From positions 186,001 to 250,000 of the forward strand of contig NZ_CAMKGL010000001.1 in NCBI RefSeq assembly GCF_946227985.1: DNA of 64,000 nucleotides. The letters are read 5' to 3'. Of the stretch, positions 1-64,000 are shown piece by piece; positions within the stretch are counted from its first letter, which is position 1, and every line of letters begins with the position of its first letter. The notes under the pieces are model-generated. The model ran no database searches. It saw only the letters and a program-made list of their open reading frames with translations, and was not told the DNA's origin. A program made the position numbers and the translations under genes. This stretch comes from Serratia quinivorans. Its GTDB lineage: Bacteria; Pseudomonadota; Gammaproteobacteria; Enterobacterales; Enterobacteriaceae.

Positions 1-263
1 TGCGTCTGTCCGCCAAGTTCTATCTGGTTGCCATGTTCTTCGTTATTTTCGATGTTGAAGCCTTGTATCTGTATGCCTGGTCGGTCTCCATACGTGAGAG
101 CGGTTGGGTAGGCTTTATCGAAGCCGCCATTTTCATTTTGGTGTTATTGGCTGGGCTGGTTTATCTGGTGCGTATTGGCGCATTGGATTGGACTCCGGTG
201 CGATCCAGACGCCAGAGCAAGCCAGGCACAATCAAAAACGCCACCAACAGTCATCCGCAGTAG
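1..263 (+). CDS. nuoA: NADH-quinone oxidoreductase subunit A (3' part only)
   Basis: This is the 3' part of NuoA, a small membrane subunit of respiratory complex I. The reading frame is open from the first base (the first complete codon starts at base 3), so the true start lies upstream of the window. The residues seen include the family segment [15 protein letters not shown], with its conserved acidic residues in a membrane helix, and a second hydrophobic helix ending at [10 protein letters not shown]. The TAG stop is at 261-263. nuoB follows 23 bases later, so this is the first gene of the nuo operon seen here. The operon promoter is outside the window. Confidence 0.95.
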
Positions 264-286
264 TCGGTTAAAAACGAGGCATTAAG

Positions 287-961
287 ATGGACTATACGCT
301 CACCCGCATAGACCCGAACGGTGAGAACGACCGTTACCCCCTGCAAAAACAGGAGGTCGTCGCCGATCCCCTGGATCAACAGGTTCACCGCACGGTTTAC
401 ATGGGTAAACTCGAACATGCATTGCATGACATGGTGAACTGGGGGCGTAAAAACTCTATTTGGCCGTATAACTTCGGTCTTTCGTGCTGCTACGTGGAGA
501 TGGTGACGTCCTTTACCGCCGTTCACGACGTGGCCCGCTTTGGTGCTGAAGTTCTGCGTGCATCGCCACGTCAGGCTGACCTGATGGTGGTGGCCGGTAC
601 CTGCTTCACCAAAATGGCCCCGGTTATTCAACGTCTGTACGAACAGATGCTGGAGCCAAAATGGGTGATCTCCATGGGTGCCTGTGCCAACTCCGGCGGC
701 ATGTACGATATCTATTCCGTGGTACAGGGTGTGGACAAGTTCCTGCCGGTCGACGTGTACATTCCCGGCTGCCCACCGCGCCCGGAAGCTTACATGCAGG
801 CACTGATGCTGTTGCAGGAATCTATTGGCAAAGAACGCCGCCCTCTGTCCTGGGTTGTCGGCGATCAGGGTGTTTACCGCGCCAACATGCAGTCTGAAAG
901 AGAGCGTAAACACGGCGAGCGTATCGCGGTGACCAACCTTCGGACGCCTGACGAGATTTAA
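287..961 (+). CDS. nuoB: NADH-quinone oxidoreductase subunit B (N2 iron-sulfur subunit)
   Basis: NuoB is the peripheral-arm subunit of complex I that carries cluster N2, the last iron-sulfur centre before quinone. At 224 residues it is of normal enterobacterial size. The four cysteine ligands expected for N2 are visible: the tandem pair C67-C68 in [10 protein letters not shown]133 in GACANSGG and C162 in GCPPRPE. The ATG at 287 fits the family start ([10 protein letters not shown]). It lies between nuoA and the fused nuoCD gene; the 95-base gap after nuoB is larger than most gaps in the operon. Nothing is truncated or unusual in the protein. Confidence 0.97.
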
Positions 962-1056
962 GACGTTCATTTAACGTCCATCTTAGTGCGCTATTGGTTA
1001 ACACAGCGAAAAGTGAACTTGCGGCGAAATAACCCTTCAGTGTGGTGAAAAAAATT

Positions 1057-2853
1057 ATGACAGATTCAACGACGCACGACGCATTGCCGGCCTGGCAAAC
1101 CAGAGATCACCTTGACGACCCGGTGATTGGCGAACTGCGCAACCGTTTTGGGCCGGAAGCCTTTACTGTTCAGCCCACCCGTACCGGAATGCCCGTGGTA
1201 TGGGTCAAACCTGACCAGTTACTGGAAGTAATGACGTTTTTGAGAAAACAGCCGAAGCCTTATGTCATGCTGTTCGATCTGCATGGCGTGGACGAGCGTC
1301 TTCGCACCCACCGCGACGGCTTGCCGGCTGCGGATTTTTCTGTTTTCTATCATCTGATTTCTATCGAACGCAACCGTGACATCATGCTGAAAGTGGCGCT
1401 GTCTGAAAAAGACCTGCACGTGCCCACAGCGACCAAGGTTTTCCCTAATGCCAACTGGTATGAGCGTGAAACCTGGGAAATGTTCGGTATTACCTTCGAC
1501 GGCCACCCGCACCTGTCGCGCATCATGATGCCGCAAACCTGGGAAGGCCACCCGCTGCGTAAAGACTACCCGGCGCGCGCCACCGAGTTCGATCCCTTTG
1601 TGTTGACCAAACAGAAAGAAGATCTGGAAATGGAGGCGCTGACCTTCAAACCGGAAGACTGGGGTATGAAGCGCGGCACCGAGAACGAGGACTTCATGTT
1701 CCTTAACCTCGGTCCGAACCACCCGTCTGCGCACGGTGCATTCCGTATCATTCTTCAGTTGGATGGCGAAGAGATTGTCGACTGCGTACCGGATATCGGT
1801 TACCACCACCGTGGCGCCGAGAAGATGGGCGAGCGTCAGTCCTGGCACAGCTACATTCCGTACACCGACCGTATCGAGTACCTCGGCGGCTGCGTGAACG
1901 AAATGCCTTACGTGCTGGCGGTTGAGAAACTGGCCGGTATCAAGGTGCCGGATCGCGTTGACACCATCCGCGTGATGCTGTCCGAACTGTTCCGTATCAA
2001 CAGCCACCTGCTGTACATCAGTACGTTCATTCAGGACGTCGGCGCGATGACCCCGGTGTTCTTCGCCTTTACCGACCGTCAGAAAATCTACGATCTGGTT
2101 GAAGCGATCACCGGTTTCCGTATGCACCCGGCCTGGTTCCGTATTGGCGGTGTCGCACACGACCTGCCGCGCGGTTGGGATCGCTTGCTGCGCGAGTTCC
2201 TTGAGTGGATGCCAAAACGTCTGGATTCCTACGTCAAGGCTGCGTTGAAGAACAGCATCCTGAAGGGCCGTTCCGTCGGCGTGGCATCCTACAATGCCAA
2301 AGAGGCGTTGGAGTGGGGCGTCACTGGCGCAGGTCTGCGTGCCACCGGTATCGAATTCGATGTGCGTAAATGGCGTCCGTATTCCGGCTATGAGAATTTC
2401 GACTTCGAAGTTCCGGTCGGTGACGGCAACAGCGACTGCTACACCCGCGTGATGCTGAAGGTGGAAGAGCTGCGTCAGAGCCTGCGCATTCTCGAACAGT
2501 GCCTGAACAATATGCCGGAAGGCCCGTTCAAGGCCGATCACCCGCTGACTACGCCGCCGCCGAAAGAGCGCACGCTGCAGCACATTGAAACGCTGATCAC
2601 CCACTTCCTGCAGGTTTCCTGGGGCCCGGTGATGCCAGCCAACGAATCATTCCAGATGATTGAAGCCACTAAAGGGATCAACAGCTACTACCTGACCAGC
2701 GACGGCAGCACCATGAGCTACCGCACCCGGGTACGTACGCCAAGCTTTGCGCACCTGCAGCAAATCCCAGCGGTAATCCGTGGCAGCCTGGTCTCCGACC
2801 TGATCGTCTATCTGGGTAGTATCGATTTTGTAATGTCAGATGTGGACCGCTAA
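1057..2853 (+). CDS. nuoC: NADH-quinone oxidoreductase fused subunit C/D
   Basis: This is one polypeptide joining NuoC (about residues 1-190, 30-kDa subunit) and NuoD (about 200-598, 49-kDa subunit, which shapes the quinone site with NuoB). The fusion is usual in E. coli and its relatives. Family landmarks are [15 protein letters not shown] in the C part, and [12 protein letters not shown] and [11 protein letters not shown] at the start of the D part. The frame is open back to GTG codons at 1042 and 1045; I prefer the ATG at 1057 (MTDSTTHDA), but none of the three has a strong ribosome-binding site. The stop is followed two bases later by nuoE. Neighbours and length (about 598 residues) fit a working complex I subunit. 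Confidence 0.95.
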
Positions 2854-2855
2854 CT

Positions 2856-3407
2856 ATGCATGATCAAAAAGACAATCACGCGAATAACCAAGCGCTTGAA
2901 CCTATCAATGCGGCCGCTCCCCAGAGCGGCGTTGATGCATTTGAGCTGAGTGCGGAAGAACGTGATGCGATCGAGCACGAAAAGCACCATTACGAGGATC
3001 CACGCGCCGCCTCCATTGAAGCACTGAAAATTGTGCAGAAGCAGCGCGGCTGGGTCCCGGATGGGGCAATTCATGCCATCGCGGAGCTGCTGGGCATTCC
3101 TGCCAGCGACGTAGAAGGCGTGGCCACGTTCTACAGCCAGATTTTCCGTCAGCCAGTAGGGCGCCACGTGATCCGTTATTGTGACAGCGTTGTTTGTCAC
3201 ATCACCGGTTACCAGGGCATTCAGGCCGCCATTGAGAAGAAGCTGAGCATCAAACCGGGTCAAACCACCTTTGATGGCCGCTTCACTCTGCTGCCAACCT
3301 GCTGCCTGGGCAACTGCGATAAAGGGCCAACCATGATGATTGATGAGGACACTCACAGTCAGCTGAAGCCTGAAGATATCGAGACGCTACTGGAGCAGTA
3401 TCAATGA
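2856..3407 (+). CDS. nuoE: NADH-quinone oxidoreductase subunit E
   Basis: NuoE is the 24-kDa subunit of the NADH dehydrogenase module and carries 2Fe-2S cluster N1a, off the main electron path. The ligand pairs are visible as CDSVVC and CCLGNCDKG. At 183 residues it is somewhat longer than the roughly 166 of E. coli; the extra length is an N-terminal hydrophilic stretch rich in Asn, Gln and Ala. The stop overlaps the start of nuoF in an ATGA arrangement at 3404-3407, which suggests translational coupling between these two partners of the NADH module. Confidence 0.96.
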
Positions 3408-4756
3408 TTAAAGACATTGTACGCACTCCCGAAATGCACCCGCTGACCTGGCGGCTGCGCGATGACAAACAGCCGGTCTGGCTGGATGAATACCGCAGCA
3501 AGAACGGCTATGCCGGTGCGGAAAAGGCCATCAAGGGCCTGGCCCCGGACGAGATCGTTACCCTGGTGAAAGACGCCGGGCTGAAAGGTCGCGGCGGTGC
3601 AGGTTTCTCCACCGGTTTGAAGTGGAGCCTGATGCCGAAAGACGAATCCATGAACATCCGTTACCTGCTGTGTAACGCCGATGAAATGGAGCCGGGTACC
3701 TATAAAGACCGCTTGCTGATGGAGCAACTGCCGCACCTGTTGGTGGAAGGCATGCTGATCTCGGCGTTCGCGCTGAAGGCCTATCGCGGCTATATCTTCC
3801 TGCGCGGTGAGTACATCGAAGCTGCGGTGCATTTGCGCCGTGCGATCGCCGAAGCTACCGAAGCCGGTTATTTGGGCAAGAACATCATGGGCAGCGGCTT
3901 CGACTTCGAACTGATTGTTCATACCGGTGCCGGTCGTTACATCTGTGGCGAAGAAACCGCCTTGATTAACTCGCTGGAAGGCCGCCGTGCCAACCCGCGT
4001 TCCAAGCCACCATTCCCGGCTTCCTCCGGCGTTTGGGGCAAACCGACCTGCGTCAATAACGTAGAAACCCTGTGCAACGTTCCGGCGATCCTGGCGAACG
4101 GCGTTGAGTGGTACAAGGGGATCTCCGCCGGCAAGAGTAACGATGCCGGTACCAAACTGATGGGCTTCTCCGGCCGGGTGAAAAACCCAGGCGTTTGGGA
4201 GCTGCCGTTTGGCACCACCGCACGTGAAATTCTGGAAGATTACGCCGGTGGCATGCGTGACGGCCTGCGTTTCAAAGCCTGGCAGCCAGGCGGCGCGGGC
4301 ACCGACTTCCTGACCGCCGATCACCTGGATCTGCCGATGGACTTCGAGAGCATCGGTAAAGCCGGCAGCCGTCTCGGCACCGCGCTGGCGATGGCAGTAG
4401 ACCACGAGATCGGCATGGTTCCGCTGGTGCGCAACCTGGAAGAGTTTTTCTCTCGCGAGTCCTGCGGCTGGTGTACGCCATGCCGTGACGGTCTGCCGTG
4501 GAGCGTCAAGATCCTGCGTGCGTTGGAAAACGGCGAAGGGCAGCCGGGGGATATCGAAACCCTTGAGCAGCTGTGCCGTTCTCTCGGCCCGGGCAAAACC
4601 TTTTGCGCCCACGCGCCAGGTGCCGTAGAGCCACTGCAAAGCGCAATTAAATATTTCCGTGAAGAGTTCGAAGCGGGCATCAAAGTGAAGCACTTCAGCA
4701 ACGCGCATGCGATTGGCGGTATTCAGGCCAATAATCTGCTGAAACAACGCTGGTAA
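3404..4756 (+). CDS. nuoF: NADH-quinone oxidoreductase subunit F (NADH and FMN binding)
   Basis: NuoF is the catalytic entry of complex I. It binds NADH and FMN and carries 4Fe-4S cluster N3. The glycine-rich nucleotide and flavin site reads [10 protein letters not shown] near residue 65, and the cluster ligands are in [12 protein letters not shown] plus a later Cys in TFCAHAPGA. Its length of 450 residues is close to the family norm. It starts inside the nuoE stop codon (ATGA overlap). A 79-base gap separates it from nuoG; that gap contains a short GC-rich inverted repeat (GCCTGCCGCAAGGCAGGC, 4798-4815) but no clear promoter. Confidence 0.97.
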
Positions 4757-4835
4757 GCCGACTCGCCCCGACGACACGGCCAGAATTTTTGATTAACGCC
4801 TGCCGCAAGGCAGGCCACTTGGAAGCATGCTGACT

Positions 4836-7574
4836 ATGGCTACGATTCATGTAGACGGCAAAGAATACGACGTAGATGGGGCCGACAACCTGCTGCAGGC
4901 TTGTCTCTCCCTCGGGCTCGATATTCCTTACTTTTGCTGGCATCCGGCGCTGGGAAGCGTCGGCGCTTGCCGCCAATGTGCGGTAAAGCAATACCAAAAC
5001 GCGGAAGATACGCGTGGCCGTTTGGTGATGTCTTGTATGACACCGGCATCCGATGGAACCTTTATTTCCATCGACGATGGCGAAGCCAAACAGTTCCGTG
5101 AAAGCGTGGTTGAGTGGTTGATGACCAACCACCCGCACGACTGTCCGGTATGTGAAGAAGGCGGTAACTGTCACCTGCAGGATATGACAGTAATGACCGG
5201 CCACAGCTTCCGTAAATACCGTTTCAGTAAGCGTACTCACAACAACCAGGAGCTGGGGCCGTTTATCTCGCATGAGATGAACCGCTGTATCGCCTGTTAC
5301 CGCTGTGTGCGCTACTACAAGGACTATGCGGACGGCACTGATTTCGGTGTTTACGGCGCGCACGACAACGTCTACTTCGGTCGTACCGAGAGCGGCACGC
5401 TGGAAAGCGAGTTCTCCGGTAACCTGGTGGAAGTGTGCCCGACCGGTGTGTTTACCGACAAAACCCACTCCGAGCGTTATAACCGTAAGTGGGACATGCA
5501 GTTTGCGCCAAGCATCTGCCAGCAGTGCAGCATCGGTTGTAACACCAGCCCGGGCGAGCGCTATGGCGAACTGCGTCGTATCGAAAACCGTTATAACGGC
5601 AGCGTGAACCATTACTTCCTGTGTGACCGCGGCCGCTTCGGTTATGGCTATGTGAACCAGAAAGATCGTCCGCGCCAGCCACAGCAACTGCGTGGCGACG
5701 ACTGGATCACCCTGAACGCCGAGCAGGCGATGCAGGGCGCGGCGGACATCCTGCGTCAGGCGAAGAAAACCATCGGCATTGGCTCACCACGCGCCAGCCT
5801 GGAAAGTAACTTCGCACTGCGTGATTTGGTCGGTGCCGAGAACTTCTATACCGGTATCTCGCAGGCCGAACAGGGCCGTCTGGACCTGATGTTGAACGTG
5901 CTGCAAAACAGCGGCGTTCACACGCCTGCGCTGCGCGAAATCGAAGGTTACGATGCGGTGCTGGTATTGGGTGAAGACTTGACCCAGACCGGCGCTCGTA
6001 TTGCCCTGTCGGTACGTCAGGCGGTGAAGGGCAAGGCTCGCGCCATGGCTGCGGCCCAACGCGTTGCCGACTGGCAGATTGCTGCGGTGCAGAACATCGG
6101 CCAGCACGCCAAACACCCGCTGTTTGTCACCAACGTGGATAACACCCGTTTGGACGACATCGCGGCATGGAACTACCGTGCACCGGTGGATGAGCAGGCG
6201 CGCTTCGGCTTCGCTATTGCCCATGCGCTGGATAACGCGGCACCGGCAGTCAACGATTTGGCTGACGGCCTGAACAAGAAAGTCGACATCATCGTGCAGG
6301 CGCTGACCGACGCGCGTAAACCGCTGATCATCACCGGCAGCAACGCCGGTAGCGAAGCCATCATCGAAGCGGCGGCCAACATCGCCAAGGCGCTGAAGGA
6401 TCGCGGTTCTGACGTTGGCATCACCTTCGTAGCCAGCGCCGCCAACAGCATCGGTTTGTCGATGATCGGCGGCGGTTCGCTCGATCAGGCGCTGATCCAG
6501 TTGGAAAGCGGCGAAGCCGACACGGCCATCGTGATGGAAAACGATCTCTACCGGCATGCGCCGGCGGCGAAAGTGGACGCTGCACTGGCCAAGGTCAGTA
6601 ACCTGATCGTGGTCGATCATCAGCGTACCGCCATCATGGATAAAGCTAATCTGATCCTGTCGGCGGCCAGCTTTGCGGAAAGCGACGGTACTCTGGTTAA
6701 TCAGGAAGGCCGCGCCCAGCGTTTCTTCCAGGTTTACGATCCGGCGTACTACGACGACGCGAAGAAAGGCGTTTACACCGTGATGCTGGAAAGTTGGCGT
6801 TGGATGCACTCGCTGCATTCCACCTATACCAGCCGCCACGTGGATTGGACGCAGCTTGATCACGTTATCGAAGCCTGTGTTACCGCGTTGCCGCAGTTGC
6901 AGGGCATTGTGGACGCCGCACCGGACGCGAGTTTCCGTATCCGCGGTCAGAAACTGGCGCGTTCTCCGATTCGCTCCAGTGGCCGTACGGCGATGCGCGC
7001 CAATATCAGCGTGCACGAACCGCGTCAGCCGCAGGATAAAGACACCATGTTCGCCTTCTCAATGGAAGGGAACAACAGCCCGTTGGCCGACCGTCAACAG
7101 ATCCCATTCGCCTGGGCACCAGGCTGGAACTCACCGCAGGCATGGAACAAGTTCCAGGCCGAAGTGGGCGGCAAGCTGCGTCATGGCGATCCGGGCGTGC
7201 GTTTGATAGAAGCGGGGGAGGGCAAGCTGGGTTACTTCGACCGCGTGCCTGCCGCCTTCGGTCAACAGCAAGGCTGGCGTGTTGCGCCGTATTACCACCT
7301 GTTCGGAAGTGATGAAATGTCACAGCGTTCCGGGGTGATTCAGCAGCGCATGCCGGAGGCCTATGTGATGGTCAATCCGACCGATGCTGCTGCGCTGGGC
7401 GTCAATGCCGGTGCGCTGGTGGAGTTCAGCTGTGCGGGCCAGACCTTGCGTCTGCCGGTGCGTCTGAGTGAAACCCTGACCCAGGGCCAGGTGGGCTTAC
7501 CGCTCGGCTTGCCAGGGATCCCGCCGGTACTGGTGGGTGCAACGGTTGAAAATCTGCGGGAGGCGACACGATGA
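4836..7574 (+). CDS. nuoG: NADH-quinone oxidoreductase subunit G
   Basis: NuoG is the large iron-sulfur subunit of the NADH module (912 residues here). Ligand sets appear in order: the N1b 2Fe-2S motif around [15 protein letters not shown], the N4/N5 region [12 protein letters not shown] and [13 protein letters not shown], and the extra N7-type motif CQQCSIGCN found in E. coli-like NuoG. The rest is a molybdopterin-oxidoreductase-like fold that no longer carries a cofactor in this family. The ATG at 4836 is preferred over the in-frame ATG at 4827, because GGAAG at 4821-4825 lies ten bases before 4836 but only one before 4827. The stop overlaps the nuoH start. Confidence 0.96.
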
Positions 7575-8548
7575 GCTGGTTTACCCCTGAGGTGATCGAC
7601 ATTCTGATCTCCATTGTTAAAGCGGTAGTGATCCTGCTGGTCGTCGTCACCTGTGGGGCATTCATGAGCTTCGGCGAACGCCGTTTGCTCGGTCTGTTCC
7701 AGAACCGTTATGGACCAAACCGTGTCGGCTGGGGTGGCTCGCTGCAGCTGGTCGCCGACATGATCAAAATGTTCTTCAAGGAAGACTGGGTACCGAAATT
7801 CTCCGACCGGGTGATCTTTACCCTGGCGCCGATGATCGCCTTTACTTCCCTGTTGCTGGCATTTGCCATCGTCCCGGTCAGCCCGACCTGGGCGGTGTCC
7901 GACCTCAACATCGGTATTTTGTTCTTCCTGATGATGGCCGGCCTGGCGGTATACGCCGTGCTGTTCGCCGGCTGGTCGAGCAACAACAAATACTCACTGT
8001 TGGGGGCAATGCGTGCTTCTGCGCAAACCCTGAGCTACGAAGTGTTCATCGGCCTGTCGCTGATGGGTGTGGTAGCGCAGGCGGACTCCTTCAACATGCA
8101 GGCGATCGTTGAATCTCAGGCGCATATGTGGAACGTCATCCCGCAATTCTTTGGTTTCATTACCTTTGCGATTGCCGGCGTGGCGGTGTGTCACCGTCAC
8201 CCGTTTGACCAACCGGAAGCCGAGCAGGAACTGGCTGACGGTTACCACATTGAATATTCCGGCATGAAGTTCGGGCTGTTCTTTGTGGGTGAATACATAG
8301 GTATCGTCACCGTTTCTGCCCTGATTGTGACGTTGTTCTTCGGTGGCTGGCAGGGGCCTTTCCTACCGCCATTCATCTGGTTCGCGTTGAAAACGGCTTT
8401 CTTCATGATGATGTTCATTCTGATTCGTGCTGCTCTGCCACGTCCGCGCTATGACCAGGTGATGTCCTTCGGCTGGAAAGTCTGTCTGCCGTTGACGCTG
8501 CTGAACCTGCTGGCGACTGCCGCAGTCATTTTGTACAACGCTCAATAA
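7571..8548 (+). CDS. nuoH: NADH-quinone oxidoreductase subunit H (membrane)
   Basis: NuoH is the membrane subunit that lies at the junction of the two arms of complex I and helps form the quinone chamber. Its 325 residues are mostly hydrophobic helices. The conserved loop [20 protein letters not shown] near residues 35-54 and the acidic loop around [16 protein letters not shown], both signatures of this family, are clear. The ATG overlaps the nuoG stop in an ATGA arrangement. nuoI follows after 14 bases with a purine-rich ribosome-binding site. It looks intact. Confidence 0.97.
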
Positions 8549-8562
8549 GGGGTGAATAAACC

Positions 8563-9105
8563 ATGACATTGAAAGAGTTATTGGTTGGTTTCGGCACCCA
8601 GGTGCGCAGCATTTGGATGATAGGCCTGCACGCCTTCGCCAAGCGCGAAACCCAGATGTATCCGGAAGAACCGGTTTACCTGCCGCCGCGCTACCGTGGC
8701 CGCATCGTGCTGACGCGCGATCCGGACGGCGAAGAGCGCTGCGTGGCTTGTAACCTGTGTGCGGTTGCCTGCCCGGTGGGCTGTATCTCGCTGCAAAAAG
8801 CAGAACAGAAAGATGGCCGTTGGTATCCGGAGTTCTTCCGCATCAACTTCTCGCGCTGCATTTTCTGCGGCCTGTGCGAAGAAGCTTGCCCAACTACCGC
8901 CATTCAGCTGACGCCGGATTTCGAAATGGGTGAGTTCAAGCGCCAGGATCTGGTGTACGAAAAAGAAGATCTGTTGATCTCGGGGCCGGGTAAATATCCG
9001 GAATATAACTTCTACCGGATGGCCGGTATGGCGATTGACGGCAAAGCCAAGGGCGAAGCCGAAAACGAAGCCAAACCGATCGACGTCAAAGGTCTGTTGC
9101 CTTAA
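8563..9105 (+). CDS. nuoI: NADH-quinone oxidoreductase subunit I (ferredoxin type)
   Basis: NuoI is a peripheral-arm subunit with two 4Fe-4S clusters (N6a and N6b) that pass electrons towards NuoB. Both motifs are complete: [15 protein letters not shown] and [16 protein letters not shown]. Its length of 180 residues matches the E. coli protein. An AAGGGGTG stretch before the ATG at 8563 serves as ribosome-binding site. It sits between nuoH and nuoJ in the usual order. Nothing unusual is seen. Confidence 0.97.
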
Positions 9106-9118
9106 GGAGCCAGCAAGC

Positions 9119-9679
9119 ATGGAAATTGCCTTTTATCTGGCAGGTTTTATTGCGGTGATCGCGACAATTCGCGTGATCTCGCATACCAATCCTGTGCATG
9201 CGTTGCTGTATCTGATCGTTTCGTTACTGGCGATCTCTGCAGTCTTTTTCTCACTCGGCGCTTACTTCGCCGCGGCGCTGGAAATCATTGTCTACGCCGG
9301 TGCCATCATGGTGCTGTTCGTGTTCGTGGTGATGATGTTGAACCTCGGCAACGCGGTGCAGCAACAAGAGCGCGATTGGCTCAAACCGTCGGTGTGGATC
9401 GGCCCTGGCATCTTGTCGCTGGCGCTGTTGGTGGTGCTGATTGTCGCTATCCGCAGCGTGTCCGATCAGGGCATCAGCGGTGAGATGGTTGACGCTAAAG
9501 CGGTGGGGATCAGCCTGTTTGGTCCTTACGTTCTGGCGGTTGAGCTGGCTTCAATGCTGCTGTTGGCAGGTCTGGTTGTTGCCTTCCACATTGGCCGTGA
9601 GCACAAACCGGGTGAGGTGTTGAGCAACGCCCCGGCCAGTAGCGAAATGGCGAGAAGAAAATCGGAGGAGCAAGCATGA
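9119..9679 (+). CDS. nuoJ: NADH-quinone oxidoreductase subunit J (membrane)
   Basis: NuoJ is a membrane subunit of complex I with about five helices. The ATG at 9119 gives [15 protein letters not shown], the expected N-terminus, 186 residues in all, and is preceded by AAGGAG at 9104-9109. The frame is open further upstream to 9035, but that would overlap nuoI by more than 70 bases and add a Lys/Arg-rich tail foreign to the family. The conserved helix with [20 protein letters not shown] is present. The stop overlaps the nuoK start. Confidence 0.95.
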
Positions 9680-9978
9680 TCCCTCTTCAACATGGCCTGA
9701 TCCTGGCGGCAATTCTGTTCGTCCTGGGTCTGACCGGGTTGCTGGTGCGTCGCAATCTGCTGTTTATGCTGATCAGTCTGGAAGTGATGATCAACGCCGC
9801 GGCACTGGCATTTATCGTGGCGGGCAGCTATTGGGGCCAGCCGGACGGGCAGGTGATGTATATCCTGGCGATCAGCCTGGCAGCCGCCGAGGCCAGTATT
9901 GGTCTGGCACTGCTGCTGCAGCTTTACCGTCGTCGTCATACCCTGAATATTGATACTGTCAGTGAGATGCGCGGATGA
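9676..9978 (+). CDS. nuoK: NADH-quinone oxidoreductase subunit K (membrane)
   Basis: NuoK is a small three-helix membrane subunit of complex I (100 residues, the usual length). Two buried glutamates important for proton pumping in this family are visible, in [10 protein letters not shown] and [11 protein letters not shown]. It overlaps nuoJ at its start and nuoL at its end (four-base overlaps), so J, K and L are probably translated in a coupled way. It looks intact. Confidence 0.96.
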
Positions 9979-11822
9979 ACCTATTATATTTAACTATTCT
10001 GCTACCGCTGATCGGGTTCCTGCTGTTGGCCTTTTCCCGAGGCCGCTGGTCTGAGAACACCTCGGCAATCGTCGGCGTAGGCTCTATCGGCCTGGCTGCT
10101 TTGGTCACGGTTCACGTGGGTATGGACTTCTTCGCCCAGAAAGCCACCGGCGTGCAGCTGTTTGAGCAAAGCCTGTGGAACTGGATGAGCGTCGGTAACT
10201 TCAATATCGGTGTGACCCTGACGCTGGACGGCCTGTCGCTGACCATGCTGTCAGTGGTGACCGGCGTGGGCTTCTTCATCCACATGTTCGCTTCCTGGTA
10301 CATGCGCGGTGAAGAGGGCTACTCACGCTTCTTCGCTTACACCAACCTGTTTATCGCCAGCATGGTGGTATTGGTACTGGCAGACAACCTGTTGCTGCTG
10401 TACCTGGGTTGGGAAGGCGTGGGCCTGTGCAGCTACCTGTTGATCGGTTTCTATTACAAGGATCCGGCCAACGGTGCGGCGGCGATGAAAGCCTTCATCG
10501 TGACTCGCGTCGGTGACGTGTTCCTGGCATTTGCGCTGTTCATCCTCTACAACGAGCTGGGCACGCTGAACATCCGCGAATTGATGATCCTGGCACCGCA
10601 AAAACTGGCGGTTGGCGATACGGCGATCACCTGGGCTACCCTGATGTTGCTGGGTGGTGCGGTCGGTAAATCGGCGCAGTTGCCGTTGCAGACCTGGCTG
10701 GCAGATGCGATGGCGGGTCCAACCCCGGTTTCTGCACTGATCCACGCAGCAACCATGGTGACCGCGGGCGTTTACCTGATTGCCCGTACTCACGGTCTGT
10801 TCCTGATGGCGCCGGAAGTGCTGCATCTGGTGGGCATTATCGGGGCAGTGACCCTGGTGCTGGCCGGCTTTGCCGCACTGGTGCAAACCGATATCAAGCG
10901 CGTGCTTGCCTACTCCACCATGAGCCAGATTGGCTACATGTTCCTGGCGTTGGGCGTGCAGGCGTGGGATGCGGCTATCTTCCACCTGATGACCCATGCG
11001 TTCTTCAAGGCGCTGCTGTTCCTTTCCTCCGGTTCGGTGATCCTGGCTTGCCATCACGAGCAGAACATCTTCAAGATGGGCGGCCTGCGCAAGAGCATTC
11101 CGCTGGTTTACGTCTGCTTCCTGGTGGGCGGCGCTGCGCTGTCGGCACTGCCGCTGATCACCGCAGGCTTCTTCAGTAAGGATGAGATCCTGGCCGGTGC
11201 GATGGCTAACGGTCACATCAACCTGATGATTGCCGGTCTGGTCGGTGCGTTCATGACCTCGCTGTACACCTTCCGTATGATTTTCATCGTGTTCCATGGC
11301 GAAGAGAAAATCAAAGCGCATGCAGGTTTTGGCATCACTCACCACCTGCCGCTGTTGGTTCTGCTGGTGCTGTCCACCTTCGTTGGCGCGATGATCGTTC
11401 CGCCACTGCAGGGCGTACTGCCAGACACCACCGAGCTGGCGCACGGTAGCGTACTGCAACTGGAGATTACCTCTGGCGTAGTGGCTATTGTCGGCATCCT
11501 GCTGGCGGCGGCGCTGTGGCTGGGCAAACGTAGCCTGGTGACCCGCATTGCCAATAGCGCACCGGGGCGTTTCTTCTCGACCTGGTGGTTCCATGCCTGG
11601 GGCTTCGACTGGCTGTACGACAAAGTATTCGTCAAGCCGTACCTGGGTATTGCGAAGTTGCTGCAGCGTGATCCGCTGAACTCGATGATGAATCTGCCGG
11701 CCATCTTCTCCCGCTGGGGGAACCGAGGTCTGACAGTGAGCGAGAACGGTCAGGTGCGTTGGTATATAGCGTCTATGGGTGTGGGTGCAGTGGTGGTGCT
11801 GGCTCTGTTGATTTTGGTTTAA
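9975..11822 (+). CDS. nuoL: NADH-quinone oxidoreductase subunit L (antiporter-like)
   Basis: NuoL is the distal, antiporter-like proton-pumping subunit of the complex I membrane arm, with a long C-terminal amphipathic helix that runs along the arm. Its 615 residues match E. coli. Family landmarks include [20 protein letters not shown] with the conserved Glu, [15 protein letters not shown] with the conserved Lys, and [20 protein letters not shown]. The start overlaps the nuoK stop. Unlike the other junctions around it, the gap to nuoM is wide (214 bases) because of an ERIC element. Confidence 0.97.
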
Positions 11823-11891
11823 CAGAGAACGCAGACACAATTATCGGGCATAGCGCACGTTAACTTGGCGCTATGTACAATGTTTTTGCTT

Positions 11892-12016
11892 TATACCCAA
11901 GGATTTCAAGTTGGGGCTAGGCGGCAAGTGTGTGAATTCCCAGGAGCTTACTTAGGTAAGTGACTGGGATGAGCATACGTAGCCAACAACGCACCAGCTT
12001 GAAAGGCGAAGGGTAG
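11892..12016 (+). repeat. ERIC element (enterobacterial repetitive intergenic consensus) between nuoL and nuoM
   Basis: This 125-base imperfect palindrome has ends TATACCC and GGGTAGA. Its centre contains GGAGCTTACTTAGGTAAG and AAGTGACTGG-like segments, which match the well known ERIC consensus (the regions used for ERIC-PCR). The long stem is also visible as GATTTCAAG near the left end against CTTGAAAGGC near the right. A second copy in the opposite orientation is at 51111-51235. It would be transcribed as a long hairpin inside the nuo mRNA, ending about 20 bases before the nuoM start. ERIC elements are non-autonomous; no protein is encoded. Confidence 0.9.
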
Positions 12017-12036
12017 AATAAGGGACACAAAACGCC

Positions 12037-13566
12037 ATGCTATTACCTTGGCTAATTCTTATCCCCTTTATTGGCGGTCTGCTGTGCTGGCAGTTTGAGC
12101 GCTTCGGTACTAAGGTGCCGCGCTGGATTGCGTTGATCGCAATGGGGCTGACATTGGCGCTTTCTCTGTATCTGTGGATGCAGGGTGGCTACACATTGAC
12201 TACGCCGAAAGGCATTCCGCAGTGGCAGTCTGAATTCCTGCTGCCGTGGATCCCACGCTTTGGTATTTCCATCCACCTGGCGCTGGACGGCCTGTCACTG
12301 CTGATGGTGGTGCTGACCGGCCTGCTGGGCGTGCTGGCGATCCTCTGTTCCTGGCGTGAAATCCAGAAATACCAGGGCTTCTTCCACCTGAACCTGCTGT
12401 GGATCCTGGGTGGGGTAATCGGCGTGTTCCTCGCCATCGACATGTTCCTGTTCTTCTTCTTCTGGGAAATGATGTTGGTGCCGATGTACTTCCTGATTGC
12501 ACTCTGGGGTCACAAGGCGTCGGACGGGAAGACCCGTATCACTGCGGCTACCAAGTTCTTCATCTATACCCAGGCCAGTGGTCTGGTGATGTTGATCGCC
12601 ATTATGGGCCTGGTGTTCGTGCACTATAACGCGACCGGCGTGTGGACCTTCGATTACGAAGACCTGCTGCAGACGCCAATGTCCCATAACGTGCAATACC
12701 TATTGATGCTGGGCTTCTTCATCGCCTTTGCGGTGAAAATGCCGGTGGTGCCATTGCATGGCTGGTTGCCTGATGCGCATAGCCAGGCGCCAACCGCAGG
12801 TTCTGTTGATCTCGCGGGGATCTTGCTGAAGACGGCGGCCTACGGCATGTTGCGTTTCAGCCTGCCGCTGTTCCCGGAAGCATCGCACGAGTTTGCGCCA
12901 ATCGCCATGTGGCTGGGTGTGGTCGGTATCTTCTACGGCGCCTGGATGGCGTTTGCGCAGACCGATATCAAGCGTCTGATTGCTTACACCTCGGTTTCCC
13001 ATATGGGCTTCGTGCTGATCGCTATCTACACCGGCAGCCAACTGGCTTACCAGGGTGCGGTGATCCAGATGATTGCGCACGGTCTGTCTGCGGCCGGTAT
13101 GTTCATCATCTGTGGCCAGCTGTACGAACGTCTGCATACCCGTGACATGCGTGAAATGGGCGGCCTGTGGGGGCGTATCAAATACATTCCTGCGCTGTCG
13201 CTGTTCTTCGCAGTGGCGACCCTGGGGATGCCGGGTACCGGTAACTTCGTCGGTGAATTCATGATCCTGTTCGGCAGCTATCAGGTTGTGCCGGTGATCA
13301 CCGTGATTTCTACCTTCGGTCTGGTGTTTGCTTCGGTTTACTCGTTGATCATGATGCAGCGCGCCTATTACGGCAAAGCCAAGTCTGACCAACCGTTGCC
13401 GGGCATGACCGCGCGTGAGCTTTTCATCATTCTGCTGCTGGTGGTGTTACTGGTTCTGCTGGGGGTTTACCCGCAGCCGATTCTGGATACTTCCAATGCG
13501 GCGATGAGCAACGTGCAACACTGGTTTGGTTCGTCAGTTTCAGCAATTTCAACAACAAGGCCGTAA
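12037..13566 (+). CDS. nuoM: NADH-quinone oxidoreductase subunit M (antiporter-like)
   Basis: NuoM is the second antiporter-like proton-pumping subunit of complex I, 509 residues, with about 14 membrane helices. Landmarks are FLFFFFWEMMLVPMYFLI with the conserved Glu near residue 144, FAVKMPVVPLHGWLPDAHSQ with the conserved Lys, and PTAGSVDLAGILLK. An AGGGA at 12021-12025 just past the ERIC element lies 11 bases before the ATG and is the likely ribosome-binding site. nuoN starts six bases after the stop. Confidence 0.97.
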   Translation: MLLPWLILIPFIGGLLCWQFERFGTKVPRWIALIAMGLTLALSLYLWMQGGYTLTTPKGIPQWQSEFLLPWIPRFGISIHLALDGLSLLMVVLTGLLGVLAILCSWREIQKYQGFFHLNLLWILGGVIGVFLAIDMFLFFFFWEMMLVPMYFLIALWGHKASDGKTRITAATKFFIYTQASGLVMLIAIMGLVFVHYNATGVWTFDYEDLLQTPMSHNVQYLLMLGFFIAFAVKMPVVPLHGWLPDAHSQAPTAGSVDLAGILLKTAAYGMLRFSLPLFPEASHEFAPIAMWLGVVGIFYGAWMAFAQTDIKRLIAYTSVSHMGFVLIAIYTGSQLAYQGAVIQMIAHGLSAAGMFIICGQLYERLHTRDMREMGGLWGRIKYIPALSLFFAVATLGMPGTGNFVGEFMILFGSYQVVPVITVISTFGLVFASVYSLIMMQRAYYGKAKSDQPLPGMTARELFIILLLVVLLVLLGVYPQPILDTSNAAMSNVQHWFGSSVSAISTTRP

Positions 13567-13572
13567 TTCGCC

Positions 13573-15030
13573 ATGACAATAACTCCTCAACAACTGATCG
13601 CATTGTTACCACTGTTGATCGTCGGATTGACGGTGGTGGTTGTGATGCTAGGCATTGCGTGGCGACGCGACCACTTCATCAACGCCACCCTGACCGTGAT
13701 CGGTCTAAACCTGGCGCTGCTTTCGCTGTACTTTGTCGGCCAGGCAGGCCCAATGGACGTCACCCCACTGTTGCGGGTTGACGGCTACTCGATGTTCTAT
13801 ACCGGGCTGGTGATACTGGCGAGTCTGGCGACCTGTACCTTTGCCTATCCTTGGCTGGTCGGTTACCCGGACAACCGCGAAGAGTTCTACCTGCTGGTGC
13901 TGATTGCTACCCTGGGTGGCATTCTGCTGGCGAGCGCCAACCATTTGGCGTCGCTGTTCCTCGGTATTGAACTGATCTCGCTGCCGCTGTTCGGTCTGGT
14001 GGGCTATGCCTACCGCCAGAAGCGTCCGCTGGAAGCGGCCATCAAGTACATGTTGCTGTCCGCTGCCGCGTCGTCATTCCTGCTGTTTGGTATGGCGCTG
14101 CTGTATGCCGAGTCCGGTGACCTGTCACTGGCCGGCCTGGGCAAAAGCCTGCAAGAAAACATGATGCACCAGCCGCTGATCCTGGCGGGTATGGGCATGA
14201 TGATTGTTGGTCTGGGCTTCAAGCTGTCGCTGGTGCCGTTCCAACTGTGGACGCCGGATGTGTATCAGGGTGCGCCTGCGCCGGTTTCAACCTTCCTGGC
14301 GACCGCCAGCAAGATTGCAATCTTCGCCGTGGTGATGCGTTTGTTCCTGTATGCGCCGGCCGCCGACAACGAAGCGCTGCGCATGGTGTTGTCGATCATT
14401 GCCGTCTGCTCCATTTTGTTCGGCAACCTGATGGCCATCAGCCAGACCAACATCAAGCGTCTGCTGGGTTACTCGTCGATCGCCCACCTGGGTTACCTGC
14501 TGGTGGCGTTGATTGCGGTGCAAACCCATCAGCTGTCGTTGGAAACCGCCGGGGTTTACCTGGCCGGTTACCTGTTCAGCAGCCTGGGCGCGTTTGGCGT
14601 AGTCAGCCTGATGTCCAGCCCGTACCGTGGCCCGGACGCCGATTCACTGTTCTCCTACCGTGGTCTGTTCTGGCATAAGCCAATTCTGTCTGCCGTAATG
14701 ACGGTGATGATGCTGTCACTGGCCGGTATCCCGATGACCCTGGGCTTTATCGGTAAGTTCTTTGTTATCGCGATGGGCGTCAGTGCTCACCTGTGGTGGT
14801 TGACCGGCGCAGTCGTGCTGGGCAGTGCCATTGGTTTGTACTATTACCTGCGTGTGACCGTCAGCCTGTTCCTCAATGCGCCGGAAGCGCTGCAGCGCGA
14901 TACCCCGAACAACTGGGCGTTGACCGCAGGCGGTGTGGTCGTGTTGATCTCCGCCGCGTTGGTGTTGCTGCTGGGTGTTTATCCGCAGCCGCTGATTACG
15001 CTGGTGCAGATGGCACAGCCGATGTTCTGA
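13573..15030 (+). CDS. nuoN: NADH-quinone oxidoreductase subunit N (antiporter-like)
   Basis: NuoN is the third antiporter-like subunit of complex I and the last gene of the operon (485 residues). The conserved membrane Glu in [15 protein letters not shown], the Lys in [14 protein letters not shown] and the loop [15 protein letters not shown] identify the family. The stop at 15028-15030 is followed by a clear intrinsic terminator. All thirteen nuo subunits of the fused CD type are accounted for, with nuoA partial only because of the window edge. Confidence 0.97.
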
Positions 15031-15046
15031 TTGGCATCAAGGCAAT

Positions 15047-15075
15047 AAAAAAGGTCGCTTCGGCGACCTTTTTTT
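15047..15075 (+). terminator. Intrinsic terminator of the nuo operon (works on both strands)
   Basis: The stem AAGGTCGC / GCGACCTT with a TTCG tetraloop is flanked by an A-run on the left and a T-run on the right. It sits between the convergent nuoN and LysR genes and is likely to end transcription from both sides. Confidence 0.93.
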
Positions 15076-15090
15076 ATGGCGCGGGTGAGA

Positions 15091-15966
15091 TCAACCGGGA
15101 TTGTTTTGAAACGAGGTTTCCAGCGCCTGCACTACGGCACGCACCCGCGCGGCACGCTGCAGATCGGGGTGCAGCACCAGCCAGATATCTACCCAGTCTT
15201 TATTCTCCGGGAAAATGCGTACCAGATCAGGATCCTTGTCCGCCAGGAAGGAGGACAGCAGGCCGATGCCCAATCCGTTACGCGTTGCCGAGCGTAACAG
15301 CAACTGTGAATTGCACTGCAAAACTACGTTGGGGTCGATCAGCGCTTCGCCACAAAAGTCGTTCCAGTGGCGCGGCACCAGCTCGCGTGGAAACATCAGC
15401 AGATCATGGCCGCGCAGGTGGTCGCCCTTGGTCGGCAGTCCGTGTTTGTCGAGATAGTCCTGCGTTGCATACAGCCCCATTTCGATGGTTGCCATACGTT
15501 TGATAATCAGCTCATCGGACTCAGGCCGTGCGCCACGGATCGCCAAATCCGCTCCTCGGTAGGAAATATCAGAGATATTCACCGCCGTCAGCAGGGTGAC
15601 GGTGATTAACGGGTGTTGCTCCCGCAGCGCTTTCAAGGCTGGAATGACAAAGGCCTCGGCCATGGTGTCGGTGGTGGCGATGCGTACGTTACCGCACAGG
15701 CTGTCGTCGCCGCTGGTGGCTTTGCGGCCAATCGCCTGCACTGCATTTTCCATATTCATCACGTCTGCCAGCATTTCTTCTCCCAGAGGGCTGAGGGAGA
15801 ATGATTTCGGCGTGCGGATAAACAGCTTGGACCCCAGGCTCTCTTCAAAAGCGGTAATGCGCCGTCCGACGGTGGCCTGGTCGACGTGTAGTTCATTGGC
15901 GGCCTTTCGTAAAGTGCCGCAGCGCGCTACTGCAAGGAAGAAGCGTGCATCATCCCAATTCATCAT
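15091..15966 (-). CDS. LysR-family transcriptional regulator
   Basis: This 291-residue protein has the LysR layout. An N-terminal winged helix (about residues 4-62) has the recognition region [23 protein letters not shown], split here by the usual turn, and a substrate-binding domain (about 90-285) follows. The first ATG at 15966 is preceded by AGGAAA at suitable distance. It is divergent from the thiamine-diphosphate enzyme gene at 16303, the classic position for a LysR regulator and its target, so it probably controls that gene and perhaps the cupin after it; this is inference from position. The inducer is unknown. Nothing suggests a specific named regulator. Confidence 0.85.
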
Positions 15967-16302
15967 GCCATTTCCTTTATTCTGGCTTATCGGCCTTGTC
16001 GGTGTTCATTCTTGCGCAACCTTATGGGCACGGGTTTAGGCGACAGGTCAGGGCTGGTATCATAATTATTTATTATGTTTCAGGATATGAATAAATGCAT
16101 TAACGTGAAGCAATTTTGCATCTTTATTTTTACCCGACAATCTTTATCCTTATCAACGTTTATGCTGTGATCTGGCGCACGTTTTGTGCCAATGTTACCT
16201 TAAACGCGAAAGCAGATGCGCATGAGAGCCTGTCTCTGTTGGCTAACAGCCTGGTGGGATCGACTCTGAATCAGGTTGGCCAACCACGACTGGACATTAA
16301 AA
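15967..16302. promoter_or_regulatory. Divergent control region between the LysR gene and the thiamine-diphosphate enzyme gene
   Basis: This 336-base gap contains no plausible gene. It is AT-rich around 16060-16160. A loose inverted pair, TTATT and AATAA separated by 15 bases, lies near 16070-16095 and could be part of a LysR-type site, but the match is weak. Promoters in both directions are expected here, and I cannot place them firmly. Confidence 0.4.
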
Positions 16303-18132
16303 ATGGAGTCTCACGCAGAGAAGTTATACACCCCCGTAGCACTGGCAACTGCGGACGGTGTCAGGGTTATTGCCACGCCCGGCACGAAAGCGGCGGAGCA
16401 AACAAACGCCGATGTGATTATCCAGGGTCTTGAAGCACGCGGCATTCAGCACATATTCCTGGTACCCGGCAAGCTGGTGTACCCACTGATTAAATCCATT
16501 GAACATTCGGCCATTAGCGGCATCGTCGGCGCTCATGAAACCGCCTGCGGCTTTATGGCCGACGGCTACGCCCGTGCCAGCCGCAAGTTTGGCGTTTGTC
16601 TTGGCATCTCCGGCCCCGGCACCATGAATTTCCTGCCGGCGATGGCCGCGGCTCAGGCCGATAAAATCCCGGTGCTGTATCTGGCCGGCGGTATCGCCAC
16701 TTATCACGAAGCGCAGGGCGCTTTCCAGGACGGCAGCAATAGCGGCATTGATGAGCTGACTATTGTCAAACCGCTGCTGTCCGCCGCGATAGAAGTGAAA
16801 AATAATCTTACGTTGCAGCACGAGCTGCGGCGCAGTTTGTCCTGCCTGAACACCCAGCGGAAAGGCCGTGCTTATTTAAGCGTGCCGGTCGATATGCAAA
16901 AGAAAGCGGTGGCCGGCAATTACGAAGCCACCCCACAGCGTACGCCACAGTGCCGTGAAGCGGCGATCGACCAACAGGCGCTGGATCAGGTGTTGGATGA
17001 TTATCTGCTGCGCGGGCTGAACGTTGCCTGCCTGGTGGGTAACCGCATGAATAATCCGTTGGATGCCGCACTGCTGCTGCGCCTGGCGGAGAAATACCGC
17101 TTGCCGGTTGCCACTACGCTGTCCGGCAAGGGCGCTTTTCCCGAAGGGCACGAGCTGGCGTTGGGGCTGTATGGTTTCGCAGGTCATACCCGCGCGGTGG
17201 AAACCATCAATGGTGACGAGGTTGATGTGCTGCTGGTACTGGGCTGCGATCTCAGCCAGCGCGACAGCCTGAACTGGAATCCACGGCTGCATGGCACCAA
17301 AACGCTGGTGGTGATCGATGAGGATTTCGACAAGGTCAGTTCGCATTATCAGCCGGACATGCAGATTTTCTCCAGCCTGACCGGCACGCTGCAGCACCTG
17401 CTGGATGCGGTCAGCGATGAAGATGAGCATCTGGTCGCCATCAAGAGCCTGCGCAATGGCTGGCTTGAACAGGTGCGTCAACTGCCACTGGAGCAACAGC
17501 AGCCCGATTTGCAGGCGCGCCTGGCCCTGGGTGAAGCCAATATGTACCCCGGCGATGCCATCAAACGCATTCGCAGCCGGATGGGCCAGGACACCAACGT
17601 AGTGGTCGATTCCGGTGCGCACCGTATCTTTATGGCGCACCATTGGCTGGCCAGTGGGCGTGGTGATTACCATACCTCAAGTTCCCTGGCACCTATGGGC
17701 TGGGCGATTTGCGCCGGCATTGGCATCAAGCTGGCGGCACCACATCGCGACTGCGTGGTGGTCACCGGCGATGGATGCATGTTGATGCACGGTATGGAGA
17801 TCCAGACCGCCGCCCGTTATCAGGTCAAAATGACCTTTGTGGTGATGAACAACTGTGCACACGGGGCGATGCATATCGACACCTTGCAGAACCGTGGCGT
17901 ATCGGCGGACTACACGGCCTTGCCAAACCACGACTGGAAGGCCTTCGCCAACAGTCTGGGGGTTTCCTCCGCCACAGCGGCAACGCTGGAAGAGCTGGAC
18001 GAGGCACTGGTCGCGGCGGCTGAGCACGAAGGCCCGTTCCTGATAGAAGTGTTGGTGGGAAATCATGTGGCGCCTAATCGCTACTATGCCGAGAGCATCG
18101 TAGAATACGAGCAGCGTATCAAAGGCTTGTAA
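16303..18132 (+). CDS. Thiamine-diphosphate-dependent enzyme of the acetolactate synthase/decarboxylase superfamily, substrate unknown
   Basis: This 609-residue protein has the three-domain layout of the acetolactate synthase superfamily. The N-terminal domain carries the cofactor-activating glutamate E79 in GAHETACGFMADGYAR and the loop SGPGTMN. A middle domain follows, and the C-terminal domain has the thiamine-diphosphate/metal motif from GDG (489-491) to NN (516-517). It should be a cytosolic enzyme that decarboxylates or transfers acyl groups from a 2-keto acid, but the substrate cannot be read from sequence. The ATG at 16303 is preferred to an in-frame TTG at 16276. No small regulatory subunit gene (ilvN-like) follows, which argues against ordinary acetolactate synthase. 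A LysR gene lies divergent upstream and an exported cupin 90 bases downstream. Confidence 0.8.
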   Translation: MESHAEKLYTPVALATADGVRVIATPGTKAAEQTNADVIIQGLEARGIQHIFLVPGKLVYPLIKSIEHSAISGIVGAHETACGFMADGYARASRKFGVCLGISGPGTMNFLPAMAAAQADKIPVLYLAGGIATYHEAQGAFQDGSNSGIDELTIVKPLLSAAIEVKNNLTLQHELRRSLSCLNTQRKGRAYLSVPVDMQKKAVAGNYEATPQRTPQCREAAIDQQALDQVLDDYLLRGLNVACLVGNRMNNPLDAALLLRLAEKYRLPVATTLSGKGAFPEGHELALGLYGFAGHTRAVETINGDEVDVLLVLGCDLSQRDSLNWNPRLHGTKTLVVIDEDFDKVSSHYQPDMQIFSSLTGTLQHLLDAVSDEDEHLVAIKSLRNGWLEQVRQLPLEQQQPDLQARLALGEANMYPGDAIKRIRSRMGQDTNVVVDSGAHRIFMAHHWLASGRGDYHTSSSLAPMGWAICAGIGIKLAAPHRDCVVVTGDGCMLMHGMEIQTAARYQVKMTFVVMNNCAHGAMHIDTLQNRGVSADYTALPNHDWKAFANSLGVSSATAATLEELDEALVAAAEHEGPFLIEVLVGNHVAPNRYYAESIVEYEQRIKGL

Positions 18133-18222
18133 GGACGTAGCCCTGTTATTGCGGGAGTCGTCATTATTATCCTTTGTATCACGCCATTCTATTTTACTTA
18201 CAGTAGTCATGGAGCGATAACG

Positions 18223-18648
18223 ATGTATAAACTGACACTTCTGGCATTAATGATGGCATTTCAGGGCTATGCACAGGCCGCTGACGATCACGGCGAAGGC
18301 ATTACCAAGGAAACCCTGCTGAAAACCGAGACCTCGTGGGAGGGATCGCCGTACCAGCACTATCCGGCCGGTGCCCCGCAGATCACCATGTTGAAGGTCA
18401 CGGTAGAGCCGAATAAGGTGCTCGCCTGGCATACCCATCCGTGCATTAGCGCGGTGTATATGACCGGTGGCAGCGTCTCACTGACGGTTAAGAAAACCGG
18501 CGTGAAGCACACCTTCAAGCAGGGCGACTCTTTTACCGACACGGTAGATATCGTGCATCAGGGCGTTTCCGGCGATAAAGGTGCCGAGATGCTGGTATTC
18601 TTTGCCTGCGCTGATAACAAGCCCTTGACGGTGAAAGCCGCCGAATAA
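18223..18648 (+). CDS. Exported single-domain cupin protein
   Basis: This is a 141-residue protein with a clear signal peptide (hydrophobic run LTLLALMMAF, then a cleavage-like AQA-A near residue 20), so it is probably periplasmic. The mature part is a small cupin barrel: motif 1 is seen as WHTHPCISAVYMTGG with its two metal-type histidines, and motif 2 as GDSFTDTVDIVHQG. A GGAGCG before the ATG is a plausible ribosome-binding site. It follows the thiamine-diphosphate enzyme gene by 90 bases with no terminator between, so it may belong to the same transcript. Function is unknown; metal-binding stress or sensor roles are possible. Confidence 0.75.
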   Translation: MYKLTLLALMMAFQGYAQAADDHGEGITKETLLKTETSWEGSPYQHYPAGAPQITMLKVTVEPNKVLAWHTHPCISAVYMTGGSVSLTVKKTGVKHTFKQGDSFTDTVDIVHQGVSGDKGAEMLVFFACADNKPLTVKAAE

Positions 18649-18678
18649 TACGTTCACGCTGCGGTGCTGTCGCCGTAG

Positions 18679-18708
18679 GGGGCGAATCAATTCGCCCCGT
18701 TTTATTTT
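18679..18708 (+). terminator. Intrinsic terminator after the cupin gene
   Basis: A perfect stem GGGGCGAA / TTCGCCCC with loop TCAA is followed by a T-rich tail (GTTTTATTTT). It ends the presumed two-gene transcript. Confidence 0.88.
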
Positions 18709-18740
18709 GTCGCCCATTGGGGCGGCACTCCGAGGAAATC

Positions 18741-19604
18741 ATGGTTGCTTTGTGGATGGTTGTCGCCAGCGGGTTCTTTGCGCTGATGGGGGCCAGCATC
18801 AAACTGGCTTCGGCCAAGGTCGGTTTTTTCGACATCATTTTTTACCGTTCTGTGATTAACGTACTGATCGTTGCCGCGTTAATTCAGGTTAAAAAACTCG
18901 GTTTTCGCACCCGGCATCTGGGCCTGCATATGAAGCGTGCCGCCATCGGCAATGCGGCGATGTACTGTGGCTTCTACTCGCTGATCCATCTGCCGATCGC
19001 CACCGCCACCACGCTGGGCTATACCAACCCAATCTTTCAGTCGGCGATCGCCTTTGTCACCTCCAAAGGCCAGTTGACCGGCAAACTGCTGTTCTCGGTA
19101 CTGCTGGGGTTTATTGGCATTCTGGTATTGCTGCGGCCTGATACGCCGAACGGGGAGTATGCCGCCACGCTGATTGGCCTGCTTTCCGGCCTGCTGACTG
19201 CGCTGGCCTATTTTAACGTCGGCAAGCTGGTGCGCACGGGCGAGCCGGAGCTGCGGGTGGTGTTTTACTTCTCACTGGTGGGCACGGTCGTGGGCGCTGT
19301 GATGACCACGGTGGTGGGGTTCAGTACGCTTGATAGCGCCATGATACTGTGCGTCTGTGCTATCGGCGTGTTCGGCAGCCTGGGGCAAATCACCATGACC
19401 CGTGCCTATGGCAGCGGCAACGCGGTGATAGTCAGCATTCTGTCCTACAGCACCATCATTTTCTCCACGCTGCTCGGTTATCTGCTGTTTGGCGAGAAAC
19501 TGTCTTATATTGCCGCAGGCGGCATGGCGTTGATTATTCTTTCCGGTGCGCTGGCTATTTTGAAACGCGCCCCAGCGAAGGTCACCAAGGCTGAGGCCGT
19601 GTAA
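18741..19604 (+). CDS. EamA/DMT-family membrane transporter
   Basis: This 287-residue integral membrane protein has about ten helices in two halves, each an EamA-type repeat (first half about 1-135, second half about 150-280). That is the layout of drug/metabolite transporters such as RhaT- and YdcZ-like exporters. The ATG at 18741 has GAGGAA eight bases before it; the frame is open 24 bases further upstream but without a good site. Substrate is unknown. It stands between terminators or gaps on both sides, so it may be transcribed alone or read into the MFS gene. Confidence 0.82.
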   Translation: MVALWMVVASGFFALMGASIKLASAKVGFFDIIFYRSVINVLIVAALIQVKKLGFRTRHLGLHMKRAAIGNAAMYCGFYSLIHLPIATATTLGYTNPIFQSAIAFVTSKGQLTGKLLFSVLLGFIGILVLLRPDTPNGEYAATLIGLLSGLLTALAYFNVGKLVRTGEPELRVVFYFSLVGTVVGAVMTTVVGFSTLDSAMILCVCAIGVFGSLGQITMTRAYGSGNAVIVSILSYSTIIFSTLLGYLLFGEKLSYIAAGGMALIILSGALAILKRAPAKVTKAEAV

Positions 19605-19607
19605 TTT

Positions 19608-19649
19608 TGCATTCAACAGAATGCATTAATGAATCACTATGATGCATTC
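19608..19649. promoter_or_regulatory. Palindrome with a repeated half-site upstream of the MFS gene
   Basis: A perfect inverted repeat TGCATTC-AACA-GAATGCA lies at 19608-19625, and a third copy of the half-site TGCATTC lies at 19643-19649. There is no T-run, so a terminator is unlikely; a repressor or activator site for the MFS gene at 19753 is possible. The protein that would bind it is unknown. Confidence 0.45.
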
Positions 19650-19752
19650 TTGGCTATTTTGACGGTTATACCCGAAAGGTATGATAAACGCGTTTCCTGA
19701 TGAGTTTGGTTTCAGGACTTAGCGTTTATCCAGATTGTTTCGGGAGAGAAAA

Positions 19753-20997
19753 ATGTCTGAAGGTGTGGCTGTTGATGAAGCGGCTAAAGCGAATTCGGGC
19801 ACGTCGCATTTTGCCATTCTGCTGTTTTTAGCGCTGGCATTAATGTCTGCACTGCTCAACAGCAGTGCGCCGACGCCGCTTTATCCGCTTTATCAACATG
19901 AGTTGGCGTTAAGCTCGGTCAGCCTGACGGTCATTTATGGCGCCTATGCCGCCGGCGTACTGATCTCACTGTTCGGCGTGGGCAACATGGCCGGTAAGGT
20001 CAAAGACTTGCGCAGCATGATTGTGCCGGCGTTGCTGGTGGTGCTGGCCGGGGCTTTGCTGTTCTCGATGGCCGATTCGTTTCTGATGATGTTTATGGCG
20101 CGTTTGCTGGCCGGGATCGGCACCGGGGCATTAACCGGTGCGGCCAATATTGCGTTGGTACGTTTTGGGCCGAAAGACGGCGGTAAAAATGCGGCGTTGA
20201 TTGCCACGCTGTCGTTTACCACCGGTCTGGCGTTGGGGCCGATTTTCAGCGGTGTGGCGCTGCAAACCGGGTTCCATACCACTTCGCTGCCGTTCATTAT
20301 CATTATGGCGGTGGCGGCTGTGGCTGCGCTGGGCGTGATGCTGAAATGGCCGGTTGAAGTTGTGGTCGCGCCGTTAAGTGGGGCGACGGCGGCTGATGGC
20401 GCAGCGGAAAAAAGTTCATTGGCTGACGGCCTGCGTGCGACCGGTGGTAAGTTCTACCTGTGTGCCGGTGCATTGTTTATCTGTTGGGCGGTGGCCGCCA
20501 GCATTTTGGCGATTGGCCCGAGCGTGTCGGAAAAGCTGTTGGGCATGCATAGCCGCGGCGTTTATGGTTACGTGATTGCGGTTTACCTGGTGATTGCCGG
20601 TATCAGCCAAATCCTGAGCCGTCGCGTTAATGCCCGTCATTCGCTGATGTTTGGCTGTCTGGCGCAGGCGTTGTCGGTAGTGGTGTTCGCCGAAGCGATT
20701 CAAATTCACTCGTTGGCCCTGGCCAGTGCCGGTATGGTGATTGCAGGGTACGCCTACGGGGCAATTTTTGTCGGCAGCGCCACGCTGGTGAACCTGATTT
20801 CGCCGAAGGCCAGCCATGCAAGACTGATTTCGCTGTTTTATGTTATTGCTTATATCGCCAACTGGGTACCCATTCTGTTGGGGGTAGTGATCGACCATGC
20901 CAGCCTGCATCTGGCGGTCAACCTGTTATTTATGGTCAGTGCCGTGGTGTGCTTGATTTTGAGCTTTATGGTGACCCGTGCGGGCTTCCCGCGCTGA
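19753..20997 (+). CDS. Major facilitator superfamily (MFS) transporter
   Basis: This 414-residue protein has about twelve membrane helices and a central cytoplasmic loop near residues 205-225. The MFS-typical stretch MARLLAGIGTGALTGAANIA is in helix 4, which suggests a drug-exporter-like subgroup. The ATG at 19753 follows GGGAGAG at 19742-19748; an upstream ATG-like start at 19735 is less well placed. Substrate is unknown. It lies after an EamA transporter in the same direction, with a palindromic site between, and about 110 bases after it there is an intrinsic terminator. Confidence 0.82.
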   Translation: MSEGVAVDEAAKANSGTSHFAILLFLALALMSALLNSSAPTPLYPLYQHELALSSVSLTVIYGAYAAGVLISLFGVGNMAGKVKDLRSMIVPALLVVLAGALLFSMADSFLMMFMARLLAGIGTGALTGAANIALVRFGPKDGGKNAALIATLSFTTGLALGPIFSGVALQTGFHTTSLPFIIIMAVAAVAALGVMLKWPVEVVVAPLSGATAADGAAEKSSLADGLRATGGKFYLCAGALFICWAVAASILAIGPSVSEKLLGMHSRGVYGYVIAVYLVIAGISQILSRRVNARHSLMFGCLAQALSVVVFAEAIQIHSLALASAGMVIAGYAYGAIFVGSATLVNLISPKASHARLISLFYVIAYIANWVPILLGVVIDHASLHLAVNLLFMVSAVVCLILSFMVTRAGFPR

Positions 20998-21107
20998 AAT
21001 ATTCTTGCTCTTTTAAGCTGAGGTCGTGCTGACTGAAACTTGAAATTAATATGTTCTCGCTGCGCAATGTGGCGAACCGATTTCCCTGGTGTTGTTGTGT
21101 GTTATTT

Positions 21108-21136
21108 CCAGCGTGCTTGCCACGCTGGTTTTTTTT
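21108..21136 (+). terminator. Intrinsic terminator after the MFS gene
   Basis: A perfect stem CCAGCGTG / CACGCTGG with a five-base loop is followed by eight T residues. Confidence 0.93.
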
Positions 21137-21184
21137 GTGACAAATTCCACATCTCTGTAATTTTCATGTTTCTCATTACATATT

Positions 21185-21229
21185 TTATGTGAAATGCATC
21201 ACATAAAAATGCCGATTTTCGAGTAAACT
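21185..21229 (+). promoter_or_regulatory. CRP site and class II promoter of ycdZ
   Basis: A near-perfect CRP operator, TGTGA-AATGCA-TCACA, lies within a fully symmetric stretch at 21185-21206. A -10-like TAAACT is at 21224-21229. With a start near 21237 the CRP site would centre at about -41.5, the class II activating position. The arrangement is seen directly; CRP control is inferred from the consensus. Confidence 0.8.
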
Positions 21230-21257
21230 GCGCGCTTTCTCTGCTGCGGGTCGGTTT

Positions 21258-21752
21258 ATGAACGTTATTTTTGCCATTGCTGTGACAACCGGGATCCTCT
21301 CCGGCATTTGGGGCTGGGTGGCCGTCAGCCTGGGGTTGATTAGCTGGGCTGGTTTCCTCGGCTGTACGGCCTACTTCGCTTGCCCGCAGGGGGGGTTAAA
21401 AGGGTTATTGACCAGCGCGCTAACCTGTTGCAGTGGGGTATTTTGGGCAATGGTGATTATTCACGGCAGTGAGTTGGCCCCAGGCTTGAGCCTCCTCGGC
21501 TACCTGCTGACCGGCGCCGTGGCATTCCTGATGTGTATTCAGGCAAAGCAGCAGTGGTTGGCGTTTGTACCCGGTACCTTTATTGGCGCCTGTGCCACCT
21601 TCGCCGGTGGTGGCGACTGGCCGCTGGTGACCCTGTCTCTACTGGTGGGATTGGTGTTCGGCTACGCGATGAAAAACAGCGGTCTTTGGCTGGCAGCACG
21701 CAACGAGAAACCGAAACAAACGGGTGCTGTTACCGAGCATGTTAACCGCTGA
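21258..21752 (+). CDS. ycdZ: DUF1097 inner membrane protein YcdZ
   Basis: This 164-residue membrane protein with about five helices resembles E. coli YcdZ along its whole length; shared stretches include TTGILSGIWGWVAVSLGL, FLGCTAYFACPQGGLKGL and FVPGTFIGACATFAG. It belongs to the DUF1097 family, whose molecular role is not established. A strong CRP-type site just upstream suggests carbon-source control. The gene ends one base before the stop of the convergent idnR gene. Confidence 0.88.
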   Translation: MNVIFAIAVTTGILSGIWGWVAVSLGLISWAGFLGCTAYFACPQGGLKGLLTSALTCCSGVFWAMVIIHGSELAPGLSLLGYLLTGAVAFLMCIQAKQQWLAFVPGTFIGACATFAGGGDWPLVTLSLLVGLVFGYAMKNSGLWLAARNEKPKQTGAVTEHVNR

Positions 21753-21753
21753 T

Positions 21754-22737
21754 TTAAATGGTGCCCCCGAGTGAAATGCGATAGTGCAGGTCAACGCGCT
21801 CGATGCATGGCACCCCTTTGATGCGTTTGAGTAAAATCTCTGTGGCGACTTTACCCATATCAAACCTTGGGGTGATCACGCTGGCGATGCCCGGCGTGGT
21901 GGCCTTGCCAATATCCAGACCGTGAAAACCTGACAGCGCAATGTCCTGTGGAACCTGCAATCCGAGCCGCAAACACGCCTGCAACACGCCAACCGCCAGA
22001 TCGTCATTGGTACACAAGATGCCGTCCAGATCGGGGTAGAGCTGGCGGGCCATCGCCAGCATGTCGGAGCCGACCGAGACTGACGAGACCCGATGCGGCG
22101 TGATTTGCCGTGGCGTCAGTCCCTGATTTTCCATCGCCCGGCAGTAGCCCTGGAAACGTTTGGTGTCGCGTGCGTCGGACATGGCACCAAAGTAAACCAC
22201 CTGGCGTTTCCCGCTGGCGAGCAGCGCTTCGGTCATGTCAAAACCCGCCTGATAGTTATCGAACCCCACGGCGATCCGACCCTCGGGCCCTTCAAGGCTC
22301 ATCACCTGTGCCACCGGGGTTTTAGTCGCCGCCAGATATTTTTCCGCCCGCAGAGTGTGCTCGGAATCGGTGAGGATCAACCCGGCGATGGGGTAGGCCA
22401 GCAGCTGGATAATGTGTTCCTCTTCCCGCTGCCGGCTGTAGTCATAGTTAACCACCAGAGTTTGATAACCGTGCTCAAGCGTGATGGATTCGATGCCGGC
22501 CAACAGATCGGCAAAAATCTGGTTGTTGAAGGAGGGGATCAGCACGCCAATGCGCGGCTTTTGGGACGATCGCGCCTCATCGCTGTCGGTGAAGTTAACT
22601 TCTTTCATCACCTGGGCAATTTTCGCAGCGGTTTCGGCAGCCACCTTGTCCGGCGTGCGCAGATAGCGGCTGACGGTCATTTTGGTCACACCGGCGAGCA
22701 GTGCAATATCCTGCAGCGTGACGCGTTGGTTCTTCAT
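21754..22737 (-). CDS. idnR: LacI-family regulator of L-idonate genes (IdnR/GntR type)
   Basis: This 327-residue LacI-family regulator begins with the DNA-binding segment VTLQDIALLAGVTKMTVSRY and a hinge, then has a periplasmic-binding-protein-like sensor domain. The N-terminal residues and stretches such as LIPSFNNQIFADLLAGIES and ASVITPRFDMG closely resemble E. coli IdnR, which responds to 5-ketogluconate or L-idonate. It is divergent to idnO-idnD and probably controls them; a palindromic GTTA-N4-TAAC box in the gap fits the GntR/IdnR type of operator. The related GntR gluconate repressor is the main alternative; neighbours favour IdnR. Confidence 0.87.
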   Translation of the reverse strand: MKNQRVTLQDIALLAGVTKMTVSRYLRTPDKVAAETAAKIAQVMKEVNFTDSDEARSSQKPRIGVLIPSFNNQIFADLLAGIESITLEHGYQTLVVNYDYSRQREEEHIIQLLAYPIAGLILTDSEHTLRAEKYLAATKTPVAQVMSLEGPEGRIAVGFDNYQAGFDMTEALLASGKRQVVYFGAMSDARDTKRFQGYCRAMENQGLTPRQITPHRVSSVSVGSDMLAMARQLYPDLDGILCTNDDLAVGVLQACLRLGLQVPQDIALSGFHGLDIGKATTPGIASVITPRFDMGKVATEILLKRIKGVPCIERVDLHYRISLGGTI

Positions 22738-22888
22738 TCAGTGGCCTTAACAGGGTGGGGCGGAAAGATCGTGAATTCTGCCATGTTAACAAATCGATCT
22801 GGTGATAACAATCGACGTTGTAAAGTATAAAAACCCTATTTTTCAATGAAATGAATTAATTATCGGTCACGCTGTGATGCGTGGCGTC

Positions 22889-22943
22889 ACGTTAAAGGTA
22901 ACAGCTTTTAGTAACACGATTTTAAGTGATCTTTATCACGTTT
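22889..22943 (+). promoter_or_regulatory. Probable IdnR operator and CRP site upstream of idnO
   Basis: ACGTTAAAGGTAACAG at 22889-22904 has the GTTA-N4-TAAC symmetry of GntR/IdnR operators. Just downstream, AGTGA-TCTTTA-TCACG (22925-22940) is close to the CRP consensus, differing at one base in each half. Together they suggest sugar-acid induction under catabolite control. A promoter start near 22974 would place CRP at -41.5, but the -10 there is weak. Confidence 0.65.
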
Positions 22944-23007
22944 TTACCGGCGATGATCCGTTGAGATAGGCGTCAGTCCTATCCAAATGACATCGCCGGG
23001 GAACGTT

Positions 23008-23772
23008 ATGAACAATTTATTTTCACTGGATAACAAAAAAATACTGATTACCGGCGCTTCTCGGGGCATTGGTTTTCTGTTGGCGCGGGGGTTGGCACAG
23101 TACGGCGCCCATATTTTGGTTAATGCTACTACCCAGGAGAATGCCCAGCGCGCCCTTGAAACACTGCGGCGAGAAGGTTTCCGCGCCGATGCTGCGGCTT
23201 TTGACGTCACCGATTCGCAGGCTATCCATGCCGCCATTGAACGGATTGAAGTGGAAAACGGCGGCATTGATGTGCTGATCAATAACGCCGGGATCCAGCG
23301 CCGCCATCCCTTTACCGCGTTCCCTGAAAAAGACTGGGATGACATTATCGCCGTTAACCAGAAGGCGGTATTTATAGTGTCGCAAACCGTAGCTCGCCAT
23401 ATGGTACAACGCCAAAGCGGCAAAATTATCAATATTGGCTCGATGCAGAGCGAACTGGGCCGCGACACTATCACCCCGTATGCCGCCTCCAAGGGCGCGG
23501 TAAAAATGCTGACGCGGGGCATGTGCGTTGAGCTGGCGCGTTACAACATTCAGGTCAATGGCATCGCGCCGGGCTACTTCAAAACCGAAATGACTCAGGT
23601 GCTGGCGGACAACCCGGAGTTTACCGCCTGGCTGACCAAGCGCACCCCGGCCGCCCGCTGGGGTGACCCGCAAGAGCTGATTGGTGCGGCGGTGTTCCTG
23701 TCGTCCCAAGCTTCCGATTTTGTTAATGGTCAGCTGCTGTTTGTCGATGGCGGCATGTCCGCTGCGGTATAG
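23008..23772 (+). CDS. idnO: 5-keto-D-gluconate 5-reductase
   Basis: This 254-residue short-chain dehydrogenase interconverts 5-ketogluconate and D-gluconate with a nicotinamide cofactor, the second step of L-idonate breakdown. The cofactor loop TGASRGIG is near residue 17, NNAG is near 90 and the catalytic YAASK is near 158. Long stretches (SMQSELGRDTITPYAASKGA, RTPAARWGDPQELIGAAVFL) are as in E. coli IdnO. The ATG at 23008 has GGGGAACG before it and gives the same length as IdnO; an in-frame ATG at 22987 is less likely. idnD follows after 21 bases. Confidence 0.9.
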   Translation: MNNLFSLDNKKILITGASRGIGFLLARGLAQYGAHILVNATTQENAQRALETLRREGFRADAAAFDVTDSQAIHAAIERIEVENGGIDVLINNAGIQRRHPFTAFPEKDWDDIIAVNQKAVFIVSQTVARHMVQRQSGKIINIGSMQSELGRDTITPYAASKGAVKMLTRGMCVELARYNIQVNGIAPGYFKTEMTQVLADNPEFTAWLTKRTPAARWGDPQELIGAAVFLSSQASDFVNGQLLFVDGGMSAAV

Positions 23773-23793
23773 CCGCCTGCTCAGGAGAAAATC

Positions 23794-24828
23794 ATGATGA
23801 AAATTCAAACCCAATCCTGCGTGGTGAACGGCAAATATGACGTGGCGGTGGTGGAGCAGGAAGTGGATTATCAGGGGGTCGGTACACTGGTGAAAATCAC
23901 CCGTGGTGGTATCTGCGGTTCCGACCTGCATTATTACCAGGAAGGCAAGGTCGGCAGTTTCCAGGTGCGCCAGCCGATGGTGCTCGGCCATGAGGTGATC
24001 GGTGAAGTGGTGGCCAGTGACACTGTGCGACTGCCTGTGGGGCAGAAAGTGGCGTTAAACCCCAGCAAGCCCTGTGGCCAGTGCAAGTATTGTCTGGCAG
24101 ATCAGCAAAATCAGTGTACTCAGATGCGTTTCTTCGGCAGCGCGATGTACTTCCCGCATGTTGACGGTGCTTTCACCCAGTACAAAGTGGTCGATAGCGC
24201 GCAATGTATTGCTTTTGACGCCGATCGTGATGAAAAGGTGATGGTGTTTGCCGAACCGCTGGCGGTGGCGATACATGCGGCGAAGCAGCCCGGCGCAGTG
24301 ACAGGGAAAAAGGTGTTTGTCTCCGGTGTTGGTCCAATTGGCTGCCTGCTGGTGGCGGCATTGAAGGCGCTGGGTGCCGGCGAAATTGTCTGTGCCGATC
24401 TCAGCCCACGTTGCCTGGATATTGCCCAGAAAATGGGGGTAACCCGTTGTCTGCATGCCGGTAATGACGACTTTAGTTTCTATCAGCAGGAAAAGGGGTA
24501 CTTTGATATCGCTTTTGAAGTCTCCGGCCATCCGTCGTCGTTGCAGCGCTGTCTGGAAGTCACCCGTGCCAGGGGCACTGTCGTGCAGGTCGGGATGGGG
24601 GGCAGTTTCCCGGATTTCCCGTTGATGTTGCTGATCGCCAAAGAGTTGAACTTGCTGGGCTCGTTCCGTTTTGTTGAAGAATTTGATTTGGCGGTGGCCT
24701 GGTTAGCGGAAGGGACAGTCAATCCACTGCCGCTGCTTTCGGCCGAGTTTGATAACCAGCAACTGGCGCAGGCGTTGGCCTTTGCCGCTGACAAGAGTCA
24801 GGCGGCCAAAGTGCAACTGGTGTTCTGA
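23794..24828 (+). CDS. idnD: L-idonate 5-dehydrogenase
   Basis: This 344-residue zinc-dependent medium-chain dehydrogenase oxidises L-idonate to 5-ketogluconate. The catalytic zinc residues are in GGICGSDLHYY and GHEVIGEV. The structural-zinc cysteines are in CGQCKYCLADQQNQC, and the Rossmann motif is in SGVGPIGCLLVAAL. It resembles E. coli IdnD throughout. AGGAG at 23783-23787 precedes tandem ATG codons at 23794 and 23797. It is the last gene of the small idn unit: no idnT-like transporter or idnK-like kinase gene is in the window, so uptake and phosphorylation must be supplied elsewhere. Confidence 0.9.
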   Translation: MMKIQTQSCVVNGKYDVAVVEQEVDYQGVGTLVKITRGGICGSDLHYYQEGKVGSFQVRQPMVLGHEVIGEVVASDTVRLPVGQKVALNPSKPCGQCKYCLADQQNQCTQMRFFGSAMYFPHVDGAFTQYKVVDSAQCIAFDADRDEKVMVFAEPLAVAIHAAKQPGAVTGKKVFVSGVGPIGCLLVAALKALGAGEIVCADLSPRCLDIAQKMGVTRCLHAGNDDFSFYQQEKGYFDIAFEVSGHPSSLQRCLEVTRARGTVVQVGMGGSFPDFPLMLLIAKELNLLGSFRFVEEFDLAVAWLAEGTVNPLPLLSAEFDNQQLAQALAFAADKSQAAKVQLVF

Positions 24829-24850
24829 TTTTAGTATTTGCCCCGTAAAC

Positions 24851-24870
24851 CCTCGCCCCCTCGGGCGGGG
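24851..24870 (+). terminator. GC-rich hairpin after idnD, possible terminator
   Basis: An eight-pair stem with one G-T pair (CCTCGCCC / GGGCGGGG) lies 22 bases after the idnD stop. No T-run follows on the + strand, so termination would be weak or factor-dependent. The stretch from here to 25015 holds nothing else I can name. Confidence 0.45.
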
Positions 24871-25090
24871 ATATAAGGGGAGCTAATCAGGTATTTTCTG
24901 CGATGGTACATAGGTTTTCAGTGTTTCGATTGTTGCGCTGTGGTGAGATAAAAACTCGTCCAGAATGGACAACACATTTGCTGCCCCAATGGCAATGGCG
25001 AAGATAACCGGTCAATTTATAGCGATGCACATTTTCTGGTCAAATGTTTCCTAAGGTCATACAGTACAAGCTTATTATATGTGAGCGTCC

Positions 25091-26254
25091 ATGATGAAAA
25101 GAGCCACTAAAGTACGCCTGTACCCGACGACCGAACAGGAAGCATTCTTGAATGCTCAGTTTGGCGCGGTGCGTTTTGCGTACAACAAGGCTCTGCATAT
25201 CAGCCGCCACAGGTACCAGCGGCACGGCATCTCTGTCAGTGTTAAGCGTGACCTGAAACCATTACTGGCTGTAGGAAAAAGGTCCCGCCGTTACCACTGG
25301 CTGAAAGACTATGACTCACTGGCGTTACAACAGGCGGTGATTAATCTTGATACCGCTTTTGGACACTTTTTCAAGCGACGAGCTCGTTTCCCCACCTTTA
25401 AGCGCAAACATGGCAAACAATCCAGCTATCACCCCAACGGCAAAGTGTTAATCGACGCGATCCAGTTGCCAAAAATGGCACCAATTAAAGCGGTTATTCA
25501 TCGCGATATTATCGGGAAGGTGTCCAGCATTACCGTCAGCCGTGGTGCGACAGGAAAATATTACGCCGCAATACTTTGTGACGATGGGCTGGCCGCGCCA
25601 GCCAAACCCGTACTGATAACCCACGTAATCGGCTGTGATTTGGGCCTGTCCCATTACCTGATCCAGTCGAACGGCAAAAAAATAGCCAACCCACGGCCTC
25701 TGGTACGTGCCAGCCGTAATCTGCGGCGCAAACAAAAAGCGCTGTCACGAAAGATAAAAGGCAGTGCAAACCGGGCAAAAGCGCGTTTACTTGTGGCGAA
25801 ATGCCACGAGCATGTGGCGAATTCCCGTGCTGACTTCCAGCATAAATTGTCTCGTACATTGGTTGACGAAAACCAAGCGGTCATTGTTGAGACACTGAAA
25901 GCAGCGAACATGATGAAAAATCACAAGCTGTCGCGGCACATTGCGGATGCGTCGTGGTTTGGGTTCGTGATGAAACTGGAATACAAAGCGGAGCAGGCCG
26001 GCAAACATCTGGTGAAAATTGATCAATGGTTTGCCAGCACTAAAACCTGTCATTGTTGCGGTTATAAAATGGCGGAAATGCCGCTGAATAAACGTATCTG
26101 GCCATGCCCGGCGTGTGGTGTTGAGCATGACCGCGATATTAACGCGGCCATCAACATCCAACGCAAGGGTATAACGGATTTACAGGCGGCGGGACTCGTC
26201 GTTTCTGCCCACGGAGGCCAGCGTAAATCTGTCATATCGACGGTTGCGGCCTGA
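25091..26254 (+). CDS. tnpB: TnpB, RNA-guided nuclease of an IS200/IS605-type element
   Basis: This 387-residue OrfB/TnpB protein is related to the ancestors of Cas12 nucleases. Known TnpB proteins use an RNA (omega RNA) from the element's right end to cut DNA next to a short motif. All three RuvC catalytic acids appear present: D183 in GCDLGLSHYL, E267 in VIVETLKAANM and D349 in HDRDINAAINI. The zinc knuckle is intact (C320, C323, C339, C342). The frame is unbroken, so the nuclease may be active. Tandem ATG codons lie at 25091 and 25094. Neighbours are idnD upstream and elaB downstream, in the same direction. Confidence 0.92.
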   Translation: MMKRATKVRLYPTTEQEAFLNAQFGAVRFAYNKALHISRHRYQRHGISVSVKRDLKPLLAVGKRSRRYHWLKDYDSLALQQAVINLDTAFGHFFKRRARFPTFKRKHGKQSSYHPNGKVLIDAIQLPKMAPIKAVIHRDIIGKVSSITVSRGATGKYYAAILCDDGLAAPAKPVLITHVIGCDLGLSHYLIQSNGKKIANPRPLVRASRNLRRKQKALSRKIKGSANRAKARLLVAKCHEHVANSRADFQHKLSRTLVDENQAVIVETLKAANMMKNHKLSRHIADASWFGFVMKLEYKAEQAGKHLVKIDQWFASTKTCHCCGYKMAEMPLNKRIWPCPACGVEHDRDINAAINIQRKGITDLQAAGLVVSAHGGQRKSVISTVAA

Positions 26255-26294
26255 GAAGTGGGAAGCCTCGCCGTTTACGGCGGTGAGCAGTCAC
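26200..26294 (+). ncRNA. Probable omega RNA scaffold at the right end of the TnpB element
   Basis: In this family the guide RNA overlaps the 3' end of tnpB and the element's right end. Just after the tnpB stop there is a stem with core CGCCG-TTTA-CGGCG (26269-26282) followed by GTGAGCAGTCAC. The 5' limit given is only a guess. If the scaffold ends at 26294, the native guide would be the elaB upstream DNA beginning CCAATAGTCTGATGG. Confidence 0.5.
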
Positions 26295-26328
26295 CCAATA
26301 GTCTGATGGCGAAGAGCGGCGATCCTTG

Positions 26329-26339
26329 TCTATAGTTAA
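26329..26339 (+). promoter_or_regulatory. Stationary-phase type (sigma S) -10 element of elaB
   Basis: TCTATAGTTAA closely matches the extended sigma S -10 consensus (KCTAYRCTTAA type). It lies about 35 bases before the elaB ATG and about 35 bases after the presumed end of the TnpB element. No good -35 hexamer is visible, which is normal for sigma S promoters. Confidence 0.6.
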
Positions 26340-26373
26340 GGACCGTATCATTTTTAATCACGGAGAACTTAAC

Positions 26374-26685
26374 ATGGCGAGAAATACGGATAGGGATCAA
26401 ACCACGCTCGATGACGATCTGAGAATGCTGAGCGACACGCTGGAAGAAGTGTTGAAGTACTCAGGCGATCGCGCCGATCAGGCCTATATCGACATCAAGT
26501 CACATGCCGAAGAGGCATTGAGCGAGGTCAAGTCGCGACTGGCTGATACTACCGAGTCCTACTATGCGCGAGCCAAGGACGCGGTTTGCCGCACCGACGG
26601 TTACGTGCGTGAAAACCCATGGCACAGCGTGGGTATTGGTGCGACGGTCGGTCTGGTGCTGGGCTTGCTGCTGTCACGTAAATAA
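26374..26685 (+). CDS. elaB: ElaB/YqjD-type (DUF883) membrane-anchored protein
   Basis: This 103-residue protein has an N-terminal charged, helical part (about residues 1-80) and a single C-terminal membrane anchor (VGIGATVGLVLGLLLSRK), the layout of ElaB, YqjD and YgaM in E. coli. These are inner-membrane proteins linked to stationary phase, some of which bind ribosomes. The stretches LDDDLRMLSDTLEEVL and ENPWHSVGIGA are ElaB-like. The ATG at 26374 follows CGGAGAAC. A sigma S-like -10 lies upstream and a GC-rich hairpin (26700-26721) downstream. Confidence 0.88.
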   Translation: MARNTDRDQTTLDDDLRMLSDTLEEVLKYSGDRADQAYIDIKSHAEEALSEVKSRLADTTESYYARAKDAVCRTDGYVRENPWHSVGIGATVGLVLGLLLSRK

Positions 26686-26699
26686 GCGCCCTGGATGTT

Positions 26700-26730
26700 G
26701 GGCGCGGCCACTGCCGCGCCCCGATATTTA
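26700..26730. terminator. GC-rich hairpin between convergent elaB and glucan synthase genes
   Basis: A perfect nine-base stem GGGCGCGGC / GCCGCGCCC with loop CACT sits between the two stops. It is followed only by an AT-rich tail on the + strand, so it is a moderate terminator candidate for elaB and perhaps for both genes. Confidence 0.5.
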
Positions 26731-29700
26731 TTGCCCCAGCGTCACCTCCACCTGATGGGTTTTGCCATCGTCTACCAGCGTTATCACCGCCTCCGGCTGT
26801 AATTCACCGTCGATAGTCACCTGTGCCGGTCCCTGACCCTGACGGACGGTCAATTGATACTCGCTGCCACCTTCCCGATAATTCAGTGTCACCTGCGGCC
26901 AGTCCGCCGGCAGACGGGTATTGAGGGTAAGTCGTCTGCCATGGCGTTTCAGCCCCAGCAGTGACTCGACGATCAGCCGGTACATCCAGCCGGCGGATCC
27001 GGTATACCAACTCCAGCCGCCACGGCCAACGTGAGGTGCCACCGCGTAAATATCGGCGGTAACCACGTAAGGCTCGACCTTGTAGCGTTCGGCGGCGGTG
27101 CTGTCCAGGCTGTGGTTGATCGGATTGATCAGCGCCATCAGCTCCCAGGCGCGTTCAATATTGCCCATCTCGGCAAAGGCCATCACTGCCCATACCGCGC
27201 CGTGGGTATACTGGCCGCCGTTCTCGCGCACGCCGGGCAGGTAGCCGCGGATATAGCCCGGATTCGGACCGTTGCCGTCAAACGGCGGCGTCAGCAGTTT
27301 GATCAGCCCGGCCTGGTCGTCGACCAGATGTTTATCCAGCGATTGCATCGCCTGCAGGCTGCGTGGCGCATCACCGGCTCCGGACAGCACCGACCAACTC
27401 TGGGCGATGGCATCGATACGGCACTCTGTCGATTCATGGGAACCCAGCGGTTCCCCACTGTCGAAATAGCCCCGGCGATACCACTCGCCATCCCAGGCGT
27501 GATTGCGCAGGTTTTCGCGCAGGGTGGTGGCCTGTTGGCTGCACTGCGCGGCCAAGCCGGTATCGTTGCGACGCTGTGCCAGTTCGCCGTAACGCTGCAG
27601 AATATGGAACAGGAAGAACCCCAGCCACACGCTCTCACCGCGGCCTTCCAGGCCGACCATATTCATGCCGTCGTTCCAGTCACCGGCCCCCATCAGCGGC
27701 AGGCCATGCTCACCAAAGGTTAACCCGTGTTTCAACGCCCGCACGCCATGTTGGTACAGCGTCTCCTGTATCGCACTGGGTGCCGGTTGTTCGTAAGAGG
27801 ACTCCTCGCCCGGCGCCAGTTTGCGCGCCTCCAGATAGCCCACCTGTTCCTCCAGAATGGCGTGATCGTCGGTGGCGTCCAGGTAGTGGCAAATCGCCAG
27901 CGGCAACCACAGATAATCATCCGAACAGCGCGTGCGTACGCCATTACCCTGCGGCGGATGCCACCAGTGCTGTACGTCGCCTTCGATAAACTGGCGTGAG
28001 GCGCACAGCAGGATCTGTTCTCGCAGGCGTTCGGGGGCGGCGTGGGTCAGCGCCAGCGTATCCTGCAATTGATCGCGGAAGCCAAAGGCCCCGCCGGATT
28101 GATAGTAACCGCTGCGTGCCTGAATGCGGCACGAGAGGGTCTGGTACAGCAACCAGCCGTTGGCCAGCAGGTTGACGGCCGGCTGTGGCGTGGCTATTTG
28201 CACCTTGTTGAGAATTGCGTCCCAATGCGCTGCGACCTGCTGCAGTTCATCCTGCAGGCTGTCTTCCCGCAGGTATTTTTGCAGCAGCGCTTCGGCCTCA
28301 TCGGCGTTTTGTCCAAGGCCCAGTGCGAAGACAAAGCTGCGCTGATCGCCGTCGATCAGGCTGATGGCTGACTGAACCGCACCGCAAGGATCCATGCCCG
28401 CGCCGGTCTTGCCGGACAGCCGCCGCAGCTTCAGCACCGCCGGACTGGTTAACGTTCCATTGCGGCCAATGAATTCACGCCGATCGCCACTGACAGAACA
28501 GTGCGCACCGGTCACGCCAAAGAAAGCCGTTCGTTCCGATCCGCTGCTGCCGTAGTGGTTGGTGGCCAGGATGCCGCAGCCGCTATCGAGCGTAGCCGCC
28601 TGGGTGACGATGTGCATGGCCGATTTTTGCCGCAGATCGCCGAGGATGAATTCCACATAGCCGGTGGCCGACAGCTTGCGCGTGCGTCCGGAGGTATTGG
28701 TCAGCGTCAGCAGGAACAGTTTGACCGGTGCCTCTTTGGCCACCAGCACCTTGAGCTGGCTGTCGATGCCGTTCTCGCGGTGATCGAACACGCTATAACC
28801 GAAACCGTGACGGGTCAGATAGTGGCCGCGGCCACGGGCAGGCAGCGGTGTCGGTGACCAGAAGTGACCGTTCTCTTCGTCACGTAAATAAAAGGCTTCC
28901 CCGCTGCGGTCACAGACAGGATCGTTATCCCAGGGTGTCAGTCGGTATTCGTGGGCATTTTCATACCAGGTGTAGGCCTGTCCGCTTTCCGAAATTACCG
29001 AGCCGAACATCGGGTTGGCTATCACGTTTGACCAGGGGGCCGGGGTGATCTTGCTTTCGTTCATCGCAATGACGTATTCACGGCCATCTTCCGAGAATCC
29101 ACCAAGGCCGTTATAGAACTGCAGGGCGTCGATGGCGGGCAACTGCGGTGAATGCAGGTTACGCGGCAGATTATCCACCGTTGCCAGTTTCGACGAGGCG
29201 GTGACTGGCGACAGCGGTTGTTGCAGAACCTGCGGCAGTTGCAGGCGTTGGTTGAGCTGTTCGGTCAGTCCGCCGCGCCGATCGTCGAGATAAATTCGTG
29301 CCACGCTGAGCAGCAGCCGGTGATCTTCCGGTGACATATGCTCGCTGGTGCGTACGAAGATACCGCCGGGTTTGTCGGTTTGGGTGGATTCCATGCCGGC
29401 GGCGATCAGGCTCATGATTTGGTTCTGCAGTTCCTGGCGGTAGCCGCCGACGTCTTCGTTGAGGATCACCAAATCGACCTGCAGGCCTTTCAGGCGCCAG
29501 TAGTTGTGGGCCTGGATCAGCTGTTGCACCAGCTCGATATTTTCGCCGTCGGTGACGGTCAGCAACACAATGGGCAGATCGCCGGAGATCGAATGTCCCC
29601 ACAGCCCTGACTGGCCGCGACGGTTCTGGATGATCTCGTTGCTGGCGGCGCGCATTTCCTGTGCCGGGAACACGACTGCGCTGGCCAGACGGTTGAACAG

Positions 29701-32700
29701 GTTGGCATCTTCCTCATTGGCGTTCAGTTGGCGCAGTACCACCTGGCTGTGTGACCAGGCCAGTTCAAACACGCGGTCCGCCAGATGACGGTCGCGGTAT
29801 TTTTCCAGCATCGCCAGGCCACTGGCGCGGTCTTCACTGACGCCGTAGAAAATATCCAGCGTCAGCGGTACGTTCGGCTCCAGAACCACGCGCTGGCGGA
29901 TAGCGATGATAGGGTCAATGACCGGCCCGGCGCTGTTGCTCAGCGGCGTGTTTTGATACAGCGCCTGTGGGTTGGCGGGGGTACGGCCACGGCCGATAAA
30001 CCTGGCGCGATCGGTTTCAAACGACGTTTGGCTGGAACGCCCCTGTACCGTCATCATATGCAGTAACCACGGGCATTTTTCCTTGGGTTCACGCGGGCGG
30101 CGGTGGCATAAAATGGCGTCCTGATCCGGTAGCAGTTCGGTTTGTACAAACAGATTGCTGAACGCCGGATGAGCCAGATCGTTACCCGCCGGTGCCAGCA
30201 CCACTTCCGCATAGCTGGTAATTTCGAGGGTACGCGGTTGTTTACCGCGATTGAGCAACGTCACCCGACGCAGCTCGATATCGTCTTCCGGCGAGACCAC
30301 GATCTGCGTTTTGACCGACAGCGCCCCCTGCTGGCGCTGGAATTCGGCGCCGGCATCATTGAACACGGCGCTGTAGCCCTTGGCAGCCCCCCCGATCGGT
30401 TGCCAGGTGTTACTCCATACCTCGCCAGTTTGCGGATCGCGCAGGTAGCAGAATGCTCCCCAGTTGTCGCAGGTAGCATCTTCGCGCCAGCGGGTCAGCG
30501 CCAGGTTTTGCCAGCGGCTGTAGCTGCCGCCTGCCTGGGTCAACATCAGGTGATAATTGACGTTGGACAGTAGCTGCACTTCCGGGATCGGCGTGTCCAC
30601 CCGGTTAAATTCGCGTGCGGCGAAGCTGGCCGGGGTAATGGTGCCTTCATGCGTTTCGAAATGGCGGCGGGCGCTGTACAGCTCAACCGCATCCGGCACC
30701 CGTTCCTGCAGCAGTAAACGTGCTGACTGGAACGCCGGATAGTCGGCAAAGCGCGAGACCATCGGCGCATCCAGCAGCAGGTGCGACAGGGCCAGAAAGC
30801 TCATTCCCTGATGGTGCGCCATATAAGAACGGATAATCACGTACAGTTGGCCACGGCTGAGGCGAGCGGTGGTGTAATCCAGCGCTTCGTAGAAACCGTA
30901 ACGGCCTTTGGCGCCATTTTGTTCCAGCGTGACCAGGTTATTGCAGGCGGCTTCCGGGTCGACAATCAGCGCCATCATCGTAGCGTAAGGGGCGACCACC
31001 ATATCGTCACCCAACCCGCGCCTCAGGCCCAGCCCCGGCACGCCAAAGGCGTGGTATTGATAGTTTTGATCGGCATCGAAGCCAAAATAGCCGGATTCGG
31101 AGATGCCCCAGGGCACGCCGCGCTCCTTGCCCCAGGCAATCTGTCGTTCCACTGCCGCCCGGCACATTTGCACCAGCAGCGAGTCAGGGTAGGCGGGCAT
31201 CACCAACTGCGGCATCAGGTATTCAAACATCGACCCACTCCACGACATCAGCGCCGCTTTATGGTCGATCAGGGTGAACAGGCGGCCAAGCGCAAACCAA
31301 CTGCGTTGGGGGACCTGGTTGGTAGCTATAGCGACATAGTTGGTCAGGCGGATTTCCGAGGCCAGCAAATCGTACTTACTGCCGTCCATGCGGTTTTGAT
31401 CGCAGTTAAAGCCGACGGTCAGCAAATGGGTCGATTCGTCATACAGGAAGTGGAAGTCCATTTGCGCCATTTTTTCCAGCCGTTGCTGCAGGTCGTGTAA
31501 CTGCGCCAGCCGTTCCTGTGCCAGTGCTGTCGCTGCGTCAAGCTTGCCCTGTTGATCGGCCGACAGGGCCAATGACGCCGGTGGATTAGCCAACCAGTGC
31601 AGACTGGGCACCTGCTCCAGCGCTGACTGCCCGTCGCTCAGCCAGTCAAACCACTGCGCCCATTCGCGACAAAGCTCGTTGAGCTGTTGATGCAGCGCAC
31701 CGGCCCAACGCCGGGTTTCCTCATCGTGATTCAGCGCCGGTTCCTGCAGCCCATTGCTGTAATTGCGCATGGCATTCAGCTCCGCCAACAGCGCGACGGG
31801 ATGACAGTGGTGCGCCTGCTCCCAATGGTTGCGCAGTTTCGGCAGGTTCTTCGGTGCGGCGTCACCCCAGTGTTGCTCCAGCAATTGCAGGCTGTCGCCC
31901 AGCCCGGCCAGTACCCGTTGCGGGTCAATGACCGGTTTTTGGGCCAGAGCCGGCAGGCCGGCGCTAAGCGTCAGCAGATGACCGGCCAGGTTGCCGCTGT
32001 CGACACTGGAGATATAACGCGGGTTCAGCGGCTCCAGCGTGCGTGTGTCGTACCAGTTGTACAAGTGGCCGCGATAATGTTCCATGCGGTCCAGAGTATT
32101 GAGCGTCAACTCGATGCGCCTTAGTGCTTCACTGAGCGTCAGATAGCCGAAGTCATAGGCGGTGAGATTGGCCAAGAGCGACAGTCCGATATTGGTCGGT
32201 GACGTCCGGTGCGCCACCACGGGTTCCGGTACCTCCTGATAGTTATCCGGCGGCAGCCAGTTCTCCTGTTGGTTGACGAAGGTATTGAAGAAGTCCCAGG
32301 TCTGGCGGCTGGTGTGGCGCAGGAAGCGCCGCTGTTCGTCATTAATCGCGGTTTGACTGCGCTGCGGTTCGTGGCTGAGGTAGTACAACAGCAAGGGGGC
32401 CAGGATCCACAGGGTGGCGAAGGGCAGTGTGATAAGCAGCGCCATCGGGTTATGCAGTACGGTGAAAAACAGTAACGCCAGGCCCGTCAATGGGTTAATC
32501 CACATGGCGCGGTAAAAGTTTTGCGGCGTGACCTGTTGACGGGTTTTGGATTGATCGTAGCTGGTCCACTCTTGCAGATTGCGTTTAGTGACCAGTAGTC
32601 GCCATAGGGTGACAATAATCGCTTTCAGGCTGTACAGCGCTTCATGCGGTAGCGTCGCCAACCGCAGCCCAACCTGTGCCAAGCGGTGCAACGAGCCGTT

Positions 32701-35370
32701 CAGCGCCAGCCGCAGATGCTGCAGGAAGGGTCTGCGCGGTGGTTTATGCACAATATCCTGAGCCAGCGCCAGCAGGGTGGGGAGCAGCAGAATAATGGCG
32801 AACACCGCCAGCCAATAACGGGTATTCGGTAGCCAGACGAAACCGCAAAACAGCAACAGCAGCAGGCTGGACGCCGTCAGGCTGCGGCGCAGGTTATCGA
32901 ACAGTTTCCAGCGCGACAGGGTGCTCAGTGGGTTGGCGGTGCGGGTGCCGCCTTCTGTTTTCACCCGTGGCAGCAGCCAGTTGAGCAGTTGCCAGTCCCC
33001 ACGGATCCAGCGGGTACGGCGTGCGACATCCACCAGATAGTTGCTGGGATACTGTTCGTACAGCAGGACGTCACTCAACAGGCCAGAGCGGGCGTAGCAA
33101 CCTTCGAGCAGGTCGTGGCTCAGTACCAGGTTTGCCGGACAGGTCCCTTTCATGCTGTGTGAGAACACATCCACGTCGTAGATGCCCTTGCCAATAAACG
33201 AGCCTTCGCCAAATAAATCCTGATAGATATCCGAGGCCATCAAGGTATAGGGGTCATTGCCCGGCGTGCTGCTGCACAGTGCGGCATAGCGGCCTTGCCC
33301 ATAGCTCGGGATCTCTTCGGCCATGCGCGGTTGCAGGATGGCGTAGCCTTCCACCACCCGCTGCAGACGGGCGTCATACTGCGGCTGATTGAGCGGGTGC
33401 GCCATGGCGGCAATTAGCTGGTGAGCGCTTTCCCGCGGCAGGACGGTATCGCTGTCCAGGGTGATGACGTATTTGACGTTTTTCAGCACCTCCAGCCCGT
33501 CGCCAATTTGAGTACAGAAGGCGTTGCCGCGGTTGCGCAGCCAGTCGTTCAGCGCGTTCAGTTTGCCGCGTTTACGCTCCAGCCCCATCCACACGCCCTG
33601 TTTTTCGTTCCATTCGCGGTTGCGGTGAAACAGGAAAAAGTGGCTTGGGCCTTCGCAGGGATAGCGTGCGTTCAGCGCCATCATCTGTTGGCTGGCATAA
33701 TCGAGCAGCGCAACGTCATCGGCATGCTGCTGCTGAGGGGAATCGATAAAGTCGGTAAGCAGGGCAAAGTGCAGGTGTTTCATCGCGTTGCCCAGGTAAC
33801 AAACCTCAAGGGCATTGATCAACTTATCGATGCCGCTTTTGCTGTCGATTAACGTCGGTATTGCCACCAGAGTACGGAATTCGGCGGGAATGCCGCAGGA
33901 GAAGTCGAGCCTGGGCAACGGCTGCGGCGTGCGGCTGCGGGTTGTGACCTCGCTGAGCAGGTTAAGCACGAATTGACTGATGACGATCGCCATGGGGAAA
34001 AACAACAGCGCCAGCCCCCAACTGATGCCGGTACTGTAAGCGTGACGCAGCAGTTCTGCACAGCAGGCGGTGGTGATCAGGCTTAGGCTACCAAGCCAGG
34101 AAAGCAGTGGTGCCTGATTCAACGCATGGCGCAGCCGGGTAATACGGCCCAGGCGTACGTCAAGCTGCTGCTCCAGTTCCGGGCGGCCATCGTCAATCAG
34201 GTAGTAACCGATGTGGTTGCAGCGGGGATCGCTGGACGGAATTTCTGCCGCCACGCGCGCCATATTCAGTACCTGTTGGGCGACCTGCACCTCATTATGC
34301 GGGCAGTGCCGCGCCAGCATCTCAATCACGTGGCGATAATTGTCGCGGGTGTTGAAGTGCATCAACGGGTAAACCCCGGCCGGATCCTCTCGCAGGGTTT
34401 GTTCGACCTGGCTCATGGTTTCGACAAACTCGGCCCAGTCCATTTCGCTCAGCTGGCGCAGGCCGGAAATACTGTTGCTGACCGACAATTGGCTGACGGC
34501 GAGCTGTTGGTTAAAACGGTGGATTAATTCATCTGATGTCAGGCTGACCTCTGCCAGACGTTGCTCGACCCAGGTGAGCGGCAGCGCCAGCATGGTGCCG
34601 TGGCCCTGCAGGCGACGAACCAGCTCGGCGACAAAGGCGCTGGTGCGTGGGGGATTGGAGCGCGCCATATCGGCAATCACCACGATCAGGTTGGCCGGAT
34701 CGTTTTCCGCTGACTCCAGCATTTTAGTCACCCAGCTGTCGGCCAGGTTACGCTCCTGTTGGGCTTGAGCCACCTCAATGCTGACGCGCCGCAGGTTTTC
34801 GATCAACGCCAGGCGTAGCATGCCGGGCAGTGCCCAAAGCTCGCCCAGCGTTAAATTGACTTCTTTTTGATAGGCGGCGATATAGCGCGTAAGGCTTTCG
34901 GCGTCCCAGCGGCCATCTCCGTGTGCAATGGCTTCGGCGGCAATGTCATAGATGCGCGGGCAGTTATGTGGCGCGCCCAGTTGGGGCAGACCACGGCCGA
35001 AGGTTTTAGGCAGATGGTGGCGTACAACCCGGATTTGTTCTTCGATCAGGTAGTAGTTGTCCAGCAACCATTCGCCGGCCGGCGTCATGCTGGCTTTCTT
35101 GCCGTTGCTGAGCTGGTGACAGCTTTCCGCCAGAATACGTTCGTTATCGTCCAGCCGTTTCAGCAAATAGTAGGGAGTTTTGCGTGTCGCCAGCTTGTGT
35201 GAACGCGCCAGGCGGTGGCCATAACGCTCCATTTGGTCGACAGAAAACAGCTCGGCCTTGATGGTGCCACCTGTCGGTTCCGGCTCACCTTTGGCACGGC
35301 GGACAGGCAACGCATTTACTTTGGCTGTTTTGCGTTTCTTTTTTAACCAATTGATTAGTATTTCTTTCAC
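26728..35370 (-). CDS. Cyclic beta-1,2-glucan synthase-like protein (NdvB/Cgs family), about 2880 residues
   Basis: This very large membrane enzyme resembles rhizobial NdvB and Brucella Cgs in length and domain order, so it probably makes periplasmic cyclic (or linear) beta-1,2-glucan from UDP-glucose. From the N-terminus there is a cytoplasmic region; helices near residues 427-470; a GT84 glycosyltransferase region with DSD near 638 (ITLDSDTVLP) and RRTRWIRGDWQ; more helices near 825-870 and 953-1000; a glucoamylase/GH189-like region with GYFGFDADQ and LGDDMVVAPYA near 1420-1467; two GH94-type N-domains; and a GH94 phosphorylase-like catalytic domain with GDWNDG at 2563-2568 that sets chain length in the known enzymes. 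I choose GTG at 35370 because AAGGAG lies seven bases before it; the frame is open to 35487. No frameshift is seen. It lies between elaB and the divergent menF. Confidence 0.87.
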   Translation of the reverse strand: MKEILINWLKKKRKTAKVNALPVRRAKGEPEPTGGTIKAELFSVDQMERYGHRLARSHKLATRKTPYYLLKRLDDNERILAESCHQLSNGKKASMTPAGEWLLDNYYLIEEQIRVVRHHLPKTFGRGLPQLGAPHNCPRIYDIAAEAIAHGDGRWDAESLTRYIAAYQKEVNLTLGELWALPGMLRLALIENLRRVSIEVAQAQQERNLADSWVTKMLESAENDPANLIVVIADMARSNPPRTSAFVAELVRRLQGHGTMLALPLTWVEQRLAEVSLTSDELIHRFNQQLAVSQLSVSNSISGLRQLSEMDWAEFVETMSQVEQTLREDPAGVYPLMHFNTRDNYRHVIEMLARHCPHNEVQVAQQVLNMARVAAEIPSSDPRCNHIGYYLIDDGRPELEQQLDVRLGRITRLRHALNQAPLLSWLGSLSLITTACCAELLRHAYSTGISWGLALLFFPMAIVISQFVLNLLSEVTTRSRTPQPLPRLDFSCGIPAEFRTLVAIPTLIDSKSGIDKLINALEVCYLGNAMKHLHFALLTDFIDSPQQQHADDVALLDYASQQMMALNARYPCEGPSHFFLFHRNREWNEKQGVWMGLERKRGKLNALNDWLRNRGNAFCTQIGDGLEVLKNVKYVITLDSDTVLPRESAHQLIAAMAHPLNQPQYDARLQRVVEGYAILQPRMAEEIPSYGQGRYAALCSSTPGNDPYTLMASDIYQDLFGEGSFIGKGIYDVDVFSHSMKGTCPANLVLSHDLLEGCYARSGLLSDVLLYEQYPSNYLVDVARRTRWIRGDWQLLNWLLPRVKTEGGTRTANPLSTLSRWKLFDNLRRSLTASSLLLLLFCGFVWLPNTRYWLAVFAIILLLPTLLALAQDIVHKPPRRPFLQHLRLALNGSLHRLAQVGLRLATLPHEALYSLKAIIVTLWRLLVTKRNLQEWTSYDQSKTRQQVTPQNFYRAMWINPLTGLALLFFTVLHNPMALLITLPFATLWILAPLLLYYLSHEPQRSQTAINDEQRRFLRHTSRQTWDFFNTFVNQQENWLPPDNYQEVPEPVVAHRTSPTNIGLSLLANLTAYDFGYLTLSEALRRIELTLNTLDRMEHYRGHLYNWYDTRTLEPLNPRYISSVDSGNLAGHLLTLSAGLPALAQKPVIDPQRVLAGLGDSLQLLEQHWGDAAPKNLPKLRNHWEQAHHCHPVALLAELNAMRNYSNGLQEPALNHDEETRRWAGALHQQLNELCREWAQWFDWLSDGQSALEQVPSLHWLANPPASLALSADQQGKLDAATALAQERLAQLHDLQQRLEKMAQMDFHFLYDESTHLLTVGFNCDQNRMDGSKYDLLASEIRLTNYVAIATNQVPQRSWFALGRLFTLIDHKAALMSWSGSMFEYLMPQLVMPAYPDSLLVQMCRAAVERQIAWGKERGVPWGISESGYFGFDADQNYQYHAFGVPGLGLRRGLGDDMVVAPYATMMALIVDPEAACNNLVTLEQNGAKGRYGFYEALDYTTARLSRGQLYVIIRSYMAHHQGMSFLALSHLLLDAPMVSRFADYPAFQSARLLLQERVPDAVELYSARRHFETHEGTITPASFAAREFNRVDTPIPEVQLLSNVNYHLMLTQAGGSYSRWQNLALTRWREDATCDNWGAFCYLRDPQTGEVWSNTWQPIGGAAKGYSAVFNDAGAEFQRQQGALSVKTQIVVSPEDDIELRRVTLLNRGKQPRTLEITSYAEVVLAPAGNDLAHPAFSNLFVQTELLPDQDAILCHRRPREPKEKCPWLLHMMTVQGRSSQTSFETDRARFIGRGRTPANPQALYQNTPLSNSAGPVIDPIIAIRQRVVLEPNVPLTLDIFYGVSEDRASGLAMLEKYRDRHLADRVFELAWSHSQVVLRQLNANEEDANLFNRLASAVVFPAQEMRAASNEIIQNRRGQSGLWGHSISGDLPIVLLTVTDGENIELVQQLIQAHNYWRLKGLQVDLVILNEDVGGYRQELQNQIMSLIAAGMESTQTDKPGGIFVRTSEHMSPEDHRLLLSVARIYLDDRRGGLTEQLNQRLQLPQVLQQPLSPVTASSKLATVDNLPRNLHSPQLPAIDALQFYNGLGGFSEDGREYVIAMNESKITPAPWSNVIANPMFGSVISESGQAYTWYENAHEYRLTPWDNDPVCDRSGEAFYLRDEENGHFWSPTPLPARGRGHYLTRHGFGYSVFDHRENGIDSQLKVLVAKEAPVKLFLLTLTNTSGRTRKLSATGYVEFILGDLRQKSAMHIVTQAATLDSGCGILATNHYGSSGSERTAFFGVTGAHCSVSGDRREFIGRNGTLTSPAVLKLRRLSGKTGAGMDPCGAVQSAISLIDGDQRSFVFALGLGQNADEAEALLQKYLREDSLQDELQQVAAHWDAILNKVQIATPQPAVNLLANGWLLYQTLSCRIQARSGYYQSGGAFGFRDQLQDTLALTHAAPERLREQILLCASRQFIEGDVQHWWHPPQGNGVRTRCSDDYLWLPLAICHYLDATDDHAILEEQVGYLEARKLAPGEESSYEQPAPSAIQETLYQHGVRALKHGLTFGEHGLPLMGAGDWNDGMNMVGLEGRGESVWLGFFLFHILQRYGELAQRRNDTGLAAQCSQQATTLRENLRNHAWDGEWYRRGYFDSGEPLGSHESTECRIDAIAQSWSVLSGAGDAPRSLQAMQSLDKHLVDDQAGLIKLLTPPFDGNGPNPGYIRGYLPGVRENGGQYTHGAVWAVMAFAEMGNIERAWELMALINPINHSLDSTAAERYKVEPYVVTADIYAVAPHVGRGGWSWYTGSAGWMYRLIVESLLGLKRHGRRLTLNTRLPADWPQVTLNYREGGSEYQLTVRQGQGPAQVTIDGELQPEAVITLVDDGKTHQVEVTLGQ

Positions 35371-35657
35371 ACAAAGGCTCCTTACATCTGACCCAAAGGG
35401 CAGCCGGTGAAACCGCTGGGAGATCGTGAATATCCTGTTTTTTTGCGCCGGGTAGATCTGGCGTGGATTTTTAGCAGGCAGGAACATGCCTTTTCAGTAT
35501 AGCCGCATAATGCTTTGCCGGGCGTTTTTTGAACTAATTGTTTAGATTTAATAAACTATTTGTTGCCAAGAGCGTTGATTAGCGACGCTATTTTTCCGCC
35601 GCTGTGCTTTGATTTACCGTATAATTCCCTACATTAAGCTTGGTTATTGAGGTGGTC
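35371..35657. promoter_or_regulatory. Divergent promoter region between the glucan synthase gene and menF
   Basis: This 287-base gap contains no convincing gene. The part near 35510-35580 is AT-rich and probably holds promoters in both directions; I cannot assign hexamers with confidence. Confidence 0.4.
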
Positions 35658-36950
35658 GTGGAACAACTTTCGCCATTGCTGAGGCGGTTACGCCGGCAGC
35701 TTGAGCAACATTTGCCCTCTGAGGGGGGGGTCCACCAGATTTCACTTCCCGTTCCGGCATCGTTAGCCGCCAACGTGCTGGAATGGCTGGCGGTGCAACC
35801 GGCATTCCCACAATTTTACTGGCACCACCGCGATGGACATGAGGAGGCCGCCCTGTGCGGCGCGCTGCGGCAGTTTACCCAGCCGCAGCAGGCGCAAACC
35901 TTTCTCAGGGCGCATCAGGGCGCGCGGGTATGGGGGCTGAATGCTTTTGACGGCGCGGCGTATTTATTTTTACCGCGGCTGGAAATCCTGACCCGCGACG
36001 GTGAAACACAATTAACGCTTAATCTGTTTTCCGAAAGTTCGCTGCGCGACGATGCGGCGTTGGCCGACCGCTGGCTGGATCAACTGTCGACGGCCCAACC
36101 GATCGCGCCATTAAAGGCACAGGTGAGCCGGATGCAGCATCAGCCGGACCGCGCCGGCTGGGAAGCCATGCTGTGTGAGGCATTAAAGACCATCAGCGGT
36201 CGGCAGATGGAAAAAGTAGTGCTGGCGCGCAGTACCTTACTGACACTGGATGGCCCACTGTCTGCCCCGGCGATGATGGATGCCAGCCGCCGGATCAATC
36301 ACCGTTGCTATCACTATATGCTGCGCTTTGATGCGCGCAGCGCCTTCCTCGGTTCCAGTCCGGAAAGACTGTATCTGCGAAATGACCGTCGTCTGCTGAC
36401 CGAAGCGCTGGCGGGCACCGTCGCCAATCATCCCGATCGACAGCAAGCCCAGACACTGGCGCAATGGCTACTGCAGGACGGCAAGAATCAGCATGAGAAT
36501 CTGCTGGTGGTGGATGATATCTGCCAGCGTTTGCAAGGCGGTGCCGACGCGGTGGATGTGTTGCCGCCCGAAGTAGTGCGTTTGCGTAAGGTGCAGCATT
36601 TGCGGCGGCGTATTGAAGGTCGGCTCAACGATAACGACGATGCCGATTGCCTGCAGCGGTTACAGCCCACGGCGGCGGTAGCCGGGTTGCCGCGTCACGC
36701 GGCGCGCGAGTTTATTCTGCAACATGAGCCTTTCCCCCGGGGTTGGTATGCCGGATCTGCCGGTTATCTTTCCTCCTCCCGCAGTGAGTTTTGCGTAGCG
36801 CTGCGCTGCGCGCAAATTGACGGCCAGGAATTACGACTCTATGCCGGTGCCGGCATTGTGGCCGGTTCTGACGCCGCGGCAGAGTGGCAGGAAATCGAAA
36901 ACAAGGCCGCCGGGCTGCTGACTTTACTGCTGCCAGAGTCGTTGCGTTGA
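35658..36950 (+). CDS. menF: Isochorismate synthase of menaquinone biosynthesis
   Basis: MenF converts chorismate to isochorismate, the first committed step of menaquinone synthesis. The 430-residue protein has a variable N-terminal half and the conserved chorismate-binding C-terminal domain: [44 protein letters not shown] and the Glu of [10 protein letters not shown] at the metal site. I use the GTG at 35658 because GAGG at 35649-35652 lies five bases before it; GTG at 35652 and TTG at 35640 are alternatives. A 252-base gap with its own promoter-like element separates it from menD. Confidence 0.93.
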
Positions 36951-37081
36951 ATTTCCCTGCTTATGATCCGGATTTATTGAGCGAATGACGCGGCGAGTGT
37001 AAACTGTTTGTGGTTTTTATGTTTATTTTTTGTTCTAAATCAATTAATTGTCTACCATAAAGTCACCGGGATATACGGCGT

Positions 37082-37125
37082 TTTTGCGCTGGCGCAAAAG
37101 TCGTAAAGATAACTACTCATATAAT
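37082..37125 (+). promoter_or_regulatory. Promoter-like -10 and 18-base palindrome upstream of menD
   Basis: A perfect -10 hexamer TATAAT is at 37120-37125. The -35 region is poor, but a perfect palindrome TTTTGCGC-TG-GCGCAAAA lies at 37082-37099, centred about 41.5 bases before the expected start near 37132. That spacing is typical of an activator site; the binding protein is unknown to me. Confidence 0.5.
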
Positions 37126-37202
37126 GCAGAACATCACTCTCGGCGCGCCATTAGCTGGTGGGCGCCAGAGGCAGATTCTGTTAACCGACTTGTGAGCGAA
37201 TT

Positions 37203-38876
37203 ATGTCGACAAGTGTTTTTAATCGTCGGTGGGCGGCGTTGCTGTTGGAAGCGCTGGCTCGCCATGGAGTACGGCATGTCTGTATCGCTCCGGGATCGCG
37301 TTCTACGCCGCTGACGCTGGCTGCGGCGGCTAACAAGTCTTTTATCTGCCATACCCATTTTGATGAGCGCGGGCTGGGCCATTTGGCGCTAGGCCTGGCA
37401 AAGGCATCGCGCGAACCGGTGGCGGTGATCGTCACTTCCGGCACCGCCGCCGCTAACCTTTACCCCTCGTTAATCGAAGCCGGGCTGACCGGTGAACGGC
37501 TGGTGTTTCTTACCGCCGACCGACCGCCAGAACTGATCGACTGTGGTGCCAATCAGGCGATCCGCCAAAACGGCCTGTATGCCAGTCACCCGACGTTGAG
37601 TATTGATCTGCCGCGGCCGACGACGGATATCCCCGCCAGTTGGCTGGTATCAACCGTCGACAGCGCAATGGCACGCCTGCAGCATGGGGCGTTGCATATT
37701 AACTGTCCTTTTGCCGAACCCTTGTACGGCGGTGATGAGCAACAGTATGCCGACTGGTCGGCGACGCTCGGCGACTGGTGGCAAGGCAGCCAACCCTGGC
37801 TGCGGGAAGAGAGCCGGCAGGGTGTGCTTAAGCAACCTGACTGGTTCTTCTGGCGGCAAAAGCGTGGCGTGGTGCTGGCGGGGCGCATGAGCGCGCAAGA
37901 GGGCGAACTCTTGGCGCAGTGGGCCGAGATGCTTGGCTGGCCGCTGATAGGCGACGTGCTGTCCCAGACCGGGCAGCCGCTGCCCTGCGCCGATTTATGG
38001 CTGGCCCAGCCGCAGGCGCACACACTGCTGGCCGAGGCACAATTGGTGGTGCAGTTCGGCAGCAGCCTGACCGGCAAGCGCCTGCTGCAGTGGCAGGAAC
38101 AGTGCCGGCCGCAAGAGTATTGGCTAATCGATGAATTACCGGGACGGCTCGATCCTGCGCACCACCGCGGGCGCAGGATCCGTTCCAGCGTGGCGCAGTG
38201 GCTAGAACTGCATCCGGCTCAGCCGCGCTCCCCCTGGGCCGACGAATTGGCGTCGCTGGCGGACAACGCGCTGGATGCCGTTTCCGGCCATTTGGTTAAC
38301 CGCTTTGGCGAGGCGCAGCTGGCGCATCGCCTGCCGGAACTGCTGCCGGAAAACGGCCAACTATTCCTCGGCAATAGCCTGATCGTACGGTTGATTGATG
38401 CGTTGACCCGCTTGCCTGCCGGTTATCCGGTATTCAGCAACCGCGGTGCCAGCGGCATCGACGGTCTGATTTCCACTGCCGCAGGCGTACAGCGGGCGAC
38501 GGCCAAACCGACATTGGCGGTGGTGGGAGATTTATCGGCACTGTATGACCTGAACGCACTGGCGTTGCTACGCCAATGTTCAGCGCCGACGGTGTTGATT
38601 GTCGTTAATAATAACGGCGGCCAGATTTTCTCACTGTTGCCAACGCCGGAAGAAGACCGGCAACGGTTCTACTGCATGCCGCAGGACGTGGAGTTCAGCC
38701 ATGCGGCAGCAATGTTCAAGCTGGCTTACGCTTGCCCGGAAAATTGGGGGCAGTTGCTGCAGGCGGTGGAACAGGGCTGGCGTCACAGCGGCGCCACGTT
38801 GATTGAGCTGCAGGTGCCGCCGAGTGATGGCGCACAAACGCTGCAGCATCTGGTGCAACAGATGGCGGAGCAATGA
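37203..38876 (+). CDS. menD: SEPHCHC synthase (2-succinyl-5-enolpyruvyl-6-hydroxy-3-cyclohexene-1-carboxylate synthase)
   Basis: MenD joins 2-ketoglutarate-derived succinic semialdehyde to isochorismate using thiamine diphosphate, the second step of menaquinone synthesis. The 557 residues are near the E. coli length. Landmarks are [15 protein letters not shown] near residue 28, [17 protein letters not shown] with the activating Glu, [14 protein letters not shown], and the cofactor motif [19 protein letters not shown] followed by [14 protein letters not shown]. The stop overlaps the menH start (ATGA). Confidence 0.95.
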
Positions 38877-39643
38877 TGCTGGCGACAAAAGTATTGCAAC
38901 AGGGTGAGGCCGATCGGCCGTGGCTCATCTGGTTACACGGCCTGTTGGGCAACAACAATGAATGGCGAGTGATTGCTTCACGCTGTGCTGAATGGCCGTC
39001 GTTGGCGATTGACCTGCCCGGTCACGGTGATTCCGTTGCGGTCAGCTGCACCAACTTCGACGATATCAGTGCGCAGATCAGCGCGACATTGCAGATGCAC
39101 GGTATCGAACGCTATTGGCTGGTGGGGTATTCGCTCGGCGGGCGGATTGCCATGTACCACGCCTGCTACGGTGAAATCCGTGGCCTGCAGGGGGTGATTG
39201 TTGAAGGCGGCAATCCGGGGTTGCCCGACGCAGCACTGCGCGCGCAGCGGTTGGCACATGATGTGGCCTGGGCCGAGCGTTTTCGCCGTGAACCCCTCGC
39301 CGAGGTACTGGCAGACTGGTATCAACAACCGGTGTTCGCCAACCTCAGCACGGTACACCGTGATGCGCTGATCGACGCCCGCTCCGACAACAGCGGCGCG
39401 GCCGTGGCGGACATGCTGGAAGCCACTTCGCTGGGCAGACAGCCCTGTCTTGCGCCGCGGTTACAACAACTGGCGGTGCCGCTGGTGGTGTTATGCGGCG
39501 CCGACGATCACAAATTTCAGCAGTTGGCGCGCGACGCCGGGTTGCCGTTACGCATCGTGCCGCAGGCCGGGCATAACGCGCACCTGGCCAATCCGCAGGC
39601 GTTTGTCGCCGAGCTGCGCAATTTTCTCGTTAACCCTGGTTAA
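38873..39643 (+). CDS. menH: SHCHC synthase (2-succinyl-6-hydroxy-2,4-cyclohexadiene-1-carboxylate synthase)
   Basis: MenH is an alpha/beta-hydrolase that removes pyruvate from the MenD product. The 256-residue protein shows the oxyanion region [11 protein letters not shown], the nucleophile S87 in GYSLGGR, and a triad completed by D211 and H234 (QAGHNAHLA). It starts within the menD stop (tandem ATG at 38873 and 38876). menB follows after 11 bases with an AAAGGAAC ribosome-binding site. Confidence 0.93.
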
Positions 39644-39654
39644 AGGAACCGAAC

Positions 39655-40512
39655 ATGCTCTATCCAAATGAAGAACAACTGTATGCCGCCATCGAATGGC
39701 AAGATTGTTCCGGTGATTTCGAAGATATCCTGTATCACAAGTCCAGCGATGGCATCGCTAAAATCACCATTAACCGTCCACAGGTACGTAATGCCTTCCG
39801 CCCGCACACGGTAAAAGAGATGATTGAAGCGCTGTCCAATGCTCGTTACGACGACGGCATTGGCACCATTATCCTCACCGGCGCGGGTGACAAAGCCTTC
39901 TGCTCCGGCGGCGATCAGAAAGTCCGCGGCGACTACGGCGGCTATCAGGATGACAGCGGTGTACATCACCTGAACGTGCTCGACTTCCAGCGCCAGATCC
40001 GTACCTGTCCGAAGCCGATAGTGGCGATGGTGGCCGGCTATTCAATCGGTGGCGGCCACGTATTGCATATGATGTGCGACCTGACCATCGCGGCGGACAA
40101 CGCCATTTTCGGCCAGACCGGCCCGAAAGTCGGCTCGTTTGACGGCGGTTGGGGCGCTTCTTACATGGCGCGCATCGTGGGCCAAAAGAAAGCGCGCGAA
40201 ATCTGGTTCCTGTGCCGTCAGTATGATGCCGCTGCGGCCCTGGACATGGGCCTGGTCAATACCGTGGTGCCTTTGGCTGCGCTGGAGAAAGAAACCGTGC
40301 GCTGGTGCCGCGAAATGTTGCAGAACAGCCCGATGGCGCTGCGCTGTCTGAAAGCGGCCCTGAACGCCGACTGCGACGGTCAGGCCGGCCTGCAGGAATT
40401 GGCGGGCAATGCCACCATGCTGTTTTACATGACCGACGAAGGTCAGGAAGGGCGCAATGCGTTTAACGAAAAGCGCCAGCCGGACTTCAGCAAATTCAAG
40501 CGTAACCCGTAA
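39655..40512 (+). CDS. menB: 1,4-dihydroxy-2-naphthoyl-CoA synthase
   Basis: MenB closes the naphthoquinone ring from o-succinylbenzoyl-CoA. The 285 residues, the same length as in E. coli, form a crotonase fold with [17 protein letters not shown] near residue 37, [15 protein letters not shown] near 85-95, [12 protein letters not shown] and [13 protein letters not shown] at the active site. The stop shares a base with the menC start (TAATG), showing tight coupling. Confidence 0.96.
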
Positions 40513-41495
40513 TGAACACAAGCCTCCGTAACGCGGCCCTTTACCGTTACAGCCTGCCTATGGACGCTGGCGTGGTGCTGCGTAATCAGCGCTTAAAAAC
40601 TCGCGATGGTTTGCTGATCCATCTGCAGCAGGGCGAGCAAGAAGGCTGGGGCGAGATCGCGCCGCTGCCGGAGTTTAGCCAGGAAACGCTGGCGCAGGCC
40701 GAGCAGGCGGTGCTGAGCTGGCTGCAGAGCTGGCAACGTGGGGAATCACCTCCCGAAAGCCCGTTAGCTTCAGTGGCGTTCGGTTCCAGCTGCGCATTGG
40801 CGGAGTTGGAACAGCGGCTGCCGCAGCAGGCTGATTACCGTAAAGCGCCGCTGTGCACCGGTGACCCTGATGAGCTGTTCGAGATATTGGCCGCTTTGCC
40901 GGGTGAGAAGGTCGCCAAGGTGAAAGTTGGGCTGTATGAAGCGGTGCGTGACGGCATGATAGTCAACGTGCTGTTGGAAGCTCTGCCGGATCTCAGGCTA
41001 CGGCTGGATGCCAACCGCAGTTGGACGCGCGCCAAAGCTGACGGGTTTGCCAAATACGTCAACCCGGCGCTGCGCGAACGCATTGCTTTCCTGGAAGAAC
41101 CTTGTAAAACCCGTGATGAATCGCGGGATTTCGCTCAGGCGACGGGCATTGCCATAGCCTGGGACGAAAGCGTGCGTGAGGCGGATTTTGTGGTGCAGGC
41201 GGAACCGGGGGTGGCAGCGATAGTGATTAAGCCGACGCTGATCGGCAGCCTGACCCGCTGCCGCTCGTTGGTGGAGCAGGCTCATGCGGTGGGGTTGACG
41301 GCAGTGATCAGCTCCAGCATTGAATCCAGTCTGGGGTTGACGCAGTTGGCGCGCATTGCGCACTGGCTGACGCCGACCACCGTGCCTGGACTCGATACGC
41401 TGGATCTGATGCAGGCTCAATTGCTGCGGCGCTGGCCGGGCAGCAAGCTGCCATTGCTGAGTCAGCAAACGCTGGAGTGTTTATGGCGCAGTTGA
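40512..41495 (+). CDS. menC: o-Succinylbenzoate synthase
   Basis: MenC dehydrates SHCHC to o-succinylbenzoate and belongs to the enolase superfamily. In 327 residues the expected catalytic elements appear in order: the Lys pair in AKVKVGLYE, the metal-binding Asp in LRLDANRSW, Glu in AFLEEPCK, Asp in AWDESVRE, and the second catalytic Lys in AIVIKPTL. Its 3' end overlaps menE by 13 bases. Confidence 0.94.
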
Positions 41496-42868
41496 ATGAC
41501 TGGCCGTGGCGACATTGGGCGCAGCGACGCCCGCAGGCGGCGGCGCTGATTGTCGGTCATCAGCCGGTGAGCTGGCTGGTGTTACGGCGTCAGGTGGACA
41601 AGCTGGCGGCGGATTTTCAGTACCAGGGTGTGGAGCCAGGCTGCGGCGTTGCGTTGTTCGGCAAGAACAGTTATCCATTGTTGCTGGCCTACCTGGCGCT
41701 ATTGCAGTGCGGGGCGCGGCTGCTGCCGCTGAATCCGGCGTTACCCGTTTCTCAGTTGGCGACGCTGTTGCCCGAGCTGGATATCGATTTTGCCTTCAGC
41801 CCGGACCAACTGCCGACCCTGCCGGCCAGGATCATCCGTTTAAATCCCCCGTCTACCCAATCCCGCTGGCTGAATCCGCCGCGCTGGGACCCTCAGCGGT
41901 TGGCGACCCTGACCCTGACCTCCGGCTCCAGTGGCAGGCCGAAAGCGGCCGCGCACAGTCACGCCGGCCATTTGGCCAGTGCCAAAGGGGTACTGCAGTT
42001 GATGGATTTCCAGGCGCAGGATCGCTGGTTGCTGTCATTACCTTTATTTCACGTTTCCGGACAAGGCATTGTCTGGCGTTGGCTGCTTGCCGGGGCTACG
42101 CTGGTGGTGCGTGATATGCATTCATTGGCCGATGCTCTGGCGGGCTGTACTCATGCATCCTTGGTACCGACGCAGCTCTGGCGTCTGCTGGCGCAACCGC
42201 TGACGACCCTGACGCTGAAAAAAGTGCTGCTGGGTGGCGCGATGATCCCGGTAGAACTGACCAAACAGGCGGAGGCCGTTGGGATCCGCTGCTGGTGTGG
42301 CTATGGCCTGACTGAACTGGCTTCCACGGTGTGCGCCAAGCGTGCTGATGCACGGCCAGGCGTTGGGCTGCCGCTGGCTGGCCGGGAAATTGAATTGGTG
42401 AATGAAGAGGTATGGATCCGCGGGCAGAGTCTGGCGCTGGGATACTGGCTGCAGGGCCGATTGTTGCCGATTGTCGATGATCAGGGCTGGTTCCATACCC
42501 GCGATCGTGGCGTCATGGAGCAGGGTGAACTACGAATTATCGGCCGGTTGGACAACCTGTTTTTCAGCGGCGGAGAAGGCGTTCAGCCAGAGGATATTGA
42601 GCGCGTATTGGCAGCCCATCCGCAGATTTCACAAGTGGTGGTGGTGCCGGTCGATGACGCCGAGTTTGGCCAACGGCCGGTGGCGGTGATCGACAGTGAG
42701 GAGCCTCCCTCGCTGGAGGAACTGCTGGCCTGGTCGCAGGGGCGGCTGGTGAACTTCCAGCGGCCAATGGCGCTGTTGGCGATGCCGAATGAGTTGAAGG
42801 CTGGGGGGATCAAGATCTCGCGCCGTCAGTTGCAGCAATGGGCAGCGGAGCAGATCTCCATCGAATAG
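41483..42868 (+). CDS. menE: o-Succinylbenzoate-CoA ligase
   Basis: MenE activates o-succinylbenzoate to its CoA thioester with ATP. The 461-residue protein is of the acyl-adenylating family: the phosphate loop [15 protein letters not shown] is near residue 150, GYGLTELAS near 273, and the hinge Asp region RDRGVME with [20 protein letters not shown] in the C-terminal part. I use ATG 41483 (GGAG five bases before) rather than GTG 41477. It is the last men gene here and is followed by a terminator. Confidence 0.93.
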
Positions 42869-42913
42869 GCAGCATGGATCGAAACGTTATTTTCTGGCAG
42901 TGAGATAAAAAGG

Positions 42914-42950
42914 AAAAGCGGGGCCGATTGTTCCTGGCACCGCTTTTTTT
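42914..42950 (+). terminator. Intrinsic terminator after menE
   Basis: The stem AAAAGCGG / CCGCTTTT has an 18-base loop and a seven-T tail. It also separates menE from the convergent MFS gene of the peptide operon. Confidence 0.85.
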
Positions 42951-42966
42951 CGGCCAAAACCGTCGC

Positions 42967-44184
42967 TCAGCGCTCGTGTTCCGCAGCGCTTTCCATCGGT
43001 GTGCAGGGTTCTGTCGCCGGATTTTTCGTCAGGACAATTAGCAACAGCACCATTGAATTCAGGGCAATCACGATCTCCCAGGCCACCCAGAAATCCAGTT
43101 GGTCGGCTATCAGGCTCAATCCCAGACTTAACACCGTGGACAGGCAAATGAACAACACTTCGTTGAAGGCGAGGATGCGTGCCAGTTCTTTGCTTTCTGC
43201 CTGGGTCATGATCAGTGTGTTTCTTCTCACCCGAATATGAGAATGACAGAAGGCGATCACAAAAAGACAGATATAAACGGCGGGGAGACTTTTGAAAAGC
43301 AAGGGTAAAAGCAGTCCGATAATAAAGCCGCTGCCAAAAATAATATACACGGATTTTAAGGTTGGCACCCAAGATTGCGTATTTAGCATACTGCCTATAA
43401 TGGCACCCAGCCCATAGGGTACGACGAGAATAGCATATGCGCTGACGGGGGCCCCTATACGAGTAAATAGTGCCGGATATAATGCGTTCAAGAACACGAC
43501 GCAAATGTAGGGGAATAATGAGAGCAGTTCAATAATTCGTTTTTTGTCACCGAGGAAAAAGACATAACCATTATGGTACATCGTCAGTTTTTTAGGCTTT
43601 GGTGTTGTTGACTCATCCACCTCATTGATAATGTCACGGGGGATATAGCGGTTGATAACTAATGAAAGAGAGAAACAGAACAGGGTAATCAAACAAACGT
43701 TTTGAATGGATTTATCCTGCAAGATCAAAAATGCAATTCCGCCGGAAAGAAAAGTTATCCCTTGCCTAACCATTTCCAACAGCCTGTTGGCGTGATACAG
43801 CTTATGTTCAGGCAAGACCTTTTTCATGTAGGTGGAACGGATCACTTGGTCAGATGCACGTATCAGCGTAAACACCGCTGTGGATAACAAAATGACGATA
43901 AATGAAAGTAATGAGTCGCGCGTGACTGGATTTATTATCAAAAAAACCAGCGCATTGAAGGCCCCCGCGACGTAAATAATATTGAGCATTTTTTTACATG
44001 TTGTTTTGTCTGTCAGGTGACCGATGTAGGGCAGGGCAAAAAAGGTGATGATATACCCTGACGACAGAACGACAGAAACCAGCAAGCTGGAATTGAACGT
44101 GCTCTCTATAAACCAGGCAATGGCAGTGAAGAATACTGCCATCGAAACGCCGGATGTGAATGCGGAGAGCAGAATGGGAAACAT
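42967..44184 (-). CDS. MFS transporter, probable exporter of the peptide operon
   Basis: This 405-residue membrane protein has about twelve helices of the major facilitator type (hydrophobic from residue 2 on; the loop GHLTDKTTCKKML near residue 55 resembles the MFS loop 2-3 motif). It is the third gene of a minus-strand operon: its ATG lies three bases after the stop of the RRE/heme-oxygenase-like gene, with no strong ribosome-binding site of its own, so it is probably translated by coupling. From this position I infer that it exports the product of the operon or gives self-protection. The region is clearly richer in A and T than the men genes, which suggests acquisition by transfer. Confidence 0.8.
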   Translation of the reverse strand: MFPILLSAFTSGVSMAVFFTAIAWFIESTFNSSLLVSVVLSSGYIITFFALPYIGHLTDKTTCKKMLNIIYVAGAFNALVFLIINPVTRDSLLSFIVILLSTAVFTLIRASDQVIRSTYMKKVLPEHKLYHANRLLEMVRQGITFLSGGIAFLILQDKSIQNVCLITLFCFSLSLVINRYIPRDIINEVDESTTPKPKKLTMYHNGYVFFLGDKKRIIELLSLFPYICVVFLNALYPALFTRIGAPVSAYAILVVPYGLGAIIGSMLNTQSWVPTLKSVYIIFGSGFIIGLLLPLLFKSLPAVYICLFVIAFCHSHIRVRRNTLIMTQAESKELARILAFNEVLFICLSTVLSLGLSLIADQLDFWVAWEIVIALNSMVLLLIVLTKNPATEPCTPMESAAEHER

Positions 44185-44187
44185 ATC

Positions 44188-45174
44188 TTATATACCAAAG
44201 TAGTCGACTCGTTGACGAGGGATGTAGTTGCCTTCTTTTGAATAATACTCTTCAATTTCAAGACACTGAAGATCAATGGCATGTTTTATGTCATGTATGG
44301 CATTCAAAATGAAAGAGGTTTTTTCCAGGTCCCCGAGGCTAACCAGATGGCTATGTTCGTCGAGCAGGCGTGAATGGCCCAATTCGTAGTCTATTTGTGA
44401 ATGTTGGAAGAATGGCTCAAGGGTACCTGGTTCAAGGTCATAGTGCTGTGTGATGTCCTCAATGGCTTTTGTGACTTCTGCCTGGTCAAAGTCATGAGAC
44501 TCGATGACCTTGGCAATAAGGAATACGGTACTGGGGTGGGTTCTGAACAACGTGCTTATCATGCTGATTAAATTAAGCGTTGAGACCAAAGGAACCGAGC
44601 TTTCCACTTCGGCCTGTTTCATTCCCAGTTTCAGTAATGTCGATAATATAAAAGATTCATGCCCTGTTTCTTGCTGTTTGTATTCTGTTAAAACCATTTT
44701 TAGCTCGGGATTGTCTGTGTTATCAATCGCAGCGTTAATGATGGATGGGAATGCCTTTATATAATGGTAAGTTTCCATGAAAAAGCCGATAAGAACGTTT
44801 CGGTTGGTGTCGCCATACAGAAATTTATTAAATAAATGAGTTTCTTCGACCTGCTCCGCCCACATCTCACAGGCTTGGATAGCTTTGCCAAGAAAATCTT
44901 CATTGGCCGGTTTTGTCTCGTTCCTAACCATGCCTATTTCGTTAAGAGAAGCGACCATCTCTTCGATACGCTGAATAGGGATATCTGTTTTACTTGAAAT
45001 TTCAGCCACGGTGTTATGACCGGTGCAATAGCTACGTATTTTATAAAAATCCCGGGCATCTTCCTTTTCCACTTCGTAAAGCCCTGCGGTAAAACGCAGA
45101 TAATATTCGTCATCTTCATTAGTGGTCCACAGGTTGTGAACGAATTTTGGAGAAGTCTGGTAGTTTTTATCCAT
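44188..45174 (-). CDS. PqqD-like/RRE domain fused to a heme-oxygenase-like diiron domain, candidate peptide-modifying oxygenase
   Basis: This 328-residue protein is not one I can name. Residues about 8-85 look like the winged-helix fold of PqqD and RiPP recognition elements: strands around YYLRFTAGLYEVEKED, then helices in RDFYKIRSYCTGHNTVAEIS and RIEEMVASLNEIGMV. Residues about 95-315 are all-helical with metal-ligand-like pairs E134-x2-H137, E169-x2-H172 (QQETGHESF) and H258/D262/E264/H267 (DYELGHSRLL), the pattern of heme-oxygenase-like diiron oxidases and PqqC/TenA relatives. I infer that it binds the 20-residue peptide encoded just upstream and oxidises it. AAGGAAA lies seven bases before the ATG. 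The gene is AT-rich relative to its surroundings. Confidence 0.65.
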   Translation of the reverse strand: MDKNYQTSPKFVHNLWTTNEDDEYYLRFTAGLYEVEKEDARDFYKIRSYCTGHNTVAEISSKTDIPIQRIEEMVASLNEIGMVRNETKPANEDFLGKAIQACEMWAEQVEETHLFNKFLYGDTNRNVLIGFFMETYHYIKAFPSIINAAIDNTDNPELKMVLTEYKQQETGHESFILSTLLKLGMKQAEVESSVPLVSTLNLISMISTLFRTHPSTVFLIAKVIESHDFDQAEVTKAIEDITQHYDLEPGTLEPFFQHSQIDYELGHSRLLDEHSHLVSLGDLEKTSFILNAIHDIKHAIDLQCLEIEEYYSKEGNYIPRQRVDYFGI

Positions 45175-45197
45175 GGCATTTTCCTTTTATTCTGAAG

Positions 45198-45226
45198 GCA
45201 GGGCCGGTGCTTATGACTGGCCCTGC
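45198..45226 (-). terminator. Attenuator-like hairpin between the peptide gene and the oxygenase gene
   Basis: A perfect eight-base stem GCAGGGCC / GGCCCTGC with a 13-base loop lies 17 bases after the peptide stop. No T-run follows on the minus strand, so it more likely stabilises the short peptide mRNA or ends only part of the transcripts, a common way to make much more precursor than enzyme. Confidence 0.6.
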
Positions 45227-45242
45227 TTATTATGATCACCGG

Positions 45243-45305
45243 TTAGCCGCAGGTTGCGCCGCCCAGCTTCTTCGTGGATTTTTTGCTGATTTTTTTCAGT
45301 TTCAT
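45243..45305 (-). CDS. 20-residue putative RiPP precursor peptide
   Basis: This minus-strand ORF, too short for usual gene calling, encodes MKLKKISKKSTKKLGGATCG. It has eight lysines in a leader-like first part, then a double glycine and a Cys-Gly C-terminus. The ribosome-binding site is very good (AAAAGGAT, with eight bases between AGGA and the ATG). It lies 68 bases before the RRE/heme-oxygenase-like gene, on the same strand, with a strong hairpin between. These points support a real peptide gene. If cleavage follows the GG, the core would be only ATCG; the single Cys is the obvious modification site. Both are inference. Confidence 0.7.
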   Translation of the reverse strand: MKLKKISKKSTKKLGGATCG

Positions 45306-45332
45306 CACATTGATCCTTTTGTAGGGTTGGTC

Positions 45333-45439
45333 TGCCTGACATCAGGCACCAGCATATTTCTCAGATGTCAGTCGGAAGGGCAAAGGGAATGTGTTTTTTT
45401 GTACGAATCATTAGATGTCTATCACAATTCAACTAGCAA
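45333..45439 (-). promoter_or_regulatory. Promoter and leader palindrome of the peptide operon
   Basis: On the minus strand TTGCTA (45434-45439) and TCTAAT (45410-45415) are 18 bases apart and could be -35 and -10, giving a leader of about 98 bases. In the leader there is a perfect palindrome TGCCTGA-TG-TCAGGCA at 45333-45348, a possible operator or RNA hairpin. Upstream, from 45440 to 45702, I see nothing else I can support. Confidence 0.45.
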
Positions 45440-45702
45440 GGTTACTTTTTGTACTTTATATCCTTGCGTAATTGCATGCTGATATCTATGCACAGAGAGG
45501 TGGGCAGAACAATGAATCCCGCGCCAGGACTGGTTTTTTTCGCTATCCTCAGGTGTTTATGGTGTTTGGTTTGGCCTGGTGCTCGTTTTCGGTGCAGGCT
45601 AGATGGCTATAAAATACATTCATAACAATAATGGATGTCATTTGATGTAAAAGGTTTCAAAATCGGATGCCGAGTCTGATTTCAACGCCTTTATTTTCCG
45701 GT

Positions 45703-45738
45703 AAAAAAAGCACCGACGAGATAATCAATCGGTGCTTT
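45703..45738 (-). terminator. Intrinsic terminator of katA
   Basis: The stem AAAGCACCGA / TCGGTGCTTT is followed on the minus strand by a seven-T run. It lies about 80 bases after the katA stop in the direction of katA transcription. Confidence 0.85.
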
Positions 45739-45817
45739 ATACCTATAGCGGCTTTCCGATTCAGTGAGCTTGCGTGCCTGGTATTAGCCGCAGGGGCAGT
45801 TTGTCTTCAGGACAGGT

Positions 45818-47254
45818 TTATTTCAGACCCAAAGCCTTGGCCACGCCGGCACCGTAATTCGGGTGCACTTTGGTAAACAATTCAACCTGACGGCGCTGGA
45901 TTTGCTCCGGTACCTGCGACAGTTCACCGGCGATGCGGGTGAACATGCGTTGGTGTTCTTCGGCACTCAGCAGGTTGAACAACGCGCGCGGCTGGCTGTA
46001 GTAATCATCGTCTTCACGGTGATTCCAGTGATCAGCGGCACCTTCAATGCTCAGCGGTGGTTCGCTGAAGTCCGGTTGCTCCTGGAATAGGCCGAAGCTG
46101 TTCGGCTCGTAGGTTGCTCCGTTACCGCTGTTGCCATCCACTCGCATTGCACCGTCACGGTGATAGTTGTGGAACGGGCATTTCGGGCTGTTAACCGGGA
46201 TCTGATGGTGGTTTACCCCAAGGCGGTAACGGTGCGCATCCCCGTAAGAGAACAGGCGCCCCTGCAGCATTTTGTCCGGCGAGAAGCTGATGCCAGGCAC
46301 CACGTTGGCTGGGTTCACCGCCACCTGTTCCACTTCCGAGAAGTAGTTGTCCGGGTTGCGGTGCAGTTCGAAGAAGCCAACGTCGATCAGCGGATAGTCG
46401 CCATGCGGCCATACCTTGGTCAGATCGAACGGGTTATAGGGGGTCTGAGAGGCTTCGTGTTCCGGCATGATCTGAATTTGCAGTTTCCAGCGCGGGTAGT
46501 CACCCCGTTCGATGGCTTCATACAGATCGCGCTGCGAGCTCTCACGGTCTTTGGCGATAATCGCTTCTGCTTCGTCATCCATCAGGTTTTCAATGCCTTG
46601 CTCGCAGCGGAAGTGGAACTTCACCCAGAAGCGTTCGTTATTGGCATTGATAAAGCTGAAGGTGTGGCTGCCGAAGCCGTGCATATGGCGATAGGATTTA
46701 GGAATACCTCGGTCGCTGAAGTCGATGGTCAACTGATGCAGGCTTTCCGGCGACAGCGAGAAGAAATCCCACTTGTAGATTGGGTTACGCAGGTTGGTGC
46801 GAGGATCGCGTTTGACTACGTGGTTAAGGTCGGGGAATTTCAGCGGATCGCGCAGATAGAATACCGGCGTGTCGTTGCCCACCAGATCCCAATTGCCTTC
46901 CTCGGTATAAAACTTCATGGCGAAACCACGAATGTCACGCTCGGCGTCGGCAGCCCCCCGCTCACCGGCTACGGTGGAGAAGCGGATGAACATGTCAGTT
47001 TGCTTGCCGATTTCAGAAAAGATTTTTGCGCGGGTGTATTGGGTAATATCGTGGGTGACGGTGAAAGTACCGTAGGCACCGGACCCCTTGGCATGCATAC
47101 GACGCTCGGGGATCACTTCACGGTCAAAGTGAGCCAGCTTTTCCAGAAACCAGACGTCCTGCAGCAGCATCGGACCGCGTTTGCCTGCGGTGATCACGTT
47201 ATTATTATCGACAACCGGGGCACCGGCGGCGGTAGTTAATCCTTTCTTGCTCAT
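45818..47254 (-). CDS. katA: Small-subunit heme catalase
   Basis: This 478-residue monofunctional catalase removes hydrogen peroxide. Its size and sequence fit the small-subunit (clade 3) heme b catalases. The distal His H54 ([12 protein letters not shown]) and N127 (VGNDTPVFY) and the proximal heme ligand Y337 ([14 protein letters not shown]) are all present. I use the ATG at 47254 (MSKKGLTT) because AAGGAG lies just before it; the frame extends 24 bases further. It appears to be transcribed alone, with a terminator at 45703-45738. OxyR control would be expected but I cannot identify a site with confidence. Confidence 0.95.
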
Positions 47255-47369
47255 CACTTGCTCCTTAGCGTATTGCAATCGAGTGAAGACTCGGGCGAAT
47301 TAAGCGTTCATCATCATAATCTGGCAGGGTGCTGTTACCCTGACTTTGGTTAATACCAGTACTAGTTGT

Positions 47370-47401
47370 AGACCTATTGGACGCCTGCGGCAAATAGGTC
47401 T
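47370..47401. promoter_or_regulatory. Long inverted repeat between katA and yfaZ
   Basis: AGACCTATT (47370-47378) and AATAGGTCT (47393-47401) are perfect nine-base arms, and the 14-base loop can itself pair (GCC-TGC-GGC). It lies about 115 bases upstream of katA and 180 upstream of yfaZ, in a 327-base gap with no gene. Role unknown: operator, RNA structure or repeat remnant. Confidence 0.4.
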
Positions 47402-47581
47402 GAGTTATCGTTGTCATTACCTCAAGGGATGAGGCCTTTGCTTGCAGAACTTTACATTTCTTTGATTAATTAAGGATTTATCCCTTAAAGACCGGTTGTG
47501 CTTTGGTATAGACTTGTGACGGTATTATTACGGGTTAATTCATATCATTCGTAATGGATGAAGCAGCAAGAGGGATAGATG

Positions 47582-48124
47582 ATGAAAAAGACTTTGGTCG
47601 CCTGCGCAGCAAGTATGCTGTTTGTGACCGGTGCAGCGAGCGCACTCAGCCTGTCGGGCGAGGCCGGGCAGCATTACACCAACCTTGGTTTCGGCCAGGA
47701 TACCGGCAATTCCGGTTTGGGAATAACCGGCAACTGGGCGCGCAGCGATCATGACGGCAACGTCGGTAGCCTGGGGCTGAGTTTCGGTGTGCCGCTGGGG
47801 CCGTTGACCGCCACCGTGGGTGGCAAGGCGCTGTATCTAAGCCCGAAAGATGGCAGTGACGGCGGCGCATTGGCGTTGGGCGGCGGCCTGGACTGGGCTA
47901 TCAGCCGTTACTTCAGCCTGCATGGCGAAGGTTATTTTGCCCCGGATTCGCTGACCAGCGGCGTGAAGGCGTATAACGAGGCCAGCGGCGGCCTGCGTTG
48001 GAATGTTTTCCGCCCGCTCAGCGTGGATGTGGGCTATCGCTACATGAAGATGGAAGGGAAGGACGGACGTCGTGACAACACCTTGGCCGATGGCCCGTAT
48101 ATTGGTGTCGGTCTGAGCTTCTGA
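47582..48124 (+). CDS. yfaZ: YfaZ-family outer membrane protein
   Basis: This 180-residue protein has a signal peptide (KKTLVACAASMLFVTGAASA) and a series of amphipathic strands ending in YIGVGLSF, with the terminal Phe typical of outer-membrane barrels. It resembles E. coli YfaZ, including HYTNLGFG, GPLTATVGGKALYL and DGPYIGV. Its function is not established. The ATG at 47582 is six bases after GAGGGA; the ATG at 47579 is too close to it. A terminator follows at once. Confidence 0.88.
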   Translation: MKKTLVACAASMLFVTGAASALSLSGEAGQHYTNLGFGQDTGNSGLGITGNWARSDHDGNVGSLGLSFGVPLGPLTATVGGKALYLSPKDGSDGGALALGGGLDWAISRYFSLHGEGYFAPDSLTSGVKAYNEASGGLRWNVFRPLSVDVGYRYMKMEGKDGRRDNTLADGPYIGVGLSF

Positions 48125-48134
48125 TGCAAATAAA

Positions 48135-48162
48135 AAAGGGGCCAAGCGGCCCCTTTGTTTTA
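48135..48162. terminator. Bidirectional terminator between yfaZ and tyrP
   Basis: The stem AAAGGGGCC / GGCCCCTTT with loop AAGC is flanked by A-rich and T-rich runs on its two sides, suited to ending both convergent genes. Confidence 0.9.
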
Positions 48163-48174
48163 CCGATCAATTTA

Positions 48175-49383
48175 TTATCCCACCGCCGGCAGAATGCCGC
48201 TGGCAATGCCCAACTGAATGGCAATCACCGTTATTCCGCAAACAAACACCAATGCCAGTGCCGGTGTGCCACCCCAGACGCGGTATTTTGCCTGATGCTG
48301 CTGACGTGTTTTCCACACCAATAATGATGGCAGCAACAGCGCCAGCACCGCCAACGCAATGGCGGCAAACCCCAGAGCCAACACAAAGCCACGCGGATAG
48401 AACAGGGCGAAAGCCAACGGTGGCAAGAAAGTGATAGCACCGGTCTGCAGACGACCGCGCACGTTGTCCTGGCGTTTAAACAGGTCGGCCAGAAAATCAA
48501 ACAGCCCGAGCGCAACGCCAAGGAACGAGGTAGCCAACGCCAGATCGGCAAACAGATGCACCGCCAGTTCGACATGTGGGGACGCCACGACGTCGCGTAC
48601 CGCCTGCAACAGACCGTTCAGGCCGGCTTGCTGCGCCAAAATGCCGACGAAAGTGGTGGAGCTGATGCTGCCTAGCGTCGCCAATTGCCAGAAAATATAG
48701 GCCACCAGCGGAATGGCGCTGCCGATAATGAACACCCAGCGCAGCTTGCGGATATTGCCGCCCATGTAGTTAACAATGCTGGGCACGCTGCCGTGGAAGC
48801 CAAACGAAGTGAAAATCACCGGAATGGCCGACAGCGCCAGCCCTTGCTCAAGCGGTAGGGTCATCAGGTTGGTTTGATGGATATTGGGCAACATCAAACC
48901 CAGCATGACAATCAGGAACACCACTTTGGCGCTGAACAGGATACGGTTAAACAGATCGACCGAATGGGTGCCGATGCAGACGACGCCACCCGCCACCAGC
49001 GTAAACAACAGCACGCCGAGCGTGGTGGGGAAATCCTGCGAGGTCCATTGGCTGATGCTGGCCGCCAGTAATTCGCCGGCACCGCTGATATAGGCGGCGG
49101 TCAGGGCATACATCAGGAACATCATGCTGAAACTGGTCAGCCATTGACCGCCGCCGCCAAGATAGCGTTTTGCCAGAGTACCAAGGCCGGTATCCGCCTG
49201 TTCATGCTGGTAAACCTCGACCAGCAGCAGCGCGGTATAACACATCAACAGCCACAGTCCGACCAACAGACCCAGCGTGACGCCAAAGCCAACACCGGCT
49301 GCGGCCAGCGGCATCGCCAACATCCCTGCGCCAATGGTGGTTCCAGCCACGATAAAAACACTGCCAAGCGTGCGATTCTTCAC
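48175..49383 (-). CDS. tyrP: Tyrosine-specific permease
   Basis: TyrP imports tyrosine across the inner membrane by proton symport. The 402-residue protein has about eleven helices and is very like E. coli Tyr[21 protein letters not shown] at the start, [18 protein letters not shown] in the middle and FFDL-like helices later ([17 protein letters not shown]). The promoter upstream carries two TyrR boxes in the E. coli tyrP arrangement, which strongly supports TyrP rather than the paralogues Mtr or TnaB. It ends just before a terminator shared with yfaZ. Confidence 0.93.
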
Positions 49384-49442
49384 GTTTTTCTCTACCAGCC
49401 AAAGATTTTGGAAAATTATAGGTAACTCATTCTATGTGCGGC

Positions 49443-49506
49443 AGGATAGTTGATGGATTATTTCGTGTCAAACAGGCGTTACGGATGGTGTTAACTTATC
49501 TTTACG
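49443..49506 (-). promoter_or_regulatory. tyrP promoter with two TyrR boxes
   Basis: On the minus strand a perfect -35 TTGACA (49466-49471) and -10 TATCCT (49443-49448) are 17 bases apart. Box 1, CGTAAA-N6-TTAACA (49489-49506), is close to the TyrR consensus TGTAAA-N6-TTTACA. Box 2, CGTAAC-N6-TTGACA (49466-49483), overlaps the -35. This matches the strong/weak box layout known for E. coli tyrP, where TyrR represses with tyrosine and activates with phenylalanine. Confidence 0.85.
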
Positions 49507-49626
49507 CCGTGATGGGGCGTGTGATATCGCAAAAAAGTGCCTTCGACAGAAATTAACCGGCAATGCGTAGTGAAAACTTATTTACAGGCTTCTATAGTGG
49601 AATGATCAGAAAATTAGGAGAGATCA

Positions 49627-50823
49627 ATGTTAAGGGTGGAGATGCTTAGCACCGGTGATGAGGTGCTGCACGGGCAAATTATAGATACAAACGCCGCCTG
49701 GCTGGCAGACTATCTGTTCCAGCAGGGTATGCCGATGAGCGGTCGCGAAACGGTGGGGGACAGTCTCTCCTCTTTGATTGAAACATTACTGGAACGTAGT
49801 CACATCGCCGATGTGCTGATCGTGAACGGCGGGCTGGGGCCAACCAGTGACGATCTCAGCGCACTGGCGGCGGCTAGCGCTTGTGGTGTTGAGCTGGTGG
49901 AACATGCTGAATGGTTGGCGCGTATGGAGGCTTATTTTGCCGAACGTGGTCGACCGATGGCGGCTTCCAACCGTAAACAGGCGCAGATCCCGGCAAACGC
50001 CGAAATGCTCGATAACCCGGTGGGTACCGCCTGTGGTTTTGCGTTGAAGCTGAACCGGTGCACGATGTTTTTCACCCCCGGTGTCCCTTCTGAATTCAAA
50101 GTGATGGTCGAGCAGCAAATCGTACCGCGCCTGCGTGAGCGCTTTACCTTGCCGGCTGCGCCGCTGTGTTTGCGTTTAACCACCTTTGGTACCTCCGAAA
50201 GCGATCTGGCCGCCGAACTCGATGGCATGCCGCTGCCGCCGGATGTGGTACTCGGTTACCGCTCTTCCAGCCCGATCATTGAGCTGAAGCTGACCGGTCC
50301 GGTCAGCCAGCGTGCGGCTATGGAGCAGGCCTGGGAACGGGTACGCCAGGTGGCAGGTGACAACACCCTGTTTGAGGGCACAATTGGCTTGCCGGCAGCA
50401 CTGACGCAACGCTTGAACCAGCAGGGGTTGAAGCTGGCGCTGAGCGAGCAGTTCAGCGCCGGATTGATCAATCTGCAGTTACAGACCGAAGGCGCACCGC
50501 TGGCCGGTGGCGAGCTGCTGCCGTCGCACTGTGTGGAAACGCTGGAAACCACCCTGGCCCGTGCGCGTTCACTGGCGGAACTGACCGGGGCACAACTGGC
50601 ACTGGCGGTCAGTGCCATGAGCGGCAACCAGGTGAGCGTGGTGCTGCATACGCCAAAAGGTGGCATTGGGCAGACGGTACGTTATCAGGCTGCACGTCAT
50701 GGCTTACGGCTGCGGCAAGAGTCGGTAGCAATGCTGGCATTGGACATGCTGCGGCGTTGGCTGAACGGTGGGCCCGTTTGTGGGAAAAACGGCTGGCTGG
50801 AGATCGTCGAGATTATCGAGTAG
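49627..50823 (+). CDS. yfaY: CinA-family protein YfaY
   Basis: This 398-residue protein has an N-terminal CinA/MoaB-like domain (about 1-170: MLSTGDEVLHGQIIDTNAAW, NGGLGPTSDDLSALAA, FTPGVPSEFKVM) and a C-terminal domain related to the PncC nicotinamide-nucleotide amidase. In E. coli YfaY the C-terminal domain is regarded as degenerate, and here too the region SEQFSAGLINLQL replaces the usual catalytic SxTGG-type motif. Its exact role is not known. The ATG at 49627 has AGGAG at 49616-49620. It is convergent with yfaE, with a decayed toxin locus and an ERIC element between. Confidence 0.88.
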   Translation: MLRVEMLSTGDEVLHGQIIDTNAAWLADYLFQQGMPMSGRETVGDSLSSLIETLLERSHIADVLIVNGGLGPTSDDLSALAAASACGVELVEHAEWLARMEAYFAERGRPMAASNRKQAQIPANAEMLDNPVGTACGFALKLNRCTMFFTPGVPSEFKVMVEQQIVPRLRERFTLPAAPLCLRLTTFGTSESDLAAELDGMPLPPDVVLGYRSSSPIIELKLTGPVSQRAAMEQAWERVRQVAGDNTLFEGTIGLPAALTQRLNQQGLKLALSEQFSAGLINLQLQTEGAPLAGGELLPSHCVETLETTLARARSLAELTGAQLALAVSAMSGNQVSVVLHTPKGGIGQTVRYQAARHGLRLRQESVAMLALDMLRRWLNGGPVCGKNGWLEIVEIIE

Positions 50824-50961
50824 AGAATGCGTGATGGTAGTGATATATCCCTTATTAATCATGATATTATAAGGGGTTATCGCGTTGAAGACAGGCTGTT
50901 ACAATCGCTGCGGGTGCTTGAGACTATTCGTCTTGGGCATTGTGTGGCAAGGCGGATAGAT

Positions 50962-51013
50962 GAAAGCCCCAAACTGACTCTCAATCAGAATGGGGCTGCC
51001 CTAACGCCTAGAC
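50962..51013 (-). ncRNA. Sok-like antisense RNA of a type I toxin locus (candidate)
   Basis: On the minus strand TTGCCT (51042-51047) and TACCAT (51020-51025) are 16 bases apart and could be a promoter. The RNA would end in a strong hairpin AGCCCCA / TGGGGCT with an inner CTGA / TCAG stem (50965-50997) followed by TTTC. Size, position upstream of the toxin start and the GCCCC-type terminator resemble Sok RNAs. The call rests on pattern only. Confidence 0.45.
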
Positions 51014-51050
51014 ACCGTTATGGTAGCCCCTCACAGCAAGGAGGCAAGCC

Positions 51051-51179
51051 ATGTATAAAAAGCATGCGCTATACGCGTTATCTGTTGTATGTATTACTAT
51101 TTTGATATTCATACCCGTCGCCTTTCGAGCTGCAGCGTTGTTGACTGCAGGTGCGCACCCCAGTCACTTACCTAAGTAA
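51051..51179 (+). pseudogene. Hok/Gef-family toxin truncated by an ERIC element
   Basis: The frame begins MYKKHALYALSVVCITILIF, which matches the N-terminus and membrane segment of Hok-family toxins (compare VCLTLLIF in plasmid R1 Hok). It has a strong AAGGAGG ribosome-binding site. Codon 21 is the first base triplet of an ERIC element; from there the frame runs on for 22 ERIC-derived codons and stops at 51177-51179. The Hok C-terminus (R-x-SLCE-type region) is missing, both in this frame and after the ERIC. Upstream, GTGCTTGAGACTATTCGTCT near 50910-50930 resembles the 5' part of hok mRNAs, and an overlapping frame ending at 51105 could be a mok-like leader. The 42-residue product is probably inactive. 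Confidence 0.7.
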
Positions 51180-51235
51180 GCTCCTGGGGATTTACACCCT
51201 GGCCGCCTAGCTGCAACTCGAAAGTCATAGGGTAT
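51111..51235 (-). repeat. ERIC element inserted in the hok-like gene
   Basis: This is a 125-base palindromic repeat with ends ATACCC and GGGTAT and the central CAGTCACTTACC and AAGCTCCTGGGGATTTAC that mark ERIC. It is the reverse complement orientation of the copy at 11892-12016. It separates the toxin N-terminus from the 3' end of yfaE. Confidence 0.92.
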
Positions 51236-51265
51236 ATTTAGGTGATTGAAGAACACTCTTGAAAA

Positions 51266-51526
51266 CTAGAGTTCCAGCTCGATATCGGTCAGTGGCATGC
51301 AGCAGCAAGGCAGGATTTCACCGTCGTTGATAAATGCCAGCGGTTGCTGATGGTAAATCACATCACCTTTCACCAACTTCAGACGGCAGGCACCGCAATA
51401 GCCGGAACGGCACTGATATTCCACTTCAACGTCGTGCAATTCCAGCACGTCCAGCAGACAGCCTTCACTTTTGGGGCAGGATAGCTGCGTGCCGGTGGCA
51501 CGCAGCGTGACGATTGATGATGCCAT
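51266..51526 (-). CDS. yfaE: Ferredoxin-like diferric-tyrosyl radical maintenance protein YfaE
   Basis: This 86-residue 2Fe-2S ferredoxin passes electrons to NrdB to build and maintain its diiron-tyrosyl radical cofactor. The plant-type cluster ligands are C39, C44, C47 and a Cys in the run C74-C76 (LPCCCMP). It is the last gene after nrdA and nrdB, with only three bases between the nrdB stop and its ATG, the usual order in this group. An ERIC element lies 30 bases after its end. Confidence 0.93.
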   Translation of the reverse strand: MASSIVTLRATGTQLSCPKSEGCLLDVLELHDVEVEYQCRSGYCGACRLKLVKGDVIYHQQPLAFINDGEILPCCCMPLTDIELEL

Positions 51527-51529
51527 CGC

Positions 51530-52660
51530 TTAGAGTTCGAAGTCGCTCAGGTCGTCGGCGTGCACTTCCGAGTCGATCTGGCCGACCAGGTAGGAGCTGA
51601 CTTCTACTTCTTGCGGCGCCACCTGAACGTTGTCTGACACTAACCAGGCGTTGATCCACGGGATCGGGTTTGAGCGGGTGGCGAATGGCAGGCCGAGACC
51701 CACCGCCTGCATGCGGATATTGGTGATGTATTCCACATACTGGCACAGAATATCTTTGTTCAGGCCGATCATCGAGCCGTCACGGAACAGGTATTCCGCC
51801 CACTCTTTTTCCTGCTCGGCAGCCAGCACAAACAGGTCATAGCACTGCTGCTGACACTCAACGGCGATTTCCGCCATTTCCGGGTCATCTGCGCCGGAAC
51901 GCATCAGGTTCAGCATATGCTGGGTGCCTGTCAGGTGCAGCGCTTCATCACGGGCAATCAGCTTGATGATTTTGGCATTGCCTTCCATCAGCTCACGTTC
52001 CGCAAAGGCAAATGAACAGGCAAAGCTGACGTAGAAGCGGATGGCTTCCAGTGCGTTAACGCTCATCAGGCACAGATAGAGCTGTTTCTTCAGGGCGCGC
52101 AGGGTAACGGTCACTGTCTTGCCGTTGACCTGATGGGTGCCTTCACCCAACAGATGATAGTAACCGGTCATCTCGATCAGATCGTCGTAGTAGCCGGAGA
52201 TGTCTTTCGCGCGCTTGAGGATCTCTTCGTTGGTGACGATGTCGTCAAACACCAGCGCCGGATCGTTGACGATGTTACGGATAATATGGGTGTAAGAACG
52301 GGAGTGGATGGTCTCAGAGAAGGACCAGGTTTCTATCCAGGTTTCCAGCTCCGGGATCGAGATCAGCGGCAGCAGGGCGACGTTCGGGCTGCGGCCCTGG
52401 ATCGAATCGAGCAGCGTCTGATATTTCAGGTTGCTGATGAAAATGTGTTTTTCATGTTCCGGCAGCGCCTGGTAGTCGATACGGTCGCGGGAAACGTCCA
52501 CTTCTTCCGGACGCCAGAAGAAGGACAGTTGCTTCTCAATCAGCTTTTCGAAAATTTCATGTTTTTGCTGATCGAAACGTGCAACGTTAACCGACTGACC
52601 GAAGAACATCGGCTCCAGCAACTGGTTGTTTTTATTCTGAGAAAATGTGGTGTAAGCCAT
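51530..52660 (-). CDS. nrdB: Class Ia ribonucleoside-diphosphate reductase beta subunit
   Basis: NrdB holds the diiron centre and the stable tyrosyl radical that starts ribonucleotide reduction in NrdA. In 376 residues the ligands D85, E116 and H119 and the radical Y123 ([11 protein letters not shown]) are present (one more than E. coli numbering, which omits Met), with the second EExxH-type ligand set further on ([26 protein letters not shown]). The C-terminal tail needed to bind NrdA is intact. The 70-base gap to nrdA contains a strong hairpin. Confidence 0.96.
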
Positions 52661-52696
52661 AAGCCTGAATCCATTAGTGCCGTGCTGAATTAGAAG

Positions 52697-52717
52697 GGGC
52701 CGGAAGAGTTCCGGCCC
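52697..52717 (-). other. Perfect hairpin between nrdA and nrdB
   Basis: GGGCCGGAA and TTCCGGCCC form a nine-base stem with loop GAG. There is no T-run, so it is more likely an mRNA stability or processing element that adjusts the nrdA/nrdB ratio than a terminator. Confidence 0.6.
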
Positions 52718-52730
52718 GCTGTGTCAAACT

Positions 52731-55019
52731 TTAAATCTTGCAGGCGCCGCTTTCGCAGTCATCATCGCCGCCCTTTGCCGGCAGCAAATCTTCCTGAATA
52801 TCATCGGCACCGTCGCGGGTGTTCTGATAGTACAGCGTCTTGACACCAAATTTGTAGGTGGTGAGCAGGTCTTTCAACAGCTGCTTCATTGGTACCTTAC
52901 CGCCCGGGAAACGGGTTGGGTCATAGTTGGTGTTGGCAGAGATCGACTGGTCGATAAACTTCTGCATCAGACCAACCAGTTGCAGGTAGCCGTCGTTATT
53001 CGGCATTTCCCACAGCAGTTCGTAGTCGTTTTTCAGACGCTCATACTCTGGCACCACCTGGCGCAGAATGCCGTCTTTCGACGCTTTGATACTGATGTGG
53101 CCGCGCGGTGGCTCAATGCCGTTGGTAGCATTGGAAATCTGCGAAGAGGTTTCCGAAGGCATCAGCGCCGACAGGGTAGAGTTGCGCAGACCGGTTTCCT
53201 TGATCTCTTTACGCAGGGTTTCCCAGTCGTAGTGCAGAGGCTCCTGGCAGATGACATCCAGATCTTTCTTGTAGGTGTCGATCGGCAGGATGCCCTGTGA
53301 ATAAGTGGTTTCATTGAACCACGGGCAGGCACCCTGTTCCTGAGCCAGACGGTTCGAGGCTTTCAGCAGGTAATACTGAATGGCTTCGAAAGTCTTGTGG
53401 GTCAGGGCATTAGCGCTGCCATCGGAGTAGCGCACGCCGTTTTTCGCCAGGTAATAAGCGTAGTTGATTACGCCGATACCCAGGGTGCGGCGGCCCATGG
53501 CACCACGATGAGCGGCTTTGATTGGGTAGTCCTGGTAATCCAGCAGGGCATCCAGCGCACGTACCGCCAGGGTAGCCAGCTCTTCCAGATCGTCCAGGCT
53601 TTCGATGGCGCCGAGGTTAAAGGCGGACAGCGTACACAGGGCGATTTCGCCGTTTTCGTCGTTGACGTCATCCAATGGCTTGGTCGGCAGGGCGATTTCC
53701 AGGCACAGGTTGGACTGGCGTACCGGCGCGATCTGCGGATCAAACGGGCTGTGAGTATTACAGTGGTCAACGTTCTGAATATAGATACGGCCGGTAGAGG
53801 CGCGTTCCTGCATCATCAGTGAGAACAGCTCAACCGCTTTCACGCGTTTCTGGCGAATGCTGTCGTCTTGTTCGTACTGGGTATACAGACGTTCGAATTC
53901 GTCCTGATCGGCGAAGAACGCGTCATACAGGCCCGGGACGTCAGACGGGCTGAACAGGGTGATGTCCTGGCCCTTGATCAGGCGCTGGTACATCAGGCGG
54001 TTCAACTGCACGCCGTAGTCCATGTGGCGCACGCGGTTGCCTTCAACGCCGCGGTTGTTTTTCAACACCAGCAGGCTTTCAACTTCCAGATGCCACATTG
54101 GGTAGAACAGCGTGGCCGCACCGCCGCGCACGCCGCCCTGCGAACAGGACTTCACCGCGGTCTGGAAGTGTTTGTAGAACGGAATACAACCGGTATGGAA
54201 GGCTTCACCACCGCGGATCGGGCTGCCCAGCGCACGGATGCGGCCAGCGTTGATGCCGATGCCGGCGCGTTGCGAAACGTATTTCACAATGGCGCTGGAG
54301 GTGGCGTTGATTGAATCCAGGCTGTCACCGCACTCGATCAGCACGCAAGAGCTGAACTGGCGGGTTGGGGTGCGCACGCCGGACATGATTGGCGTAGGCA
54401 GGGAAATCTTGAAGGTGGAGATCGCGTCGTAGAAACGTTTAACGTAGTCCAGACGGGTATCACGCGGGTAGTTGGAAAACAGGCACGCGGCGACCAGGAT
54501 ATACAGGAACTGAGCGCTTTCGTAGATCTCGCCGCTAACGCGGTTCTGCACCAGATACTTCCCTTCCAGCTGTTTAACGGCCGCGTAGGAGAAGTTCATA
54601 TCACGCCAGTGATCGATAAAGGAGTCCATCTGCTCGAACTCTTCAGAGCTGTAGTCTTCCAGCAGATGCTTATCGTACTTGCCCATTTCTACCATGCGCG
54701 TTACGTGAGCGAGCAACTTCGGTGGCTCGAATTGGTCGTAAGCTTTTTTACGCAGGTGGAAAATGGCCAGGCGTGCGGCCAGATACTGGTAGTCCGGCGC
54801 GTCGCGCGAGATCAGATCGGCTGCAGCTTTGATAATGGTTTCATGAATATCAGCAGTTTTGATGCCGTCATAAAACTGAATATGGGAACGCAACTCTACT
54901 TGAGAAACCGAGACGTTGTTTAACCCTTCCGCGGCCCAGTCGATGACACGGTGGATTTTGTCGAGGTTGATGCGCTCTTTACGGCCATCGCGTTTAGTTA
55001 CAAGCAGACTTTGGTTCAT
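52731..55019 (-). CDS. nrdA: Class Ia ribonucleoside-diphosphate reductase alpha subunit
   Basis: NrdA is the catalytic subunit that reduces ribonucleoside diphosphates to deoxy forms in the cytosol. The 762 residues begin with an ATP-cone (LLVTKRDGRKERINLDKIHR), which senses ATP/dATP, followed by the ten-stranded barrel. The active-site pair region SNLCLEIALPT and the C-terminal redox pair in CESGACKI are present. It heads the nrdA-nrdB-yfaE operon; NrdR-type boxes and a DnaA box lie upstream. Confidence 0.97.
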   Translation of the reverse strand: MNQSLLVTKRDGRKERINLDKIHRVIDWAAEGLNNVSVSQVELRSHIQFYDGIKTADIHETIIKAAADLISRDAPDYQYLAARLAIFHLRKKAYDQFEPPKLLAHVTRMVEMGKYDKHLLEDYSSEEFEQMDSFIDHWRDMNFSYAAVKQLEGKYLVQNRVSGEIYESAQFLYILVAACLFSNYPRDTRLDYVKRFYDAISTFKISLPTPIMSGVRTPTRQFSSCVLIECGDSLDSINATSSAIVKYVSQRAGIGINAGRIRALGSPIRGGEAFHTGCIPFYKHFQTAVKSCSQGGVRGGAATLFYPMWHLEVESLLVLKNNRGVEGNRVRHMDYGVQLNRLMYQRLIKGQDITLFSPSDVPGLYDAFFADQDEFERLYTQYEQDDSIRQKRVKAVELFSLMMQERASTGRIYIQNVDHCNTHSPFDPQIAPVRQSNLCLEIALPTKPLDDVNDENGEIALCTLSAFNLGAIESLDDLEELATLAVRALDALLDYQDYPIKAAHRGAMGRRTLGIGVINYAYYLAKNGVRYSDGSANALTHKTFEAIQYYLLKASNRLAQEQGACPWFNETTYSQGILPIDTYKKDLDVICQEPLHYDWETLRKEIKETGLRNSTLSALMPSETSSQISNATNGIEPPRGHISIKASKDGILRQVVPEYERLKNDYELLWEMPNNDGYLQLVGLMQKFIDQSISANTNYDPTRFPGGKVPMKQLLKDLLTTYKFGVKTLYYQNTRDGADDIQEDLLPAKGGDDDCESGACKI

Positions 55020-55084
55020 GTGGTGTTTTACCTGTCCGTATGGTGCCCCTAAGCAGAAGTGTAGTAGCTCTGCTCAGTATGTAA

Positions 55085-55130
55085 ACACTATATATAGGGG
55101 TTGTATGTCGGTGAGGTAACAAGATAGTGA
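55085..55130 (-). promoter_or_regulatory. nrdA promoter with NrdR-type boxes
   Basis: ACACTATATATAGGGG (55085-55100) closely matches the NrdR box and covers a TATATA -10 (55091-55096). A weaker second box lies at 55115-55130 (right half ATAGTG), overlapping a poor -35 TTACCT on the minus strand. Paired boxes about three helical turns apart are usual for this ATP/dATP-sensing repressor. Confidence 0.7.
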
Positions 55131-55170
55131 GAAAACAGGGCGTTTGCAAGTGAACAAAAGTGGCCTAATT

Positions 55171-55179
55171 TGTGGATAA
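55171..55179 (-). promoter_or_regulatory. DnaA box upstream of nrdA
   Basis: TGTGGATAA on the + strand is the exact complement of the consensus DnaA box TTATCCACA. DnaA boxes upstream of nrdA are known in E. coli, where DnaA affects nrdAB transcription. It is a single box in a promoter, not an origin. The rest of the 437-base gap to ubiG shows nothing else I can name apart from the hairpin at 55418. Confidence 0.75.
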
Positions 55180-55417
55180 CTTGGGGGTGAAATGTGACTT
55201 GTCTTTCGCAGTGCGCGCTGTGACTGGCGCGACAAGCTTGTCAATAAGCGGGATAAGAATTTCCCTGAAATCAGAAAAACGTGATCGTTTGCCGCTTTAT
55301 TAAACGTTAGAAAAAATCGGCATATTGATCTGATTTAATATTCTTAAAAACTGTTTACAACGGCGATTTTGATCGAAAGCGGAAAAATTAGGTATTTATC
55401 TTAATGTTATCGGCGTA

Positions 55418-55441
55418 CCGGAACTGGCAAGCCAGTCCCGG
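55418..55441 (-). terminator. Hairpin after ubiG, weak terminator candidate
   Basis: CCGGAACTGG and CCAGTCCCGG form a ten-pair stem (one G-T pair) with loop CAAG, 15 bases after the ubiG stop. No clear T-run follows on the minus strand. Confidence 0.5.
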
Positions 55442-55456
55442 CGCGGTTTGGCAGGC

Positions 55457-56182
55457 TCAGCCTTCGTGCTGGGTATATACCATATAGTTCACATCAACGT
55501 TGCGACCAAGCTTGAAATGGTCGGTGATTGGGTTGTAATGCAGGCCAATCATATGCTTTTCGCGCAGTGGCGTACCGTCAACCCAACCGATCAACTCAGA
55601 AGGGCGGATGAACTTCTTATGGTCATGGGTGCCCTGTGGCACCATCTTCAGAATATATTCCGCACCGACCACCGCCATCAGCCAGGCTTTGGTGTTGCGG
55701 TTAATGGTGGAGAAAAACACGTGGCCACCCGGTTTGACCAGGTGAGCGCAGGCGCGTACCACCGAGGCTGGATCGGGAACGTGTTCCAGCATTTCCATGC
55801 AGGTCACTACGTCATAGCGTTGCGGGTTGGCCTGTGCATGGCTTTCTACCGTTTCCTGGATGTAAGCCACATTCACACCGCTTTCCAGCGCGTGCAACCG
55901 GGCAACCTGCAGCGGTTCGGCACCCATGTCCAGCCCGGTGACCTGTGCGCCTTCGCGCGCCATGCTTTCCGCCAAAATACCGCCGCCACAGCCAACGTCG
56001 AGGACGGTTTTGTCAAAAATGCCGCCGGCACGCTGCAGGATGTAGTTCAGACGCAGCGGGTTGATACGGTGCAGCGGCTTGAATTCACCTTCCAAATCCC
56101 ACCAGCGTGAGGCCACGGCCTCGAACTTGGCGATTTCATGATGGTCTACGTTTTGCGCTTGGCTGGATGATTCTGCATTCAT
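55457..56182 (-). CDS. ubiG: Ubiquinone biosynthesis O-methyltransferase
   Basis: UbiG carries out both O-methylation steps of ubiquinone synthesis with S-adenosylmethionine. The 241-residue protein has the motif I loop [20 protein letters not shown] near residue 63, [13 protein letters not shown] and the lipid-interacting C-terminal part, all as in E. coli UbiG. The ATG at 56182 (MNAESSS) fits the family length; the frame is open to 56269. It is divergent to gyrA as in E. coli. Confidence 0.95.
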
Positions 56183-56304
56183 GGGCGTATTTGGCTCCTG
56201 GTTCTCGTTGCGCGGATTATACATGTTCCGGCGCAGCACCGTCTGTGCCGATGCATTTTTACTGCACATATATGCACAATTTAAGTTAAACAGCGGCGGT
56301 TATT

Positions 56305-56333
56305 TTCCCGTAAAGCGTGCTTTGTGATATAGT
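56305..56333 (+). promoter_or_regulatory. gyrA promoter
   Basis: A good -10 TATAGT (56328-56333) lies about 60 bases before gyrA, with a poor -35 (TTCCCG, 56305-56310) 17 bases upstream. A strong -10 with a weak -35 is in keeping with supercoiling-sensitive gyrase promoters. Confidence 0.5.
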
Positions 56334-56394
56334 TTTACACCTTTGCCACTATGGCAGCGGGCAGATGAATCATTAGTAGAGGGATAGCAGCTCC

Positions 56395-59043
56395 ATGAGC
56401 GACCTTGCCAGAGAAATCACACCGGTAAACATCGAAGACGAGTTGAAAAACTCGTATCTGGACTACGCGATGTCCGTAATTGTCGGACGTGCGCTGCCAG
56501 ATGTTCGTGATGGACTGAAGCCGGTTCACCGTCGCGTTTTGTTCGCGATGAGTGTATTGGGTAACGACTGGAATAAACCATACAAGAAATCGGCCCGTGT
56601 CGTTGGGGACGTAATCGGTAAATATCACCCACACGGTGACAGCGCGGTTTACGATACCATCGTGCGTATGGCTCAACCGTTTTCACTGCGCTATATGCTG
56701 GTGGACGGTCAGGGTAACTTCGGTTCTGTCGATGGCGACTCCGCCGCGGCGATGCGTTATACCGAAGTGCGCATGTCCAAAATTGCTCACGAACTGCTGG
56801 CGGATCTGGAAAAAGAAACCGTCGACTTCGTGCCTAACTACGATGGCACCGAGCAGATCCCAGCCGTCATGCCAACCAAGATCCCGAACCTGCTGGTAAA
56901 CGGCGCGTCGGGCATCGCCGTGGGTATGGCCACCAACATTCCGCCGCATAACCTGTCAGAGGTTATCAACGGCTGCCTGGCCTATATCGATGATGAAAAT
57001 ATCAGCATCGAAGGCCTGATGGAACACATCCCGGGGCCGGACTTCCCGACTGCGGCGATCATCAACGGCCGTCGCGGCATCGAAGAAGCCTACCGCACCG
57101 GGCGCGGCAAAATCTACTTGCGCGCACGCGCTGAAGTAGAAGCCGATGCCAAAACCGGTCGCGAAACCATCATTGTTCACGAGATCCCGTATCAGGTGAA
57201 CAAGGCGCGTCTGATCGAGAAGATCGCCGAGCTGGTTAAAGAAAAACGCGTGGAAGGCATCAGCGCGCTGCGTGACGAATCCGACAAAGACGGCATGCGC
57301 ATCGTGATTGAAATCAAACGCGACGCGGTCGGCGAAGTGGTGCTGAACAACCTGTATTCGCTGACGCAGCTGCAGGTGACCTTCGGCATCAACATGGTGG
57401 CATTGCATCAGGGCCAGCCGAAACTGCTGAACCTGAAAGACATTCTGCAGGCGTTTGTTCGTCACCGCCGTGAAGTGGTGACCCGCCGTACCATCTTCGA
57501 ACTGCGTAAAGCTCGCGATCGCGCCCATATCCTGGAAGCGCTGGCTATCGCACTGGCAAACATCGATCCGATTATCGAGATGATCCGCCGTGCGCCAACC
57601 CCTGCGGAAGCGAAAGCCGCGTTGGTGGCTCAAGCCTGGGATCTGGGGAATGTGGCTGCCATGCTGGAGCGCGCCGGTGACGACGCCGCTCGCCCTGAGT
57701 GGCTGGAGCCGGAGTTCGGTATCCGTGACGGTAAATACCATCTGACCGAGCAGCAGGCTCAGGCGATCCTGGATCTGCGTCTGCAGAAACTGACCGGCCT
57801 GGAGCATGAAAAGCTGTTGGACGAATATAAAGAGCTGCTGACGGCGATTGCCGCGCTGATCTTTATTCTGGAAAACCCAGACCGTCTGATGGAAGTGATC
57901 CGTGAAGAGCTGGTGGCAATCAAAGAGCAGTACAACGACGGCCGCCGCACCGAGATCACCGCCAATACTTCAGATATCAATATCGAAGACCTGATCAACC
58001 AGGAAGACGTGGTCGTTACGCTGTCGCACCAGGGCTATGTGAAGTATCAGCCTCTGAGCGACTATGAAGCGCAACGCCGCGGTGGTAAAGGCAAGTCAGC
58101 GGCACGTATTAAAGAAGAAGACTTTATCGATCGTCTGTTGGTGGCCAACACCCACGATACGATCCTGTGCTTCTCCAGCCGTGGTCGCCTGTACTGGATG
58201 AAGGTGTACCAACTGCCTGAAGCCAGCCGCGGTGCGCGCGGTCGTCCAATCGTCAACCTGCTGCCGCTGGAAGCCAATGAGCGTATTACCGCCATTCTGC
58301 CGGTGCGCGAGTATGAAGAAGGGCGTCACGTGTTTATGGCCACCGCCAGTGGCACCGTGAAGAAAACCGCATTGACCGATTTTAGCCGCCCACGCAGCGC
58401 CGGCATCATCGCCGTTAACCTCAACGAGGGTGACGAGCTGATTGGTGTTGACCTGACCGACGGCAGCAATGAAGTCATGCTGTTCTCTGCCAATGGTAAA
58501 GTGGTGCGCTTCCCGGAAACGCAGGTGCGTTCTATGGGTCGTACTGCCACCGGCGTACGCGGTATCAATCTGGGCGAAGGCGATAGCGTTATTTCCCTGA
58601 TTGTGCCACGTGGTGAAGGCGATATTCTGACCGTCACCCAGAACGGCTACGGTAAACGTACCGCAGTCACCGAGTATCCGACCAAGTCGCGCGCTACCCA
58701 AGGGGTTATCTCCATTAAGGTGAGCGAACGCAATGGTCAGGTAGTGGGTGCCGTTCAGGTCGATACCACCGATCAGATCATGATGATTACCGATGCTGGC
58801 ACGCTGGTGCGTACCCGCGTATCGGAAGTTAGCGTGGTGGGACGTAATACCCAGGGTGTTACACTGATCCGTACTGCGGAAGACGAGAACGTCGTCGGTC
58901 TGCAGCGCGTTGCCGAGCCGGTGGAAGACGAAGAGCTGGACAGCCTCGAACCGGGTGCGGAAGTGGCAGAAGAAGATGCTGCACCGCTGGACGAAGGCGA
59001 TGATTCTGAAGCGCCAGACGACGCGGAAGAAGACAACGCCTAA
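56395..59043 (+). CDS. gyrA: DNA gyrase subunit A
   Basis: GyrA cuts and rejoins DNA in the gyrase tetramer. The 882 residues include the winged-helix region with the quinolone-resistance segment [15 protein letters not shown]83 and D87 are the wild-type, susceptible residues. The catalytic Y122 (AMRYTEV) follows. The C-terminal beta-pinwheel starts with the GyrA-box QRRGGKG, needed for DNA wrapping. The acidic tail after about residue 845 is a little longer than in E. coli. The gene stands alone with its own promoter and terminator. Confidence 0.98.
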
Positions 59044-59084
59044 GCCATAGGGGCTGGCACATGCCCCTATCGCACTGAGGTAAC

Positions 59085-59116
59085 AAGGGCCTGGCAGCGA
59101 TGCTAGGCCCTTTTTC
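59085..59116 (+). terminator. Intrinsic terminator of gyrA
   Basis: The stem AAGGGCCTgGCA / TGCtAGGCCCTT is followed by five T residues. A second short inverted repeat, ATAGGGGC / GCCCCTAT, lies just before it at 59047-59070. Confidence 0.88.
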
Positions 59117-59206
59117 AGTTCTATGGTTTAATTGCCTGACCCAAGCCAGAGCTCCCGGCTCTGATATGAACGCGCTGGTCGCCACTGATATTCGTATGGT
59201 ATCCGA

Positions 59207-62080
59207 TTGAAATATTTAGCTTCTTTTCGCACGACGTTAAAGATATCCCGCTATTTGTTCCGGGTGCTGGCGATCATGTTGTGGTCGTTGGGGGCGTTGC
59301 TCACCACCTTCTATATCCTGAATATCCTGCATCAGAAAGAGTCTGATATTCGGCAGGACTATAATCTGAACTTCGATCAGGCTCAGGGCTATATCCGCCA
59401 TTCGGCCGATATCATGCGTGATATCAAATACATGGCGGAAAATCGCCTCAACGGTTCCGTCAGTAGCATGGACATGTTTAGCGGCATCTTTCCCGGCAAG
59501 AACAGTCCGCTGGAGTTTGTACCGCTGTATCCCGAGTCCAGTTGTTCACTTAACACCACCTACCGCAGCTCACTCAATTCTTTGAGCGGGTTGATCCAGT
59601 ATTGGAAAGAGAACTTCGTCGCGGCCTACGATCTCAACCGGGTGTTTTTCATCGACGGCGATACGTTGTGCATGGCGGAGTTTGGCAGCGGCAGCAGCGG
59701 TGTAGCCAATCGAGCCGACGCGCTGAAAACGCTGCATGAGCGCATCCTTAAATACCGTAATGCCAAGAACCAGGACAAAGACAATAATCTGTACTGGATC
59801 AGCCCAAGCCAGCAGCGACCGGATGTCGGTTATCTGTATGTACTGACGCCTATTTATATTGGTAACAAGCTGGAGGCGTTGCTGGGTATTGAACAAACCA
59901 TTCGCCTGGAGGACTTTGTCACTGCAGGCAGCTTGCCGACCGGCGTAACCCTGCTGGATGAGAATAACCAACCGATACTGCGGCTGGCAGATGACGAACG
60001 AGATGTACAAGCCCCCAACAGCTATCCGGACGAGCCGGCTTACTTTGGCTATGTTGATAATTACCGCGACCTGATCATGAAAAAAGCGCTGCCGCCGTCA
60101 TCGCTCAGTATTGTTTATTCTGTGCCGGTGAAGACGGTGGTTGAACGCTTCAGAATGCTGATCCTAAATGCGGTGCTGTTGAATATGTTATCCGCCATTG
60201 TGTTGTTCAGCCTGGCCTGGCTGTTTGAGCGCAAAATGTTCCTGCCGGCAGAAGATAATGCCTTCCGGTTGGAGGAACATGAACAGTTCAACCGCAAGAT
60301 TGTCGCCTCGGCACCGGTGGGTATTTGTATTCTGCGCATTAGCGACGGCACCAATATTCTGAGTAATGAATTGGCGCATAACTACATCAACCTGCTGACC
60401 CACGAAGACCGTGATCGCATTACGCGCATCATCTGCGAACAGCAGGTGAATTTTGTCGATGTGATGACCAGTAATAACAATAACCTGCAAATCAGCTTTG
60501 TTCATTCCCGTTACCGCAATGAGGATGTGGCGATCTGTGTGCTGGTGGACGTCAGCGCCCGCGTGAAAATGGAAGAGTCGCTGCAGGAGATGGCGGCAGC
60601 GGCGGAGCAGGCCAGCCAATCCAAATCGATGTTCCTGGCGACCGTCAGCCATGAGTTGCGTACCCCGCTGTACGGTATCATCGGTAACCTCGATTTGTTG
60701 CAAACCAAGGCGTTGCCGCAGGGTGTTGACCGACTGGTCAATGCGATGAACAACTCGTCCGGACTGTTGCTGAAGATCATTAGCGACATACTGGACTTCT
60801 CCAAAATCGAATCCGAGCAACTGAAGATTGAGCCGCGCGAGTTCTCCTGCCTGGAGGTGATCACCCACATCGCCGGCAACTATTTGCCGCTGGTGGTGAA
60901 GAAGCGACTGGGGTTGTACTGCTTTATCGAACAGAACGTACCCGAGCGCATTTCCGGCGATCCGGTACGGCTGCAGCAGGTACTGTCCAATTTGTTGAAC
61001 AACGCGATTAAGTTTACCGATACCGGCTGCATCATTCTGCAGGTGTGTACGCGCGGCAGCTATTTGGAGTTTAGCATTCGTGATACTGGGGTTGGCATCC
61101 CGGAGAAAGAAATTACCCGCCTGTTTGATCCGTTCTTCCAGGTGGGCAGTGGCGTTCAACGCCATTTCCAGGGCACCGGGCTGGGGTTGGCGATTTGCGA
61201 AAAGCTGATCAACATGATGGATGGCGACATTGCCGTTGAGTCCGAGCCGGGATTAGGCAGCCTGTTCACCATCCGCATTCCGCTGTTTAACGCTCAGTTC
61301 CCGATCCCGCAGCCCAGTGATACCTGGCAAGGTAAAACTCTGTGGCTGGCTATCCGCAACCAGAGGTTGGAAAGTTATCTGATGGAGGTTCTTGGTGGCT
61401 ATGGCGCGACGGTACTGCGTCATCAGGGGCAGGATACCGCGGCAGGGGATGTGATGCTCAGCGATCACCCGCTGATGATCAATACACCGCTGCTGGCGCA
61501 GATCCAGTTTTCTATTGAGCATATTGGCCCGTCGCAGGAAACCCGGCCGGGCTATTGGATGCACAGTACCTCGACGCCGCGTGAAACCCTGGTGCTGCTC
61601 AACCGCTTGTTTGGTACCCGTGATGAAAGCGGCAATACTCTGATGCAATTGCCGTTGCCGGCCAAGGCCAACAGGGTAGACAACGGGGATATTCATTTGC
61701 TGGTGGTGGATGACCACCCGATTAACCGCCGGTTGCTGTCCGACCAGCTTGGCTCACTGGGCTATCAGGTAGTGACTGCCAATGATGGGGTCGATGCGCT
61801 CGACGTGTTGAATCGCAATACCGTCGATATCGTGCTGACCGACGTCAACATGCCTAATATGGATGGTTACCGTTTGACCCAACGCCTGCGTCAGTTGCAC
61901 TTTACCGCTCCGGTCATCGGCGTGACGGCGAACGCCCTGGCGGAAGAGAAACAGCGCTGTATTGAGGCCGGGATGGATAACTGCCTGTCTAAGCCGGTGA
62001 CCCTGGAGACGTTGGAACAGACATTAGGGTATTACAGCCAACAGGTGCGCCGAATGCGCGCTGAGTCTGAAGACGCCTGA
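59207..62080 (+). CDS. rcsC: Rcs phosphorelay hybrid sensor kinase RcsC
   Basis: RcsC is the inner-membrane sensor kinase of the Rcs envelope-stress phosphorelay, passing phosphate to RcsD and then RcsB. The 957 residues show two membrane helices (about 20-42 and 316-340) around a periplasmic domain, a PAS-like linker, the kinase domain with phospho-acceptor H482 (ATVSHELRTPLYG), ATP-site motifs (NLLNNAIKF, DTGVGIP, GTGLGLAI), and a receiver domain with D879 (VLTDVNMPNMDGY). I use the TTG at 59207 because it gives the E. coli-like N-terminus MKYLASFRTTLK; there is only a weak ribosome-binding site. It is convergent with rcsB. Confidence 0.95.
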   Translation: MKYLASFRTTLKISRYLFRVLAIMLWSLGALLTTFYILNILHQKESDIRQDYNLNFDQAQGYIRHSADIMRDIKYMAENRLNGSVSSMDMFSGIFPGKNSPLEFVPLYPESSCSLNTTYRSSLNSLSGLIQYWKENFVAAYDLNRVFFIDGDTLCMAEFGSGSSGVANRADALKTLHERILKYRNAKNQDKDNNLYWISPSQQRPDVGYLYVLTPIYIGNKLEALLGIEQTIRLEDFVTAGSLPTGVTLLDENNQPILRLADDERDVQAPNSYPDEPAYFGYVDNYRDLIMKKALPPSSLSIVYSVPVKTVVERFRMLILNAVLLNMLSAIVLFSLAWLFERKMFLPAEDNAFRLEEHEQFNRKIVASAPVGICILRISDGTNILSNELAHNYINLLTHEDRDRITRIICEQQVNFVDVMTSNNNNLQISFVHSRYRNEDVAICVLVDVSARVKMEESLQEMAAAAEQASQSKSMFLATVSHELRTPLYGIIGNLDLLQTKALPQGVDRLVNAMNNSSGLLLKIISDILDFSKIESEQLKIEPREFSCLEVITHIAGNYLPLVVKKRLGLYCFIEQNVPERISGDPVRLQQVLSNLLNNAIKFTDTGCIILQVCTRGSYLEFSIRDTGVGIPEKEITRLFDPFFQVGSGVQRHFQGTGLGLAICEKLINMMDGDIAVESEPGLGSLFTIRIPLFNAQFPIPQPSDTWQGKTLWLAIRNQRLESYLMEVLGGYGATVLRHQGQDTAAGDVMLSDHPLMINTPLLAQIQFSIEHIGPSQETRPGYWMHSTSTPRETLVLLNRLFGTRDESGNTLMQLPLPAKANRVDNGDIHLLVVDDHPINRRLLSDQLGSLGYQVVTANDGVDALDVLNRNTVDIVLTDVNMPNMDGYRLTQRLRQLHFTAPVIGVTANALAEEKQRCIEAGMDNCLSKPVTLETLEQTLGYYSQQVRRMRAESEDA

Positions 62081-62084
62081 AAGC

Positions 62085-62116
62085 AAAAGGGCGCGGCATA
62101 TTGCCACGCCCTCTGT
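62085..62116. terminator. Hairpin between convergent rcsC and rcsB
   Basis: A stem of ten pairs with one mismatch (AGGGCGcGGCA / TGCCaCGCCCT) lies between the two stops. A TTTT run follows it on the minus strand, so it serves rcsB best and may also end rcsC. Confidence 0.7.
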
Positions 62117-62131
62117 TAACTACCGGGGATT

Positions 62132-62782
62132 TTATTCTTTGTCCAGCGGTGCCATGCTGACGGACGAGAGGTAGTTGAGCAATGCAATATCGTTCTCAAC
62201 ACCCAACTTCATCATTGCCGATTTTTTCTGGCTACTGATGGTTTTGATGCTGCGATTGAGCTTCTTGGCGATCTCGGTCACCAGGAAACCTTCGGCGAAC
62301 AGGCGCAGTACTTCGCTCTCTTTTGGTGACAGACGCTTGTCACCGTAACCACTGGCGCTGATCCTCTCCAACAGTTTGGAGACGCTTTCCGGCGTGAACT
62401 TCTTGCCTTTCTGCAATGCGGCCAGCGCTTTCGGCAGGTCGGTCGGCGCACCCTGTTTCAACACGATGCCTTCGATATCCAGATCCAACACGGCGCTAAG
62501 AATGGCCGGGTTGTTGTTCATGGTCAGAACGATGATCGATAACTGCGGATAATGGCGTTTGATGTATTTGATCAGCGTAATGCCGTCGCCATACTTATCA
62601 CCCGGCATCGAAAGGTCGGTGATCAGGACGTTTGCATCCAGTTTGGACAGATTGTTGATCAGTGCTGTTGAGTCTTCAAACTCCCCAACGACATTCACCC
62701 ATTCAATTTGCTCAAGTGACTTCCGGATGCCAAACAGTACGATAGGATGGTCATCAGCAATAATTACGTTCAGGTTATTCAT
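62132..62782 (-). CDS. rcsB: Rcs response regulator RcsB
   Basis: RcsB is the DNA-binding regulator of the Rcs system (capsule, motility, envelope-stress genes). Its 216 residues, the E. coli length, include a receiver domain with D56 (ITDLSMPGD) and a LuxR/FixJ-type helix-turn-helix (LSPKESEVLRLFAEG, TEIAKKLNRSIKTISSQK). The sequence is nearly the same as E. coli RcsB. The start at 62782 overlaps the end of rcsD by eight bases; an rcsB-specific promoter within rcsD is known in E. coli. Confidence 0.97.
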   Translation of the reverse strand: MNNLNVIIADDHPIVLFGIRKSLEQIEWVNVVGEFEDSTALINNLSKLDANVLITDLSMPGDKYGDGITLIKYIKRHYPQLSIIVLTMNNNPAILSAVLDLDIEGIVLKQGAPTDLPKALAALQKGKKFTPESVSKLLERISASGYGDKRLSPKESEVLRLFAEGFLVTEIAKKLNRSIKTISSQKKSAMMKLGVENDIALLNYLSSVSMAPLDKE

Positions 62783-64000
62783 GTTGTTGGCTACCTTGCT
62801 GCAGCAGTCTGCTGACGAAAAAATCAATCTGACTGATGTTATTCTCGATCTTGAGCGCATCACCGTCTGCGATGTGCTGTTCTAACGATTCACACAGTTG
62901 CTTGCCGGGAAGCAGATTTAACATGGCAAACACGCCTTTCAGGCGGTGTGCTGTCTGTGACAGAGCATTGAAATCACTGCTGCCCGCCTCAGTATACAGT
63001 TTTTTGACATCGTCGGGTACTGTATCAATAAATAGGCCATAGTAATCACTTGATTTCAATTGTTTTTCATAGAGTTGGATGTCATCTGCGGTCAGTGATA
63101 ATGCACTTTCCTGCTGTTCCAATGCGGCCATTTGCTGCTCAATCAGCATCAATATGGCGTCGATCATGGCTCCACCCAGGTTATAGTTTACCCGAATATA
63201 CCGTTTCTCAAGCTGTTGCCAACCCGCTTCATCAGTGGTCAACAACAGCGTGTAATCATCCGCTCTTTGCGGGTTATCGGTCAACAAAACGTCGTAGTCG
63301 CGATTAATCTGACGTTCGTCAGCAACGATGCAACTCGCACCATAGGCATGCAGCAGGCGGGTGACAATGCTCCGTATTTCCTCAGAAGTAATGTCCAGCA
63401 ATGCGGTCACACCGTCGAGCAGTTTTTCTTGCGCTTCCGTCTCTTTTTTCTCCATCTCCATAGGGACACGGATGGTGTAGCGGGTGCCGATGTCTATCTT
63501 GCTGCGGATATCCAGCTGGCCGTTAAGCTTTTTACACAGTTGATTGCACAGGAAGAAGGTGAGGCCGGAGCCATGATTAAAGCGGTCCACCAGCGTTTGG
63601 CTGAGGAACGGATAATTCAGGTTGCTGATTTCTTCGTTGGAAATGCCCGAACCGGTGTCATTGATATGGAATACCAGACGATCGGGGTGATCCGGTTCAT
63701 GATCGACAACCAGCGAAATCTTGCCGCAGGCGGTAGTGATAATGGCGTAATGCACCAGCAGTGAGATCACCTTGCGCAGTGCGTTGGCATCGCCGATATA
63801 TTGCTGTTCAACGTCAAGATGGAAATGGTTGAACAACGACAGGCCTTTTTGATTGATGGACGGCAGGGCTTCCTGCAGCAGTTCATCTATCAGGGCCGAT
63901 GGGCTGAAAGGATGACGCGAAGGCTGCCAGTCCTGGGTTTCCAACCGGGTGAGCAGGGTGATATTTTCAATCAGCCCCAGCACCGTTGAGGATTGAACCG
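62775..64000 (-). CDS. rcsD: Rcs phosphotransfer protein RcsD (3' part only)
   Basis: This is the C-terminal part of RcsD, the inner-membrane phosphotransfer protein between RcsC and RcsB. The frame is open through base 64000, so the N-terminal sensor half lies beyond the window. The visible part has the kinase-like ATPase fold without the full catalytic set (DTGSGISNEEI is retained), the ABL-type region, and the HPt domain with the phospho-His in LSQTAHRLKGVFAML. The stop at 62775-62777 falls inside rcsB (ATGAATAA overlap), so the two are translationally linked. Confidence 0.94.
   Translation of the reverse strand, partial: VQSSTVLGLIENITLLTRLETQDWQPSRHPFSPSALIDELLQEALPSINQKGLSLFNHFHLDVEQQYIGDANALRKVISLLVHYAIITTACGKISLVVDHEPDHPDRLVFHINDTGSGISNEEISNLNYPFLSQTLVDRFNHGSGLTFFLCNQLCKKLNGQLDIRSKIDIGTRYTIRVPMEMEKKETEAQEKLLDGVTALLDITSEEIRSIVTRLLHAYGASCIVADERQINRDYDVLLTDNPQRADDYTLLLTTDEAGWQQLEKRYIRVNYNLGGAMIDAILMLIEQQMAALEQQESALSLTADDIQLYEKQLKSSDYYGLFIDTVPDDVKKLYTEAGSSDFNALSQTAHRLKGVFAMLNLLPGKQLCESLEQHIADGDALKIENNISQIDFFVSRLLQQGSQQHE

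Follow-up and report, generated by a model that had tools for sequence, protein, structure and literature searches.

Does the small three-gene cassette on the minus strand of a 64,000-nucleotide stretch of Serratia quinivorans DNA (contig NZ_CAMKGL010000001.1, positions 186,001 to 250,000; hereafter the window) encode a pathway that modifies and exports a ribosomal peptide? The initial annotation had proposed a RiPP-type operon of three tightly ordered genes. ORF calling in the window recovered the same layout, with a 20-residue precursor peptide gene (45243..45305; MKLKKISKKSTKKLGGATCG), a gene for a 328-aa enzyme (44188..45174) and a gene for a 405-aa MFS exporter (42967..44184). The annotated Lys-rich peptide with a good ribosome-binding site was borne out (7 Lys in 20 residues, AAGGA ahead of the ATG), as was the spacing of the transporter, whose ATG lies 3 nt past the enzyme stop codon. 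The adjoining genes encode a catalase and an AMP-binding enzyme (Pfam). In two cassette-free Serratia genomes, 56 and 57 nt separate katA and menE at their aligned ends, versus 2,963 nt here. The lower GC content noted earlier was also confirmed (exporter 45.2% and enzyme 41.8%, versus 61.4% for menE and 55.4% for katA). No leader peptidase or immunity gene was noticed next to the window cassette, and a search for promoter and terminator consensus sequences near the peptide gene gave nothing above chance expectation.

The 20-aa ORF is more than a chance reading frame. It was found upstream of relatives in S. proteamaculans, S. inhibens, P. ananatis and X. bovienii, and counterparts lay upstream at loci L002, L003, L004, L005, L043 and L048, with a longer version at L030; the L004 peptide was identical to that of the window. 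Between the window and Xenorhabdus, the peptide gene differed at 16 nucleotides; the residue stayed the same in 8 altered codons and was replaced in 3, and the tail KKLGGATCG was unchanged. A degenerate DNA pattern for KLGGATCG followed by a stop codon was present in 2 of 394 genomes of the order, both of them known cassettes.

Upstream ORFs were scanned at 13 loci encoding fusions of a RiPP recognition element (RRE) with a heme-oxygenase-like dimetal oxidase (HDO), using ATG starts, simple Shine-Dalgarno (SD) words and a reach of 420 nt (the window, L005, L002, L003, G660, G1124, Rhizobium etli, G103, G106, G141, Robbsia, Rhodococcus and G257; the G660 position was fixed by homology within a longer open frame). 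L004 was placed in the tree and lay outside the scanned set, and L001, L007 and L008 were duplicate copies. An SD-preceded short ORF was found upstream at all 13 loci, so that an encoded precursor was linked to a modifying-type enzyme in every case and no scanned fusion lacked the peptide that the initial annotation had predicted. Comparable scans without a tail condition showed the same ORFs. The ORF ended in Cys-Gly at 7/7 scanned loci of the window enzyme's clade, and the remainder of these peptides varied in length and sequence. In the sister clade the ending was His-Leu at six of six loci, five of them (5/5) in the blind scan and the sixth, Tistrella, after a targeted scan; a Glu-Gln (EQ) tail was a single case. 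In Tistrella, a scan of the same reach that also allowed GTG and TTG starts found no upstream peptide. Asking for HL-ending ORFs across the 12.6-kb locus yielded a 55-aa ORF on the same strand, further upstream and separated from the enzyme gene by another gene. As controls, 14 loci with unfused HDOs were used, of which 13 were scanned (L040 yielded no ORF; L037 and L039 were unused). An SD-preceded short ORF occurred at 1/13 and ended in GR; these controls amount to few independent cases, since most resemble one another.

The tails matched the clades of the enzyme tree, which was built from 20 proteins (support 99/98 for the Cys-Gly clade, 100/100 for HLa and 100/99 for HLb; the G257 rows formed long branches of unsure placement). 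The tree and the ligand table leave out a third HDO of G103 (487 aa), a second of G257 (276 aa), a third Robbsia gene, the plasmid HDOs of Enterobacter chuandaensis and a fused pair of Tistrella (691 aa). The window peptide carries a net charge of +7 and the enzyme one of −26. An argument from charge fails across the clade, because the net charge of the G1124 peptide is no more than +2 and residues 1–92 lack acidic character in the enzymes of G660, G1124 and R. etli; the peptides of R. etli (67 aa) and G257 both have a net charge of −2.

Residues 1–92 of the window enzyme (44899..45174, minus strand) were predicted to form three strands followed by three helices, and were modelled as an RRE (PqqD-like) fold with a pLDDT of 77.5 (window protein only). 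In a Foldseek search with these residues, all eight matches at E < 0.1 were RRE-bearing RiPP proteins (best E = 0.007), and nothing was found at E ≤ 0.001. Comparison by VIA gave Z-scores of 8.9 for the RRE of PbtF, 8.1–8.5 for MccB and 6.5 for PqqD, to be read with the caution that a best Z-score of 7–8 often arises even when a model has no clear match. On these modest matches, residues 1–92 are predicted to be an RRE.

The remainder of the enzyme matches an HDO at the level of sequence profiles, over about residues 100–283. The window enzyme scored 34.3 bits against Pfam Haem_oxygenas_2 (cut-off 28.9) and matched PDB entry 3dde with an E-value of 1.8e-11, in agreement with the earlier call for this part. 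The full-length model was poor (pLDDT 47), and a fold search from it ranked RREs first and gave no HDO match that could be used. Structure comparison thus upheld the RRE half of the annotated fusion, modestly, while its heme-oxygenase half was recovered by profiles only. The ExxH motifs first noticed in the C-terminus (E134xxH137 and E169xxH172) were conserved in the window's clade. Candidates for the three-His, three-carboxylate ligand set of HDOs (E134, H137, E225, H258, D262 and H267), together with E169 and H172, were invariant in the eight Cys-Gly-clade rows, and the candidate ligands were invariant or nearly so across the 20 fusions. The alpha-3 motif reads HX3DX4H, versus HX3DX2H in 3dde, which places the third His two residues later, so the putative metal site may be unusual. 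The enzyme ends in a conserved C-terminal tail, NYIPRQRVDYFGI. Among the relatives, the G660 enzyme scored 26.6 bits with Haem_oxygenas_2, below the cut-off of 28.9, and the R. etli enzyme gave no match at E ≤ 5.

A stem-loop was predicted in the RNA of the interval between the peptide and enzyme genes (45198..45226, minus strand; MFE −18.3 kcal/mol, z = −1.9). A stem was present in this interval at 12/13 loci, with unrelated sequences and with z ≤ −2 against shuffled sequences in only eight of the 12; the R. etli locus had none. The window exporter scored 41.2 bits with Pfam MFS_1 and 68.8 bits with TIGR00900, far below the cut-off of the latter, and its homologue downstream in G1124 shared 26% identity (E = 4e-26). 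A same-strand transporter gene lay downstream at 11/13 loci (10 MFS, 1 EamA). R. etli has none, and the G106 locus is cut by the contig edge. The Xenorhabdus transporter, unmatched by Pfam at 1e-5, was assigned by its likeness to that of the window; the L002, L005 and G141 transporters scored below the MFS_1 cut-off.

We consider it likely that the cassette encodes a minimal RiPP-type pathway in which the C-terminus of an RRE-bound peptide is oxidised and the product exported. The RiPP-type reading of the initial annotation is thereby supported, its RRE fold and its upstream peptide both having come out in favour. With the stem-loop behind the peptide gene, much more peptide than enzyme would be expected. 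The RRE domain would hold the peptide by its N-terminal stretch, which reads MKLKKxxKK in the window, and the HDO domain, with a putative dimetal site and O2, would oxidise the Thr-Cys-Gly tail. The only Cys, the Gly or both could equally be the site. The MFS protein would then export the modified peptide, either entire or after a host peptidase has trimmed it to a fragment.

A variant of this pathway, which overlaps with it and departs from it only in the exported species, treats the peptide as a carrier: host peptidases would release its oxidised C-terminal residue or residues, and these would be exported as a small molecule. Peptides serve as scaffolds in this way in the PQQ and thiaglutamate pathways, and MFS exporters usually transport small molecules. 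The invariance of the tail within otherwise variable peptides would also suit a carrier, as would the small-molecule enzymes added in larger relatives (a class V PLP enzyme, a radical SAM-SPASM protein and an arginase-family protein beside the G660 genes; a class III aminotransferase and an ATP-grasp ligase beside those of G103). Against it, the N-terminal MKLKK is conserved as well, from Serratia to G660, and no peptidase gene was noticed by eye in the three-gene cassettes. We judge this variant possible and somewhat doubtful.

The remaining readings separate the peptide from the enzyme's chemistry. A short ORF and a hairpin directly upstream of an enzyme gene are the classical layout of an attenuator, and the stem-loop at 12 of 13 loci and the abundance of one residue, Lys, in the window peptide would agree with amino-acid sensing ahead of an enzyme that acts elsewhere. 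This is unlikely, given that the enzyme has a predicted RRE, a domain that binds peptides in known systems, and that Lys-richness is not general, as the negatively charged R. etli and G257 peptides illustrate. The common feature is instead the last two residues, which were maintained through silent codon changes and track the enzyme clade even in the 67-aa R. etli ORF and the non-adjacent 55-aa Tistrella ORF. Still less probable, to the point of being very doubtful, is a DNA-binding winged helix joined to a CADD-like enzyme (para-aminobenzoate synthase type) that carries its own regulator, the peptide being unrelated or an unmodified antimicrobial. Weak Pfam matches of the enzyme to TrmB and other HTH models, every one below cut-off, and Z-scores of 7 reached by some eukaryotic winged helices against residues 1–92 would fit such a protein, and TIGR04305 scored 28.1 bits; the curated cut-off of that model is 200, and a CADD identity was rejected. 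RREs ranked first in both Foldseek and VIA, and the co-occurrence of peptide and enzyme at 13/13 fused loci scanned argues against an unrelated peptide.

PqqD and PqqC pair an RRE with a heme-oxygenase fold that acts on the product of a short ribosomal peptide; in the PqqCD fusion the domain order is the reverse of that found here, and the chemistry of PqqA falls on Glu and Tyr. PqqCD is a natural fusion (5sxy), and PQQ synthesis on the heme-oxygenase fold is described as metal-independent (PMC13108848), unlike the dimetal oxidation proposed for the window enzyme. A close parallel in layout is the antibiotic microcin C, for which, as described in PMC6495379, three genes suffice: one for a minimal peptide, preceded by a strong SD, one for the enzyme acting on the peptide's C-terminus and one for an export pump, with a terminator hairpin between the peptide and enzyme genes. 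The order in mccA-mccB-mccC of E. coli is thus that of the window, a likeness in how the systems would work, and in fold comparison MccB scored among the best for residues 1–92. Microcin C peptides keep an invariant C-terminal Asn and are otherwise variable (PMC6495379). They differ in having 7 aa ending in Asn, whereas the window peptide has about 20 ending in Cys-Gly, and MccB is a ThiF-like adenylating enzyme, in contrast to the HDO-like domain here; profile searches (Pfam, TIGRFAM-type models) gave no ThiF match for the window enzyme. Equivalents of mccD, mccE and mccF were not noticed next to the window cassette. The comparison suggests that operons of the minimal-peptide type arose around more than one catalytic domain. 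This parallel, the stem-loop and the His-Leu sister clade go beyond the initial annotation.

HDOs in peptide pathways are also on record. The thiovarsolin RiPP cluster contains the HDO VarO, whose deletion suggested a dehydrogenase role, and an MFS transporter; its precursor is a repeating one, and it also carries genes for YcaO, TfuA, ATP-grasp and amidinotransferase proteins (PMC6511847). The likeness of VarO to the window enzyme is one of description; inspection by eye of the genes around the window and at L002–L005 brought up neither YcaO nor TfuA. The mangotoxin HDO MboA, discovered via clusters with ATP-grasp ligases that make short peptides non-ribosomally, desaturates a side chain within a short peptide, its alkyne step being gated by the redox partner MboB (PMC13185094). 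A peptide substrate is proposed here too, though one of ribosomal origin. MNIO (DUF692) systems (MbnBC, TglHI and thiooxazole formers) are iron oxidases that act on RiPP precursors, on Cys in MbnBC (PMC10214503, PMC13419390, PMC8888699), and belong to a protein family different from HDOs; none were noticed by eye at the loci read.

That no described system has just these parts, as initially stated, agrees with the literature searched, mostly outside subscription papers, in which no RRE-HDO fusion system was found and VarO was the one HDO known in a RiPP cluster. The main text of a 2025 RRE catalogue (PMC12710340) does not mention TenA, redox enzyme, PqqC or PF14518, and has oxygenase once, in a reference; that of the 2020 RRE-Finder paper (PMC7470986) lacks oxygenase, TenA, redox enzyme and PqqC, with a listing possible in either supplement. 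Tentatively, and with slightly less than even confidence, we propose an undescribed RiPP class across Gammaproteobacteria, Rhizobium, Tistrella, Robbsia and Rhodococcus. In it, tiny peptides would have their last two residues (Cys-Gly, His-Leu, perhaps Glu-Gln) oxidised by RRE-fused HDOs, in a microcin C-like build of hairpin-driven peptide excess, one recognising enzyme and one exporter, perhaps giving a Trojan-horse antibiotic or a metal-binding product. For the Gly-ending clade, one conceivable reaction would remove the last Gly oxidatively and leave an amidated C-terminus, or would turn Cys-Gly into a sulfur heterocycle. Such a class would have a very small toolkit of one peptide, one enzyme and one exporter, and an oxidase reaching a peptide C-terminus would be useful in peptide engineering. 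The HDO superfamily counts approximately a dozen functionally validated members according to a 2026 review (PMC13108848). It would gain ready-made substrates, because the linked peptide points to the substrate to try with each orphan enzyme.

Searches of phages, of E. coli genomes (with cassette DNA) and of plasmids (with the G257 enzyme) gave no match, and among viral contigs 129 stretches fitted a pattern, none of them a relative. The class of G491 gave 0/78, and when 350 genomes of the class were surveyed for the HL clade, none was found at E ≤ 1e-20, a result that is uninformative without a positive genome. L006 (Alkalibacterium) was rejected as a relative, only 17 residues being matched, and Rhizobium sp. 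T1473 was left uncounted, as the match to a CG-type enzyme was confined to the last 49 residues and no CG-ending ORF turned up. The cassette recurred amid other neighbours in Pantoea, Xenorhabdus, G1124 and G660, the last with one extra gene inserted, and R. etli had the peptide-enzyme pair without an exporter. Paired fusions were found in the sister clade, in relatives of Serratia, Robbsia, Tistrella and Rhodococcus. Outside these counts, L056 in G1223 was a 92% match.

The cassette lies on the minus strand between katA, the catalase gene, and menE, and consists of a 20-aa ORF (peptide gene, 45305–45243), a 328-aa ORF (enzyme gene, 45174–44188) and a 405-aa ORF (exporter gene, 44184–42967). 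Its GC content was 42–46%, compared with 55–61% in the neighbouring genes. Between the aligned katA and menE ends, the distance is 2,963 nt in the window; in two further Serratia genomes, G254 and G025, it is 56 and 57 nt. The enzyme shares 99% identity with its S. proteamaculans CCUG 14510 counterpart; it was patchily encoded in the genus Serratia (3 of 30 genomes) and was found in 1 of 60 sampled Pantoea genomes. The cassette looks like a gain, loss in the other genomes being a possible alternative.

The enzyme is predicted to combine a PqqD-like RiPP recognition element (RRE) with a heme-oxygenase-like dimetal oxidase (HDO). In an AlphaFold2 model of residues 1–92 (pLDDT 77.5), three strands were followed by three helices. 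Foldseek returned eight matches to this segment at E < 0.1, namely TruD, four heterocyclase chains (4v1t, 4v1u, 4v1v), the PbtF RRE, PqqD and McbBCD; the best E value was 0.007 and none reached 0.001. VIA gave Z scores of 8.9 to the PbtF RRE, 8.1–8.5 to MccB and about 7 and lower to eukaryotic winged helices, a best Z of 7–8 being common even without true kinship. Since RREs ranked first in both lists, the modelled segment reads persuasively as an RRE fold. Because confidence in the full-length model was low (pLDDT 47), the heme-oxygenase-like fold of residues ~100–283 is predicted from sequence alone: residues 131–269 matched Haem_oxygenas_2 (34.3 bits, over the cut-off), and profile positions 100–283 matched 3dde, a protein of heme-oxygenase fold (E = 1.8e-11), and, more weakly, BesC (7twa; E = 0.0027). 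E169, H172, E225, H258 and H267 were invariant in all 20 fusions, and positions 134 and 137 were Glu and His, respectively, in 19 of 20 each. The H258-x3-D262-x4-H267 spacing is two residues longer than that of 3dde and may mark a distinct metal site.

In a single scan of an 84,980-species genome collection, sensitive to close relatives only, full-length relatives came from two Serratia, from P. ananatis (80%) and from X. bovienii (64%). All four had the same order of the three genes, and the cassette neighbours in Pantoea and Xenorhabdus were unlike those in Serratia. Within the family, 16 of 295 genomes matched at E ≤ 0.001, of which three were close (two Serratia, one Pantoea) and the others were distant fusions or unfused HDO-like proteins. 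Profile searches added one full-length member each from the phylum (genome G660, 44% identity; 10/398 genomes at E ≤ 1e-8) and the class (genome G1124; 3/229 at E ≤ 1e-12), and a plasmid search led to an enzyme on R. etli p42f (29% identity over 84%). The G1124 enzyme passed the Haem_oxygenas_2 cut-off, the G660 enzyme fell below it and the R. etli enzyme had no match. The G1124 exporter was homologous to that of the window (26%, E = 4e-26); no homology to the latter was detectable for the G660 MFS protein, whose gene follows that of a class V PLP enzyme. At the G660 locus (L043, G660:C38, 407–6741), Pfam places the class V PLP enzyme, the MFS protein and an EamA transporter after the CG-type peptide and enzyme, and then a radical SAM-SPASM protein and a member of the arginase family; this is possibly a larger version of the pathway. 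The R. etli pair (locus L030, 3344–16377) sits amid DEAD/DEAH helicase, AIPR, PD-(D/E)XK and Z1-domain genes, resembling a defence island.

Upstream peptides were sought as ATG ORFs of 12–80 residues with a Shine–Dalgarno (SD) word at most 420 nt upstream of the enzyme, with no condition on the tail. One ORF qualified at each of 13 RRE–HDO loci (one nested start aside), compared with a single ORF in total, with the tail GR, among 13 scannable, mostly alike, unfused HDO loci used as controls. All seven scanned loci of the window clade, two from Serratia among them, had the tail CG; all five sister-clade loci had HL, and the remaining locus, G257, had EQ. In a tree of 20 enzymes, branch support was 99/98 for the CG group, which forms one side of its branch, 100/100 for HLa and 100/99 for HLb. 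The dipeptide thus follows the enzyme, as would be expected if the last two residues were the site of action. His at position 298 was present in every one of the eight CG rows and absent from the other 12, and the enzyme tail NY(I/F/M)PRxxVD(Y/F)F was confined to the CG clade; at position 262 the CG and EQ enzymes carry Asp, and each of the 10 HL enzymes carries Asn.

The CG peptides were MKLKKVSKKSTKKLGGATCG (Pantoea), MKMKKVSKKSNKKLGGATCG (Xenorhabdus), MKLKKVDAAKTSTRRVNGATCG (G660) and MKLEKTNKKDQSAVVVVTCG (G1124); the R. etli ORF is 67 residues long, with the ending VVLMCG. Between Serratia and Xenorhabdus, the peptide gene differed by eight silent codon changes and three residue changes, none in the last nine residues. 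The HL peptides included MSQATTKQPVIVVKPRNPRPVLIPVHL (Robbsia) and MTITKKKRTIVAVAVHL (Rhodococcus); in these clusters, on plasmids p4 and pDND3A, a transporter gene is followed by a GNAT acetyltransferase gene, which by analogy with MccE is a candidate for self-immunity. The distant fused enzymes occur as tandem pairs or triples. At G257 (locus L029, 6490–10721), peptide MEIIILETKLPEQDKPRPAAEQ accompanies three tandem genes, two counted as fused HDOs, and an MFS gene; it forms a third sub-type, a single case for its tail. On Tistrella mobilis pTM3 (L032, 2541–6663), both tandem HL-type enzymes are joined as one 691-aa protein. A later test there found no short ORF immediately upstream of the fused pair; some 1.9 kb farther upstream, on the same strand and with another gene in between, there is an SD-preceded ORF of 55 residues whose tail reads KPVLIAVHL.

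The net charge was −26 for the enzyme and +7 for the Lys-rich window peptide, a match that is weaker for G1124 and does not hold for R. etli. We propose that the RRE would hold the peptide while the HDO part would oxidise the Thr-Cys-Gly tail, where a free C-terminal carboxylate adjoining Cys would suit the enzyme; the exporter would then move the peptide or its trimmed tail out. Because HL peptides contain no Cys, Cys chemistry cannot be the rule for the whole family; a reaction at either of the two final residues can be.

A stem-loop lay within the gap (50–170 nt) between peptide and enzyme genes at 12 of 13 loci, R. etli alone lacking one. The sequences were unrelated, and fold energies of the gap relative to shuffles gave z of −1.45 to −7.87 (≤ −2 in 8/12; −1.9 in the window). 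In E. coli mcc, according to PMC6495379, mccA is separated from mccB by a terminator hairpin, where ribosome-induced termination yields excess MccA; the same paper describes precursor, adenylating enzyme and pump genes as enough, and precursors with a common C-terminal Asn and a strong SD. The Serratia cassette shares this plan, with an HDO replacing the adenylating domain, but lacks the ThiF domain and the C-terminal Asn; the analogy is therefore a likeness of plan, not membership.

An HDO in a RiPP cluster (VarO; PMC6511847) and HDO action inside a short peptide (MboA; PMC13185094) are already known. The literature searched yielded no RRE–HDO fusion, no stand-alone peptide–RRE–HDO–exporter operon and no family-wide C-terminal dipeptide rule, and the cassette may represent a new class within RiPPs. 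A Rhizobium sp. T1473 plasmid (L059, 5001–5147) carries a remnant whose match to a CG-type enzyme is limited to the final 49 residues; a recombinase gene and radical SAM genes are nearby. A different HDO cluster on an Enterobacter chuandaensis plasmid (L031, 280–8572) adjoins an IS element and contains two iron-containing redox enzyme genes with M14 metallopeptidase, MFS transporter, nucleotidyltransferase and histidine phosphatase genes.
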